Source: Puniceicoccales bacterium (GTDB taxonomy: Bacteria > Verrucomicrobiota > Verrucomicrobiia > Opitutales > UBA953). Taken from it: 51,895 bases of DNA. Where the stretch lies: contig JAITVQ010000164.1 of assembly GCA_031285745.1 (NCBI GenBank), positions 1-51,895 on the forward strand, read 5' to 3'. The notes under the pieces are model-generated. The model did not search any database. It was given only the letters and a program-made list of their open reading frames with translations, and was not told the origin of the DNA. This document shows, one piece after another, positions 1 to 51,895 of this stretch. The first letter of the stretch is position 1; each line of letters opens with the position of its first letter. The position numbers were made by a program, and so were the translations under genes.

Positions 1-1
1 C

Positions 2-907
2 GTATCAGGATTTACCTTGGTGGCGTTGTCTTGCATGGTGGTTCCTTCGTTTGCCTCAGTACGAATTGTGGAACCAATCGTGATTCCGGCCGCCGTGGCT
101 CCAACAGATGCGCCCAAGGATGAGACTATACCGACGACGGCTCCAACTCCTTCTGCCGCTCCAGTGGAGGCGACTGCCAATGCTCGCCAAGGTGAGCCGG
201 TTCCTGCCGCAATTCCACCGGTACAACCGTCAGGCACTGCTTCCTCATCCGCGATCGGGCAGAACGAAGAGGCAATTGGTACACCAATCGTTTCTTCGGA
301 CGCATTGGAACCGGAATTTGCCTTTGCCAGCGCTGGCGCATCGTATGGAGCCCAGTATAGCCCAAGGGCAGTTGCTCCTATGACTGCGCCTCGCGTTGCT
401 TCCGAGCAGCAAATTGAACGGGAAGTGATGAAAACCCGGATGCGCATGGCAGTCGAGGCAGTTGCGGCGGAATATGGAAATCCGACTTTCGTCGAAATCT
501 TTACCAATGATCCAATCCGGGCGCAGGCATTACGCAAGCGATTGCAGTTGCTGCAAAATTACGAAGCCTTGGTTGCCGAGATTGCCGCATTGGAAAAACA
601 GAGAATTGCGGTCGGCCAGGCGGTGAGTCTGGCAGAGCGCCAGCGCAGAGCGCAAGTACAGGGAGAAATTGCTGTGCTGGAGCAAAAGCGGGCTGGAATC
701 GCCCGGTCCATAGACTTAGAGGTGCAGCAACAGAAGTCGGCCATCCGGGCGGAGCTGACCCTCTTGGAGCGTGAAAAATCCACCTTGGCCAACGATGTTG
801 AGTCCAAGCGGACGGAATTAAAAACGTTGCAGGAAAAAGCCGATGCCTTGGGTGAGCGAATTCGGAAAGCCCAATCGGCTCTGGATGCTGCTGCGGCTTT
901 TCAATAA
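2..907 (+). CDS. Partial envelope protein, proline/alanine-rich linker plus C-terminal coiled coil
   Basis: The reading frame is open to the left edge of the window, so the true start lies outside; the listed ORF start (TTG) falls inside what reads as the hydrophobic end of a signal peptide (TLVALSCMVVPSFAS). After it comes about 110 residues rich in Pro, Ala and Ser, then from about residue 130 a long charged, heptad-like stretch (ALEKQRIAVGQAV, LKTLQEKADALGERI) typical of a coiled coil. No enzymatic motif is seen. It is 37 bases upstream of another coiled-coil membrane protein and in line with GspF and pseudopilin genes, so it is probably an accessory envelope part of the same secretion-like apparatus. 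The function is inferred from position only. Confidence 0.6.
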   Translation, partial: VSGFTLVALSCMVVPSFASVRIVEPIVIPAAVAPTDAPKDETIPTTAPTPSAAPVEATANARQGEPVPAAIPPVQPSGTASSSAIGQNEEAIGTPIVSSDALEPEFAFASAGASYGAQYSPRAVAPMTAPRVASEQQIEREVMKTRMRMAVEAVAAEYGNPTFVEIFTNDPIRAQALRKRLQLLQNYEALVAEIAALEKQRIAVGQAVSLAERQRRAQVQGEIAVLEQKRAGIARSIDLEVQQQKSAIRAELTLLEREKSTLANDVESKRTELKTLQEKADALGERIRKAQSALDAAAAFQ

Positions 908-944
908 TCTCCAACCATTTCTTCCTTAACAAAGCAAAACTGTC

Positions 945-1640
945 ATGGCTACCGACCCTTCCAATCTACCTCAATTTCATCGTTCTGCCCAGTCTCCTGC
1001 CGATGTGGAGTGGCAGAGAAACCTGCTGGAACGCCTGCGGGTTGTTTGTCGGGAGGAGATGATGGATGTAATGAAGGCCTTGGTGGATTCCGGCCACATT
1101 ACTCCTGTCTTGGAAGAAAAATTAACTTCTTTTGAGGGACAGACCAAAACATTGCAGGAAGATGTCCGGCAGGTGGCCAATCTGTCCCGTTCCGCATTAT
1201 GGAAAGCTGTTTTGATTACCGCTGCGATATGTATCCTGGTGTGCGGGGGTGGTATAGCTGCGTTGCATTTTTTGGGCGGGGCTGCATTGGTGAATGAGGA
1301 TTCAGTGAAAAGCCAGCAATTGGCGACCCAGCAAAAAACCCAGCTTATTGCGGAGGTTCAGAAACTAAAGGAACAGCGGACTACACTTGATGAAGAGCTT
1401 CAAAAGATGACATTGCAGTATCAAGCTCTGAATACGGAAATTGAAAAAAGCTCAAAAGCACAGCAGGCATTGGCAGCCAATGCGAGTGCCCTTGAGCAAC
1501 AGCTCCGAAAGCTCCAGCAACTACAGGAGCAATTCCGATTCAAAATGGTGCGTGGCGAGACCGGAGGCGCTTTTGTCGAAATTCCGGCAGAAGCAAAACC
1601 ATTCGATTATCAAGGAAAACTGTATATCCAGGTAAAATAG
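945..1640 (+). CDS. Single-span membrane protein with periplasmic coiled coil
   Basis: This 231-residue protein has a soluble N-terminus of about 85 residues, one membrane segment (about 87-110, AVLITAAICILVCGGGIAAL), then a coiled coil (about 118-200) rich in Gln, Lys, Glu and Leu, and a short C-terminal tail. This topology puts the coiled coil in the periplasm. It sits between another coiled-coil protein and a secreted protein, with only four bases to the next gene, so all are probably co-transcribed. I do not recognise the family. Its position ahead of gspF suggests a scaffold role comparable in place, though not in sequence, to GspL/M or PilN/O proteins; this is inference. Confidence 0.65.
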   Translation: MATDPSNLPQFHRSAQSPADVEWQRNLLERLRVVCREEMMDVMKALVDSGHITPVLEEKLTSFEGQTKTLQEDVRQVANLSRSALWKAVLITAAICILVCGGGIAALHFLGGAALVNEDSVKSQQLATQQKTQLIAEVQKLKEQRTTLDEELQKMTLQYQALNTEIEKSSKAQQALAANASALEQQLRKLQQLQEQFRFKMVRGETGGAFVEIPAEAKPFDYQGKLYIQVK

Positions 1641-1644
1641 AAAA

Positions 1645-2349
1645 ATGCGTATAGTTCTCACATCAGGTTGGTTAAACTTAAGGCAGCTTTGCTGGGTGGC
1701 GTTGCTGGTCTTGTTTTTTCCAGCAACCATGCCCGCGGACATTCATGAAAATATTTCCCAAGGCGTGAAATCTTCCGGGCGTGGGCGTGATGCAATCAAA
1801 CCCTTTAATTTGGATAAGAATGAAGAATTGGACACCTCGCTGCCTGATCTTGGGGTACAGAAAGCACTGAATGCTGCATCTGGTAAAATGGGAGATGCTT
1901 TGGATTTGCTCAAGGCAGGCGGGGATGGGCGGATCCAGATGTTTAGTATTTCCCGCTTGAGTGAGCAGGATTTGAATAACCCTTTCGAAATTCGCGTACA
2001 GGTGCGAGTCGATGTGAGGGAAATTGAGGTCGAAGTAGGCGGCATCATTGAAGATCAAGGGGGCAAGCGCACCACCGCGCTTTTGCTGGTTAAACCTCCG
2101 GTTGTTGTTTCCAAGGCTCAGTTAAAGGCAAGGGAGGATGCTGCGAATAAAGATCAATCAAAGCCCCAAGCGCAAACTCCTCAAAATCAAGGCAGAAAAT
2201 ATCTTTGTTCAGAAGGGGATAAGTTGGAAGGTTTTCAAGTATATGCCATTCGTCGTGATGCCATCATTCTGGAAATGATGGGGAAATACGTGGAGGTGCC
2301 GAGAGGAAAGGCGGTGACGATTTGCGTCCCGCTTTCTTCCGTGAATTAA
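1645..2349 (+). CDS. Exported protein with GspC/PilP-like C-terminus
   Basis: The 234-residue protein starts with a signal-anchor-like segment (LCWVALLVLFFPATMPA). The middle is charged and Gln/Pro-rich around residues 165-185. The last 40 residues (GFQVYAIRRDAIILEM, then VEVPRGKAVTI) resemble the small beta domain of GspC/PilP proteins, in which a short 'value at this position in the chain' motif binds the outer-membrane secretin. That similarity is by eye and moderate at best. It lies 19 bases upstream of the gspF-type gene, which fits a secretion or pilus assembly role. Confidence 0.55.
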   Translation: MRIVLTSGWLNLRQLCWVALLVLFFPATMPADIHENISQGVKSSGRGRDAIKPFNLDKNEELDTSLPDLGVQKALNAASGKMGDALDLLKAGGDGRIQMFSISRLSEQDLNNPFEIRVQVRVDVREIEVEVGGIIEDQGGKRTTALLLVKPPVVVSKAQLKAREDAANKDQSKPQAQTPQNQGRKYLCSEGDKLEGFQVYAIRRDAIILEMMGKYVEVPRGKAVTICVPLSSVN

Positions 2350-2368
2350 CTGGAAAATTAGTAACAAC

Positions 2369-3577
2369 ATGCCGGCTTATGTTGTCAGATATACCAATCC
2401 CAAGGGGCGCGTTCGCAAGGAAACGATGTTTGCCCCGGATATTGCGTATCTGCAAGGAATGTTGCAGCGAAAGAAATGCTGGCCGCTTTCCATCAAGATG
2501 GAGGAGCGAAAGTCACGTACTTATCGCACTAAATTAGCCACTTCCGATCTCATTTCCATTCTTGACCAGATCGAAATTCAATTGGAGGTAAATATTAACA
2601 TCGACGATGCATTTCGGAATCTTGTCGATGAGTTTCCCCGGGGTAAGCCGAAATTTGTCATAGCCCACATTTCGGATGAAATTAATTCCAGTGGGCGGGT
2701 CGCTGAAGCGTGTGCGCAATTCCCCCGTGTTTTTCCGGAGCATACGCGGCAGATGATTGCCGTTGGGGAAAGTACAGGGAAGTTGGCTAATTCTTTTCGC
2801 CGTTTGATCGAATATTTTCAATCGGCAGATGCATTGAAAGCGACTATTTCGAGCGCCTGTATGTACCCAGCCTTGGTCATTGTGATGATGATAATGTTTG
2901 TGGTTATTATTTTTGGTCTGGTAGTTCCCAAGTTGGTCATGGTTTACAAAGAATTGGGAGTTAAGTTACCGTTGATGACCAGAGTTATATTGGCCACATC
3001 TGACCTGATTACCAACCACCCGATTATCGTGCTAACGGTTTCTATATTAATTCCGGCACTGATAATGGCTTGTTTCAAAGCGAAATTTTTGCGCAAGTAT
3101 GTTGATATAGGCATGGCCAAAGCGCCTATCATTGGCCCTATTACAAAGGATGTTTGTATTTCGCGATTTGCGTCTAATTTGGGCGCTCTTTATGAGTCGG
3201 AAATCCCGATCGTCCAAGGCTTGCTGATTTGCTCAAAAATTGCTGGAAATCATCTTTACAATAGAGGGTTGGAGCTTGTTCGTGAAGCCGTCGAACAAGG
3301 CCGGTCTATTTCCGACGGATTGAAGGAGGTTAAAATATTTCCGACCATGGTGGTTCTTACCATCCGGATAGGTGAAGAAAATGGGAAATTGGATGATTCA
3401 TTGCGTAAATTGGCGAATTATCACAGTAGAAAAGCCAAGGAACGTGTAGAACGTGCGCTAAAACTTTTTGAACCAACCATGCTTATTTTCTTGGTGGTGA
3501 TGGTCGGAATAATGGCCTACGCGTTATTAATGCCGATGATGCAGATGGTTGAGGAAATGTCTAGTGCAAACCGTTAA
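2369..3577 (+). CDS. gspF: Type II secretion / type IV pilus inner-membrane platform protein (GspF/PilC family)
   Basis: A 402-residue protein with the two-copy T2SSF architecture: a first cytoplasmic helical domain (about 60-160) followed by a membrane pair (SACMYPALVIVMMIMFVVII, about 165-190, and a second span near 215-235), then a second domain (about 250-365, RFASNLGALYESEIPIVQGL) and a final span (MLIFLVVMVGIMAYALLMPM). The repeated 'GE.tG.L......la.y' signature is visible twice (VGESTGKLANSFRRLIEYF and IGEENGKLDDSLRKLANYH). The family recruits the assembly ATPase and moves pseudopilins. The ATPase and secretin are not in the window and are presumably upstream. The next gene encodes a pseudopilin 8 bases downstream. 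Confidence 0.92.
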   Translation: MPAYVVRYTNPKGRVRKETMFAPDIAYLQGMLQRKKCWPLSIKMEERKSRTYRTKLATSDLISILDQIEIQLEVNINIDDAFRNLVDEFPRGKPKFVIAHISDEINSSGRVAEACAQFPRVFPEHTRQMIAVGESTGKLANSFRRLIEYFQSADALKATISSACMYPALVIVMMIMFVVIIFGLVVPKLVMVYKELGVKLPLMTRVILATSDLITNHPIIVLTVSILIPALIMACFKAKFLRKYVDIGMAKAPIIGPITKDVCISRFASNLGALYESEIPIVQGLLICSKIAGNHLYNRGLELVREAVEQGRSISDGLKEVKIFPTMVVLTIRIGEENGKLDDSLRKLANYHSRKAKERVERALKLFEPTMLIFLVVMVGIMAYALLMPMMQMVEEMSSANR

Positions 3578-3585
3578 GGATTTTT

Positions 3586-4677
3586 ATGAAAAAACTTCTC
3601 CGAAATACTCACAACTTTGCAGGTTTCACATTGGTGGAATTGTTAGCTATCATGTGCATCTTGGCCATTTTGGCCGGTATCATGATATTTCCGGCTTATG
3701 GTTTGATTGAGCGAACCCGTTTTGACAAAGAAGTCGACGTTACCCAGAAAATTGCTGAAGAAATAAAAACTTCGTTTAGGATGGATGATTTGACGAAAAA
3801 TATTTCTGCGATCAATGGGAGTATTCCTGATACTGTTACTCCAACCAGATTCGATTATGAGTTGCTGACAGAAGTGGGTACAGATTCCACCGCGTTAACT
3901 TATGATTCTTGGTATTCTCGCTTGGCAAGAGCAAGAGGCGAAACCCCTCCTCCAGACGGGACATTGCTGTCCAATGATTCTCAAGTTAAAGGAGAATTGA
4001 GGGCCATTGTCTTTAATGCATATGGATCGCGTCGATTGTTGCTGGTTGGTCCGGCCAATGATAAAGAGGTTAACCGGGAGGCTCAACGGTATTTGCTACT
4101 TTCATTTATGTTTAGCAATAAGGATGCGGAATTAGCCATCCCTGCTCCGTCTAGTACCGATTACACAGTCTCAGCTGCTGACGGGGATATGACAAGTTAT
4201 GAAAATTGGTTTAATACACTTTATGAACACAACTGGGGTCCAACATGCTCTAGACCGTCAGGATGGGGTGCCGAATGGGATGGTAAAAGCCCAACTGGCA
4301 TGACCTATGCGCAGCGGGTGATCGCCGTGCGTATTGTCCAGCCCCGCCATCGGGTTACCATAAATAATCATAATATCAAAAAGAAGAAAACAGATGGATC
4401 AGACACTTACTATGTTTATGGTGAGGCGCTCACGCTTTATTCCAATTTTAGAACCCATAGTGAGAAAACCAGTGGAAAAATAAAGATTGATGTGGCATCA
4501 GGTGATTCCAGTACAACTATTCCTGGATTCGCTGCTCCTGGTATATTGGAAGGACGCCGTGTGATAATAACCCGGTGGCAACCCGATGATCTTGGTAATC
4601 GGCCTAGTAGTCTTGGCGCCGAGAAGGAAATTTTTTCATTTCTGCTCAACGAGCCGGCGGCTATCACGACAAATTAA
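3586..4677 (+). CDS. Type II secretion-type pseudopilin with prepilin peptidase site
   Basis: The N-terminus has a class III signal: a short basic leader, then G-FTLVELLAIMCILAILAGI, with cleavage expected after Gly and Glu at position +5 of the mature protein, followed by the long hydrophobic helix. The 363-residue length is more than twice that of a GspG major pseudopilin, so the C-terminal domain is a specialised globular part without a recognised fold. An AAGGA Shine-Dalgarno lies five bases upstream of the ATG. It directly follows the gspF-type gene and precedes the InlB-like repeat genes. This suggests a dedicated type II-like system that exports or displays the repeat proteins, which is inference from gene order. 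Confidence 0.88.
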   Translation: MKKLLRNTHNFAGFTLVELLAIMCILAILAGIMIFPAYGLIERTRFDKEVDVTQKIAEEIKTSFRMDDLTKNISAINGSIPDTVTPTRFDYELLTEVGTDSTALTYDSWYSRLARARGETPPPDGTLLSNDSQVKGELRAIVFNAYGSRRLLLVGPANDKEVNREAQRYLLLSFMFSNKDAELAIPAPSSTDYTVSAADGDMTSYENWFNTLYEHNWGPTCSRPSGWGAEWDGKSPTGMTYAQRVIAVRIVQPRHRVTINNHNIKKKKTDGSDTYYVYGEALTLYSNFRTHSEKTSGKIKIDVASGDSSTTIPGFAAPGILEGRRVIITRWQPDDLGNRPSSLGAEKEIFSFLLNEPAAITTN

Positions 4678-4707
4678 GTTATAACAAACAAAAGAAAGGG
4701 TAAGGTT

Positions 4708-5715
4708 ATGAATCTCTATTTTCGCGTGAGTGTTTTTCATGCGACCTTGGCTTTGTGTGCCGCAACATGCGGATTTACAGCGCACTTGTTGGCGCAGTCT
4801 TCTCCAACGGAAACTACTTCTCAGGAATTGTTTGTTGAAGCGCAGCCTAAAGAAGGAGGTACGGTAGTTGGACAAGGGCGCTATCCCATTGGCAAGGCTG
4901 TCGAAGTTATTGCAGTGCCAAAAGAGCATTATCGCTTTGCCTATTGGGCAGGCGCAGTCGTAACCAATCCAAACAACCCTAAAACAAATATATATATTAG
5001 TAGCCAACCGCAGCGTTTGGTAGCTGCCTTTGAGCCGGAAAAATTCCTTTTAACCATTACCACAGAGCCAAGCCAGGCAGGCGATGTCAGAGGTGGGGGG
5101 TATATCCCCTATGGAGCCATGGCTCCCGTTTCGGTTAAAGCTTATGGGGGTTTTGTCTTTGATCGATGGGAGGGCCCGGTTGCTGACAAAAGCTCAGATA
5201 CCACAATGCTGGCCTCTCCTTTAAAAGGGCCGTTGAGTCTTGTTGCCCGCTTCAAGCCGGAAATTAAGCAATACACCCTGTCTGCGACAGTTGAACCCGC
5301 AGGTGCAGGCACGATAGAAGGATTGGGGACCTTTGATCGTGGAGTTATGGCGAAAGTTAAGGCAATTCCTGCCAAAGGTTATCTGTTCAATGGGTGGGAA
5401 GGTCCTGTGTCTCGAGCCGGGAGAGAAGAAACGGAAGCATTTATTAATGGAGACATTAAATTGAAGGCACGTTTTATTGCCAAGCCTGCGTGGGTTTCGG
5501 CAAAGGTATCTCCCCTAGGTGCTGGGAAAATTGAGGGGGATTTAGGGGCACAACCCGTAGGAAAAATATGCAAAATAAAAGCTTTACCTGAGGCAGGATA
5601 TATTTTTGATCATTGGGGAAATGGGGTATCTAATTCATATGCAGCTGAAACAACATTCACTCCGACGGAGGGAAAAACCGTTGAGCTGCATGCGTATTTT
5701 AGGCCTATTCAATAG
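4708..5715 (+). CDS. Secreted protein with four divergent InlB-like B-repeats
   Basis: A 335-residue protein with a signal peptide (about 1-30, ending near HLLAQS). Four units of about 70-75 residues follow. Each contains a 'P..GG.V.G.G.Y..G..V...A.P..GY.F..W.G.V' pattern and ends in a boundary strand such as LVAAFEPEKF, LVARFKPEIK and KARFIAKPAW. This is the divergent InlB B-repeat (Listeria-Bacteroides repeat) type of beta-grasp module, found on cell surfaces and in adhesins. No membrane anchor is present. A GGGTAAGG ribosome site precedes the ATG. It is a short relative of the giant gene that starts 16 bases downstream, possibly a tip or adaptor for it. Confidence 0.8.
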   Translation: MNLYFRVSVFHATLALCAATCGFTAHLLAQSSPTETTSQELFVEAQPKEGGTVVGQGRYPIGKAVEVIAVPKEHYRFAYWAGAVVTNPNNPKTNIYISSQPQRLVAAFEPEKFLLTITTEPSQAGDVRGGGYIPYGAMAPVSVKAYGGFVFDRWEGPVADKSSDTTMLASPLKGPLSLVARFKPEIKQYTLSATVEPAGAGTIEGLGTFDRGVMAKVKAIPAKGYLFNGWEGPVSRAGREETEAFINGDIKLKARFIAKPAWVSAKVSPLGAGKIEGDLGAQPVGKICKIKALPEAGYIFDHWGNGVSNSYAAETTFTPTEGKTVELHAYFRPIQ

Positions 5716-5730
5716 AGAAAGCATCTTCCA

Positions 5731-8700
5731 ATGAAAAGTTTTCTTAAGCGACATTTCGCTTATTTCGTCTTTGCGTTTTTTGCTTTGGTGCAGGTACAGG
5801 CTGCATCAATACAAATCAGTGTGGAGAACAGTGCATACGCTGCCTCATGGTCTCCCAATTACGGCAATGCCGCCTACTTAAATCTCACATCCTATACTGG
5901 TGCAGCGGGAGACGAGGTTGTCATCATGGCCAAGGCCAAGGATGGGGCTGCATTCAGTTGGAAATGCAGTGATTCTTATAAAGACAAAGGTGGGCAGACA
6001 ATAAACAACAGTCGTGCAGAAACCATTACTCTTAAGTTGGAGGATTTCGATTATAATCTAACGCTGTCGTTTGAGGAGGCTCTATACACAGTAAGACTTA
6101 CTCCGGCCGAAGATATCACGATCAAGGCGCCTGCAGGATTAAATTTAAGTAAAAAAATCGCCCGGGGAAATTATATTTCCATTGAGGCAAAAGCGAAAGA
6201 AGGGCTGACTTTTACAGGATGGACCACCGTGCCGGAAGGCGTGGTTTTAAGCAGTACCGGACCGCAAACATCTTTTCAGGTTTTGCAGGACACCGAGGTG
6301 ATTGCCAATTATGCCACGACTACTTATTTCTTGGAATTGGCAACATCGCCTTCAGGGACGAGCGGCGCTACTATTGGTGGAACGGCGACAGTGAATGGAC
6401 TTTCCTCCGGATACTTTAACCCGGGTGTCACCCTCCAGTTGGTCGCAACTCCAAGTGTCGGCTTCAAATTTAAAAAGTGGGTATTGGATAATGGGACGGT
6501 TTCCATTGCTTCTCCAAATTCGGCGACAACCAGTGTTACCCTCGGAGCAGCCAATGCGCAGAATAAATGGAAGATTACGGCCTATTTCGAAATTGCCGAT
6601 GTTGATGCTCCCAGCCTCATCGTCAATGCGGCTTCAGGCGGTTCGGTGATTGTCAAAAAAACCGACTCAATAGAGGTGACTGTTGCAGACGGCTCATCAG
6701 AACTTTTTTCAGCGCAGGTGGGTGATGTCTTTGAGGTGACTCCCAAGACCACCAATGCAAACACACACTATTTTCTGGGATGGGATGGCCCGGTTAGCAG
6801 TAACAAGGTAACTGTTACCCGCTCCATGAATATTACTGCAAAGTTTCAGGTTCGGGAATATGATTTTGGAGTCAAAACACGGGTAGAAAATGCCTCCAGT
6901 GGCGGAGAAAAAGGCGGCCTCCTCAAAGGAACTTGTGGAGGTGTCACTATGGTTTCCCAAGGGGGGCCGTGGAAGGGAACCATTCCTGCCACAGGAACAG
7001 TCGCCCTGACTGCTACGCCTGACTCGGGATATGCATTTTTGAAATGGGAGGAGGACAATGCGACAGTTTCGGGATCTTCTGCTGCCGGGTATTATGAAGG
7101 TGTCGTTACTGCCGGGGCTGTTGTTGGCGCAGGCGGAGGTACTGTTACTGCGGTTTTTGTCAAAAAGCCTGAAATGTATACGCTGAATCTGACAGCTGGA
7201 ACAGGTGGCACTCTTCAGTTGGGTGCAAGCTATTTTGATATTACAACAGGCCTGACCAAAACAATCGGCGATATTCTAACAGGAGGACCTCATTCATATT
7301 CGATTCTCAAGGGCACCGAGGTTAGTTTAACCGCGAATCCGGATACCGCGAGTTTTTATGCTTTCGACAACTGGACGGATGTGCCGAGCGGTTCTGTTAT
7401 TACAACAGGAGTAGGCACTGGTAAGGTAACAATGACAGGAACGCGGACTGTCACCGCCAATTTTAAAAGAACCAAGGCTAATATTACAGTCGCGATATCC
7501 CCGGTTGCAGCAAAAACGGATGGAGCGGATGTCAAAATCGGCGGGTCCAGTGTGGTTGGGACAAATAGCTACAATATGCCCTCCACGCTTAATCTCACTT
7601 GGACCCTTCCTGCCGACAGCAGTTGGGAATTTTCACATTGGTCCAGTGGAGTGACAGGGAGTAATCCTGGCACCTATAGTGTAACTGGTGATGCGACTGT
7701 CACGGCCAACTTTACCCGGAAATACCGACTGACTGTAAATGCTCCTGATGGAGTTTGGACAACAAAGACCGGAAGTGGATTGTACAATTATGGGGAAACT
7801 GCCACGGCCAAGGTTGTTCCTGCCGATGGGCGTATTCTAGTGGAATGGACAGGTGACACGGGGACTGCGAATCCGCTTGCGCTGCAGAATACCTCGCTGC
7901 AAGTGACCATGGATCAGGACAGGACTGTTACGGCAAGAATTGAAGAAGGATGCTGGCTTCAAATACATGCAGTTCAAAGCACGGATGCAGGGGCTGGCTC
8001 ACTGTCTCTTGGCGCAGAGGATGCTGATAACATCTATGCGGCGCTGTCGGATAATGCTTTCTTTTGGAAAGGCGGGGTTCGGCTGGAAAAAATTTATCCT
8101 CCCGGTTCCACATTATCAGCAGATCAGGGCTTTTTTCTAAGAGAAAAAACCTTGATGCTTTCTGCACCTCAGTTCCTCCAGAAAGATGGCGGCATCTGGA
8201 AGTTCAAACGGTGGGTCAAGGGAGACAATGACTGGGGTTCAGATACGATTTCTACCAATCCTGTTTGCTCACTGACGGTACCCTCTGGTCAGGCTGCATT
8301 TCATATTTCGGCGGTTTATACAAATCAGCGGAATATGGGTGTCGATGTCTACGTGGATGGAGTCAAGAATGCTGTCAGTGCTCCATCAGTCACAGTGGAT
8401 TCAGCCACGGTTGCTCCTGCGGGAGTCAAACAATTAAGGGCGCTCAGCACGGTTCCCATTGCGGCTCCCAGTGCAACCAGTGCATTGTTGTTTTCGACAT
8501 GGCAGGGCGCGGGGGTTGATTCCGCGACTAAAAGTGATCCCACATCTCAGGTCACCGTAAACTCTGCAGATGATAATCAGGGCCTGCAGGCTTATTACAA
8601 AACCAAACGTATTGTCACGATAGATGTCACAACCGAGGGTGGCACTCCAACGAGTACTATCATGACGAGCCTGATTGGAAAGATTCAGGCTGGTGGTACC

Positions 8701-11700
8701 GCCTTGGTTTCTGCCAGCGAAACACGTACCGTTGGCAATGGCGAAACATTGGCACTGCTTAGCGCAAGTGCTACCAATGCCATTATTGAAATAGATGGCC
8801 AGGCTTGGCGGTTCAAGGGCTGGATTACCAACGGCGGCAGTACTGTTAATAATACTTCCGCCAGCTACACAACGCCAGCCCTCTACGCAGACACAGTGGT
8901 TAAAGCGGTGTTTGTTCGGGTTTATCAATTAACCGTACAAATCTCTCCCGATGAAAGTCCGGCGGTCGGAACGGCATCTCCTGCCAGCGGAGGTTGGCAT
9001 GATGCGGGGGCTACTGTTTCATTGACTGCCTCCGATATTGCGAGTTCAGGCTATGTCTTTGACACGTGGCAGAGTGATACTGGAGCTACATTTACTCCGG
9101 CTGCAGGACAACGCTCTGTGACCATTACGATGTCCAGTAACCATACGGTGACGGCGAAATTCAAATTGGGGAACAATTACCTGACGGTAAATGCCAGAGT
9201 CAATGGGATCGAAAATCCGGTTATCTCCGGATTGAATTTCACTGCAGGAAAGGATGGTAGTGCCAGCACGGAGACCCTTCTTCCCGGAGGAAACAAGGAA
9301 TATAACTCTTTTGATAAAGCGATAATCCAAGCGAATTATCCATCGACCAAGCTAGTTTTTAATAATTGGACCAGTACTCCTGGCAGTCTTTTAACTGCTA
9401 ACACTGCCAATCCTACCATGATAGAGATGGTTGGCAGCCAGAGCATCACTGCCAACTTTACCAGCATCCATACTGTTACTGTCGACACTCCGTTAGTGCT
9501 TGGAGGAGGAGCTGGCGGGGCCGAGTCTGCTACGGATCTCCGCGGAAAGAGCGGCAATGTTTATACTTATTACTATGGGGATCGGCCCCAGTTTACGGCA
9601 ACTGCAGACACTGGGTATCGTTTCCTTGGCTGGCAGATCGATACCGATAACGATTGGAATACCATTGAAGAAACCATTGGAGCAACAAGCCCTTATCCAC
9701 GCACAATTGCCGGGGATTTCCGAATTCGGGCAATTTATGCCAAAGAATATACCATCCAGTTTCTCACGGCTCCTGCAGATGGTTCGGGTGGTACAATTAA
9801 TAAACCTGCCTCGTATGTAGCCTACCATGGCGAAATAATCACCAACATCATTGCCACTGCCAATGATGTGATTGGGTATTCATTCTTCAAATGGACGAAC
9901 TCCACCGGTGCAGTGGATCGGGATGATATACTGATTAACAACAATGCCAGTGACACTATTTCTCTCAAGGTCACCGGGAGTACTGTTCTGACTGCCAACT
10001 TCACCCGGGGAGTGGCTGCTCAGATAAATCTGACTGTCGATATTAAGTTGGATGATGTGGTTAACCCAGCTGGTTGCACACTCACTGTTGCTGCAGGAAA
10101 TTCTACTGTTGAGGGCGAAAGTGCGACAACTTCACTTCTTGGAGGTCAAAGTAAACCTTATTACAAAGGTGATAATCCCGCGCTTGTAGCCAGTGTGCCT
10201 GCAGGCTATGAATTCATCGGATGGGAGGACAATTCTACACTACCTGGCCGGACAATTACTTACCTGCTGGGTAGCAAAACTGTCACTGCGATATACCGCA
10301 CCAAGGTGATTCTCACGATGGCCATTAATCCGGCTGGCATTGGCGATACTACGCCTACCGTGGGTGTCCATACCAGCTTGCCTGCTCCCATTGGGAATCT
10401 TTATCTTAATATGACTCCGAGTATCAGGAGTGATCTTTTTGCAAGCACCATCGATTATTACGCCTTTACTGGATGGACCGTCAACGCGGGGAGTCTGCCG
10501 GGAGATCCTAGCGAAGAGATTACCTCCATTTTGCTAGACGTGGCCGACAAACAGGTCACTGCCAATTATACGGCTGGCCACAAATTGGAGGTTCGGGTAA
10601 AATATGAAAACACGGCAAATACAGGAGATAGCAAAAGTTTTGCGATTGCTAGCGGAACCCGAACATCTGTAGCCAACGGAAACGGAAATCGGGCGGGGAT
10701 ATATTTGAGCAATCCGAATGCCATGGATTACTCTGTGCGGACAATTGCTGCCGGGCAAACGGCCAAGGTCAGCGCAATTCCTGCTGCGCCGGGGTATCGT
10801 TTTGTCGGATGGACTGACAGTCTTACCAGTGATACCCAGAATCTGGGAAGTGCTACCACCATGGATGTGGTCATGAACGGCCCCAAGACGCTGACTGCTA
10901 TCTTTGAGAAGGTCCGGGTCACGCTGGAAATCTATACTATTCCCTCCGGCAATCCTCAGGTTCGAGGGGAAGCCCTGGGTTGTCACCTTACCACAGGCCC
11001 AGAGCCGCGTGTGTATGAAGTCTTTTATGGGACTAAGCCTGCAATTGTCGCCACTTCCGAGGATGCAAGGTACGGGTTTGTTGCTTGGATTTATGGAGAA
11101 GGATATTCGAGCAATCCAACGCAGCGATTCTCTGAAATTGCCTCGACGGTTTATCCCGAGGAGCTTACCCAGCCAGTGACTAAGATTACCGCATATTTCC
11201 TCCCTTATGGGTTGCATCGCCTCATTCTTTTCACGGAACCTGAAAATGAAATAGACATTCATCATGTTAACGTTCCAGGCGCGGTTTATCAGACTTACTC
11301 AATGGTTGATGGACGCCCTGCTTGCATTGCCGATGTTGGGATCAATCATCCTTATAGCGAGATTCCCATCCATGCGGATGCTGGAGCAACAGGTTTGATA
11401 AATGGAAAAGGGTACGGGTTCCTTCGTTGGATTTCATATCCTGGATTTGAAGAATGCCTGACGTGGGTGAAAGAACTCTACAGCAATGATACCACGGTTA
11501 ATTTTCCATTAGGAAAAGAAGTCCGGCTGGTCGCGCTTTTCACCGCTGGTGAAGGCTATGATTTGCACCTAAGGATGGCTCTGGCTGCTGGCGGATTGAC
11601 CGTCATGGACAAGTATAAGGATAATTTCTTCAATATGGACCTGTTTGGGGATCTTCTCGGGAATGTAAAAGGAAATACGATTGATGGGTATTCCGGACGG

Positions 11701-14700
11701 CCACTGCTTTTTGTAAACCGGACGGTTGAACATGCCATGGCAATTTTCTCTACGGGGCATATCGAAATATTTGATACGGATGCGGTATTCCAAGCTGGGC
11801 CTTTCTCCCTCAATTACTGGACGTATGAAAAAGGGTCCAATCCGTTAGAAACACACACAGGAGATACTTTTACCACCACGGCTGGTATTAATGGTGTCAG
11901 TGAGACTGTTACTGCGCATGTTGATGTGGCGACATTTACAGTTAGCATTGATCAGCCTGTTATTCTTCAGCCTGTCAGTTGGACAGCGCCTGCTGTTACC
12001 AGTGGTGGCGACTTCTCCTTCTACGATTATGATACGACTGAATTGCCTCCAGATATTTTCTATCCACTCGACGTTGATCCTGCACCTGCGCCCTATTTGA
12101 AACAAACCAAGCGGGCCAAGGGAGGATCTGCTCCGGTATTGATCGCCAGTGGAGTTCCGACAGGGTTCCGTTTTACCGGATGGGATACAAATGCTGATCA
12201 ATTGGCTGAGTTCTCGGTTTCCAATTTTACATGGATTTCCTGGCCTAGCGCTTGGGACAGGATTATGACGGCAGATCGGGTTGTTGCGCCTGTTTATTTG
12301 CGGCAAATGGACATGACTTTGTCCATTGAGCTTCCCACTGCAAGTTCAACAGATATCGCGTACTTCTCTGCATCACCAGGGATTCAAGTTGATTCTGGAA
12401 ACCTTACCCAAACCAGAACCTACGATTTCAATAGTAAATTCACCGTTGTGGCAGTTCCGCAACAATACCACGTATTATCAAAGTGGATTGTGGAAAAAGC
12501 CACTGCTGACGGAGGTGCGACCTATGATCCGCCTGTCGAAATTCTCTCGGACGGTACTCCGGGGACCAAGACGCTTGATGTTACATTGGACTATCCCACC
12601 AAGGTAACGGCAGTTTTCGCCATGCAGAAGTTTGCGCTGACGGTGAATGTTGCCGATAGCGCTGATGGGGTTCCCCACGGAAAGATCAAGTTGGATGGAA
12701 CGCCAACAGACGGAAGTCTCAGCGAAACTCGTAACTTGGATTACGGATCTTCTCCTTCCATTGAAGCGATTCCTGAGCCGGGTTATGAATTCAAGGGATG
12801 GGTCGTCACGCCTACATCCCTGTCGGCGCCTGCCAATATCGCAGCGGCCAGCACGACGGTACTGGTGGATGGTGCGAAAACCGTGAGCGCCTGTTTTGAG
12901 CGACAGGTCACACTGACAATGCAAGTGAACCCGGCGTCCTTGCCGGCGGCAATCACCACTCCTGCCGTGGGTGTTCATACGCATTATGAAGGGCAGCGAT
13001 TGACAGATAAGTCCACGGTGAACATTCAGGCGGTCAATGATGCCGGCTACGATTTTGTGAATTGGACTATCGTCGATCAAGATGGTGTTAGGAATCGGAA
13101 TTTATCCGGTGCAACCCAGACGTTGACCTTGGACGGTAACACGGTTGCCACGGCCAATTATGCCAAGCTTTATGATTTCAAGCTGACCATCGGGGACGGG
13201 TATGAAAACAGTCGGGCGACTTCCAGTGATACGGCGGGGATCGGGACGACCTTGACGGTTCAGTCCAATGGTACCCAAACAGCCGAAACTTCCTATCGGG
13301 AAAATAGCACAATTCGTCTACAGGGAACAGACGGAGATCATTATGTTTTCAAACAGTGGGAAATTCAGATCGGTAGTGGCGCGGTAATATACGTCACTGA
13401 TAAAATAACTGAAATCACGGTGACAGATGGAATCACAGTGAAGGCGATTTTTGAGCCTAAGCTGTATACGATAACGCTGGTTCCTGCTTCCGACCACGCA
13501 ATGACTCCGATTGCCAGCACCTTGGCTGGTGCCAGCGGTCCTAGTACGCATAATTTCCTGACGGAAGGCACGACTTGGACGCTGCCTTACAAGAGTAACG
13601 TTACGTTCACGACTTCACCGGCTGACTATTATAACTTCTTCTCGTGGAGAAAAGGCAGTTCCGCCGTGGATGAGGGTGATCTTGTGGATGCTGGAAATCC
13701 GACAGGACCTCGCCAACCAAGCTATTCCTTCGTGTTGACCGGGGACTGTAGCTTTAAGGCTTATTTCAAGCGGAGTGAGTTTCTGCTGAAATACACAATT
13801 GCTCCAGACGGGCTTGGCAGCGTGACGAAAGCCGATGGATCTGCACTGGCCGCGCTAAGCGCACATCCGGTGGGCGACACAGTCTCCATCAAGGCGGTGG
13901 AAAATGTCACGCCCGGCTATGGGACAATCTTCATCAATTGGACTGGTGATATTGATGGAGCGGTGACTAGTTCCCAGCAAAATCTGGTCATGAATAAAGA
14001 TCGGGAGGTCACTGCCAATTTCAAGAATGCAGTTGGGTTGACGCTGGCGGTGGCGGATCCTGTGACCGGAACCGTGAAACTTAATTCCAGCTCGATGTAC
14101 CTCCGGCGCATGGAGGGAGAAGTGTACATTTTTGCCGAAGGAGATACTGCCGTTATTGAGGCGGTACCCAATCCCAAGCATTATCTATTTGATAAGTGGG
14201 TCTTCACTCCCAGCAGTGTTGGCGCAAATACCGCAGTGTCGGCCACGTCATTTATCATCGACGGCAATGTTACTGCGACCGCGCATTTTAACCGCAAGCA
14301 ATACACGCTGACAGCTTACGTTGCCGTGAATGGAACCCAGGTTCATCCGGGGAGTACGGTTGCTGCGAAGTTGATTCTCAGTGAAGGCTCTGCCGATGAG
14401 CATAACTTCCTGACAGGAGGGCCTTCGGTTACACGTACCTATTCCGAGGCCGAGCCTGTTGAGAATCTGGAAGTCCAGCCGGTCACGCCTGTTTCAGGAA
14501 AACGTTATCGTTTTGATAAGTGGGTCGAAACCTCACTGAATACATCTTACACGACAAATCCGCTGCCTTTTGTCTTCGATGACAATGCTACCTTTAATGC
14601 TAATTTCATCCGGCAGGCGCGAATTACTGTTAATGGCGGTGTAGACATTACCAAGGGAGAGGATGACTCGCAACGGGTGGCGATGAGTGGAGTCGTTTCC

Positions 14701-17244
14701 CCTGTGGGCACGCAGGACTATGATATCAAGACAGCAGTACAGACCCTTAATATCGTGGCGACTGCGCCGACGGGCTATGAGTTTGTTCGTTGGGAAGGGG
14801 AAACTGCCGGTGCGACTGCTAACACTGTAACAGCCGATAACACCAAGGCCACCCTCACCTTTACCATCAATAATACCTTGGCTGATAGCGGAGATGTCGC
14901 GGTGACACCGTTGTTTAAAAAGAAAAAATTCCTGATCAATGTCCGAACCTTCGAAACTTCCTATCAGGTCACCGGAGTGGGCGGGGTTGTTTCTGTAACC
15001 CCGAATCCGGTTGATCCCGGAATGGCCCAAGGCGGATACTACTATTACGGTGATACTGTTACGCTGACAGTGACTGTCACAGCCACAGGGTACCGGTTTA
15101 TCGGATGGGATATGGATGGGAACAAGGCCTTTGGCGGCTCAGATGTTACGGGCGAAGTGACCACAATTACTGTTACCGATGACCAGGATATTTACGCGCT
15201 CTTCGTCAGGCAGTGTGTTCTTACACTGGAGGCCAATGGAGATGGAACTGCCGAGATCGTTTCACCCTCGGGTGGTGTTCCCGTGGGATTGAACCAGTGG
15301 CGTTTTGATGCAAATACCGAGATAACATTGAAAGCTACACCGATAGCCCCGGCAGAGTTTACAGGCTGGGCGGGTGCAGTTGAAGAACCGGAAAATCCGG
15401 ATACCAAGATCATTCTGGACGACAGTCGCTATGTCTGCGCTCTCTTCGGAGTTCCTGTCAGGTATAAATTGACGCTGCAGGTGGACTCTGCGTCACATGG
15501 CAGTGTCACGATAGATGCGTCCGAGCATAATGGTGAAACTGTGGGTGGGCTTGAACCGGACACCAGAGTGTTTGAATTCAAGGAAGGTACCCAAGTCGAT
15601 CTTTACGTAACTGCTGCAAGCGGGTTTGATTTCTCAGGATGGACCGGGCCGGTTATGCTCAATGACCCGAATATTCCGCAGACCCGGGTGACCATGGATG
15701 GAGATAAGACCGTTCGGGCAAACTTTGCCGTATCAAAACACAAGGTAGAGGTCTATGCGCTTCCCACCAATGGAGGCCAGATCCAGATAGGCAGCAATGC
15801 CCATTCGTCTTCCGACTCCGCAATGGTTTCGCATGGAGGCCTGATTAAATTGACCGCCCATTGTGCTGCAGGATGTGCGTTCCGAGGCTGGGATTTTAAT
15901 AACGATGGAATCGTCGATGAAACCGCAATTTCACCTACGTTGACCGTTACCCAGGATATAATAGCTCATGCCTTGTTTGAAATTCCTACTCCTCCGGGTG
16001 CCTATGCATTGACGCTGATTGTTGAGCCTGAGGGGGCAGCTTCTGCTTCGACATATTATTCTACGGATCCCAGCCACGACCCAAGGACCATGATTATCGA
16101 AATCTATCCCCAGGATGGTTATGATATCAGTGGTTGGGGTGGTACCAGTTCCGGAAACTTGTTTATTGAAGACGAAGTTCTTCCGGGAGGCGGACGCCGG
16201 GCTCGTATCCTCATGAATGAGGACAAGGAAATAAAAATTACGCTATCCGGATACCTGTTCCAATTGGATTGCTTGGCATCGCCTTCAAATAAAGGGTCGG
16301 TGTCGGGATCAGGAATGTATGCCAAGGGAACAGTCGTGGCACTGTCTGCCACAGCTACCGACCCGGGCTGGGAATTTGCTGGACAATGGGATGGTGTCAG
16401 CGGCACGGGATCCTTGGTTTCTGTCACTGTCAACAGCGATCCGACCATTGTTCGCGGGTACTTCTCCAAGAAACGCCAAAAGGTGATTGTTACCGTTAGC
16501 TTTGTCACTCCACACCGGGGTGTGGGGGATGATGAAGTCTATCTGGATGGAACCACTGCCAAGGCTGGCGCAGCCACCTCGTCGGTGACCAAGACAATCA
16601 TGGAGAGCGAAAAAGTCTGGGTAAGATGTACTGTCTCCGACATGGAAAAATATCGTTTTGTCCGGTGGGAGGGCGTCTCCGAGCAATTGCTGGAAAGTGG
16701 TGTCTACGCATCCAGCACGATGCTCAACGTTGATGGCTCTGCCGGAAGGTTGGATTTACGGGCTCTGGTGCTCCCCATTAATCCGATGCTCATCACCAAG
16801 GCGGTTTGTGACGAGATAGACGAAGATGTTCCCGAACAGGAACGCAGTCTTTTGAGCTGTAAAGGTGGAACTGTCACGGAAGCCGGGGTTGGCAAACTGG
16901 ACGATATTGTGATTGTCTGGGCCTTGCCCAAGGAGGGCTGGAAGATCGAACAGTGGAGTGTCCAAGTGTTGAGTGGATGGGGAAATAGTTCAATTTTGGA
17001 TGAAAAATTGGATAATACCCATCCAAGTTGTCCAGACCCGACCAATCCGCTGTACCAAGGGCGCAAAATAAGGGTCAGTGCGGAAATCACCCAAGTGGAA
17101 GTTTACTTTAAGAAAAGTGGTGGTGAAGGCCCGACGCCAATCGGTGTTGGTAATTATGATGATAAAAACCAGCTCCGGAACACAAAATCAAAAGACACGG
17201 GTCATTACCTTGACCTTCAGGGGCCTGCACCTACAACGGACTAG
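5731..17244 (+). CDS. Giant secreted repeat protein, about 38 divergent InlB-like B-repeats
   Basis: An uninterrupted 11.5-kb frame encodes 3837 residues. A signal peptide (KRHFAYFVFAFFALVQVQA) is followed almost entirely by repeats of 70-110 residues. Each repeat has a G-Y/F-x-F-x-x-W core and ends with a boundary such as VTANFKRTKA, VTAKFKLGNN or VKAIFEPKLY; I count roughly 38 of these. The repeats are strongly diverged from each other, so the gene is old and not an assembly artefact of identical copies. The Asp/Gly/Thr-rich composition is typical of surface fibres. The last 40 residues (ending GPAPTTD) carry no PEP-CTERM, LPXTG or type IX signal, so attachment is unexplained. The family is usually adhesive or structural; function here is inferred. 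The stop codon abuts the next ATG. Confidence 0.88.
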   Translation: MKSFLKRHFAYFVFAFFALVQVQAASIQISVENSAYAASWSPNYGNAAYLNLTSYTGAAGDEVVIMAKAKDGAAFSWKCSDSYKDKGGQTINNSRAETITLKLEDFDYNLTLSFEEALYTVRLTPAEDITIKAPAGLNLSKKIARGNYISIEAKAKEGLTFTGWTTVPEGVVLSSTGPQTSFQVLQDTEVIANYATTTYFLELATSPSGTSGATIGGTATVNGLSSGYFNPGVTLQLVATPSVGFKFKKWVLDNGTVSIASPNSATTSVTLGAANAQNKWKITAYFEIADVDAPSLIVNAASGGSVIVKKTDSIEVTVADGSSELFSAQVGDVFEVTPKTTNANTHYFLGWDGPVSSNKVTVTRSMNITAKFQVREYDFGVKTRVENASSGGEKGGLLKGTCGGVTMVSQGGPWKGTIPATGTVALTATPDSGYAFLKWEEDNATVSGSSAAGYYEGVVTAGAVVGAGGGTVTAVFVKKPEMYTLNLTAGTGGTLQLGASYFDITTGLTKTIGDILTGGPHSYSILKGTEVSLTANPDTASFYAFDNWTDVPSGSVITTGVGTGKVTMTGTRTVTANFKRTKANITVAISPVAAKTDGADVKIGGSSVVGTNSYNMPSTLNLTWTLPADSSWEFSHWSSGVTGSNPGTYSVTGDATVTANFTRKYRLTVNAPDGVWTTKTGSGLYNYGETATAKVVPADGRILVEWTGDTGTANPLALQNTSLQVTMDQDRTVTARIEEGCWLQIHAVQSTDAGAGSLSLGAEDADNIYAALSDNAFFWKGGVRLEKIYPPGSTLSADQGFFLREKTLMLSAPQFLQKDGGIWKFKRWVKGDNDWGSDTISTNPVCSLTVPSGQAAFHISAVYTNQRNMGVDVYVDGVKNAVSAPSVTVDSATVAPAGVKQLRALSTVPIAAPSATSALLFSTWQGAGVDSATKSDPTSQVTVNSADDNQGLQAYYKTKRIVTIDVTTEGGTPTSTIMTSLIGKIQAGGTALVSASETRTVGNGETLALLSASATNAIIEIDGQAWRFKGWITNGGSTVNNTSASYTTPALYADTVVKAVFVRVYQLTVQISPDESPAVGTASPASGGWHDAGATVSLTASDIASSGYVFDTWQSDTGATFTPAAGQRSVTITMSSNHTVTAKFKLGNNYLTVNARVNGIENPVISGLNFTAGKDGSASTETLLPGGNKEYNSFDKAIIQANYPSTKLVFNNWTSTPGSLLTANTANPTMIEMVGSQSITANFTSIHTVTVDTPLVLGGGAGGAESATDLRGKSGNVYTYYYGDRPQFTATADTGYRFLGWQIDTDNDWNTIEETIGATSPYPRTIAGDFRIRAIYAKEYTIQFLTAPADGSGGTINKPASYVAYHGEIITNIIATANDVIGYSFFKWTNSTGAVDRDDILINNNASDTISLKVTGSTVLTANFTRGVAAQINLTVDIKLDDVVNPAGCTLTVAAGNSTVEGESATTSLLGGQSKPYYKGDNPALVASVPAGYEFIGWEDNSTLPGRTITYLLGSKTVTAIYRTKVILTMAINPAGIGDTTPTVGVHTSLPAPIGNLYLNMTPSIRSDLFASTIDYYAFTGWTVNAGSLPGDPSEEITSILLDVADKQVTANYTAGHKLEVRVKYENTANTGDSKSFAIASGTRTSVANGNGNRAGIYLSNPNAMDYSVRTIAAGQTAKVSAIPAAPGYRFVGWTDSLTSDTQNLGSATTMDVVMNGPKTLTAIFEKVRVTLEIYTIPSGNPQVRGEALGCHLTTGPEPRVYEVFYGTKPAIVATSEDARYGFVAWIYGEGYSSNPTQRFSEIASTVYPEELTQPVTKITAYFLPYGLHRLILFTEPENEIDIHHVNVPGAVYQTYSMVDGRPACIADVGINHPYSEIPIHADAGATGLINGKGYGFLRWISYPGFEECLTWVKELYSNDTTVNFPLGKEVRLVALFTAGEGYDLHLRMALAAGGLTVMDKYKDNFFNMDLFGDLLGNVKGNTIDGYSGRPLLFVNRTVEHAMAIFSTGHIEIFDTDAVFQAGPFSLNYWTYEKGSNPLETHTGDTFTTTAGINGVSETVTAHVDVATFTVSIDQPVILQPVSWTAPAVTSGGDFSFYDYDTTELPPDIFYPLDVDPAPAPYLKQTKRAKGGSAPVLIASGVPTGFRFTGWDTNADQLAEFSVSNFTWISWPSAWDRIMTADRVVAPVYLRQMDMTLSIELPTASSTDIAYFSASPGIQVDSGNLTQTRTYDFNSKFTVVAVPQQYHVLSKWIVEKATADGGATYDPPVEILSDGTPGTKTLDVTLDYPTKVTAVFAMQKFALTVNVADSADGVPHGKIKLDGTPTDGSLSETRNLDYGSSPSIEAIPEPGYEFKGWVVTPTSLSAPANIAAASTTVLVDGAKTVSACFERQVTLTMQVNPASLPAAITTPAVGVHTHYEGQRLTDKSTVNIQAVNDAGYDFVNWTIVDQDGVRNRNLSGATQTLTLDGNTVATANYAKLYDFKLTIGDGYENSRATSSDTAGIGTTLTVQSNGTQTAETSYRENSTIRLQGTDGDHYVFKQWEIQIGSGAVIYVTDKITEITVTDGITVKAIFEPKLYTITLVPASDHAMTPIASTLAGASGPSTHNFLTEGTTWTLPYKSNVTFTTSPADYYNFFSWRKGSSAVDEGDLVDAGNPTGPRQPSYSFVLTGDCSFKAYFKRSEFLLKYTIAPDGLGSVTKADGSALAALSAHPVGDTVSIKAVENVTPGYGTIFINWTGDIDGAVTSSQQNLVMNKDREVTANFKNAVGLTLAVADPVTGTVKLNSSSMYLRRMEGEVYIFAEGDTAVIEAVPNPKHYLFDKWVFTPSSVGANTAVSATSFIIDGNVTATAHFNRKQYTLTAYVAVNGTQVHPGSTVAAKLILSEGSADEHNFLTGGPSVTRTYSEAEPVENLEVQPVTPVSGKRYRFDKWVETSLNTSYTTNPLPFVFDDNATFNANFIRQARITVNGGVDITKGEDDSQRVAMSGVVSPVGTQDYDIKTAVQTLNIVATAPTGYEFVRWEGETAGATANTVTADNTKATLTFTINNTLADSGDVAVTPLFKKKKFLINVRTFETSYQVTGVGGVVSVTPNPVDPGMAQGGYYYYGDTVTLTVTVTATGYRFIGWDMDGNKAFGGSDVTGEVTTITVTDDQDIYALFVRQCVLTLEANGDGTAEIVSPSGGVPVGLNQWRFDANTEITLKATPIAPAEFTGWAGAVEEPENPDTKIILDDSRYVCALFGVPVRYKLTLQVDSASHGSVTIDASEHNGETVGGLEPDTRVFEFKEGTQVDLYVTAASGFDFSGWTGPVMLNDPNIPQTRVTMDGDKTVRANFAVSKHKVEVYALPTNGGQIQIGSNAHSSSDSAMVSHGGLIKLTAHCAAGCAFRGWDFNNDGIVDETAISPTLTVTQDIIAHALFEIPTPPGAYALTLIVEPEGAASASTYYSTDPSHDPRTMIIEIYPQDGYDISGWGGTSSGNLFIEDEVLPGGGRRARILMNEDKEIKITLSGYLFQLDCLASPSNKGSVSGSGMYAKGTVVALSATATDPGWEFAGQWDGVSGTGSLVSVTVNSDPTIVRGYFSKKRQKVIVTVSFVTPHRGVGDDEVYLDGTTAKAGAATSSVTKTIMESEKVWVRCTVSDMEKYRFVRWEGVSEQLLESGVYASSTMLNVDGSAGRLDLRALVLPINPMLITKAVCDEIDEDVPEQERSLLSCKGGTVTEAGVGKLDDIVIVWALPKEGWKIEQWSVQVLSGWGNSSILDEKLDNTHPSCPDPTNPLYQGRKIRVSAEITQVEVYFKKSGGEGPTPIGVGNYDDKNQLRNTKSKDTGHYLDLQGPAPTTD

Positions 17245-17652
17245 ATGATCGGCTCTTTCTCCATCGCTTACTTTGAAACTACGGACAAACAACCACCCTT
17301 GATCGATGGCAAGGTGGTGGATGTTGCCATGCTGCTGACCGGGATGCTGATTGCCTTGGCAACAATCTGGCTGCAATGGTTCCATTTCAAGAAAGCATAT
17401 CCTCCCACTCATGCCAAAAATGAAAACCCCAGCAACTACCTGCGCTGGCGGAGTCTTTATTGGCGTGAAGTAAGGGCCACTTTTGGATTTGCTTTCATTT
17501 CGCTTTGCTTGGTTGGATTCACGGTTTTTTTCTATAAGAAAATCACCATGGTCTCGCTGGTCAGCGTGATCTTCTGGCTGGGGATGTTTTTCTACAACCT
17601 TTGGCTGGCCCAATGGTATGCCTGGCGGATTTCCACCAAACGGCGCCGATAA
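17245..17652 (+). CDS. Small membrane protein with about three transmembrane segments
   Basis: A 135-residue protein whose ATG follows the giant gene's TAG with no spacer, suggesting translational coupling. Hydrophobic segments are seen at about 27-45 (AMLLTGMLIALATIWL), 79-96 (FGFAFISLCLVGFTVFF) and 102-123 (VSLVSVIFWLGMFFYNLW), with an Arg/Lys-rich C-terminus (STKRRR) likely in the cytoplasm. I do not recognise the family. Coupling to the giant repeat gene suggests it helps insert, hold or regulate that protein, but this is only positional inference. Confidence 0.6.
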   Translation: MIGSFSIAYFETTDKQPPLIDGKVVDVAMLLTGMLIALATIWLQWFHFKKAYPPTHAKNENPSNYLRWRSLYWREVRATFGFAFISLCLVGFTVFFYKKITMVSLVSVIFWLGMFFYNLWLAQWYAWRISTKRRR

Positions 17653-17692
17653 GCCAGTTGGCCTGTTTAAACCTTTTAACGCTGTAACTATA

Positions 17693-19192
17693 ATGTCCAA
17701 AAAACTCTTCGTTGGATTTGCTGCCTTGCTCGCAGCGATGATTGGCCCGATCTCTTCCGTGTGTGCAGAGAGTTCCGACCCGGTTATTTCCGGTACTTTC
17801 TCAAAGGAGCATCCGTCCCGCTTTGATTCCGATCTTTACTCTGTTGAGAAGAAACTTCTGGAGCACAACGACGACAGGACGCATTTTAATTACCGGCTCA
17901 CTTTTCGGGCCCAGCGCGATATGAACAATATCCTGCTCGTGGAAAGCCTACCGGAAGGAGTTTCCTTGGAAAAGGCCACTCCTGAGCCTGACCGTATCAA
18001 TGGCAAAGAGATCTTTTGGCGTGTTTCTGAGCTGGCTGCCGGGACCGAGCGAAGCGTTGATCTATCCGTGAAGGCAGAACACCCGGGTACATTTATTACC
18101 CGGAGCTGGGTAACGGCCGATGCGACGGTCGCCCTGCCTATTGTCAGCGATACTCCGGGTGGATTGAACGTAACCAAGATCTGCCCCGAGTATGTCGAGA
18201 CGGGCGAAGTCATCCCTTATAAGATCACGGTGACAAATACCGGCATGCGCATTGCAAAAAATGTTCAGGTCATGGAGATTCCTCCGCCAACATTGAGCAT
18301 GGGGAACTTTCATCCCCAGATCGGAGATCTGAAGCCGGGAGAATCCCGGGAGATTATGCTGACGGGACGCACCACCGTTAAGGGAAAGCATACCAATTTG
18401 GTCCGGGCATTCATGGATGGTGTTGAAATCCCTGCCGAAGCCAAGGCGACGGTGATTGTGGCAGATCCTCCCCAGGTAAACTTTATGAAGCGCGGCGGTG
18501 GCACGGTATTTGTGACCAAGCCGGTTGTTTATCAGATTATTGTCCGCAACGATGGAGACATGCCGGTGCGGAATATTGTTGTGACCGACAGTTTCCCTTC
18601 CGGAGTACAACTCCTTTCTGCCTCGGAATCTCCCAAGGTCACTTGGGCGGGCAAGGAAACGGCTGGCTCTTTGGAGTGGAAAGTTGATAGTCTGGCTCCG
18701 GGTGGAATGATGGCATTTGAGTATTCTTTGGTGTCGAATGCACCCCTCAAGCTGGAAACCGCCGCACGTGTGGAAGCTACGGCGGCCACAGGAAAACAGT
18801 ACAGCGCGCAATCCAAGGCGGAAACACACTGGAAAGGTGTTCCTGGCGTCCTGACGGAAATCTCGGACAACAAGGACCCCATTCTGGTAGGTGACGAAAC
18901 CGTTTACAAGATTCGGGTCGTTAACCAAGGCGAGCATGAGCCTATTAGCACCAAGTTGGTATTGAGGCTCACTTCTGTTTTACGCCCCATGAGTGTCAGT
19001 GGGATTTCCGGGGAAAATATCGATGGCCAGACTGTTCTTCTTCCGGACATTATCCTTGCACCCAAGGAAGAGCGCAGCTTTGAGTTAACGGCACGCGGTC
19101 TTGCTGCTGGAACAGGCAAAATCACTTTGGAGCTACGGGCAGACTTTCTCAAAGAGCCTGTTGTCAAAGAAGAAACCACTCTCGTTTACTAA
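17693..19192 (+). CDS. Exported DUF11 repeat protein (OmcB-like beta domains)
   Basis: The listed ORF begins at 17618, overlapping the previous gene; the ATG at 17693 gives a proper signal peptide (MSKKLFVGFAALLAAMIGPI) and a 499-residue product. At least three DUF11-type immunoglobulin-like modules follow, marked by YKITVTNTGMRIAKNV, YQIIVRNDGDMPVRNI and YKIRVVNQGEHEP, each with a later 'L.PGe/g' element. DUF11 modules occur in the chlamydial OmcB protein and in many cell-surface proteins of the PVC group and Bacteroidetes. It sits between two surface protein genes, so an envelope-structural role is likely. No membrane anchor is visible. Confidence 0.8.
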   Translation: MSKKLFVGFAALLAAMIGPISSVCAESSDPVISGTFSKEHPSRFDSDLYSVEKKLLEHNDDRTHFNYRLTFRAQRDMNNILLVESLPEGVSLEKATPEPDRINGKEIFWRVSELAAGTERSVDLSVKAEHPGTFITRSWVTADATVALPIVSDTPGGLNVTKICPEYVETGEVIPYKITVTNTGMRIAKNVQVMEIPPPTLSMGNFHPQIGDLKPGESREIMLTGRTTVKGKHTNLVRAFMDGVEIPAEAKATVIVADPPQVNFMKRGGGTVFVTKPVVYQIIVRNDGDMPVRNIVVTDSFPSGVQLLSASESPKVTWAGKETAGSLEWKVDSLAPGGMMAFEYSLVSNAPLKLETAARVEATAATGKQYSAQSKAETHWKGVPGVLTEISDNKDPILVGDETVYKIRVVNQGEHEPISTKLVLRLTSVLRPMSVSGISGENIDGQTVLLPDIILAPKEERSFELTARGLAAGTGKITLELRADFLKEPVVKEETTLVY

Positions 19193-19216
19193 ATCATTTA
19201 GGTTTCATAGTACGTC

Positions 19217-20995
19217 ATGACAAAACCCGTAATTACTGCGGCTCGCAAGTGGGCCGCAGGCGTAGCATTCTTTTTTTTCGCACAGGCTTTGATGGTTTCT
19301 GCCCAAGATTTTACTGCTGACTCGTGGTGGATGCCTCAGGATGGTAATACAGATTGGTTCTTGTTGGGGAATTGGAGCGAAGGAGTTCCTACCGCTCAAA
19401 AATCTATGGGTTTTTATGACAAATATGGAACAGAGGAAGTCTTATTAGAGATTTCCGGGATCTCAACCGCTTCCAATGGTGAGGACGCATATAGTTCGTA
19501 TGCTTATATTTATAACTATTATGATAGCTCGAAGTTTGCTGTCTCCGTTGTAAGCGGAGCTACTTGGCAAATTAGCTATGATGCGTATTTGGGAGGAGAA
19601 AATTCATCAGGCCGATTATCCGTGGAAAGTGGATCCAATGTAATTATTGGCAATACATTAAACGTGGGAGGACTCGACGGGAACACGGGTGGCAATTTGA
19701 GTATTAGTGGATCGGGATCTGTGCTAAATGTTGGAAGTTCTGCGACTCTGTACTCGTCCAACAGTTCTATTACTGTGGACGATGGAGGTGCATTAAAAGT
19801 GACCAATGGCGTATTGAATGCAGGTTTGGGTCTGGTTTCCGTCTCAGGACTAAATTCTTCCCTTGAGGCAAAAGGGCTTCGCCTAAACGAGTTCTCGTTT
19901 GCTGACCAAGCCAATATAGCAAGCGGACAGACTTATGTATTGGGAGCAGGTACCATTACTGACGGGGCTACTTGGACTCTGACAGATTCTTTACTTGTTG
20001 GAAGTACGGGAGGCAACGTTGCCGAGTTGACTATCAGCGGAGGAGCTCAAGTTGTCGGCGCAAGTGAATATGCGGCTGCAATTGGGCAAAACAATACACA
20101 AGGCAGGGTTATTGTCACAGGCGCTGGTTCTTCTTGGACTCAAACAGGGAGCTTGCAGATAGGCTATGATGCGCTTAGCCAAGGGACTTTGCAGATTGAG
20201 AATGGCGGGTCCGTGCAAGTGACTGGAGATATTATGCTGGCTACACAAGCTGGGTCTCAAGGAAGCATGTCTGTGGCGCAGGGCGCTTCACTTTATGCGC
20301 AAGCAGTGGCCGTGGGGAAAGGCGTTAGCGATTTAACAATACAGGGTACTTTGACCACGACGGTAATTCGTCGGGAAGCCCCGACGGGAGATACTCAAGG
20401 AGCCCGGCGAATTACTTTCGACGGAGCAACGTGGAACTTGCTCAAGCTGGATACCTATAATTCAACGGATGGCCAAAGCATCCTCGGAGGAGATGGAAAA
20501 GTCTCATCCGAAAGTGCAGGATTCCTTTCGGGAGAAGTTACCTTGGGTGCAGGCGGTCTAACCGTAAACACCAAGACCACAGCTGGCGAAGGATTGAAGG
20601 CTACGATTAGTGCGGATTTGTCAGGTACTGGCGGGATCACCAAGGATGGGCAGGGAACCCTGTGGCTTACGGGGAATAACACATTTACCGGAAACGTCAG
20701 AGTGAAAGAGGGTGGCCTTGGGTTGGTCGCAGGAGCGTTGGATTCATCCGTGACACTTTACATAGAAGGAAATGGCTTCTTGGATTTGGAATCGGGGATA
20801 CTATCTGTTTCCAGTGTCGTTGTGAACGGAGTTGAGCTTGGCCAGGGAGAATATACGTCAGCTATGGATTGGATAACGGGCACCGGTACACTCCAAGTCA
20901 TTCCTGAACCGTCAATGATGATGGCACTGGTATTGGCATTCCCGATATCGGTGATCCTGAGAAATAGGATTCGTAAGCGGCGATTTTCTGCTTAG
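19217..20995 (+). CDS. PEP-CTERM surface protein with autotransporter-type beta-strand repeats
   Basis: A 592-residue protein with a signal peptide (GVAFFFFAQALMVSAQ). The body is Gly/Ser/Thr-rich with right-handed beta-helix character: tandem 'L.ISG...v.vg' turns in the N-terminal half, and a clear passenger-associated repeat near residue 470 (GGITKDGQGTLWLTGNN-TFTG). It ends with a PEP-CTERM anchor: VIPEPSMMMALVLAFPI, a hydrophobic stretch, and a basic tail RNRIRKRRFSA. The family is known to be processed by exosortase and tends to accompany exopolysaccharide genes; glycan genes follow directly downstream here. No exosortase gene is in the window. Confidence 0.87.
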   Translation: MTKPVITAARKWAAGVAFFFFAQALMVSAQDFTADSWWMPQDGNTDWFLLGNWSEGVPTAQKSMGFYDKYGTEEVLLEISGISTASNGEDAYSSYAYIYNYYDSSKFAVSVVSGATWQISYDAYLGGENSSGRLSVESGSNVIIGNTLNVGGLDGNTGGNLSISGSGSVLNVGSSATLYSSNSSITVDDGGALKVTNGVLNAGLGLVSVSGLNSSLEAKGLRLNEFSFADQANIASGQTYVLGAGTITDGATWTLTDSLLVGSTGGNVAELTISGGAQVVGASEYAAAIGQNNTQGRVIVTGAGSSWTQTGSLQIGYDALSQGTLQIENGGSVQVTGDIMLATQAGSQGSMSVAQGASLYAQAVAVGKGVSDLTIQGTLTTTVIRREAPTGDTQGARRITFDGATWNLLKLDTYNSTDGQSILGGDGKVSSESAGFLSGEVTLGAGGLTVNTKTTAGEGLKATISADLSGTGGITKDGQGTLWLTGNNTFTGNVRVKEGGLGLVAGALDSSVTLYIEGNGFLDLESGILSVSSVVVNGVELGQGEYTSAMDWITGTGTLQVIPEPSMMMALVLAFPISVILRNRIRKRRFSA

Positions 20996-21012
20996 AGACA
21001 TCCTTAAAATTT

Positions 21013-22488
21013 ATGCATCTTGCAACCAAAGGGGAGTCTTTCAATAAATTCGCACAACTGATCTTGGTGTTGTTGTGTGGAGCAACAATTATGCTAATCC
21101 CGCTTAAGATTGCCGGGTTGGGTTATTTACCCGGGGACGATGCATTGCGTCATGCTGCATATGCGGTGGATAATCGGGAATGGTCTGAAGTCCTAGTCTT
21201 AAATCCTGCGCTGAATCCCAAAATGGACAGTCATCCTGGATGGCACGCAGTGTTAAGATTTGTTCACCGGACTCTCAATATTCAGCAAGACGGATTGGTT
21301 GTTCTGGCATTTACGGCCACATTTGTCGGATTCATGTTTACAGGGCTGATCGCTTCACGTTCACCCTTGGCTTGGCTTGTTGCAAGTGGCGTTATGCTGA
21401 TTATGGAACCCTCTATTTACTCACGATTGCTATTGGGGCGGCCATTTGCCGTATCAATGGCAGTGCTTGTTATCCTATTGTTTTTCTGGCTGAAACCCGA
21501 AAAGAGAAGTTTATTCAAGGAATCGGCAATTGTTTTTAGCCTTTTGACTGTAAGCGTATTGATGCACCCCACGATATGGTATCTATGGAGCATTCCTATC
21601 TTTGCACTTTGGATTGCCGGACAGAAACGATCTTCATTGATAACTGCAGGATGTATTCCTTTTTCAATGATTGCTGCTGCGCTGATCCTAGGTGATTGGT
21701 ATGATATTTTCATTTTTCCGCTATACGCCATATTCAACTCAGTCGGTATTGATAACATTATTGTTACCAATCTGGTTACTGAATTACAGCCGAATGCATC
21801 ACCTGTATTTTCTATCGCTCTGATTGCTGCTATATTGATTATAAGAAAAATGCGGGGAGAGGATGTTTTGCTTGAATTGAAAAAAGTTGATTTCTTATTA
21901 ATTATCTTGGGGTGGTTGCTTGGATTGGCAGTCACTCGTTTCTGGTTGGATTGGGGAATTCCTGCATTGATGGTATGGATTTGTCGACAGATGCTTTTTG
22001 TTGATAAATTGGCAATTCGTGAAAAATGGACTGTTGCAGTTATCGGAATGATTGCGATGTTCTTGGGGATTGGCTCCGATTTGGGAGGACGCTATACAAT
22101 GGGATTGAAAACATTAACAGCTCGCCCTGTGGACCAGTTTCAAGAGTCTTTGCCTGATCGCGGAGGTATTTTGTATTGTGCAGATATGACCCCATTTTAT
22201 AGCATTTATTTCAAATTGCCTCATGATCATTTTTTCCGTTTTATCTTGGGTTATGAACCAGGATTAATGCCGCCTGACGATCTGAAAACACTGCGGGCCA
22301 TTCAATCCACTAATGGCGCACTTGCTGAATATGAACCTTGGTTTCAAAAGATGAATTCTGCGGATCGTGTTTTAATTTCATCGGTAACCCAACCGGAAAA
22401 AGAGGGTTTCGAGTTTGCGAGATTTTTCAATTATTGGATTGGAAGAAAGTTGCCAGCTACTTCAACTTCGTCCACAAAGTCATCTTAA
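21013..22488 (+). CDS. Polytopic membrane protein, probable GT-C type glycosyltransferase
   Basis: A 491-residue protein with about 10-12 hydrophobic segments beginning at residue 15 (LVLLCGATIMLIPLKI). The first exported loop contains an acidic pair (LPGDDALRHAAY), the position where GT-C enzymes carry their catalytic DD/DE/ED motif. The C-terminal 100 residues are soluble. Family membership is by topology and the acidic pair, not by strong sequence recognition. It is followed by a methyltransferase, a GtrB-like polyprenyl-phosphate sugar synthase and a GtrA flippase-like gene. That is the standard set in which a GT-C enzyme transfers a lipid-linked sugar to a surface glycan or protein. Confidence 0.6.
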   Translation: MHLATKGESFNKFAQLILVLLCGATIMLIPLKIAGLGYLPGDDALRHAAYAVDNREWSEVLVLNPALNPKMDSHPGWHAVLRFVHRTLNIQQDGLVVLAFTATFVGFMFTGLIASRSPLAWLVASGVMLIMEPSIYSRLLLGRPFAVSMAVLVILLFFWLKPEKRSLFKESAIVFSLLTVSVLMHPTIWYLWSIPIFALWIAGQKRSSLITAGCIPFSMIAAALILGDWYDIFIFPLYAIFNSVGIDNIIVTNLVTELQPNASPVFSIALIAAILIIRKMRGEDVLLELKKVDFLLIILGWLLGLAVTRFWLDWGIPALMVWICRQMLFVDKLAIREKWTVAVIGMIAMFLGIGSDLGGRYTMGLKTLTARPVDQFQESLPDRGGILYCADMTPFYSIYFKLPHDHFFRFILGYEPGLMPPDDLKTLRAIQSTNGALAEYEPWFQKMNSADRVLISSVTQPEKEGFEFARFFNYWIGRKLPATSTSSTKSS

Positions 22489-22504
22489 GGGAAAGCAACG
22501 GATA

Positions 22505-23254
22505 ATGACTTCACAAGGAATTAACCAAGAAGTTACGACAGATGCTTTTTATATTAAAGATTTGGAGCAGATGAAGCGCGCCAGGAATTATTTAAAATGG
22601 CAAAATAGTCTTATATTTCCATTTCTTGGAAAGAGAGTCATCGAAATAGGATCAGGCATTGGGAATTTTACTACAACTTTGGCCCAACAAGCGGATATCG
22701 TTGTAGGGATCGAGCCAAACCAGTATTGTTATTCTCAATTGGTTGAAGAAACCAAAAATTTTTCCAATGTGAGTTGTTTAAATATATTTTCCGAGCATAT
22801 ACAGGATCATCTGCCTTTAAATCAGAGATTTGACACGATCGTTTCCACCAATGTATTTGAGCACATTCCTGACGACAAAAAAGTTCTTGATGCGATTTGC
22901 CCCTATTTAATTGATGGGGCTCGGATTATCTTACAGGTTCCCGCTGGAATGTGGGCATACGGAGAAATCGATAAACTTTTAGGTCATTATCGCCGCTATG
23001 ATAAGTCACAAATGAAGCAATTGTTTTCAGGAATACCTGGGCAATTCTTGAAATTGCGTTATTATAATCCTATTGGGGCATTGGGATGGTGGATGAATGC
23101 GCGAATAAGAAAAGCATCCAATCAAAATGACCGGCAGATTTGGATTTTTGATAGATTGATACTTCCACCTCAAAGTATTGTTGAAAAAATCATAAGGTTT
23201 CCGTTTGGGCAGACAATTTTTGCTGTTTTTGAATATAAACGCAAACAAGTATGA
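22505..23254 (+). CDS. SAM-dependent methyltransferase (class I, UbiE/UbiG-like)
   Basis: The ORF track starts at 22415 inside the previous gene; the ATG at 22505, after a GGGAAAG stretch, gives a 249-residue product that lies outside the upstream frame. SAM-binding motif I is plain (RVIEIGSGIGNFTTTL, about residue 45), followed by an acidic motif II region (VVGIEPNQY) and a post-motif (FDTIVSTNVFEHIPDD). The substrate cannot be read from sequence. The four-base ATGA overlap with the GT2 gene downstream and the surrounding glycan genes suggest it methylates a sugar or lipid carrier intermediate. The base composition is visibly more AT-rich than the flanking genes. Confidence 0.82.
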   Translation: MTSQGINQEVTTDAFYIKDLEQMKRARNYLKWQNSLIFPFLGKRVIEIGSGIGNFTTTLAQQADIVVGIEPNQYCYSQLVEETKNFSNVSCLNIFSEHIQDHLPLNQRFDTIVSTNVFEHIPDDKKVLDAICPYLIDGARIILQVPAGMWAYGEIDKLLGHYRRYDKSQMKQLFSGIPGQFLKLRYYNPIGALGWWMNARIRKASNQNDRQIWIFDRLILPPQSIVEKIIRFPFGQTIFAVFEYKRKQV

Positions 23255-24225
23255 AATCTCCCAAAATAGCAATTATTTTACCTGCCTATAATGAAGAATT
23301 GACTATTGCTAGCACAATAGGCGCATTTCATAAGGCATGTCCTCACGCGTATATTTATGTCATTGATAATAATTCCAAGGATAACACAAATCGAATAGCA
23401 CGACAGGTTATAGAAGAAAATAGTATTCAAGGAGGAGTGTTTTTCGTAGCTCGGCAAGGAAAAGCAAATGCCATGCGATGGGCTTTTACCAATATAGAGT
23501 CCGAAATATACGTCATGTGTGATGCGGATGCGACTTATCCTGCGGAAAAAATAAACGACTTGTTACTACCGGTTCTCAAAGGTGAGGCGGAGATGGTTGT
23601 GGGAGATCGGTTATCTGGAGCTTCGCAAGAATATCGTGATGCAACAAATCGGCAATTTCATTCTTTTGGAAATCAACTCATTCGTTTGATTATAAATAAG
23701 CTTTTCCGTGCAAAAATGAATGACATATTAAGTGGATTTCGTGTTTTTAGCCGACGGTTTGTTTTGAATTTTCCTATTTTGAGTGAAGGATTTGAATTAG
23801 AAACTGAGATGACTTTATTTGCCTTGGATCGAAGGTTTGAAATAAGGGAAATTCCCACACCTATTGTATCTCGGCCTGAGGGCAGTGCTTCCAAGCTTAA
23901 TACAATTACTGATGGCACCAAGGTGATTCGGAAGGTATTTTCGATTTTCAGAGACTATAGACCTTTTCTGTTTTTTGGAGGGATAGCATCATTTTTGGCT
24001 ATTATGGGGTTGGGGTTTGGTGCAATTCCCGTATATGAATTTATTTCAACAGGAACAGTGTTGAGATTTCCTACAGCAATACTTGCCAGTAGTCTGATTG
24101 TGCTATCTGTGCTTGTTTTTGCCATAGGCTTAATTTTGCAAACAGTGGAGAGACACCATCGGCTTTCTTTTGAACGTGGACTAATAAATTTTGGACGATC
24201 GAAGAAATTTGAAAAAGAAGAATAA
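23251..24225 (+). CDS. Family 2 glycosyltransferase, GtrB/DPM1-like polyprenyl-phosphate sugar synthase
   Basis: The 324-residue protein has the GT-A nucleotide-sugar domain: IAIILPAYNEELTIA at the N-terminus, VIDNNSKDNT, and a DxD-type motif in MCDADATYP (about residue 90). The conserved GSASKLNT segment (about 210) is typical of dolichyl/undecaprenyl-phosphate mannose or glucose synthases. Two C-terminal membrane spans (about 235-260 and 275-300) match the GtrB architecture. The expected reaction is transfer of a sugar from UDP- or GDP-sugar to undecaprenyl phosphate on the inner membrane face. It overlaps the upstream methyltransferase by four bases and is five bases from gtrA. Confidence 0.88.
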   Translation: MKSPKIAIILPAYNEELTIASTIGAFHKACPHAYIYVIDNNSKDNTNRIARQVIEENSIQGGVFFVARQGKANAMRWAFTNIESEIYVMCDADATYPAEKINDLLLPVLKGEAEMVVGDRLSGASQEYRDATNRQFHSFGNQLIRLIINKLFRAKMNDILSGFRVFSRRFVLNFPILSEGFELETEMTLFALDRRFEIREIPTPIVSRPEGSASKLNTITDGTKVIRKVFSIFRDYRPFLFFGGIASFLAIMGLGFGAIPVYEFISTGTVLRFPTAILASSLIVLSVLVFAIGLILQTVERHHRLSFERGLINFGRSKKFEKEE

Positions 24226-24230
24226 ATGAA

Positions 24231-24623
24231 ATGTTCTTCAGGCCGTTTATTAAATATTTCTTAGTCGGGTGCGTTAGCACGGGAATTCATTTTATATGTT
24301 TGTATTTTCTCGTTGAAAAGGTACTGATCTCCAGCGAAATATCCAATGTGTGTGCTTTCCTTGTCGCAAATATATTTTCATATTATTTAAATAGTGTCTG
24401 GAGTTTCCAGTTTTCAGTAAGCAAGGTCAGGTATTTAAAGTTTTTTATAGTGTCTGCTATAGGGGTTGTTTTTTCATATAGTATTATGAAGGTGTGTAGC
24501 CTTCTTGAGTGGCATTATATGATCGCATTTTGTATTCAAGTTTTGGTTATGCCGTTGATTAATTTCTTATTGATTAGATTGTTTGTTTTTCCACAGAAAA
24601 CATCTCAAAACGAACAAGGATGA
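24231..24623 (+). CDS. GtrA family membrane protein (lipid-linked sugar flippase-like)
   Basis: A 130-residue protein with four membrane segments and the typical GtrA opening (FIKYFLVGCVSTGIHFICLY) and mid-protein pattern (VANIFSYYLNSVWSF). GtrA proteins are thought to move undecaprenyl-phosphate-linked sugars across the inner membrane for a GT-C enzyme. The gene directly follows the GtrB-like synthase, completing a GtrA/GtrB/GT-C set with the membrane protein at 21013. Its stop codon lies inside the stem of the terminator-like hairpin at 24613. Confidence 0.87.
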   Translation: MFFRPFIKYFLVGCVSTGIHFICLYFLVEKVLISSEISNVCAFLVANIFSYYLNSVWSFQFSVSKVRYLKFFIVSAIGVVFSYSIMKVCSLLEWHYMIAFCIQVLVMPLINFLLIRLFVFPQKTSQNEQG

Positions 24624-24644
24624 GCCAGATAGCTCACCCTTGTT
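24613..24644. terminator. Bidirectional terminator-like hairpin between gtrA and fucosidase
   Basis: AACAAGG pairs with CCTTGTT, and after one A/C mismatch TGAGC pairs with GCTCA around a six-base loop. The hairpin lies between convergent genes and contains the gtrA stop codon. The U-tract is weak on either strand, so termination is inferred mainly from position. Confidence 0.5.
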
Positions 24645-24681
24645 GCATATAACTAATCCCAATCGGTTGGGTCGAAGCAAA

Positions 24682-26115
24682 TTACTTCAGGGATGCTGGC
24701 GCTGCCGTGAGGTCAAGGGCCACGACTACAGGGAGACCATCACCAGTTGCCGCAGGTGCCGGAAAGCTTAATCCCTCTGCGGATTTGGTTACAGCAATCT
24801 TCTTGCCGTCGGCGGAAAGTGCAAAGGCGTTCTTAACCTCATTATTGAGGGCAACCGTAACAGTCCCGTCCTTGGGTGTCTCGAAAATGTGCAGGTAAAC
24901 CCGGTTCCCTTTGGTGGTGATACGACCCCAATCGGGTGCTTTTGCAAGCGGTGATGCAGTGGTGCCATAAATGGCATCGCCATTTACATCCATCCATTTG
25001 CCGATGCCTTTCATGCGTTCGATGCTTTCGGGAGGGATGGAGCCATCGGGCATGGGCCCAATATTGAGCAGATAGTTGCCGCCTTTGCTAACAATATCGC
25101 ACAGGTTGCGAACAAGTTGCTGGGTGGATTTCCACTTGGTGTCGTATTTTGACCAGCCCCAGGTGCCGTTCATGGTCATGCAGGTTTCCCAATCGAGCCC
25201 GGGTGTGCCGTCGGCGGGGATGTGCTGCTCAGGAGTGATGAAATCTGCGTAACGGGGATCCAGCATTGTTGTCACAGCACTGGTGCCCATGCCTTTGAAA
25301 CCGGCCTCGGGCCTGCGATAAAGACGATTGTTGGAAATGATTTCAGGCTGTTTTTCCCGGACCATTTTCATGAGTTCAATGCTCTTCCAGGCTTCCTCAC
25401 CATCAAATTGCGTGGAGCTGTAGTCCCACCAGATAATATCTACCTTGCCGTAATTGGAGAGCAGTTCCTTGGTTTGCCCGTGGAGGAATTCGATATATTT
25501 GTCATGATCGCGCGGAGTGTCTCCTGCGGCCTTGGCTTCGCCGGAAGGATAGGGCAGGCCCTTGGCCTTGCGGAAATCATACTGTGGGTGATGCCAGTCG
25601 ATAACGGAGTGATAATAGCCGACCCGCAATCCGGCTGAACGAACTGCTTCCGCGTATTCTTTTACGATATCGAAACCATTGGTATCAACCGAATCGTAGT
25701 CAGTCAGCTTGGAGTCAAAAAGGGCGTACCCTTCGTGGTGTTTGCTGGTGAGGACCACGTATTTGCAGCCTGTCTCCTTGGCGAGTTGGGCCCATTCCTT
25801 GGTAACACCCTTGCGCGGTTTAAACTTGGGGAAAGCTTCTTTGCGGTAGGCATCGCCGGGGATGCCTTTGCGCGACTGGATCCACTCCACGCCGCCTCCG
25901 CCAATGGATTTGCCTTCCCATTCTCCCTCGAGCCCGGAATAGAGCCCATAGTGGATGAACATGCCGAACCGGGCTTCCCGCCACCATTTCATGCGGGCGT
26001 CGCGTTGCGCAGTGGTTTCTTCGGAGGGAGGGGGCGTGATCTTGTCAGCGGCTCCGGCAAAAGGAAGCAGGGTCAGTGCCGCGAGGGCGGAGAGTAAACA
26101 TGCGGGTGAATTCAT
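24682..26115 (-). CDS. Exported alpha-L-fucosidase, glycoside hydrolase family 29
   Basis: The ORF extends to 26208, but the internal ATG at 26115 begins a good signal peptide (MNSPACLLSALAALTLLPFAGA), giving 477 residues. GH29 landmarks are clear: RMKWWREARFGMFIHYGLYS near the mature N-terminus, CKYVVLTSKHHEGYALFDS, and VDIIWWDYSS, whose Asp is at the place of the catalytic nucleophile. GGNYLLNIGPMPDGSIP is also typical. The enzyme cleaves alpha-fucosyl residues from glycans and would act in the periplasm or outside the cell. A C-terminal beta domain follows. It is a monocistronic unit convergent with gtrA; fucose-containing polysaccharide use is inferred. Confidence 0.9.
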   Translation of the reverse strand: MNSPACLLSALAALTLLPFAGAADKITPPPSEETTAQRDARMKWWREARFGMFIHYGLYSGLEGEWEGKSIGGGGVEWIQSRKGIPGDAYRKEAFPKFKPRKGVTKEWAQLAKETGCKYVVLTSKHHEGYALFDSKLTDYDSVDTNGFDIVKEYAEAVRSAGLRVGYYHSVIDWHHPQYDFRKAKGLPYPSGEAKAAGDTPRDHDKYIEFLHGQTKELLSNYGKVDIIWWDYSSTQFDGEEAWKSIELMKMVREKQPEIISNNRLYRRPEAGFKGMGTSAVTTMLDPRYADFITPEQHIPADGTPGLDWETCMTMNGTWGWSKYDTKWKSTQQLVRNLCDIVSKGGNYLLNIGPMPDGSIPPESIERMKGIGKWMDVNGDAIYGTTASPLAKAPDWGRITTKGNRVYLHIFETPKDGTVTVALNNEVKNAFALSADGKKIAVTKSAEGLSFPAPAATGDGLPVVVALDLTAAPASLK

Positions 26116-26261
26116 CCCCAATATATACAAAAGCAGGGAATTTATGTTCCATCCACGGGAATTTTTATGATCGAAGTCTTGCATATTCAGAAATGAACGA
26201 ATTTGCACCGAATTTTGGAATAGAATACATCCTGCGATGCAATGGACATCAAAGAACAGGG

Positions 26262-26801
26262 CTATGCCAAGTTGAGGTCCTTGCGGAAAGAAGCATTATC
26301 GGAGAAATTTCTTAATCTGGTTTTGGCAATAATTACAATACGCACAACTTCTCGAACCTGTTCTTTGGACCAAGTGTACCCTGGCTTTCGCAGAGTCTTG
26401 TGGTTTTTCACCACGACTTGGGCAATCAGGTCAACCATCCGCCCGGAGATGAACTGAAGTCCAAACGGCAACTTGGGCAATGGGGCGAAACCTGCTGACT
26501 CCAGAATCGTGTTCAATAGGCTGCGTTTTTCTTTCGAAGATAAAATGGCGGAGAGTTTTGACCTGGGTTCAAACTTGAACCCAGGCGGCATCTCATGGCG
26601 AAAGGCCGCCCGGAGCCGGTAAAAAGCCCGGAGGGTAAGGCTGCCTGTATCCACGGGTAAGTTGTCTTTCCTTACCCGTGTGTAGATATAATCAATGACC
26701 TCTGCTGGGGTTTTCAAGATTACCGCATCGGACTCGGGAATTTCTCCGAAGTCGAAAACCTCCTCCCACGTCATGATTACTTCGACAAGATCCAGCCCCA
26801 T
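26262..26801 (-). CDS. Hypothetical protein with acyl-carrier-like N-terminal segment
   Basis: This 179-residue ORF lies downstream of guaB in the same frame, separated from it only by guaB's TGA and 11 further codons. The start of the product (GLDLVEVIMTWEEVFDF) followed by a 'DAVILKTPAEVIDYI' helix resembles helices II-IV of acyl carrier proteins or DUF1493 proteins, but the phosphopantetheine Ser of the D-S-L-D motif would be Gly here, and helix I is absent. The remaining 130 residues are basic and unfamiliar. No good ribosome site precedes the ATG. It could be a diverged carrier-like protein or a remnant; confidence in the function is low. Confidence 0.5.
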   Translation of the reverse strand: MGLDLVEVIMTWEEVFDFGEIPESDAVILKTPAEVIDYIYTRVRKDNLPVDTGSLTLRAFYRLRAAFRHEMPPGFKFEPRSKLSAILSSKEKRSLLNTILESAGFAPLPKLPFGLQFISGRMVDLIAQVVVKNHKTLRKPGYTWSKEQVREVVRIVIIAKTRLRNFSDNASFRKDLNLA

Positions 26802-26834
26802 GCTTTTTGTTGCTTGGGATAAAGACTCCGCAAA

Positions 26835-28412
26835 TCAATGCGAAGTCTTGATTTCCACGACATCGTGGGGGGCCGATTCGCGCTGACCTGCTGCCGAGAC
26901 GCGGATATAACGAGCCTTTTCCCGGAGTTGCGCCAAGTCGTGTGCACCAAGATAGCCAAGACCGCTTTGGACCCCACCCGCCAAGGTGGCGAGCACTTGG
27001 TCTATCGAGCCGGAGACTTCCTTTAACGCCTCAATGCCCTCGGCAGCTACCTTGGTCATCTTGGCATTCTTGGCTACGTCGTGTCCGTAGCGAGAGGCAG
27101 AGCCTTTCTTCATGGCTTCCAAGCTGCCCATGCCTCTGTATTCCTTATAAAGCTTGCCGTTGATCTCCATGATTTTTCCCGGGGCTTCCTTGCATCCGGC
27201 CAACATCCCTCCGAGGATGACCGCATCAACGAGGGTGAGGGCTTTGACAATATCCCCGCTCTTGGTAATGCCTCCATCGGCGATAATCCGGACGCCTCGC
27301 TTCTTGGCAGCCAGGGATGCTACATAGAGGGCGGTCAATTGAGGGATGCCCACTCCCGCGACCATGCGAGTGGTGCAGATGGAGCCTGGGCCTTGGCCAA
27401 TCTTGATGGCGTCGGCTCCAGCATCGGCCAGAAAATCAACGCCTTCGCCGCTGGTGACATTGCCGGCAATGATAGTCAGTTTGGGAAAAGTTTTGCGAAT
27501 GAGACGGACCCCGTCACCAACTCCCTTGGAAAGTCCGTGGGCGGTGGAAACGGCCACCACGTCGAGGCCTTCGTCCACGAGATTTCCGAGATGCCCAAGC
27601 AGATGATCGCGGTCGATTTCACCGTCGGGTTTGCGTGGTACCGATATTGCTGCGCCAGCCCTCAGGCGGAATTGATCATCCCGTGAAGGGCGCAGTCCCA
27701 CCTTGGACTCCATCGTGATGCTTTCGACGTCGGACAGCGTGAAAAGGCCGCGCAGAATGTCTTTTGAATCAACCACGAGCAGTTTGTTGATGCCCACATG
27801 TTCCGAAAATGTCCGGTCGGCGGTGGCAATGGGATCGTTGCCCAATTCCTTTTCCCGGATGGTATAGACATCCTTGCGCGGAGTCATTGCCACGGCAACC
27901 TTGAGGTGGCGGTGCCGCTCCTTGACAACACTGCCCCGCAGCAAACCGAGCAGCTTGTGATCTTTGTCCACCACGGGGAAGGTGGTGAATTTGTAATCCT
28001 GCTCCTCAATCAAATGGAGTATGTCAGCGATGCTCTGCTCGGGAGCTACTGTGACCGGCTCGTCGATCATGCCGTGAATGTAGCTTTTGACCTTGTGAAC
28101 CCGGCGGAGTTGATCGGCCTCGCTCATGTTGTAGTGAATGAGCCCGAGGCCGCCATTGAGCGCCATGGCAATCGCCATCTGGGACTCGGTAACGGTGTCC
28201 ATGTCCGAGGAGATGATCGGCAGGGATAGTGAAATCCGGTCGGAGATCGTCGTGTCGATCCGGGTCATCCGGGGCAATATGTCGGAATAGCGGGTCGCGA
28301 GGGAAACATCGTCATAGGTCAGGCCGATGCCGGCATGGTCGAGGAAAAATTTTCCAGCCGGTTTATAAAAGAGTTCGTCGTCGTTGTTTGTCGTGCGTCG
28401 TTTTGTGGCCAT
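26835..28412 (-). CDS. guaB: IMP dehydrogenase
   Basis: The enzyme converts IMP to XMP with NAD, the committed step of GMP synthesis. The frame runs from 28448, but the ATG at 28412 (MATKRRTTN) preceded by GGGGAAA gives a plausible 525-residue product; the upstream ATG cannot be excluded. The (beta/alpha)8 barrel is interrupted by a CBS pair at about 117-235. The catalytic loop GPGSICTTR puts the nucleophilic Cys near residue 346; IIADGGI and [11 protein letters not shown] are the phosphate-binding and finger signatures, and SRY carries the flap Arg-Tyr. It is divergent from menC with about 100 bases between the starts. Confidence 0.93.
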
Positions 28413-28510
28413 AACAGTTGTATTTCCCCAAGGGGGGATAAGGGTCATTTTAATTTATGACAATTTATTTTTGCGTAAAAAATGAAATTACTGATGCTTC
28501 CGCTATCACA

Positions 28511-29518
28511 ATGAAAACACCTCTGTTGCGATGTAGCTGGAAAAGGTACCTGCGGCAATTTCGTACCCCGGTGCGTACCGCCACAGGTGTTTATCGAAAA
28601 CGAGACGGTATCGTATTGAAAATCAGTGATGGTTCGGGGAAGACGGGGCATGGGGAAATCGCGCCGTGGCCGGGCTTCGGGGGTGAATTACTGGCCGATG
28701 CAGAAGAATTTCTGCGCAATGCAGAAGGCGAATTTGCGAACGAAGGCTGGAATATCCTGGAAAACCCATTGCTGGATGGGTTGCCTTGTACCCGGGCTGC
28801 GTTGTCGATGGCCAAGGGTTGGGCGGATGGATGGGCAAATATGCCCCAACTGGTTGAGTCGGTGCAGTCGGCAGGGTTGCTGCAAAGCGGCGGCTTGGCC
28901 GTGGAGTCCCTGTGTATCTTGCGAGATAGGGGCATCTCTGTTTTTAAGTGGAAGGTGGGCATTGGAACTGCTGCCGAGGAAGTCCAGATTGCCAAGGCTT
29001 TGTTGTCGCAAATGCGCGGCAAGGAAAAGCTCCGCCTTGATGCCAACGGGATGCTGGTTGATCTCACGCCGTGGCGCCCGGTTTTGGAAGACCCTCGGCT
29101 CGAATATTTCGAACAACCCTATCTGCCCGGGCGCATGCTTCAGGAGGTTTTTGATGACGGGATTGCCTGCAAGATCGGTCTGGATGAGTCGATTTCGTCA
29201 AATTCAACGCTTCCCGAAGAATGGCCGGGCTTTGTGATTGTGAAACCGCTGCACCTTGGTTGCTGGGAAAAGTTTTTGGAGTGGAGAAAGCGGACTACCA
29301 CCCCGGTGGTATATTCATCGGTGTTTGAGACTGCCATTGGCCGGGAAGCCATGCTGAAGCTTACCTTTGGTGATGAGAGAGTAGATGCCTTTGCCCAGGG
29401 GTTTGGTACCTTGGGCATGCTTGTTCATGATGCTTACGAGGTCCATCCGGGTGGAGTAACCGTGCGACCATTGAACTGGACTCCCTCGCAGTGGGAAATC
29501 TGGTGGGATTCAATTTAA
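28511..29518 (+). CDS. menC: o-Succinylbenzoate synthase (enolase superfamily)
   Basis: The enzyme dehydrates SHCHC to o-succinylbenzoate in menaquinone synthesis. Superfamily residues appear in order: the KxK pair in FKWKVGIG (about residue 150), the metal ligands in LRLDANG, YFEQP and IGLDES, and the second catalytic Lys in FVIVKP. The first in-frame ATG is at 28457, but MKTPLLRCSWKRY at 28511 matches the usual N-terminus (335 residues). It is followed by menE within 20 bases, and that pairing is strong support. The other men genes are elsewhere in the genome. Confidence 0.88.
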   Translation: MKTPLLRCSWKRYLRQFRTPVRTATGVYRKRDGIVLKISDGSGKTGHGEIAPWPGFGGELLADAEEFLRNAEGEFANEGWNILENPLLDGLPCTRAALSMAKGWADGWANMPQLVESVQSAGLLQSGGLAVESLCILRDRGISVFKWKVGIGTAAEEVQIAKALLSQMRGKEKLRLDANGMLVDLTPWRPVLEDPRLEYFEQPYLPGRMLQEVFDDGIACKIGLDESISSNSTLPEEWPGFVIVKPLHLGCWEKFLEWRKRTTTPVVYSSVFETAIGREAMLKLTFGDERVDAFAQGFGTLGMLVHDAYEVHPGGVTVRPLNWTPSQWEIWWDSI

Positions 29519-29536
29519 AATACTCTTTTGGATCAG

Positions 29537-30967
29537 ATGATCTCAGGTGATACCTCCGGGGCGCTTTTTTCTCGCGCATCAATAGAGTGTTTTCTCGGCA
29601 AACAGCTTTTCCCGGAGGTTTCGTCACAGGAGGCGAAGCAGGCTTATGAAAATGCGTTGGCTGAATTGAAAGAAAGCCCGGCTGACAGTGTTGTTATCGC
29701 CTGTTCGTCTTTCAGCAGATATATCGGACTGATGCTTGCATCCCTGGCCGCCAATCGCTCGGTGTATTGTGCCAATCCGCATTGGCGAGAGCAGGAGTGG
29801 GACGAGGCCGGGCGGGAGATTCCTGCGGGTACAGTTTGGCTTGGAAGTGAGGAAAACGCCTCTTGTAATAAAATTATATTTCAGGGTGATGCTTTTCCCA
29901 GTGAAGAGAAGAGTGTCCGGATTTTTATTCCTACCGGAGGCACTGGAGGGAAAGTGCGTTTCATGGCACATAACGAGATGACACTGGCTGCGGCAGCCCG
30001 GGCGCAATGTGCCGTCTTTGGGAAACAACCGCTGGATAGTGTCAGTCCGTTGCCGCCATGGCATATCAGCGGGATCATGCCGGTCGTGCGAGCCATGGTT
30101 TCGGCAGGTCGGTTGCAGTTATGCGACGGTAGTTTTGGAGAATCCATTCCTTTGCCAAATTTGTTTTCAGGGTCGAAGGTTCCATTGTCGGGGAGAAACT
30201 TTCTATTACTCTCTGTCGTCCCGACCCAACTTCGGAGAATCTTGGCAAAACCCGATGGCGCTACGTGGTTGAGGCAGTTTGACTGTGTTCTTCTTGGCGG
30301 CGCGGCGACATCCCCGGATTTGCTGGAGCAGGCACGCGAAGAGGGAATACGCATTGGCATTGGCTATGGCATGACAGAGACGGCGGCTTTTGTTGCGGTG
30401 CATCTTCCTGGGGACTTCTTGGAAGAAAAACCTGTTTCAGGAACCGTGCTTTCTCATGCCGGTATTCGTATCTTGGATACGGAAGGAAATGCTGCTGCCG
30501 AGGGTGAGCATGGACGTGTGGTGATTTCTGCCGATTCACTGGCAGATGAAATCGGAGCCGTGGATAGTGTCGGAAGGAAATGCCTTTATACGCAAGACGA
30601 AGGATTTTTGCGGGATGGTCGCCTTTATTTACTGGGACGTTTGGATCGGCATATTATTACCGGGGGCGAAAAAGTGGATCCCCGTCGGGTGGAGGAAGTA
30701 TTGGCTGGAACATCAATGGTAAAAGCCGTGCTTGTGGTCGGTGAACCTGATGCAGAGTGGGGGATGCGGATCGTTGCATTGGTGGAGCTGAATAATGCCC
30801 CTAAAGTTTCCCCAAACTGGCAGAATCAACTCTCTGAATATGTTCGTAGCCAATTGGCGCGTCACTGTGTTCCCAGGCGCTGGATTGCCGTATCCCGGTT
30901 GCCTTTCAATGAACGGGGAAAGCTGGATCGTGGATTGTTGGCGGAATTGTTAGCCCCGGTAAATTAA
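29537..30967 (+). CDS. menE: o-Succinylbenzoate-CoA ligase
   Basis: An ANL-superfamily adenylate-forming enzyme that activates o-succinylbenzoate to its CoA ester. The P-loop is IPTGGTGGKVRFM (about residue 135), the A5 motif is GYGMTETA, the hinge/A8 motif is LLGRLDRHIITGGEKVDP, and the A10 catalytic Lys is in NERGKLDR. At 476 residues it has normal length for MenE. The track start at 29528 is TTG; the ATG at 29537 is preferred. Together with menC it forms a two-gene menaquinone unit. The final residues reach 30967 and a secreted protease gene follows 57 bases later, probably as a separate unit. Confidence 0.88.
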   Translation: MISGDTSGALFSRASIECFLGKQLFPEVSSQEAKQAYENALAELKESPADSVVIACSSFSRYIGLMLASLAANRSVYCANPHWREQEWDEAGREIPAGTVWLGSEENASCNKIIFQGDAFPSEEKSVRIFIPTGGTGGKVRFMAHNEMTLAAAARAQCAVFGKQPLDSVSPLPPWHISGIMPVVRAMVSAGRLQLCDGSFGESIPLPNLFSGSKVPLSGRNFLLLSVVPTQLRRILAKPDGATWLRQFDCVLLGGAATSPDLLEQAREEGIRIGIGYGMTETAAFVAVHLPGDFLEEKPVSGTVLSHAGIRILDTEGNAAAEGEHGRVVISADSLADEIGAVDSVGRKCLYTQDEGFLRDGRLYLLGRLDRHIITGGEKVDPRRVEEVLAGTSMVKAVLVVGEPDAEWGMRIVALVELNNAPKVSPNWQNQLSEYVRSQLARHCVPRRWIAVSRLPFNERGKLDRGLLAELLAPVN

Positions 30968-31024
30968 CCAAGAAAAATAGCACTTGCTTGACGGCGCGAG
31001 CCTCCAAGCCATATTGCTTGTTTA

Positions 31025-31924
31025 ATGAAACATCTCCTTATCCCGGCGTTTCTGGTCTGCTGCCCATTTGCTCAAGCAGTTATTTATTATGGAGGAGATG
31101 GGGCAGGGAACACGACTGTGCCCGTGGGAGATCAAGGTTTTTCCAATGTCGGAAGTGTAAATGGAACCTCTTGCGTTTATCTCGGCAATTATTCCACGGG
31201 TAATTGGGTTATTACTGCGCTGCATGTCTGGGGCGGTGGCGCATCAACCATTTCTCTTGGCGGCATTGATTATTCCATTGTTGCTGGGTCCAATGTTCAG
31301 ATTGGTGGAGCAGACTTGATGATGTTCCAAATAGAGGATAATCAAAACACGTTATCCAGTTTGAGTAATCTGGCCATTGCTTCCAGTACGCCGACCACGG
31401 GCACCGCTGTGACGATGATTGGCAATGGGCGCAATCGCGCGGCAAGTTTGACTTCTTGGAATGTAGACCAAAGCACAGATCCTTGGACTTGGACTGAGGC
31501 ATCTATGGGTGCCGACATAACGGGCTATAAATGGGCATCAGGACAAGCCATTCGCTGGGGAACGAATACCGTATCAGGCACAAATACTGTTAGTATTGGT
31601 TATGGGCCAACGGAAACATTCTATACCGTTTTTCAAAATGAACTCAACAGTGCGCAGGGTGCTATTGGCGACTCGGGTGGCGGGGTCTTTGTGAAGAATG
31701 GCGACGAGTGGGAGTTGGCGGGAACCATGATTACCATAGGTACTTATAAGGACCAGCCGGGAGAGACTGCGATACTCGGGAACGAAACCTACATGGCTGA
31801 CCTTTCTGTATATCGGAATGAGATTATGGCGCTGATTCCCGAGACCAACACCCTGTTGCCAGTGGCTGGTGTCGGCGCTGTTGCGGCAATGATTGGCATG
31901 GCGGTTCGCCGTCGCCGCCGCTGA
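31025..31924 (+). CDS. Secreted trypsin-like serine protease with PEP-CTERM-like anchor
   Basis: The 299-residue protein has a signal peptide (LLIPAFLVCCPFAQA). Chymotrypsin-fold triad positions can be placed: His in NWVITALHVWG (usual TAAHC), Asp in GGADLMMFQIE, and Ser in GAIGDSGGGVFV. The C-terminus reads IPETNTLLPVAGVGAVAAMIGM followed by RRRRR, which has the PEP-CTERM layout (P-E-x motif, hydrophobic helix, basic tail) with Thr in place of the last Pro. This suggests a surface-tethered protease sorted like the PEP-CTERM proteins in this window. The substrate is unknown. It is convergent with kdsA, with only nine bases between the stops. Confidence 0.8.
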   Translation: MKHLLIPAFLVCCPFAQAVIYYGGDGAGNTTVPVGDQGFSNVGSVNGTSCVYLGNYSTGNWVITALHVWGGGASTISLGGIDYSIVAGSNVQIGGADLMMFQIEDNQNTLSSLSNLAIASSTPTTGTAVTMIGNGRNRAASLTSWNVDQSTDPWTWTEASMGADITGYKWASGQAIRWGTNTVSGTNTVSIGYGPTETFYTVFQNELNSAQGAIGDSGGGVFVKNGDEWELAGTMITIGTYKDQPGETAILGNETYMADLSVYRNEIMALIPETNTLLPVAGVGAVAAMIGMAVRRRRR

Positions 31925-31933
31925 CGCGTACAC

Positions 31934-32725
31934 CTACTTGACTGCTTGCCACACCCGCAGGCAGCTCTCGACCAGTGCAGGAAATTCTGCGAGCGGAATC
32001 TGACTGGGACCGTCGGAAATAGCCTGGGCAGGGGCTGGATGGGTCTCCATGAAAAGACCATTGGCTCCGGCGGCAAGGGCGGCCTTGGCCAGCATCGGAA
32101 CAAACTCGCGCTGCCCTCCCGAACTTCCTCCAGCGGCACCAGGTAGTTGTACGCTATGGGTGGCATCCATCAACGTGGGAAATCCATTCTTGGCCATGAT
32201 GGCAAAAGAGCGCATGTCCACGACGAGATTTTGATATCCGAACGTAGTGCCCCGCTCGGTCTGCCAGATTTCAGCGGCTTTGCTCTCGCGCAGTTTTGCC
32301 GTGACAAACTCCATCTCGAACGGCGACAGGAATTGCCCCTTCTTCACATTGACGATGCAGCCGGTTTTGGCCGCCGCAACAAGCAGGTCGGTCTGGCGGC
32401 AAAGAAATGCCGGAATTTGCAGTACGTCGGCCACGGCCCCGATGCGGGCGCATTGTTCGGGCCAATGAATGTCGGTGACGACGGGAAACCTAAAATCCTT
32501 TTTCACCATGGCGAGAAGCTCCAGCCCCAAGTCAATGCCTGGTCCGCGTTTTCCTCCCAGCGAGGTGCGGTTCGCTTTGTCGAAGGATCCCTTGAAGACG
32601 ATATTCAGCTCGGGAAATCTTTTTTGCATGGCTGCCAACTCAGTGGCCACAGTGCGGCAGACGGTTTCATTTTCCAGGGAGCAGGGGCCGGCCAGCAGCA
32701 AAAGTCTTTTGGGATCGTGGAGCAT
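31934..32725 (-). CDS. kdsA: 3-Deoxy-8-phosphooctulonate synthase (KDO8P synthase)
   Basis: The enzyme condenses arabinose 5-phosphate with phosphoenolpyruvate to make KDO8P for LPS, which implies a Gram-negative envelope. At 263 residues it is of family length. Signatures are [12 protein letters not shown] at the start, [12 protein letters not shown], and TDIHWPEQ. Cys15 in AGPC, where metal-independent enzymes have Asn, with Asp in LMDATHSVQ, marks the metal-dependent class. The start ATG at 32725 lies 97 bases from the divergent BAX-inhibitor-like gene. Confidence 0.94.
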
Positions 32726-32821
32726 GCAGCAGGTTTAGATGCCGGAGTGGAAGAGGAAAAGGAAAATCCGGGGCCTGTCATCACGATTGACTTACTGGGA
32801 AAACTCAAAAACTTCGGGGGC

Positions 32822-33547
32822 ATGCAATCCTATGACAATCCCTTTGTCGTTGCCGAGGCTCCAGCGGATGCCCGGGCCACATTCTACCGGAAAACCTACG
32901 GTTTGGTGGCAGTCGCTTTTTTGGGCTGGGTCCTGACCCTGTTTGCCATTTTTGCCGTGGGCATGCACATCCCCATTCTGAATGCCATCATGAGTCTGGG
33001 TAGCATCGGCTGGGTGGCGGTCCTCGGGCTATTCTGGATTGCGACATCGGTGGCGCAAAGCATGGCATTTTCCCGGAGTTCGCGGGCTACCCAATACATG
33101 GGGCTGGCCATATATGTTGTCGCAGAGGCCATTATATTTGTCCCGTTGATTGCCATCGTGCTTATGCAGGCAGGGGGCAGTTTGGATACGGCCTTTCGGG
33201 AGATCCTGGGACCGGCAGGCGGCGTGACTGCGCTTCTGATCACTGGCCTGACCGTAACGGTTTTCATGACCCGGACGGATTTCTCTTTCCTGAAAACGGC
33301 TGTGGTTTTGGGATCGTTCGCGGCACTGGGCGTTATTATTGTCGTGGCCGTTTGTGGTCTCTCCCTGGGGGCTTGGTTTTCCATGGCCATGGTGGCGTTG
33401 ATGGCTGCGGCAATCCTCTGGCAGACTTGGAAAGTGAAAAATGAATGTGATACGGACCAGTATGTCGGTGCCGCAGTGGTCCTGTTTGCCGGATTTATCA
33501 CCATGCTCTGGTATGTAATCCGGCTTTTCATGAGCCGGAGGAGTTAG
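32822..33547 (+). CDS. BAX inhibitor-1 / YccA-family membrane protein
   Basis: The ORF track gives 466 residues from 32147, but the first 225 codons are antisense to kdsA. The ATG at 32822 (MQSYDNPFVVAEAP) starts a 241-residue product of normal family length with seven hydrophobic segments. Family patterns include TFYRKTYGLVAVAFLGW at the first span and FTM-like TVFMTRTDFSFL. The family includes calcium-leak channels and FtsH-interacting YccA; the role in this organism is not known. No partner gene is adjacent. Confidence 0.86.
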   Translation: MQSYDNPFVVAEAPADARATFYRKTYGLVAVAFLGWVLTLFAIFAVGMHIPILNAIMSLGSIGWVAVLGLFWIATSVAQSMAFSRSSRATQYMGLAIYVVAEAIIFVPLIAIVLMQAGGSLDTAFREILGPAGGVTALLITGLTVTVFMTRTDFSFLKTAVVLGSFAALGVIIVVAVCGLSLGAWFSMAMVALMAAAILWQTWKVKNECDTDQYVGAAVVLFAGFITMLWYVIRLFMSRRS

Positions 33548-33936
33548 ATAACTTTTACAAAAGAATCATATTGATTCTTGGGAACTTGTGTTCTCAAGAA
33601 ATGACGGACGTCAATTTTTTCTGGTAAAAAGGAACATTCCCTTCAGAGAAGGCATCTTTTTAAGAAGCTTTTCTCTTCAAATGGATGAATCTTTACTGCT
33701 GTTGGAGCAAATGTGCGTCAAGTTAAGGCCTACACCTCGAAAGAACACTGGCTATGTATCACATAAAGACCGCCAATCCCGCCTGCGGGAGTTGATGGAA
33801 TGCCGGGCGCGGAGCCCCCAGTGTTATCATGAAGCGGATAAAGGAACTCGCATCCAGAAGCTTACCACATTGAGCCAAGCCTATTTTCCCGGGACCTAAG
33901 GAAAGTTTTACCCAACGGAGTTATCTGAAAACTGAT
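33548..33936. other. 389-base stretch without a supported gene
   Basis: This lies between the convergent BAX-inhibitor-like and rtcR genes. It contains the hairpin at 33561 and a 103-codon ORF (33588-33899, GTG start, no ribosome site, no recognisable protein pattern) that I do not accept as a gene. Nothing else is seen. Confidence 0.5.
33561..33579. terminator. Short perfect hairpin after the BAX-inhibitor-like gene
   Basis: AAGAATCA and TGATTCTT form an 8-bp perfect stem with a three-base loop, 13 bases after the stop codon. No U-tract follows, so a terminator role is tentative. Confidence 0.35.
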
Positions 33937-35556
33937 TTACACAGCATTCTCTCCTAAGCACTTTTCCCACGTTAAGCCGAAACGAGCCAAATACTTCCTC
34001 AAACGGTCGGCATCATTGCGAGTCCTGCGCTTTTCTCCGGAAATATCGAACAAGTACCGCCCGGCTTCAGAGAGGTTTTTTGATTTTCGACAAGTTTCGA
34101 CCACGACAGACAACTGCACCTGGTCGAAGCGATCAATGTGGGAAAGGTGTTTTTTCCCGAGAACTTTTTCCAGCAAATCCACGGATGCCTGTGTTGATTG
34201 ATTGTCGGCATCGCCGCGCCAATCTTCCAATAACCGGGATCTCTCCTGTTCAAACACCTCCATATTAATCCTTCGACCGCGTGAAAGAGTGGCCATGCGG
34301 ACCAAGGCGGCGTTCAGATCACGGAAGTTTCCGCTCCAACGGGCCTCATGGCTGGTTGCGAAACGAAGAAATGCTTCCTCTGCCTCCTTGTTAAAGCGTA
34401 CCTGCTGGCCGAATTCGCGGGCCAGTTTCTCCAGCTCGTAACGCACGTTGGGCGCGATATCCTCCGGGCGCTCGCGCAGACCCGGCAGCCGAAAGCTCCA
34501 CAGGTTGATTCGGGCCAGTAGGTCGGCCCGGAAGTCGCCTTTTGTCACTGACTGTCGTAGATCCCGGTTGGTACCGCAGATGAACTGAAAATCGCTCTTG
34601 GCATCCTTGTCGGCGCCCAGGGGAAGAAATCGTTTTTCTTCCAATGCCCGTAATAGCATGGCTTGTTCGTCGGCACCCAACTCGCCGATCTCGTCCAGAA
34701 ACAACAAGCCATTGTGCGCCGCCTTGAGCAATCCCGGCCTGTCCGTGGTGGCACCGGTAAAGGAACCCTTTACATGTCCGAACAGGGCGGACATCGCGCT
34801 ATCGCCGCGCAGTGTCGCGCAATTTACCTCGACGAAATTGCCGCTCAACTGTCCCCGGGACTTCTTCAGCTCGTAAATACGCCGGGCCAGTTGCGATTTC
34901 CCCGCCCCCGTTGGCCCCATCAGCAAAACTGGCGCCCGGGAATGCAGTGCTACCTGCTCGATATCATCAATCATCCGATTGAAAGTGTCATTGCTCGTCT
35001 CAATGCCTGATTTCAGGAAGGCGGCGGTCTCCCGTTGCTCTTCCTCGAATCGGGCGGCCAGCCGATCATATTTCGACAGATCGAGGTCAATAATCCCATA
35101 GTTTCCCTCGGGCCCGTCATTGTTCCGCCGGGGTGGAAAGGTCTGGATCAATCGACCGGGCAGATGGCCCGACTCTGTCAGCAAAAACAAACAGATCTGC
35201 CCTACGTGACTCCCGGTGGTGATATGGATCAGGTAATCCTCTGAATCGGGGTCAAAAGACTGCTTCTTGGCATAATCATGCAGCGCGGAGTAAACACTCT
35301 CGAAATCCCAGGGATCCTTGTTGAAATCGACCTCTATCAGCCGAACCTCGGTCTCCGGTGATGCCGTCTGCATATCGGAGCTTACGCTTTCCGCCAACGC
35401 CTTGAATTGCGGTTCGTGCAACAGGTCGAACCGCGCAACCAGCAAATCTTCCTGCTGACAGAGTCCCACCGACGGTCGCCATTTGGACCAACGATCCTGC
35501 GGATGGCGTGAGTCAAGCTGGGTTCCCAGCAAACCAATCACAATCGTCCTTTTCAT
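33937..35556 (-). CDS. rtcR: RtcR, CARF-domain sigma-54 activator of the RNA repair operon
   Basis: A 539-residue bacterial enhancer-binding protein. The N-terminal 180 residues (MKRTIVIGLLGTQLD..., LIHITTGSHVGQICLFL) are the CRISPR-associated Rossmann-fold sensory domain typical of RtcR, which senses RNA or its cyclic-phosphate ends. The AAA+ domain follows: Walker A GPTGAGKS (about 214), the sigma-54 contact loop GSFTGA (about 264), and Walker B LLFLDEIGE (about 284). The C-terminal 70 residues (NLSEAGRYLF...RLRKYLARFGL) fit a helix-turn-helix. It is divergent from rsr, whose promoter has a sigma-54 element. In enterobacteria RtcR activates rtcBA in response to RNA damage signals; the same circuit is inferred here. 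Confidence 0.95.
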   Translation of the reverse strand: MKRTIVIGLLGTQLDSRHPQDRWSKWRPSVGLCQQEDLLVARFDLLHEPQFKALAESVSSDMQTASPETEVRLIEVDFNKDPWDFESVYSALHDYAKKQSFDPDSEDYLIHITTGSHVGQICLFLLTESGHLPGRLIQTFPPRRNNDGPEGNYGIIDLDLSKYDRLAARFEEEQRETAAFLKSGIETSNDTFNRMIDDIEQVALHSRAPVLLMGPTGAGKSQLARRIYELKKSRGQLSGNFVEVNCATLRGDSAMSALFGHVKGSFTGATTDRPGLLKAAHNGLLFLDEIGELGADEQAMLLRALEEKRFLPLGADKDAKSDFQFICGTNRDLRQSVTKGDFRADLLARINLWSFRLPGLRERPEDIAPNVRYELEKLAREFGQQVRFNKEAEEAFLRFATSHEARWSGNFRDLNAALVRMATLSRGRRINMEVFEQERSRLLEDWRGDADNQSTQASVDLLEKVLGKKHLSHIDRFDQVQLSVVVETCRKSKNLSEAGRYLFDISGEKRRTRNDADRLRKYLARFGLTWEKCLGENAV

Positions 35557-35578
35557 GCGCGCTCTTATTCTAAAAAAT

Positions 35579-35592
35579 TAGCTTAAAAGCTA
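35579..35592. promoter_or_regulatory. Inverted repeat, candidate RtcR upstream activating site or rtcR operator
   Basis: TAGCTT-AA-AAGCTA is a perfect 6+6 inverted repeat located 23 bases before the rtcR start and about 120 bases upstream of the rsr sigma-54 element, a usual distance for an enhancer-binding protein site. Binding by RtcR is inference; the sequence sits in AT-rich DNA where short palindromes can occur by chance. Confidence 0.4.
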
Positions 35593-35711
35593 GTTTTTAA
35601 TGTAAATGAAATCGAACGGAAAAGGACAGTAACCATTGGTGAAGAAGTTTTATTATTTTAAAGCAATTTAAATTATAGAGTTACATAAATTATAAATTCC
35701 ACTACCGGAAG

Positions 35712-35728
35712 TTGGCATGCTGCTGGCA
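35712..35728 (+). promoter_or_regulatory. Sigma-54 (RpoN) -24/-12 promoter of the rsr-Y RNA-rtcAB operon
   Basis: The sequence TTGGCATGCTGCTGGCA has the invariant GG-N10-GC spacing and matches TGGCAY-N4-5-TTGCW with one mismatch at the -12 element. Transcription would start about 12 bases downstream, near 35740. This makes the ORF-track start at 35717 impossible for rsr and fixes the ATG at 35771. RtcR being a sigma-54 activator encoded divergently supports the call. Confidence 0.85.
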
Positions 35729-35770
35729 TTAATGATGGCTACAAAAACTTCAGAAAGGAGAAATCACATC

Positions 35771-37327
35771 ATGGCCAACAAAACACTCTTCTCAACCATC
35801 GCCTCTCTTGTGGCTCGCCCGGCGGACACCATCAACGAAGCCGGAGGGAAGGCCTACGCCCTGTCACCGCAGCAGGCACTTGCCCAATACGCGCTGACCG
35901 GCTGCCTCAACGGCACATTTTATGCCGAGGCGGAAGTCCAGTTGGCCAGGGTGATCGACCTGTGCTCCCAAGTGGATGACACCTTCATCGCCCGGCTGGC
36001 TGTGTATGCCCGGCACGAGGGTGGCATGAAAGACATGCCGGCACTGCTCTGCGCGATTCTTTCGACCCGGGATACCCGGCTCTTCAACTGGGTGGCGCGT
36101 TCGGTACTCAACTCATCCCGCTTGATCCGCACATTTGTCCAGATCATGCGCAGTGGGGCAGTAGGCCGAAAATCCTTGGGTACCCGTCCGAAGAAAGTCA
36201 TCATCGACTGGCTGAACCGGCTCGATGACGATACACTCTTCCGCCAATCCATTGGCGCGGATCCGTCACTCGGCGACATCATCAAGATGGTGCACCCGAC
36301 CCCGGCAACCCCGGCTCGCGAGGCGCTTTATGCCTACTTCACGGATCGTCCGCACAAGGCGGAAGTTTTGCCGACATTGGTCCGCGACTTCGAAGCCTTC
36401 AAGTTATCACCGCAAACGGTTTCCTTGCCGGATGTTCCGTTCCAGATGCTTACTTCATTCCCGCTCGGGGCCAAACAATGGGCGGATATCGCCCGGCGTG
36501 CCTCCTGGCAGACATTGCGAATGAACTTGAACACCTTGGCGCGTAACGGCGTCTTCTCGCTGCCGGGCATGAGTGCGACCATTGCCTCGCGTTTGCGTGA
36601 TGCGAATGCCATCCGGGCCGCCCGTGTGTTTCCTTACCAGATGCTCTCAGCCGCACGGCATGTTGACACCGCAGTTCCGCAGGAAGTGCAGCGGGTGCTG
36701 GAAGATGCCATGGAAATCTCCGTGGACAATGTTCCGGCCATCGCAGGCGACGTGGTCATCTGTGTTGATGTTTCGGGCTCCATGGAAAGTTCCATCACGG
36801 GCTATCGAAAAGGTGCGACCAGCAAAATCCGTTGTGTCGATGTCGCCGCGCTTATCGCGGCGGCTGTTCTCCGGAAGAACCCGCAGGCGCATGTCATCCC
36901 GTTTGCCGATGATGTGGTCTCGGTCTCATTGCGAACGGGGGCTACTGTCTTGGAAAACACCAATCGCCTGGCGGCAGCGCTCGGCGGCGGAACCAACTGC
37001 AGCGCGCCGTTGACCCGGCTCAACGCGCAGCGGGCCAAGGCCGACCTGATCATCTATGTCTCCGACAACCAGTCCTGGGTAGATGCCCGGTCAACGCATT
37101 GCACGGCGACCATGCAGGAATGGACCAAGTTCAAATCCCGCAATCGTCGGGCCCGGATGGTCTGCATTAACTTGCAGCCTTACGGGACCGCCCAGGCAAC
37201 AGGGAGCGCGGATATCCTCAACATCGGGGGATTTTCCGACCACGTCTTCCAGATGATTGCCGATTTTGCCCAAGGGCAGGATGGCGGCGATAGTCTCATC
37301 AAGCGGATCGAAGCCATCGAGCTTTGA
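35771..37327 (+). CDS. rsr: Ro60 orthologue Rsr (TROVE/vWA ring protein)
   Basis: A 518-residue protein with the TROVE module of HEAT-like helices (about 20-320; FIARLAVYARHEGGMKDMPALL is characteristic) that forms the ring binding misfolded RNA ends and Y RNAs. A von Willebrand A domain follows, with an intact MIDAS D-x-S-x-S in CVDVSGSMES (about 333-337). The start is fixed by AAGGAG ten bases upstream of ATG 35771 and by the sigma-54 promoter lying over the track's earlier ATG. In bacteria Ro60 uses Y RNA to tether PNPase or to gate RNA access. Four Y-like RNAs follow directly, and then rtcA and rtcB. Confidence 0.95.
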   Translation: MANKTLFSTIASLVARPADTINEAGGKAYALSPQQALAQYALTGCLNGTFYAEAEVQLARVIDLCSQVDDTFIARLAVYARHEGGMKDMPALLCAILSTRDTRLFNWVARSVLNSSRLIRTFVQIMRSGAVGRKSLGTRPKKVIIDWLNRLDDDTLFRQSIGADPSLGDIIKMVHPTPATPAREALYAYFTDRPHKAEVLPTLVRDFEAFKLSPQTVSLPDVPFQMLTSFPLGAKQWADIARRASWQTLRMNLNTLARNGVFSLPGMSATIASRLRDANAIRAARVFPYQMLSAARHVDTAVPQEVQRVLEDAMEISVDNVPAIAGDVVICVDVSGSMESSITGYRKGATSKIRCVDVAALIAAAVLRKNPQAHVIPFADDVVSVSLRTGATVLENTNRLAAALGGGTNCSAPLTRLNAQRAKADLIIYVSDNQSWVDARSTHCTATMQEWTKFKSRNRRARMVCINLQPYGTAQATGSADILNIGGFSDHVFQMIADFAQGQDGGDSLIKRIEAIEL

Positions 37328-37336
37328 CCATAAACA

Positions 37337-37367
37337 TGGAGTGCGGCAGCGCACCTGCCACACTCCA
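37337..37367 (+). other. Stable stem-loop between rsr and the Y RNA array
   Basis: TGGAGTG pairs with CACTCCA, and inside it GGCAG pairs with CTGCC across a C/A mismatch, closing a five-base loop. It begins 10 bases after the rsr stop. No U-tract follows, so it is more likely an mRNA 3' stabiliser or processing element separating rsr mRNA from the RNA array than a full terminator. Confidence 0.5.
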
Positions 37368-37386
37368 TTGCACCTTTCATCATCTT

Positions 37387-37508
37387 GGCGCGAATGCCGT
37401 GAGAACTACATGGTCTCCCGGACGCCGGGTTCGAGTCCCGGCCCCTTGCCAGCAAGGGTAGCTCAGTGGTAGAGCAAGGAATTGTTTTCACACCACCTTT
37501 GTCGCGCC
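37387..37508 (+). ncRNA. yrlA-like: Y RNA 1 with complete permuted tRNA-like module
   Basis: The ends pair perfectly (GGCGCGA with TCGCGCC). Then come the shared 5' motif GAATGCC...ACTACAT and an inner helix GTGAGAAC/GTTTTCAC, together matching the Ro60-binding part of Y RNAs. The distal part is a circularly permuted tRNA: T arm (CCGGG-TTCGAGT-CCCGG, 37425-37441), acceptor 3' strand CCCTTG, a short loop CCAG, acceptor 5' strand CAAGGG, U8-A9, and D arm GCTC-AGTGGTA-GAGC (37461-37475). The anticodon arm is replaced by the Ro-binding stem. YrlA-type bacterial Y RNAs are known to mimic tRNA this way. The position right after rsr supports the call. Confidence 0.9.
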
Positions 37509-37527
37509 TCCTGTTCTTTTTCAAATT

Positions 37528-37653
37528 TGCGTGAATGCCTTGGGAACTACATTGGTTGCGGGTTCGAATCCCGCCTCTCGCGAAGGACGCAACTGACTGT
37601 CGCGGGAGTAGCTCAATGGTAGAGCAGTCTGTTCCCGGATTCCTTGTCACGCA
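37528..37653 (+). ncRNA. yrlA-like: Y RNA 2 with complete permuted tRNA-like module
   Basis: The ends TGCGTGA and TCACGCA pair. Relative to copy 1, terminal base pairs change on both sides together, which is compensatory evidence. The inner helix is GGGAAC/GTTCCC. The tRNA mimic has T arm GCGGG-TTCGAAT-CCCGC (37558-37574), a nine-pair acceptor CTCTCGCGA/TCGCGGGAG with a 16-base connecting loop, U8-A9, and D arm GCTC-AATGGTA-GAGC (37611-37625). The shared motifs GAATGCC, ACTACAT and CCTTGTC are all present. It is the best-formed tRNA mimic of the four. Confidence 0.9.
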
Positions 37654-37682
37654 TCCCGTTTTCAACCCTCTCCCGCCCCTTT

Positions 37683-37780
37683 GGCGCGAATGCCGGGGAA
37701 ACTACATGGTCTAATGTCGGTTCGAACCCGGCTTGCAGGTCTGGATAGCCTGCAAATGTTTCCTCAATCCTTGTCGCGCC
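37683..37780 (+). ncRNA. Y RNA 3 with partial tRNA-like module (no D arm)
   Basis: The ends GGCGCGA and TCGCGCC pair, and the inner helix is GGGGAAAC/GTTTCCTC with one G-U pair. The distal part has a T arm (GTCGG-TTCGAAC-CCGGC, 37716-37732) and a perfect seven-pair acceptor-like stem TTGCAGG/CCTGCAA with a nine-base loop, but passes straight back into the Ro stem without a D arm. It keeps the GAATGCC, ACTACAT and CCTTGTC motifs. It would still present a T-loop to T-loop-modifying enzymes, but could not form the D-loop/T-loop elbow. Confidence 0.85.
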
Positions 37781-37835
37781 TCCTGTGGCGTCGTCACCTT
37801 GACGGCACTGCCGGGAGAAGACACCATTTCACCTT

Positions 37836-37899
37836 GGGCCGAATGCCGCCGTGACTACATTTACACCATGTCTCCGTCACGGCAACCTCTTGTCGGTCC
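37836..37899 (+). ncRNA. Y RNA 4, minimal Ro-binding hairpin
   Basis: Only 64 bases long. The ends GGGCCGA and TCGGTCC pair with one G-U. The motif GAATGCC...ACTACAT is kept, followed by an inner helix GCCGTGAC/GTCACGGC and a 20-base loop with no tRNA-like arms. The 3' strand keeps the TCTTGTCGG form of the shared motif. It ends 30 bases before the rtcA ATG, so it could also act as the rtcA leader. It looks like a Ro-binding module without an effector domain. Confidence 0.75.
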
Positions 37900-37929
37900 T
37901 CTTCCCTTTAAAGTTCAACCATCCCTTTC

Positions 37930-38955
37930 ATGTCCCTCATTCACATCGACGGTTCCGAAGGCGAAGGCGGCGGTCAAATCCTCCGTACTTCCCTCGCGCT
38001 TTCCATCATCACCGGCAAGCCCATCCGTATCGACAACATTCGTGCCGGACGCTCCAAGCCCGGGCTGCTCCGGCAGCACCTGGCCTCGGTCAAGGCGGCG
38101 GTGGAAATATCCCGCGCCAAGGCCGAGGGCGTTGCGCTTGGGTCAACCGCGCTCACTTTTCATCCCGGGAACGTTACTGCGGGAGAATACCGTTTCTCCA
38201 TTGGCTCGGCGGGCAGCGCCCTGCTGGTCTTCCAGACGATCCTCCTGCCCCTGCTTCATGCGGATGCTCCGAGCACGGTGACCATCGAGGGTGGTACGCA
38301 CAACCCGTTTGCCCCGCCGTTTCCGTTCATCGAAAAAACCTTCCTCCCCTTGCTGCACCAGATCGGCTACCAGGTCGAAGTGAAACTGGAACGTCCCGGC
38401 TTCTATCCGGCGGGTGGTGGTATCATCACGGCCACCATTACTCCGGGAGGAAAACGCCGCGTGCTCAAGATCGGGCCGCGCACGGAAATTCTGGATCGCG
38501 AAGCCATTGGCGTTGTTGCCAATCTTTCGCGCAAGATCGCCGAACGGGAACTGGAGCGACTGGGCTCCGCGATGAGCCTTGTTCCCGACGAAATGTGCAT
38601 CCACGAAATCAACGACACGCCTGGTCCCGGCAATGCCCTTTTCGTGAAACTGCGCAGCAGCCAGCTTACCGAAACCTTCTCCTCTTTTGGGGAACAGGGA
38701 CGGCATGCCGAAAAAGTGGCGGACGGACTGCACGACGAGGTCCGGCGGTACCTGAAAAGCAATGGTGCCGTCGGCGAACATCTGGCCGACCAGCTTCTGC
38801 TGCCGCTCGCCTTGGCCAAAGGGGGTGTTTTCACCACCCTGCCGCCTTCCCGCCACACCCAAACCAACATTGCGGTCATCGGACGCTTTCTCGATGCCCG
38901 CATCAACGTCCGGAAGATCGACCGCCTCGATTACGAAATCGAGGTCAAACCATAA
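37930..38955 (+). CDS. rtcA: RNA 3'-terminal phosphate cyclase
   Basis: RtcA converts RNA 3'-phosphate ends to 2',3'-cyclic phosphates through RNA-adenylate and enzyme-AMP intermediates. The 341-residue protein opens with the family signature (IDGSEGEGGGQILRTSLAL). It contains FYPAGGG around residue 160 and ends with SRHTQTNIAVIG, where the His is residue 309, the same number as the AMP-accepting His of the E. coli enzyme. There is no strong ribosome site, and the gene follows Y RNA 4 by 30 bases. The rtcB start codon is 19 bases after its stop. The order rsr, Y RNAs, rtcA, rtcB differs from the enterobacterial rsr-yrl-rtcBA order. Confidence 0.95.
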   Translation: MSLIHIDGSEGEGGGQILRTSLALSIITGKPIRIDNIRAGRSKPGLLRQHLASVKAAVEISRAKAEGVALGSTALTFHPGNVTAGEYRFSIGSAGSALLVFQTILLPLLHADAPSTVTIEGGTHNPFAPPFPFIEKTFLPLLHQIGYQVEVKLERPGFYPAGGGIITATITPGGKRRVLKIGPRTEILDREAIGVVANLSRKIAERELERLGSAMSLVPDEMCIHEINDTPGPGNALFVKLRSSQLTETFSSFGEQGRHAEKVADGLHDEVRRYLKSNGAVGEHLADQLLLPLALAKGGVFTTLPPSRHTQTNIAVIGRFLDARINVRKIDRLDYEIEVKP

Positions 38956-38974
38956 CCAACGTATCCAACATACC

Positions 38975-40357
38975 ATGACACATCAAGAAATCATCAAACT
39001 CGGCGTCCCCGAGGGTAAACCGCTTTCCCTGGCTTTCCATCTCATCAAGCTCATGGCTGAATCCGGCGCGGATCGGGCTGCCATGGAGGCGCGGATCAGC
39101 GCCGTTGTCCAGGATCCCGCAGCCTTTGCCGACGACCCGCAGGCCGGTCCGTTTGCCCAGGTCCTGTTGTCCGAGCGCTATGTCCCGCGTGCCGAACCGG
39201 CACCCTGGCGACAATGGGGGAGCGGACTGGAAGAAACTGCCGTCCAGCAGATGCGCGTGGCCTGCCAGTTGCCGGTCTCGTTTGCCGGGGCGCTCATGCC
39301 CGACGCCCACGTCGGCTATGGCCTTCCCATCGGCGGCGTCCTTGCCACCCGCAATGCGGTTATTCCCTATGCGGTCGGGGTCGACATTGCCTGCCGCATG
39401 AAGCTCTCCGTTTACGACCTTCCGGTGTCATTGCTCGAAGACGATGAAAACCGCCTCAAGTCGGCACTGGCCCGGGAAACCCAATTCGGGGTGGGCGCGA
39501 CTTTCAAGCAACGCCGCCAACATGAAGTCATGGACCGCGATTGGGGCGTCTCCCCGATCACCCGGCAAAACAAGGACAAGGCCTGGGCCCAGTTGGGAAC
39601 CAGCGGAAGCGGCAACCACTTTGTCGAGTACGGCGTATTGACCTTGGACGCTCCGGCCTTGGGTCTGGATGCCGGGCGATATCTCGCCTTGCTCAGCCAT
39701 AGCGGAAGCCGGGGAACCGGAGCCTCCGTGGCCGACCATTACAGCAAACTCGCCAAGAAAATGCACCCCGAGCTTCCCGACAACCAGCGCAACCTGGCCT
39801 GGCTTGATCTGGATACCCCGGAAGGGCAGGAATATTGGGCGGCCATGGAACTCATGGGTGAATACGCGGCTGCCAACCATGCCTGTATCCACAAACACAT
39901 TGCGGCCCAGTTGGGCGCGCAGGTGTTGCTCGACGTCGAGAATCACCACAACTTTGCCTGGAAGGAAATTCATCAGGGCGAGGAAGTGATTGTCCACCGT
40001 AAGGGGGCAACCCCGGCTGGCGCAGACGTCTTGGGGATCATCCCCGGTTCCATGGGTGCGCCCGGCTATGTCGTGCGCGGACGCGGCAATGCGGAATCAT
40101 TGCACTCGGCTTCACACGGGGCAGGGCGACGCATGAGCCGGACCAAGGCTTTTGAAACCATTACCTGGGAACAAACCCATGCATGGCTCAAGGAGCGCGG
40201 CGTTAAGCTCATGTCTGCCGGCTTGGACGAATCGCCGCTGGCTTACAAGGATATCGCCGAGGTCATGGCTGCCCAGGTCGACCTTGTCGAAACACTGGCC
40301 CGCTTCGATCCCCGCCTTGTCAAAATGGCCCCGGCGGGTGAACGTCCGGAGGATTAA
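38975..40357 (+). CDS. rtcB: RNA ligase RtcB
   Basis: The ORF track extends to 38762 within rtcA; the ATG at 38975 (MTHQEIIKLGVPEG) gives 460 residues, somewhat longer than E. coli RtcB. RtcB joins 2',3'-cyclic-phosphate or 3'-phosphate ends to 5'-OH ends using GTP and Mn2+. The signature PDAHVGYGLPIGG (about 109-121) and a metal-binding Cys in VDIACRMKL (about 140) are present. So are TSGSGNHFVE (about 209), HSGSRGTG, and SASHGAGRRMSR, whose His (about 381) accepts GMP. It is the last gene of the sigma-54 operon and is followed by a strong hairpin. Confidence 0.95.
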   Translation: MTHQEIIKLGVPEGKPLSLAFHLIKLMAESGADRAAMEARISAVVQDPAAFADDPQAGPFAQVLLSERYVPRAEPAPWRQWGSGLEETAVQQMRVACQLPVSFAGALMPDAHVGYGLPIGGVLATRNAVIPYAVGVDIACRMKLSVYDLPVSLLEDDENRLKSALARETQFGVGATFKQRRQHEVMDRDWGVSPITRQNKDKAWAQLGTSGSGNHFVEYGVLTLDAPALGLDAGRYLALLSHSGSRGTGASVADHYSKLAKKMHPELPDNQRNLAWLDLDTPEGQEYWAAMELMGEYAAANHACIHKHIAAQLGAQVLLDVENHHNFAWKEIHQGEEVIVHRKGATPAGADVLGIIPGSMGAPGYVVRGRGNAESLHSASHGAGRRMSRTKAFETITWEQTHAWLKERGVKLMSAGLDESPLAYKDIAEVMAAQVDLVETLARFDPRLVKMAPAGERPED

Positions 40358-40366
40358 AAATCAACT

Positions 40367-40399
40367 GCATTCGGTGCTAATAGCCTTAGTACCGAATGC
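40367..40399. terminator. Strong hairpin ending the rtc operon
   Basis: GCATTCGGT pairs with ACCGAATGC, then a G/T pair and CTAA with TTAG close a five-base loop: 14 pairs in total, 10 bases after the rtcB stop. There is no U-tract (TTGCGGAG follows), so it may stabilise the 3' end as much as terminate. Confidence 0.55.
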
Positions 40400-40521
40400 T
40401 TGCGGAGCGTTCTGATAAGGTCGCAGGGAATTGGAAAACATTGTAACTTTTTGTGATTAACCTGGCGAAGTAGGCTTAAAGAGTTGCCTTTTTTTAATAA
40501 AACTTGTTACACAGGACACCT

Positions 40522-41283
40522 ATGAAGGCTGTTCCTTTTATTTCAGCTTTGGCCTTGCTTGCTTTCTCAAATGCCCATGCTGCAATTGTAACATGGGATT
40601 CGGGATGGATTTCCGGTGTTTCGGATGTTGAAACAACAGGGAGTCTCGTTTTTGCCTATGATTTGGGACCGGGTGGAAAAGCGGGTTCTTCGACAAACCC
40701 TGTTGTTAACGGTGTTACGTTTTCTTCTCAGTCTGTCGGGACTTCAGTGAATGGTTCTGTAGGTGCTCTTTCTTGGGTGACGACTGGTTCCGGTTGGTTT
40801 GGGAATGCCACGCCTAATTATGCATCAACCGCTAATAATGCTACGGCCGTTGCCGGATTGGATCTGGATTATACAAGTTTAATTTCCGATGGATTCTCAG
40901 TCGGAAACGCTGCGGGTTCAAATGTAACAATAACAGCTTCAGGTCTGACAAACGGGCAAAGCTATCTAGTGCAAATGTGGTTTAGCGATGCTCGGACAGG
41001 TTCCAAGGCATTTACAACTACTGTTACTGACACTACTGATAACACAAATCTGATCACTGTTAACCGGCAAAATACCTCTTCTGGCGAATTGCCGCTGGGT
41101 AGTTGGGTAACAGGAACATTTGTGGCTGGGGATACTGGCGAATTCAGTTTTACGTTAAGCGGGGGAAATTATGTTGGTATCAACGGCATTCAATTACGTG
41201 CTATTCCCGAGCCTTCTACCTATGCTTTGGGTGCGGCAGGCATTACTCTGCTAGCGTTGATTATTCGCCGGAAAAGAAAATAA
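40522..41283 (+). CDS. PEP-CTERM anchored surface protein
   Basis: The track starts at a TTG (40504); the ATG at 40522 after a CAGGAC element gives a clean signal peptide (MKAVPFISALALLAFSNAHA) and 253 residues. The body is a beta-rich Gly/Thr/Asn-rich single domain (DYTSLISDGFSVGNAAG; QMWFSDARTGSKAF) that I do not recognise. The C-terminus is a textbook PEP-CTERM: AIPEPSTYALGAAGITLLAL then IIRRKRK, so processing by exosortase is expected. A terminator-like hairpin follows the stop. Confidence 0.85.
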   Translation: MKAVPFISALALLAFSNAHAAIVTWDSGWISGVSDVETTGSLVFAYDLGPGGKAGSSTNPVVNGVTFSSQSVGTSVNGSVGALSWVTTGSGWFGNATPNYASTANNATAVAGLDLDYTSLISDGFSVGNAAGSNVTITASGLTNGQSYLVQMWFSDARTGSKAFTTTVTDTTDNTNLITVNRQNTSSGELPLGSWVTGTFVAGDTGEFSFTLSGGNYVGINGIQLRAIPEPSTYALGAAGITLLALIIRRKRK

Positions 41284-41310
41284 TCAAACTTGGAATGCGT
41301 CATATGTGTT

Positions 41311-41334
41311 TCATGCCTTGATGAGGCATGATTT
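41311..41334 (+). terminator. Terminator-like hairpin after the PEP-CTERM gene
   Basis: TCATGCCT and AGGCATGA form an 8-bp perfect stem with a five-base loop, 27 bases after the stop codon, followed by a short TTT. A weak U-tract makes intrinsic termination plausible. Confidence 0.5.
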
Positions 41335-41397
41335 GGATTGGCGCAATTCCGACAGGTTTTGTTTCAGGTGATTAGGGCATAAACGTAGCTACCTTTA

Positions 41398-41820
41398 TCA
41401 ACCAACAAGGGCACCAAGTGCAGTGTGGATGTCCCTTTTGTTCGCGAACAATGCCACCATGTCGTTGTTCATGGCGTCTCTGTTCACGAACAAATGTATG
41501 AAGTACACTGGCGGTGTTATAATTGTTCGTAAACAAAACCGTGAAGTACACTGTACCTGTAGCAATCGTTCCTAAGCAGAGGTACCCCTGCAATGTAAAT
41601 GGTCCCATTGTTTCCGAACAAAACCATCAAGTACATTGTAGGTGTAATAATCGTTTCCGAACAGAGGTATGAAGTACAGTGTATGTGGCTCCAATGTTCG
41701 TGAACAAAACAATGAAGTGCAATGTACCTGTAACAATCGTTCGCGAACAAAAGAGCCATGACAATGTGGATGGCCCGATTGTTCACGAACGAAAGAGGCA
41801 TGCACACTGAACTTCATGGT
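41398..41820. repeat. 42-43 bp tandem repeat array with palindromic GTTCGCGAAC cores
   Basis: Nine units begin with GTTCGYGAACAA or a close variant at 41440, 41482, 41525, 41568, 41610, 41653, 41696, 41739 and 41781, a spacing of 42 or 43 bases throughout. A more degenerate unit precedes the first near 41398. Each unit also carries a second conserved stretch about 18-20 bases into it (GAAGTACAnTGTA in several). Units at 41525, 41610 and 41696 share CCTGTARCAATC-like ends. Units at 41568, 41653 and 41739 share GGCTCCATT-like ends. The array is therefore an alternating A/B dimer of about 86 bp. It does not encode a convincing protein and is not a CRISPR. Confidence 0.85.
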
Positions 41821-42177
41821 TTAGTTGGGGTCATTTTAGATTAGTTTCCTATTGTTATTGAGTGTCTTGAAAAACAAGGCGGGGTGTGACGCGGAAGGAC
41901 AGACGGTCTCTCATGCATAGTGTTTAAATGGAGCATTGGAACACATGGCGCCGCTTGAGGGTATTGGTAAAAACACTCAACCCCGAATGCTTAAATTTTA
42001 ACGTTCGATGAGGAGAGTTGCAAAACTCTCATCAGAAATTTGCGAATTCCGGTGATTTCTCGTTTTCCTGTCTATTCGCTATCTAATCCTGTCTTTAAAA
42101 ATAGGTTCCATACGCTTATGCCTGTCCACTGTGTATGGTTAATTTCTCAATTTGGAGATAAATATAAGCCGAATGGA
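41821..42177. other. Noncoding stretch after the palindrome array
   Basis: No gene is supported between the array and the HAF gene. A small hairpin GAGAGTT-GCAA-AACTCTC with a GNRA-type loop lies at 42013-42030. A direct-repeat patch containing TTTTCCTGTC and TAATCCTGTC at 42063-42105 resembles a patch at 48067-48110. Nothing else is seen. Confidence 0.5.
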
Positions 42178-43314
42178 TCAATTAGCTGAGCTGGGCGCAG
42201 TCCAAAGAACTGCTTCTTGGATGACATATTCCTCTATGTCGAAGGTAAACCGGTTTGGCAGGTGTAATTTTTCACTAACCCAATTCCAGGATGTTACCCA
42301 CCAAGGCGGGAATTTTCCAACCGTGCCGACAATCAACCCTTGATTGTTGATGTCAACGGCCTGGCTCCAATCAGCACCCATGGTGCCAAGATCACAAAAG
42401 CCCTGTTCCTGGCTCCAGAAAAAAGCCCGGGTGTTATTTTTCATTTTAAATATGCCGACGACCTGCTGACTGTCGTTGACATGGAAGGGAGTCGCGGTGT
42501 GGCCCAGATTCCCGATATTCCGGGTGCCGGATTCTTCTGTCCAGAGGAAGACGGGTACGTTGTCGGGAGACACATTTAAGCATCCCAATAGTTGTCCTTT
42601 GATAATAGGAACTCTGCCCCAGTCATTATGTTTGGGAAGTCCCAGGTCCTGCATGCCGTCTTTCTGCGTCCAGCGGAAAACATGAGTGGTCCCGTCTGCC
42701 AATTCCGATTCGCCGATGATGCATCCGGAATCATCGATATACCTAGGATAACTGTCTTTTCCGCCGAGCGTCCCGATGTCCTGTATTCCATTCTCACGGG
42801 ACCAGAAGAACGCATGGGTCTGGTCATTTCCCAGATAAAGATGTCCGGCAATCTGGCCTTTGTTATTGATGGCTGAGGCGAGACTACGGAGTCCGCTCAA
42901 AGTATCCAAGTTCTGCATACCTGACTCCTTGGTCCACAGAAATGCATGGGAGTTTCCGGCAGCAGTAGAGGAGTATCCGACGATCTGGCCCTTGTCATTC
43001 ATGGCAAAAGGCATGGTCATTGTTCCGCCCAAGGTGCCGATATCCTGCATCCCCGTTTCTTGGGTCCAAAGAAATCCCCGGGGAGGTGACTTTGCCAGAT
43101 AAAATCCCATGACTTCGCCGTCTTCATTAATACTAAGGGCGGTACTGAAATGTCCACTTGGGGCGCCCAGACGAATTCCACCTTTGGGTTGTGGTTCGAG
43201 ACAAATGGCCAGCAGGATGATGACAATGCCGGTGGCCAGTGCACAGATGACTATCTTGAAGTGCTTTTGCATACCAATCGCAGCCTTGGCTTTTGTTTTA
43301 AGCGACTTGGTCAT
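42178..43314 (-). CDS. HAF-repeat protein 1, membrane-anchored
   Basis: The 378-residue protein has one N-terminal membrane span (about 19-42, IVICALATGIVIILLAICL), then exported repeats of the HAF family. Each is about 48 residues with the pattern 'AFLWT.esGMQ.LGTLGG...A..IN..GQIVGys', visible about seven times. HAF repeats are predicted to form a beta-propeller-like surface domain of unknown role. It is the intact member of a tandem pair; the neighbour at 43356 is 41 bases upstream and disrupted. A C-terminal region (SWNWVSEKLHLPNRF) is shared with the neighbour. Confidence 0.8.
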   Translation of the reverse strand: MTKSLKTKAKAAIGMQKHFKIVICALATGIVIILLAICLEPQPKGGIRLGAPSGHFSTALSINEDGEVMGFYLAKSPPRGFLWTQETGMQDIGTLGGTMTMPFAMNDKGQIVGYSSTAAGNSHAFLWTKESGMQNLDTLSGLRSLASAINNKGQIAGHLYLGNDQTHAFFWSRENGIQDIGTLGGKDSYPRYIDDSGCIIGESELADGTTHVFRWTQKDGMQDLGLPKHNDWGRVPIIKGQLLGCLNVSPDNVPVFLWTEESGTRNIGNLGHTATPFHVNDSQQVVGIFKMKNNTRAFFWSQEQGFCDLGTMGADWSQAVDINNQGLIVGTVGKFPPWWVTSWNWVSEKLHLPNRFTFDIEEYVIQEAVLWTAPSSAN

Positions 43315-43355
43315 AAGCGTGGGTTACTTTTATCAATGAGCGGGGCTGCCTGCCC

Positions 43356-44561
43356 TTAATCAGCAGAGTCGTTTTTGTTATCTTCAGGATTGTTGACCGC
43401 GAGAGGAGGTGGTGCGAACCAGAGTGCTGCTTCGGAGGGAGCGTATTTCTTCAAATCCAAGAAATATTTTTGGGATAGATCCAATTTCTTGCCAACCCAA
43501 TTCCAGGACTTCACCCACCACGGGGCGAGGCTCCCGACGGTGCCGGTAATCTGCCCTTGATTATTGATACTAGTGGCGCGGCTCCAATCGAGGCCGAGGG
43601 TGCCCAAATCGTGCAAACCCTGCTCCTTGCTCCAGAAGAAGGCCCGGTTGCCGTCCTTGGTCCTGAGCGTGCCGACGATTTGCTGTTTACTGTTGATGCA
43701 ATGCGGGGTGCCGTCACCACCCAGATCCCCGAGGTCTTGGATGCCGGTTTCTTTTGTCCAAAGATAGGCGTGGGTTGCGCCCTGCGGTGTTTTAAATGTG
43801 CCGAGTATCTGTCCCTTGATGAAAGGATTTTTATCCCAATTATCTTGTGCAGGGACTCCCAGATTCTGCATGCCCTGTTCCTTGTTCCACTGGAAAACAT
43901 GAGAGGTCCCGTCGGTCGATTCCGATAGGCCGATGATGAACCCGGTGTCATCAATATATCTGGGATCACTGCCTATCCCACCCAAGGTATCGAGTTTCTG
44001 CATGCCCGATTCCTTTGTCCAGATGAACGCATGCTTTTTCCCATCGAGTGAATAGGCATAGCCGGTGACTTGCCCCTTGTCATTGATGGATCTGGCGAGG
44101 CTTATGTTCCCGCCCAGGGTGCCGAGATTCTGCATCCCGGACTCCTTGCTCCACAGGAACGCGTGGGAGTGCCCATTGGCAAGATTGGACCACCCGATGA
44201 CCTACCCATCACGATTAATCCCGAACGGCATGCTGATGGACCCTCCGAGAGACCCCAAGTCCTGCATGCCCGACTCCTTGTCCCAGAAGAAAGCCCGGGA
44301 GTATCCTTCCGGTTTGGTCTGGATCACCCCGATAATCTGTCCTTTTTCGTTAATGCTACCTGCATAACTTGAAAGTCCCCCCATGGAGCCCAAACGGATT
44401 CCACCTTTGGGCGGCGGTTCGAGATAAACGGCCAGCAGGATGATGAAGATGCCGATGACAAGTGAACAGACGGCAACCCTGAAATGCTTTTGCCTTCCAG
44501 ATGTGGTTTTGATGTGGAGAGGGGCGTTGGGAAGGGAAGAGCGGGGCTCGGGCATAAACAA
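43356..44561 (-). pseudogene. HAF-repeat protein 2, interrupted by an in-frame TAG
   Basis: Two track ORFs (44202-44561 and 43356-44135) lie in one frame and together form a 401-codon homologue of the gene at 42178, with the same membrane anchor (LVIGIFIILLAVYLEPPPKGG) and HAF repeats. The frame is broken only by TAG at 44202-44204, reading INRDG-stop-VIGWSN where the paralogue reads MNDKG-Q-IVGYSS. A single C-to-T change in a Gln CAG codon explains it. The rest is open and well conserved, so the lesion is recent, a sequencing error, or read through. No selenocysteine or pyrrolysine context is seen. Confidence 0.8.
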
Positions 44562-44666
44562 ACTTTAGCGAGGCCCACTCTCACAAGCGGATTAACCGTC
44601 TGCGAGTTTTAATTGCTGGTTGGCAAAAGACCGAACGCGTTTGATCAGCGTGTAATCAAATGGAGA

Positions 44667-47600
44667 TTACTGTTTGCGCTGGCGGATGCTGTCCAGGAAT
44701 TTGCGGGCCTGTTCATGCTGGGGATCCAGTTTAAGCGCCTGCTCGGCGTCGGCCTTGGCTCCGGCCATGTCTGCCGGCTTCATGCTCTGTTTGGCCACGG
44801 CCCGGAAAAACCAGGCGTTGGCATTGGCCGGATTCCTGGCAATGACGGCGTTCAAAAAGGTAATCATCTCGGAAAACCTGTTTTCCATGAAAAGCACCGC
44901 GCACTTGTTTTGGATCAACTCGGGATCATCCGGCTGGAATTCCAGGGCCTTGTTGGTGTCGATCAGCGCCCCGGCATAATCCCGGGTTTGCATCTTCACC
45001 TTGGACCGATTGCTCCACGCCTCAAAATCCCTAGGCTTGATCTCAATGGCCCGGGAGTAATCAGCCAACGCCTCGGGGAATCGCTGTTGCCTTGTGCGGA
45101 GAGAACCCCGGGCGCTGAATCCTTCCGCACAATCAGTATGTATTTCCAGTGAGCGATTGATGTCAGCCTCAGCCTCCGCCAGTTTCGATATCTTCATCTT
45201 CTCAATGCCACGGTTGCGCAGGGCATCGTGATTGTCAGGATTGATTTTCAATACCTTGTTATAATCTTTTATGGCGTTCTGGCTGTAATCCTTGGTTTGG
45301 CCATACGCAATGCCGCGAGCCAAATAGGCTGCCTCATTCTGCGGATCGAGGGCAATGACTTCGCCAAAGTCCTCAATGGCTCCAAAGGGGGCTTTGAGTT
45401 GATCCAGCTTGAAAATTCCCCGGGTGAACCAGGCTTTGGCATCGCGAGGGTTGTCGGCAATGGCCTGGTCGAATTTGACGGCTTCGGCGTAGGCTTCCGG
45501 CTGTGTCTCTGGAAAGGTGGCAAATTCCGCTGTCCTTTTTTCATCAGATCCCAACTCCCTGGCTTTTTTGGCATCGGCTACCGCCCCCGCCAAATCGCCT
45601 AACATGGTTTTCGCGTTAAATCTGATTTCATAGGCCCGACCTGAATCATCACTGGTATGCTCCAGGATGCGCACTGCTTCACGCGGCTGGCCGACGGCCA
45701 GCAGTGAAGCGCAATAATCGTTCCTTATCTCGACATTGTCAGGCCTCAGTTCCATTGCCTTCCGGGCATCGGCCAGGCTTGCCTCGTATAGTTTCTTCTC
45801 GAATAGCAAAATACCGCGATTGACATAGGCTTGGACCTGGTTGGGGTCGATCTCAATGGCCCGGTCCATATCGGAGAGTGTTCCTTCGACATCGCCCAAC
45901 CGTTTCCTGATAATAGCTCGGTTGAACCAGTGTCGGTAATCTTTTGGCGAAAGCTCCAAGGCCTTGTTGATTTGTTCCAAGGCCTTCTGGTATTCCCCGC
46001 GTTTTTCAAAAACCACTGACATGCAACCGTAGGCTGTGGAGCTTTGAGGATCAATCTGCATGGCCTGCCGGGCATCGGCTTCAGCTTCGTTCAAACGGCC
46101 TAGGTTGGCAAACGTCATGGCGCGGTTGGTTAGGGCTCGGACATTTTGGGGGTTACTCTCAAGAATTCGTGTAAAATCTGCCAATGCCCCGATATCATTA
46201 TTCATCTCGGAAAGTATTGCGCCCCGGCTCATCAGGGCCTCGACATGCTGAGGGTCCAGCGTCAGGGCTTGATTATAGTCGGCCAGCGCTCCCTTGGAGT
46301 CATGCAGTTGTTGGTCTTTCAGGAAACCTCGTTCGTAAAACAGATTCGCCTTAGCCGGATCTGCCTGAATCGCCTTGTCCAGGTCGGCCAAAGCGGCGGA
46401 GGTATCCTCGGCATTCCGGATAAGCTTAAAGACTTTCTCGACGTTATTCACAATAGACTTGTTTGTGGAATCCAGCGCGAGAGCCTGCTGGATCAGCTCC
46501 CGGGCCTTCGGGAAGTTGTTCTTTTGCGTGTAGGCCAGTGCCAGAATGGAGTAGGCGATAGCGCTCTTCTCATCCAGCGCGATTGCTTTTGCCGCGCTAT
46601 CCATGGCCTCGTCTATGTTGCCGAGGTTGAGTAACGCCGTGGCGAGACAAGTGTGAGCAAAGGCATTGGTGGAATTGATAGCCAGGGCACTGTTGGCGTC
46701 GTTCAGGGCCAGGCGATATTCTTCGAGATTAGTATAGACAGCGGACCGGAGAGCCCATGCCGAGGCATTGGTGGGATCGAGCTTGATGGCCTGACTGGCA
46801 TCCTCCACGGCTCCTTTGTAATCTTCTATGTCTCCCTTGGCGGCGGCTCGTTTAAGCCAGGAATCTGCATTCCGGGAATTCAGTTGAATGGCCTTTGTGT
46901 AATCGGAAATCGCCTCGGGGATTTTTCCGGATCCTTTAAACACAGAAGCACGGACATGATAAACGGAGGGATCGTGGGGATCTAATTGAACTGCCTTTTC
47001 TGCGGCAGGCAGCGCTTCCGCAAATCGGCCAAGTTCACCCAAGGCGTTGGCTTTGTTTTTCCAGGCCGTGGGATTTTCCGGTTCCAATTCCAGCACTTTC
47101 TCGGAATCTGCCAATGTTGCAGCATAATCATTCTTCATGCCGAAAGCGGCCCCCCGGTTAAGATAATTATTGGGCTCGGCAGGTGCCAATTCGATGGCCT
47201 TGGAATAGTCGGCGATGGCTCCGTCAAAATTTTTAGCGGCTAATCGAATTTGCGCGCGAGCGGAGTAGTAATTCCCCTTACTCGGATTCAAGGCGATGGC
47301 TTTGTCCAGATCGACGGCAGCCAATGCATGGTTTCTGAAAATACTATCAGCCTCGGCAGCCAGAAAAGATTCTTTCATCGGTACGTTCAGGACGATAATT
47401 GCCCGGGAAAAATAGGCATTGGCATCGTTGGGATTGAGCTCAATGGCTTTGTCGCAATCCCGATACGCGCCGGGTAGGTCTCCCAATATTTGTTTTATTG
47501 TCGCTCGCAATGCAAACGCGCTGGAATAATCCGGCTTTAGCTCAATAGCCTTGTTGATATCGGACGATGCCAGAGAAAATTGCTGGGAGTTAAAATACGC

Positions 47601-47813
47601 CCGGGCGCGTTGGTAATACGCCTCGGCATGGTTGGGATGGTTTGCGATGAATTGGGTAAGCTCGGCAATGGCCGGAGCAAATTCGCGAGCATTGATTTTC
47701 TCGGCCATCGGGGCCAGTTCGGGAGAAACATCGTCAGCGGCGGTCAAAAACGGAACCGCGAGAAACAGAAAAACCGCAACCAAACACCAGCGGGGAAGAG
47801 GGGATAGAGTCAT
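44667..47813 (-). CDS. Exported giant tetratricopeptide repeat protein
   Basis: A 1048-residue protein with a signal peptide (CLVAVFLFLAVPFLTAADD) and almost nothing but TPR units of 34 residues, about 28-30 of them (for example AYYQRARAYFNSQQFSLASSDINKAIEL and its relatives). Most units end in 'A.aL.pdn'. Such solenoids scaffold protein complexes; an exported one would act in the periplasm or on the outer membrane. No catalytic domain is attached. It lies upstream of the HAF pair on the same strand, 105 bases from the nearest, and downstream of the sigma factor gene. The partners are unknown. Confidence 0.88.
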   Translation of the reverse strand: MTLSPLPRWCLVAVFLFLAVPFLTAADDVSPELAPMAEKINAREFAPAIAELTQFIANHPNHAEAYYQRARAYFNSQQFSLASSDINKAIELKPDYSSAFALRATIKQILGDLPGAYRDCDKAIELNPNDANAYFSRAIIVLNVPMKESFLAAEADSIFRNHALAAVDLDKAIALNPSKGNYYSARAQIRLAAKNFDGAIADYSKAIELAPAEPNNYLNRGAAFGMKNDYAATLADSEKVLELEPENPTAWKNKANALGELGRFAEALPAAEKAVQLDPHDPSVYHVRASVFKGSGKIPEAISDYTKAIQLNSRNADSWLKRAAAKGDIEDYKGAVEDASQAIKLDPTNASAWALRSAVYTNLEEYRLALNDANSALAINSTNAFAHTCLATALLNLGNIDEAMDSAAKAIALDEKSAIAYSILALAYTQKNNFPKARELIQQALALDSTNKSIVNNVEKVFKLIRNAEDTSAALADLDKAIQADPAKANLFYERGFLKDQQLHDSKGALADYNQALTLDPQHVEALMSRGAILSEMNNDIGALADFTRILESNPQNVRALTNRAMTFANLGRLNEAEADARQAMQIDPQSSTAYGCMSVVFEKRGEYQKALEQINKALELSPKDYRHWFNRAIIRKRLGDVEGTLSDMDRAIEIDPNQVQAYVNRGILLFEKKLYEASLADARKAMELRPDNVEIRNDYCASLLAVGQPREAVRILEHTSDDSGRAYEIRFNAKTMLGDLAGAVADAKKARELGSDEKRTAEFATFPETQPEAYAEAVKFDQAIADNPRDAKAWFTRGIFKLDQLKAPFGAIEDFGEVIALDPQNEAAYLARGIAYGQTKDYSQNAIKDYNKVLKINPDNHDALRNRGIEKMKISKLAEAEADINRSLEIHTDCAEGFSARGSLRTRQQRFPEALADYSRAIEIKPRDFEAWSNRSKVKMQTRDYAGALIDTNKALEFQPDDPELIQNKCAVLFMENRFSEMITFLNAVIARNPANANAWFFRAVAKQSMKPADMAGAKADAEQALKLDPQHEQARKFLDSIRQRKQ

Positions 47814-48120
47814 GGGAATGAGTGGGTGAGTAATTTATCAGTATATCTCAACATCATGGGATGGGAAGGAATATTTGATAATAAATATCATCCTTTTGAG
47901 ACATAATTGATGGGCAGAAGATTTTGGAGAGAACGAAAAGGAAATAATATAAGACAATACAGAGGGAATAAGTAACACTCGACCAAAGTGCTTCTGGGAT
48001 TTTTCAAATCAGAGGTTTATTTGCCCCATGTTCCCTCGCGTGAAGCTACCCGACTTTATCTTCCTGTTTTCCTGTCGAACCTTATCCTGTTGATCCTGAC
48101 ATCCTGCCTGCCGCTCCCAC
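47814..48120. other. 307-base intergenic stretch with direct repeats
   Basis: No gene is supported; the 67-codon ORF here has no protein character. The right half (48061-48110) contains repeated TCCTGT words (TTCCTGTTTTCCTGTC, TTATCCTGTTGATCCTGACATCCTGCC) similar to those at 42063-42105. An AT-rich imperfect palindrome ATATTTGATAATAAATAT lies near 47870. The promoter of the TPR gene is probably in the left part. Confidence 0.45.
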
Positions 48121-48855
48121 CTATCCGAACACTCCCAGCAATGTCCGCAGTTCTTCGTCCACCATGCCGGGTTCCGCCAGTGTCTGGCTGATTTCGTCTT
48201 TCAGTAATTCCCGGTAGCGCTTGCGCAGGCGATGCGCAGCCACCCGCAGACTGCCCTCGCTGACACCAAGCTGGGTTGCGACCGCATCGTAGTTGGCCGT
48301 GCTCTTCTCCACCGTGAGGAAGATTTTCAACGCCTCAAAAAGTTCGGTTTGTCCCCGCTCCATCCATTCGTGACGGAGACGTTCCAGCACATATTCCAAC
48401 AATGCCAATGCCCACTCGCGGTCGAAAATCTCGTCCGGACTGGCGGTCTTGTCCGCGACTTCGAATTTTGCGGCTGCTCCCTCATAATCCAGCGAAAGCG
48501 GCATGATTGTGCCACCGCGTTTCAGGCGATGGGCCCGATCATATTCATTGGCCAGATAGTGTTTCAAGGATGCCAGCAGGAATGCCCGGAAACGACCGCG
48601 TTCCGCCTGTAGGCGGGAAAAATCCTTCCGTTGCAGCAATTGCGCGAAAAATCCCTGCGTCAGGTCTTCCGCGTCGGCCTTTGCATAATTGCGCCGTCGC
48701 GCATAGGCATAGAGGGGAAACCAATAGATCCGGCATAATTCTTCCAAGGCCGCCTGCACATCGCGATCGGCAATGCCTGCGGACTCGCTGCCAGCTTTGA
48801 GCACCATTGTCCAACGCGTGGTGGCAAAAAAATCATGCGAGGCGCCGGAGGTCAT
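48121..48855 (-). CDS. ECF-type RNA polymerase sigma factor
   Basis: The 244-residue protein has region 2 (about 30-110: LCRIYWFPLYAYARRRNYAKADAEDLTQGFFAQLL) with the '..DAEDLTQ..F' core and region 4 (about 180-230: TQLGVSEGSLRVAAHRLRKRYRELL) with a helix-turn-helix. The GRFRAFLLASLKHYLANEYDRA linker is typical of the long ECF group common in Planctomycetes and Verrucomicrobia. Its ATG overlaps the TGA of the upstream membrane protein gene by four bases, so the two are translated together; that membrane protein is a candidate partner or anti-sigma factor by position only. Targets are not evident. Confidence 0.87.
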   Translation of the reverse strand: MTSGASHDFFATTRWTMVLKAGSESAGIADRDVQAALEELCRIYWFPLYAYARRRNYAKADAEDLTQGFFAQLLQRKDFSRLQAERGRFRAFLLASLKHYLANEYDRAHRLKRGGTIMPLSLDYEGAAAKFEVADKTASPDEIFDREWALALLEYVLERLRHEWMERGQTELFEALKIFLTVEKSTANYDAVATQLGVSEGSLRVAAHRLRKRYRELLKDEISQTLAEPGMVDEELRTLLGVFG

Positions 48856-49418
48856 GGTTCAGGGTTAAGCTGCAGGTTTTCCGGAGGCGGCAATTTTTCC
48901 AGTTGCCGGAGTACCCGGTCGATCTCCTCCGGTTTCTGGGTGCCGATCAGGATCCTCTTTCCGTTGGTTAGGATAAGCTGAAGACCTTTGTTGCCGGAGA
49001 CATTCCATGCCCAGCCCTTGCCAAAAAAATTCACCCGGATTCCCCAACCGCCGAAATCAATCAACGGACGGTATTGGCAGGTATAGGCGTTCTCGATCTC
49101 TTCCCAAGATTTTTTCTTACCGATGAGATTGAGTGGAAAAAGCCGGTAATAGACACCGTCTCGTTGAATCCTTGTTTCTAGGCATATCATGAGAAGGATG
49201 GCCAGGGCTAGCAATGCCGCCCCCGATAATGTGAAAAATACCATTGTCCCAAGATTGCTCCCATTGCCGAGCAACAGGAATAGCCCACCGAGTATTATTC
49301 CCAAGCCAGCCAGCCCGACCAACGGCCAGATGCAAAAGGGATTTTGCAGGTAAGTCTGTCGTTCGAAAAACAGAACCTCTTTCGTGCCAGGAGATGGACT
49401 TGTGTCGCCGGGGATCAT
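48852..49418 (-). CDS. Two-span membrane protein with PH-like C-terminal domain
   Basis: The track ORF begins at 49496, but the ATG at 49418 (MIPGDTSPSPGTKEV) gives 188 residues and starts after the upstream gene's stop. Two adjacent spans (LVGLAGLGIILGGLFLLL and ALLALAILLMICL) precede a cytoplasmic beta domain (VYYRLFPLNLIGKKKSWEEI, GLQLILTNGKRILIGTQKPEE) that resembles bacterial PH-like proteins of unknown function. The gene overlaps the sigma factor gene by four bases. Possible roles include sensing or holding the sigma factor; no zinc-binding anti-sigma motif is seen. Confidence 0.65.
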   Translation of the reverse strand: MIPGDTSPSPGTKEVLFFERQTYLQNPFCIWPLVGLAGLGIILGGLFLLLGNGSNLGTMVFFTLSGAALLALAILLMICLETRIQRDGVYYRLFPLNLIGKKKSWEEIENAYTCQYRPLIDFGGWGIRVNFFGKGWAWNVSGNKGLQLILTNGKRILIGTQKPEEIDRVLRQLEKLPPPENLQLNPEP

Positions 49419-49443
49419 TTTTGCTATAACCGTTATGGCCGGG

Positions 49444-50260
49444 CTATTGGATAAAATATCCGGCGGCTTTCCAAGTGCCATCGCTCTCCCTGGCATAAGT
49501 CACTGTCTCGGTGGCCTTTTTCTTGTTGGTGAATTCCGAGGTAAAGGTCAGTATGCAGTAGTTGCCGGTCGGCAGTCCGGGGCGGGTGTCGTAAGCCTTG
49601 CTGGATTGGAATTTCCGGGAGACCACTTTTCCCAGCGGCGGGCGTACCGCCGACAGAGCCTTGCTCCAGTCGGTTTCCTTGACCAGACCCTTGGCAAATC
49701 CGGCGAGCCCCTGATAGCTCTCGGCATATTTACCGGTGTCGATCAGTTCAATCCAAGTAATGACTTTTTCCGTTTGCGGGGCAATCGTGGCGTTATCCCC
49801 GGAACTCGCGGAGAATCCCAGCGACTTGAAGGTCTTGAGGACCAATTCCCGGTCCAATGTTTTTCCCATGCCATAGTACTCGATAACCAACTTGTCTTGC
49901 CGGAGCGAATACGGGGGCAGGTGATCCCAGTTCGACAATCTTCGCATGAATGGTCTTGGCGGCAGCATCATCGGAACCAAGGATGGCATTGATCTGGAGT
50001 GTCTTTCCATCAACCATGATGACGGAGTTGCTCATGCGGGAAATCTTGCCACCCAATTTCTTCTCGAATGCGGTTATCTGCTGGCGTGGAATGACCGTGG
50101 TTTTCTGAAGCTTTATCTCTTGCGGCAGGTTTTTCAAAAAGTCGTCTGCCGGGGTGACAGTTTTTTCCTGAGCCGAGAGAACAGGAAAGGTTGCTACCAT
50201 TGCCACCAGTGCAAGGACAAGGAGTAGAAAGTGTTTTTTATACAGATGGAGAGAAGTCAT
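49444..50260 (-). pseudogene. DUF4019 exported protein, frameshifted at a G5/C5 run
   Basis: The N-terminal ORF (49793-50260) has a signal peptide (FLLLVLALVAMVATFPVLSAQ) and reads to about IHAKIVELGSPAP. The C-terminal ORF (49444-50013) then carries the rest (YSLRQDKLVIEYYG...) and a complete DUF4019 domain (WIELIDTGKYAESY, LPTGNYCILTF, DGTWKAAGYFIQ). Dropping one base from the GGGGG run at 49913-49917 fuses both into one frame. Either the gene is broken, the run is a sequencing error, or the run is a phase-variable switch. The two neighbouring DUF4019 domains are in the next gene upstream. Confidence 0.75.
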
Positions 50261-50347
50261 TTTTGTAATGGATAAGAAAGAGAGAAGCCTGTGAGGTTTA
50301 CGTTATTGATTAATCGGGATTCGACGAAGCCATTGAGAGCGACGCGA

Positions 50348-51895
50348 TCACTGGATAACGTATCCAGTAATCAGCCAAGTGCCGTCTTGTGCCTTAACAA
50401 AGGTTACTATTTCGACGGCATTCTTCTTGGCGGTAAACTCGGTTTCGAAAGTCAGTACACGGTAATCTCCATCCGGCATGCCGGGTAGCGAGGTGAGGAC
50501 TTCGTCAGTTTTTATTTTGCGAAAGACTACATTCCCGAGCGGCTTGCGCACGGCTTCCATGGCTGAGACATAGTCGGATTCAGAGATCAACTTCTTGGCA
50601 AATTCAGCAAAACGGGCATAACTTTCTCGATATTTTCCGACGTCGCTAAAAACCAACCATTCAGAGGCCTCGGATTCGAATGGATATTCTGATTTTTCGG
50701 TTTGCCCAAGCATTGGCTCCCATTTGCCATTAGTTTTTTTCCAAAAAGCGGCTTTGTTTAGATCGGGAATATCCGTAACCAACGGCCTCACTGGTTCATC
50801 CTGGACATCGTAGCTCAATATGCGCCAGTGGTCGTTCTCTTGGACAAAAATTACCGTCTCCTCGGTAGCCTTTTTTTCAGAAAAATCTGTTTTGAATTTA
50901 ACCACACGAGCCTTTAGCTCCTGTGGGTCCTTTCCATCAATCTTGGCGATTGCCAGCATGGAGACTTTGCGTTTTCGAGCAACCAGATCTCCCAAGGGAG
51001 TTCTCAATTTGGTTATCTTTTTTGCCCAATCCTGGGAATTTACCTGGGAGGTTTCGCAAAGCGCCAGATGCTGGTAGCCTTCCGGATAATTCTGGGTGTC
51101 GATTAAGGCCAGCCAGGTAAGCGCATCGGTTTCACCGGCAGGAGCCGCATTTCCGGTAGTTGATTCAGGGACGATAAGCGTCACATGCTTGATGTCGGCT
51201 GCAGTCATCCAAACCATGGCATCAATGGCCGCCTTGTAGGCGACGTTTGCAGCAATATTAATGCGGAATTCAATATCGGGTTTTTCAGCTTTTCAGCCTT
51301 GAGCAGTTCATCCAACGGTTGTCCGGTTTCGGCAATAAAGGGGAGGCCTTTGTCGGAAAATCCAATTAGACGGCTGTTAAGTTTATAGGCAGGGTTCCCG
51401 GTTTTTGCGTCCTGCTCGATTGTCAGGATGTTAGGGCTGGCTTTGATTTTGGTACTATTACCCGAGTCAGCGTCTTGGGAAATCGAGGCAATGCTGATAT
51501 CTATAAATCCACTATTCTTTGCCCATTGAACACAATCTATTATCACGTTGTTGGGAAGCACTTCGTCTACATGTATGAGTAACCTGGTATCAGGATTCTT
51601 TTTGTTTTCAGCATCGAGGAACTTTTTGAGGACTTGCTCATCTGACTGGATGTCGACTGTGGTGCTTTGTGCCGATTGGGCTTTGTAGATTGGTTTTTTA
51701 TGTTGCGCATCCCATTCGATAAAGAGGTGCGATATATTATCCGGTGTGACCGGCGTACCCTTTTTTGAGACGAGTGCATCCTGATCCGAATCCTTAAGGA
51801 CAGTGTCGATGCTGACATTCTGGAATCCATTATCTTTTGCCCATTGAAAGCAGTCCATTAGCGCCTCGGCGGGAAGACTCCCCTCCACGTGTATA
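50348..51895 (-). pseudogene. ExbD-like multi-domain plus double DUF4019 protein, frameshifted and cut by the window edge
   Basis: The 5' end is beyond the window: the frame is open through the edge (GTG at 51886 is internal, in IHVEGSLP). Three ExbD/TolR-like periplasmic modules can be read, the best being LLIHVDEVLPNNVIIDCVQWAKNSG. The third is split: the upstream ORF ends out of frame, and the downstream ORF (50348-51217) resumes inside it and then carries two DUF4019 domains. An 8-bp tandem duplication (GCTGAAAA twice, 51282-51297) is the lesion; with one copy the frame reads AEKPDIEFRINIAAN, aligning with the other modules. The role is unknown. Confidence 0.75.

Follow-up and report, generated by a model that had tools for sequence, protein, structure and literature searches.

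A class of short Y RNAs with a Ro-type shell and no tRNA-like domain in RtcR-linked RNA-repair operons

An RNA-repair operon with four Y RNA copies

The window, i.e. the whole stretch of 51,895 nucleotides of a Puniceicoccales bacterium (contig JAITVQ010000164.1) that was analysed, harbours an RNA-repair operon in which a divergent rtcR gene and a sigma-54-type promoter are followed by rsr, four Y RNA copies, rtcA and rtcB (Table 1). A matching promoter element (TGGCATGCCGCTGGC) is found at the equivalent position in a congener (G006). The longest open reading frame would place the start of rsr at 35717, a candidate that we rejected. Since this position falls within the promoter and homologues align from the methionine at 35771, the true start is most likely the ATG at 35771, which is preceded by AAAGGAG. 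Between the rsr stop and the first Y RNA lies another hairpin (37336-37368; 13 pairs, -21.7 kcal/mol, z -5.4), which occupies the spot where a short Y RNA (class I, see below) sits in most relatives. At the far end of the operon, the order rtcA-rtcB differs from the order rtcB-rtcA at most related rsr arrays, and the RtcB of the window shares just 26-30% identity with the product of the rtcB gene adjoining most of those arrays.

Table 1. Features of the RNA-repair operon, with their positions in the window and the evidence for each assignment.
Feature	Position	Strand	Evidence
rtcR, CARF/sigma-54 activator of the RNA-repair operon	33937-35556	-	Pfam RtcR 262.9 bits and Sigma54_activat
Sigma-54-type promoter TTGGCATGCTGCTGGCA (-24/-12)	35712-35728	+	Direct reading of the sequence
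rsr, bacterial Ro60	35771-37327	+	Pfam vWA_Ro60 and TROVE; PDB 2nvo Rsr, E 7e-18
Y RNA copy 1, complete tRNA-like domain with T arm (37424-37442) and D arm (37459-37476)	37387-37508	+	RF02553 60.1 bits
Y RNA copy 2, complete tRNA-like domain with T arm (37558-37574) and D arm (37609-37626)	37528-37653	+	RF02553 77.5 bits
Y RNA copy 3, class II modules (T arm and single hairpin)	37683-37780 (98 nt)	+	RF02553 38.8 bits; class I model 47.7 bits
T arm of copy 3 (GTCGG TTCGAAC CCGGC)	37716-37732	+	
7-bp hairpin of copy 3 (TTGCAGG tctggatag CCTGCAA), 9-base loop	37733-37755	+	
Y RNA copy 4, class I, Ro-type hairpin without effector domain	37836-37899 (64 nt)	+	Class I model 63.7 bits, E 5e-14
Inner 8-bp helix of copy 4, GCCGUGAC/GUCACGGC	37848-37855 with 37876-37883	+	
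20-base apical loop of copy 4	37856-37875	+	
rtcA, RNA 3'-terminal phosphate cyclase	37930-38955	+	Pfam RTC 260 bits
rtcB, RNA ligase	38975-40357	+	Pfam RtcB 293.9 bits

All four copies have the hallmarks of a bacterial Y RNA: an outer and an inner helix formed from both ends, the conserved internal-loop sequences, and a gene that adjoins rsr. A motif scan that relied on the two helices and the AAUG...ACUA and UUG elements gave lengths of 122, 126, 98 and 64 nt for copies 1-4, with apical regions of 77, 83, 55 and 20 bases, respectively. Copy 2 alone passes the gathering score (69) of RF02553, the Rfam model of YrlA; copy 1 stays below it, and copy 3 does not qualify as a carrier of the tRNA-like domain by this measure. 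Copy 4, in which the whole tRNA-like domain is missing, was not matched when the window was searched with RF02553. With the Ro shell enforced, copies 2 and 4 are already at their energy minimum, and copy 1 has an alternative fold that is 4.6 kcal/mol lower. The unconstrained minimum-energy fold of copy 3 contains other pairings and is 2.3 kcal/mol better than its Y fold.

Copy 3 combines an outer helix of 7 bp and an inner helix (37695-37702 with 37758-37765) with a T arm and one further hairpin. In the initial annotation it had been described as keeping a T arm and an acceptor-like stem and lacking a D arm. The T arm is indeed present. The remainder of that description is one of two readings, because the stem, with its 7 bp, is as long as an acceptor stem, whereas the loop, UCUGGAUAG, has the GG and UA of a D loop; the hairpin may thus represent either an acceptor-like stem without a D arm or a fused acceptor/D hairpin.

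In copy 4 the outer helix of 7 bp and the inner helix are both perfect, and their sequences depart from those of the sibling copies by compensatory changes. The minimum-energy fold is the Y fold itself (-24.4 kcal/mol; z -3.24 relative to shuffled sequences). Re-reading of the sequence and the motif scan agree with the extent originally assigned to copies 3 and 4 (37683-37899) and with the 20-base loop of copy 4, and rtcA does begin 30 bases past this copy. Within the loop, ACAU (37857-37860) is able to pair with AUGU (37868-37871), giving an apical stem of 4 bp. Copies 1-4 support the earlier idea of a series from a full tRNA mimic to a bare Ro-type hairpin, albeit the word bare is slightly too strong for copy 4: its tRNA-like domain is absent, but its loop can form this small stem.

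Short Y RNAs in related rsr arrays

Eight genomes of the genus of the window were compared. A long rsr match occurs only in G006 and a fragmentary one in G003, and none of the eight gave a Y RNA match. Since the contigs of G006 break within rsr and within rtcA, rsr loci were taken from wider groups, namely two families of the class to which the window belongs and the order of a Pirellulales genome (Planctomycetes). An early motif scan already found short copies of 65-73 nt in other genomes. This first scanner missed ACTC or GATTCC variants and placed some 3' closures wrongly, and it was replaced by a covariance model. Arrays that appeared to consist only of bare hairpins (L125, L126 and L182) turned out to be an artefact of the first scanner.

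The alignment behind the model comprises 15 short Y RNAs of other genomes and excludes the window. In this alignment, 91.9% of the helix cells are paired, and in 9 of the 14 pairs both partners have changed. With a value of 0.550, the covariation score exceeds the mean of 0.183 for shuffled alignments, none of 500 shuffles being as high, and it is destroyed when the pairing partner is slid by 1-3 columns. Applied to the 52-kb window, the model finds copy 4 and, with an E value of 5.8e-10, copy 3, and there are no other matches. As it was built without any sequence of the window, the detection of copy 4 is not due to chance. A search of 62 further loci yielded 179 matches, of which the significant ones lie almost all within rsr arrays; the counts of short copies lean on a model trained on short copies, yet the matches cluster in these arrays nonetheless.

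When model matches and scanner calls were joined, the lengths of the Y RNAs proved to be trimodal, and we named the three groups class I (55-84 nt), class II (90-104 nt) and class III (about 110-150 nt). Class III is the tRNA mimic, with a T arm in 103 of 108 copies and a D-arm motif in 96 of 108. Class II often consists of a T arm and a single hairpin: 19 of its 31 members pass a strict T-arm test and one has a D-arm motif, the stems of this class being under-counted because the acceptor-stem finder used a trimmed core. In class I, neither a T arm nor a D-arm motif was found in 51 of 60 copies, and the exceptions are mostly short chance motifs. Copy 4 belongs to class I on all counts, i.e. 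match to a model from external genomes, length, and absence of both arms. The border between classes I and II is not absolute, because in one family the copies at the upper end of the size range (70-83 nt) carry a small extra hairpin and because L120 has a 78-nt copy with a T arm alone.

Several variants were observed within these classes. The second short copies of L046 and L110 (about 55 nt) are Y hairpins of still smaller size, in which the apical loop has 12 bases. Class II copies of L111, L112, L115, L116, L122 and L183 have a hairpin after the T arm, which in several species ends in a GNRA-type tetraloop (GCAA, GCGA). A full-length Y RNA of L041 (5254-5384) carries the variant T loop GGGTAACCAATCCC together with a D-arm-like GUGGCGGAA, as do the last Y copies of L042 (6022-6148), L111 (4058-4191) and L112 (4351-4474; coordinates rsr-oriented). 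These RNAs look as if they mimicked a different group of tRNAs.

Among RtcR-linked rsr arrays of the class of the window and of the Planctomycetes, 44 of 49 contain class I, seven of them with more than one copy; since the loci are phylogenetically related, these are not 44 independent events. The initial annotation had called for a comparison of copy number and modules across related genomes and had named absence or lack of alignability in close relatives as the sign of a decayed copy. For copy 4 this outcome was not obtained, as it is alignable and its class is widespread. Class I copies are mostly the first after rsr (40 of 54), with 11 internal and three in last position, and their median distance from the end of the rsr match is 48 bases. 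In these other operons the array is usually followed by rtcB, not rtcA. Loci with rsr but without rtcR, comprising those of a divergent Rsr type and many Planctomycete loci (40-44% identity), gave no or few Y matches.

Plasmid loci of Rhizobium, Methylosinus, Shinella, Novosphingobium and Xanthomonas contain mostly long copies. On the megaplasmid pMPPla107 of Pseudomonas amygdali, rtcR and rsr are accompanied by a tandem series of about five hairpins, each of 56-66 nt (L227 5159-5535), with a terminator-like hairpin behind it (5159-5575 overall). Neither a YrlA match nor a T- or D-arm motif was detected in these hairpins; neither rtcB nor rtcA is present beside the rtcR-rsr locus, and the class I model found no Y RNA outside the array on the whole plasmid.

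Descent of the short copies

The comparison of shells was confined to the 5' and 3' shells. Within each group they sort by class: the nearest shell from a different locus belongs to the same class in 93% of cases in the Planctomycetes and in 98% and 85% in two families of the class of the window, compared with 42%, 38% and 43% after shuffling of the labels within loci. Between the Planctomycetes and the class of the window the shells are unsorted by class, the nearest neighbour of a class I shell being class I in 3 of 9 cases. Because of this lack of sorting, the shells do not demonstrate a deep common descent of all class I RNAs across the two groups.

The closest shells to that of copy 4 are mostly Planctomycete class I, with the nearest one (L176) identical at 37 of 48 positions; its siblings reach 26-28 of 48. 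We conclude that copy 4 is an established class I RNA; since its type is present in the great majority of related operons, it is probably a working part of the operon rather than a decayed copy. Copy 3, on the other hand, has class II modules (a T arm and a hairpin, without a separate D arm), yet its shell groups with those of full-length copies and with copy 1, to which it is identical at 38 of 48 positions. This match suggests that copy 3 probably arose by local duplication of copy 1, or was converted by it, its domain being reduced. The earlier notion of a graded loss of the effector domain consequently fits copy 3 but not copy 4, as it merges the two histories of an established class I RNA and a probable duplicate of copy 1.

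Possible roles of class I

Bacterial Y RNAs are built of modules, with a basal stem that binds Rsr and a tRNA-like effector domain that binds PNPase (review PMC8394870). A Y RNA also gates substrate access (PMC4726728), and the enzymes of the RNA-repair operon have been linked to repair of broken tRNAs (PMC7790460). Class I is well supported as an RNA class by what could be computed directly, i.e. the sequence class, its covariation, its conservation and its operon context, and from these we infer its function. We propose that it constitutes a conserved class of effector-less Y RNAs that would bind and gate Rsr without tethering PNPase, and we hold this explanation as a whole to be probable, with moderate confidence.

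According to this proposal, copy 4 would provide a complete two-helix shell for binding Ro60/Rsr, with a short loop in place of the tRNA-like effector domain. Once RtcR and sigma-54 switch on the operon, it would be made along with the other Y RNAs, presumably be processed as a separate RNA, and bind Rsr like the other copies, thereby closing or gating the Rsr ring. Since the module that carries PNPase is missing, it should be unable to tether this enzyme. The array would then yield mixed Rsr particles, PNPase-tethered ones with copies 1 and 2, possibly altered ones with copy 3, and untethered ones with copy 4, so that some Rsr could hold or release damaged RNA undegraded during repair by RtcA and RtcB. 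It is speculation, yet an untethered, non-degrading Rsr particle would be a reasonable product of a repair operon.

One point against this proposal is that class I is biased to the site directly behind rsr, a position for which an RNA acting purely in trans has no need. The same bias, together with the short distance from rsr, speaks for the main rival, in which class I is a cis-acting mRNA element: an Rsr-binding hairpin in the 3' UTR of rsr in most genomes, or in the rtcA leader in the window, by which Rsr would control or protect its own transcript or by which a processing border between mRNA and Y array would be marked. It would also accommodate one family with a 12-bp outer stem about 20-30 bases past rsr, and the window, where copy 4 is last and the separate stable hairpin fills the place after rsr. 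However, the copies inside or at the end of arrays do not fit, the Ro-type motifs are kept as well as in full Y RNAs, and about five class I-type hairpins stand in tandem at the Pseudomonas locus. Moreover, there is no single conserved cis target, class I being next to rtcA in the window and next to rsr elsewhere. A cis role is ill-suited to the window in particular, because copy 4 precedes rtcA and another stable hairpin follows rsr; overall we consider it unlikely. The suggestion that copy 4 acts in cis in the rtcA leader is weak and does not generalise either, since the short copy is mostly the first after rsr and rtcB usually follows the array.

Somewhat less likely still is a role of copy 4 as a competitor that takes up Rsr in place of the PNPase-tethering Y RNAs, displacing them by dosage only. 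This is a near sub-case of our explanation; its shell, which is the same as in copies 1-3, would suit such a role, but the sequence offers nothing to tell it from an untethered particle.

The apical loops of class I are not random: in 32 of 54 distinct loops ACA(U) is able to base-pair with UGU/AUG, compared with a mean of 11.7 and a maximum of 22 in shuffles, and class I may for this reason possess an effector of its own. The corresponding alternative holds that class I is not effector-less and that its conserved apical stem-loop serves some other partner as a small binding site; this stem-loop reads UACAUUUACCCAUGU in Planctomycetes and has a similar sequence in the window. Both the excess of ACAU/AUGU pairing potential and the likeness of the loop in the two groups are in its favour. 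In other families, however, the loop differs, e.g. TTTTTGCGAAAAAACG in L038, and full Y RNAs likewise have the ACAU half where their effector domain begins; the shell may accordingly account for part of the loop conservation. We give this alternative a slightly smaller chance than competition. Finally, decay of copy 4 (and copy 3) as duplicates is very improbable: the observations that copy 3 looks like copy 1 duplicated locally and reduced in its domain, and that an intact array was seen in none of the congeners, with the contigs of G006 broken, would agree with it, but copy 4 has perfect helices with compensatory differences from its siblings and matches a class conserved across phyla, which already contradicts decay for this copy.

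The proposal of an effector-less Y RNA that gates Rsr without tethering PNPase can be extended tentatively, at somewhat less than even confidence: such an RNA may be nearly universal and separately maintained in the RtcR-controlled arrays of Planctomycetes and the class of the window, may, at one proteobacterial locus or more, be the sole type of Y RNA, and may form a second Ro60 particle without PNPase. The two roles ascribed to Y RNAs, gating of Ro60 and tethering of an effector, are hard to separate, and natural Y RNAs that have the Ro-binding half alone and are conserved beside full ones would separate them. Each species is generally described as having one tRNA-like Y RNA or more. Earlier work on Y RNAs that do without the tRNA-like domain may already cover part of the class I finding. 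Since the current Rfam model misses class I, the numbers of Y RNAs in public annotation are probably too low.

Comparison with known systems

YrlA (RF02553) has the same position in its operon, and its outer and inner helices, including the GAAUGC...ACUAC and CUUGUC sequences, are those seen in the window. It is matched by copies 1 and 2; copy 3, in contrast, is without a separate D arm and copy 4 without the entire tRNA-like domain. With RYPER, the Rsr-Y RNA-PNPase complex of Deinococcus radiodurans, the window shares, by gene content, Rsr and Y RNAs with a basal stem expected to bind Rsr, whereas the module reported as the PNPase-binding one is missing from class I. The rsr-yrlBA-rtcBA operon of Salmonella (PMC7790460, PMC9879122) differs in that the window has four Y RNAs and rtcA ahead of rtcB. 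Otherwise, the two operons have the same layout of divergent rtcR, sigma-54 promoter, rsr, Y RNAs and rtc genes, and Salmonella likewise has a second Y RNA (YrlB), which is located between rsr and YrlA.
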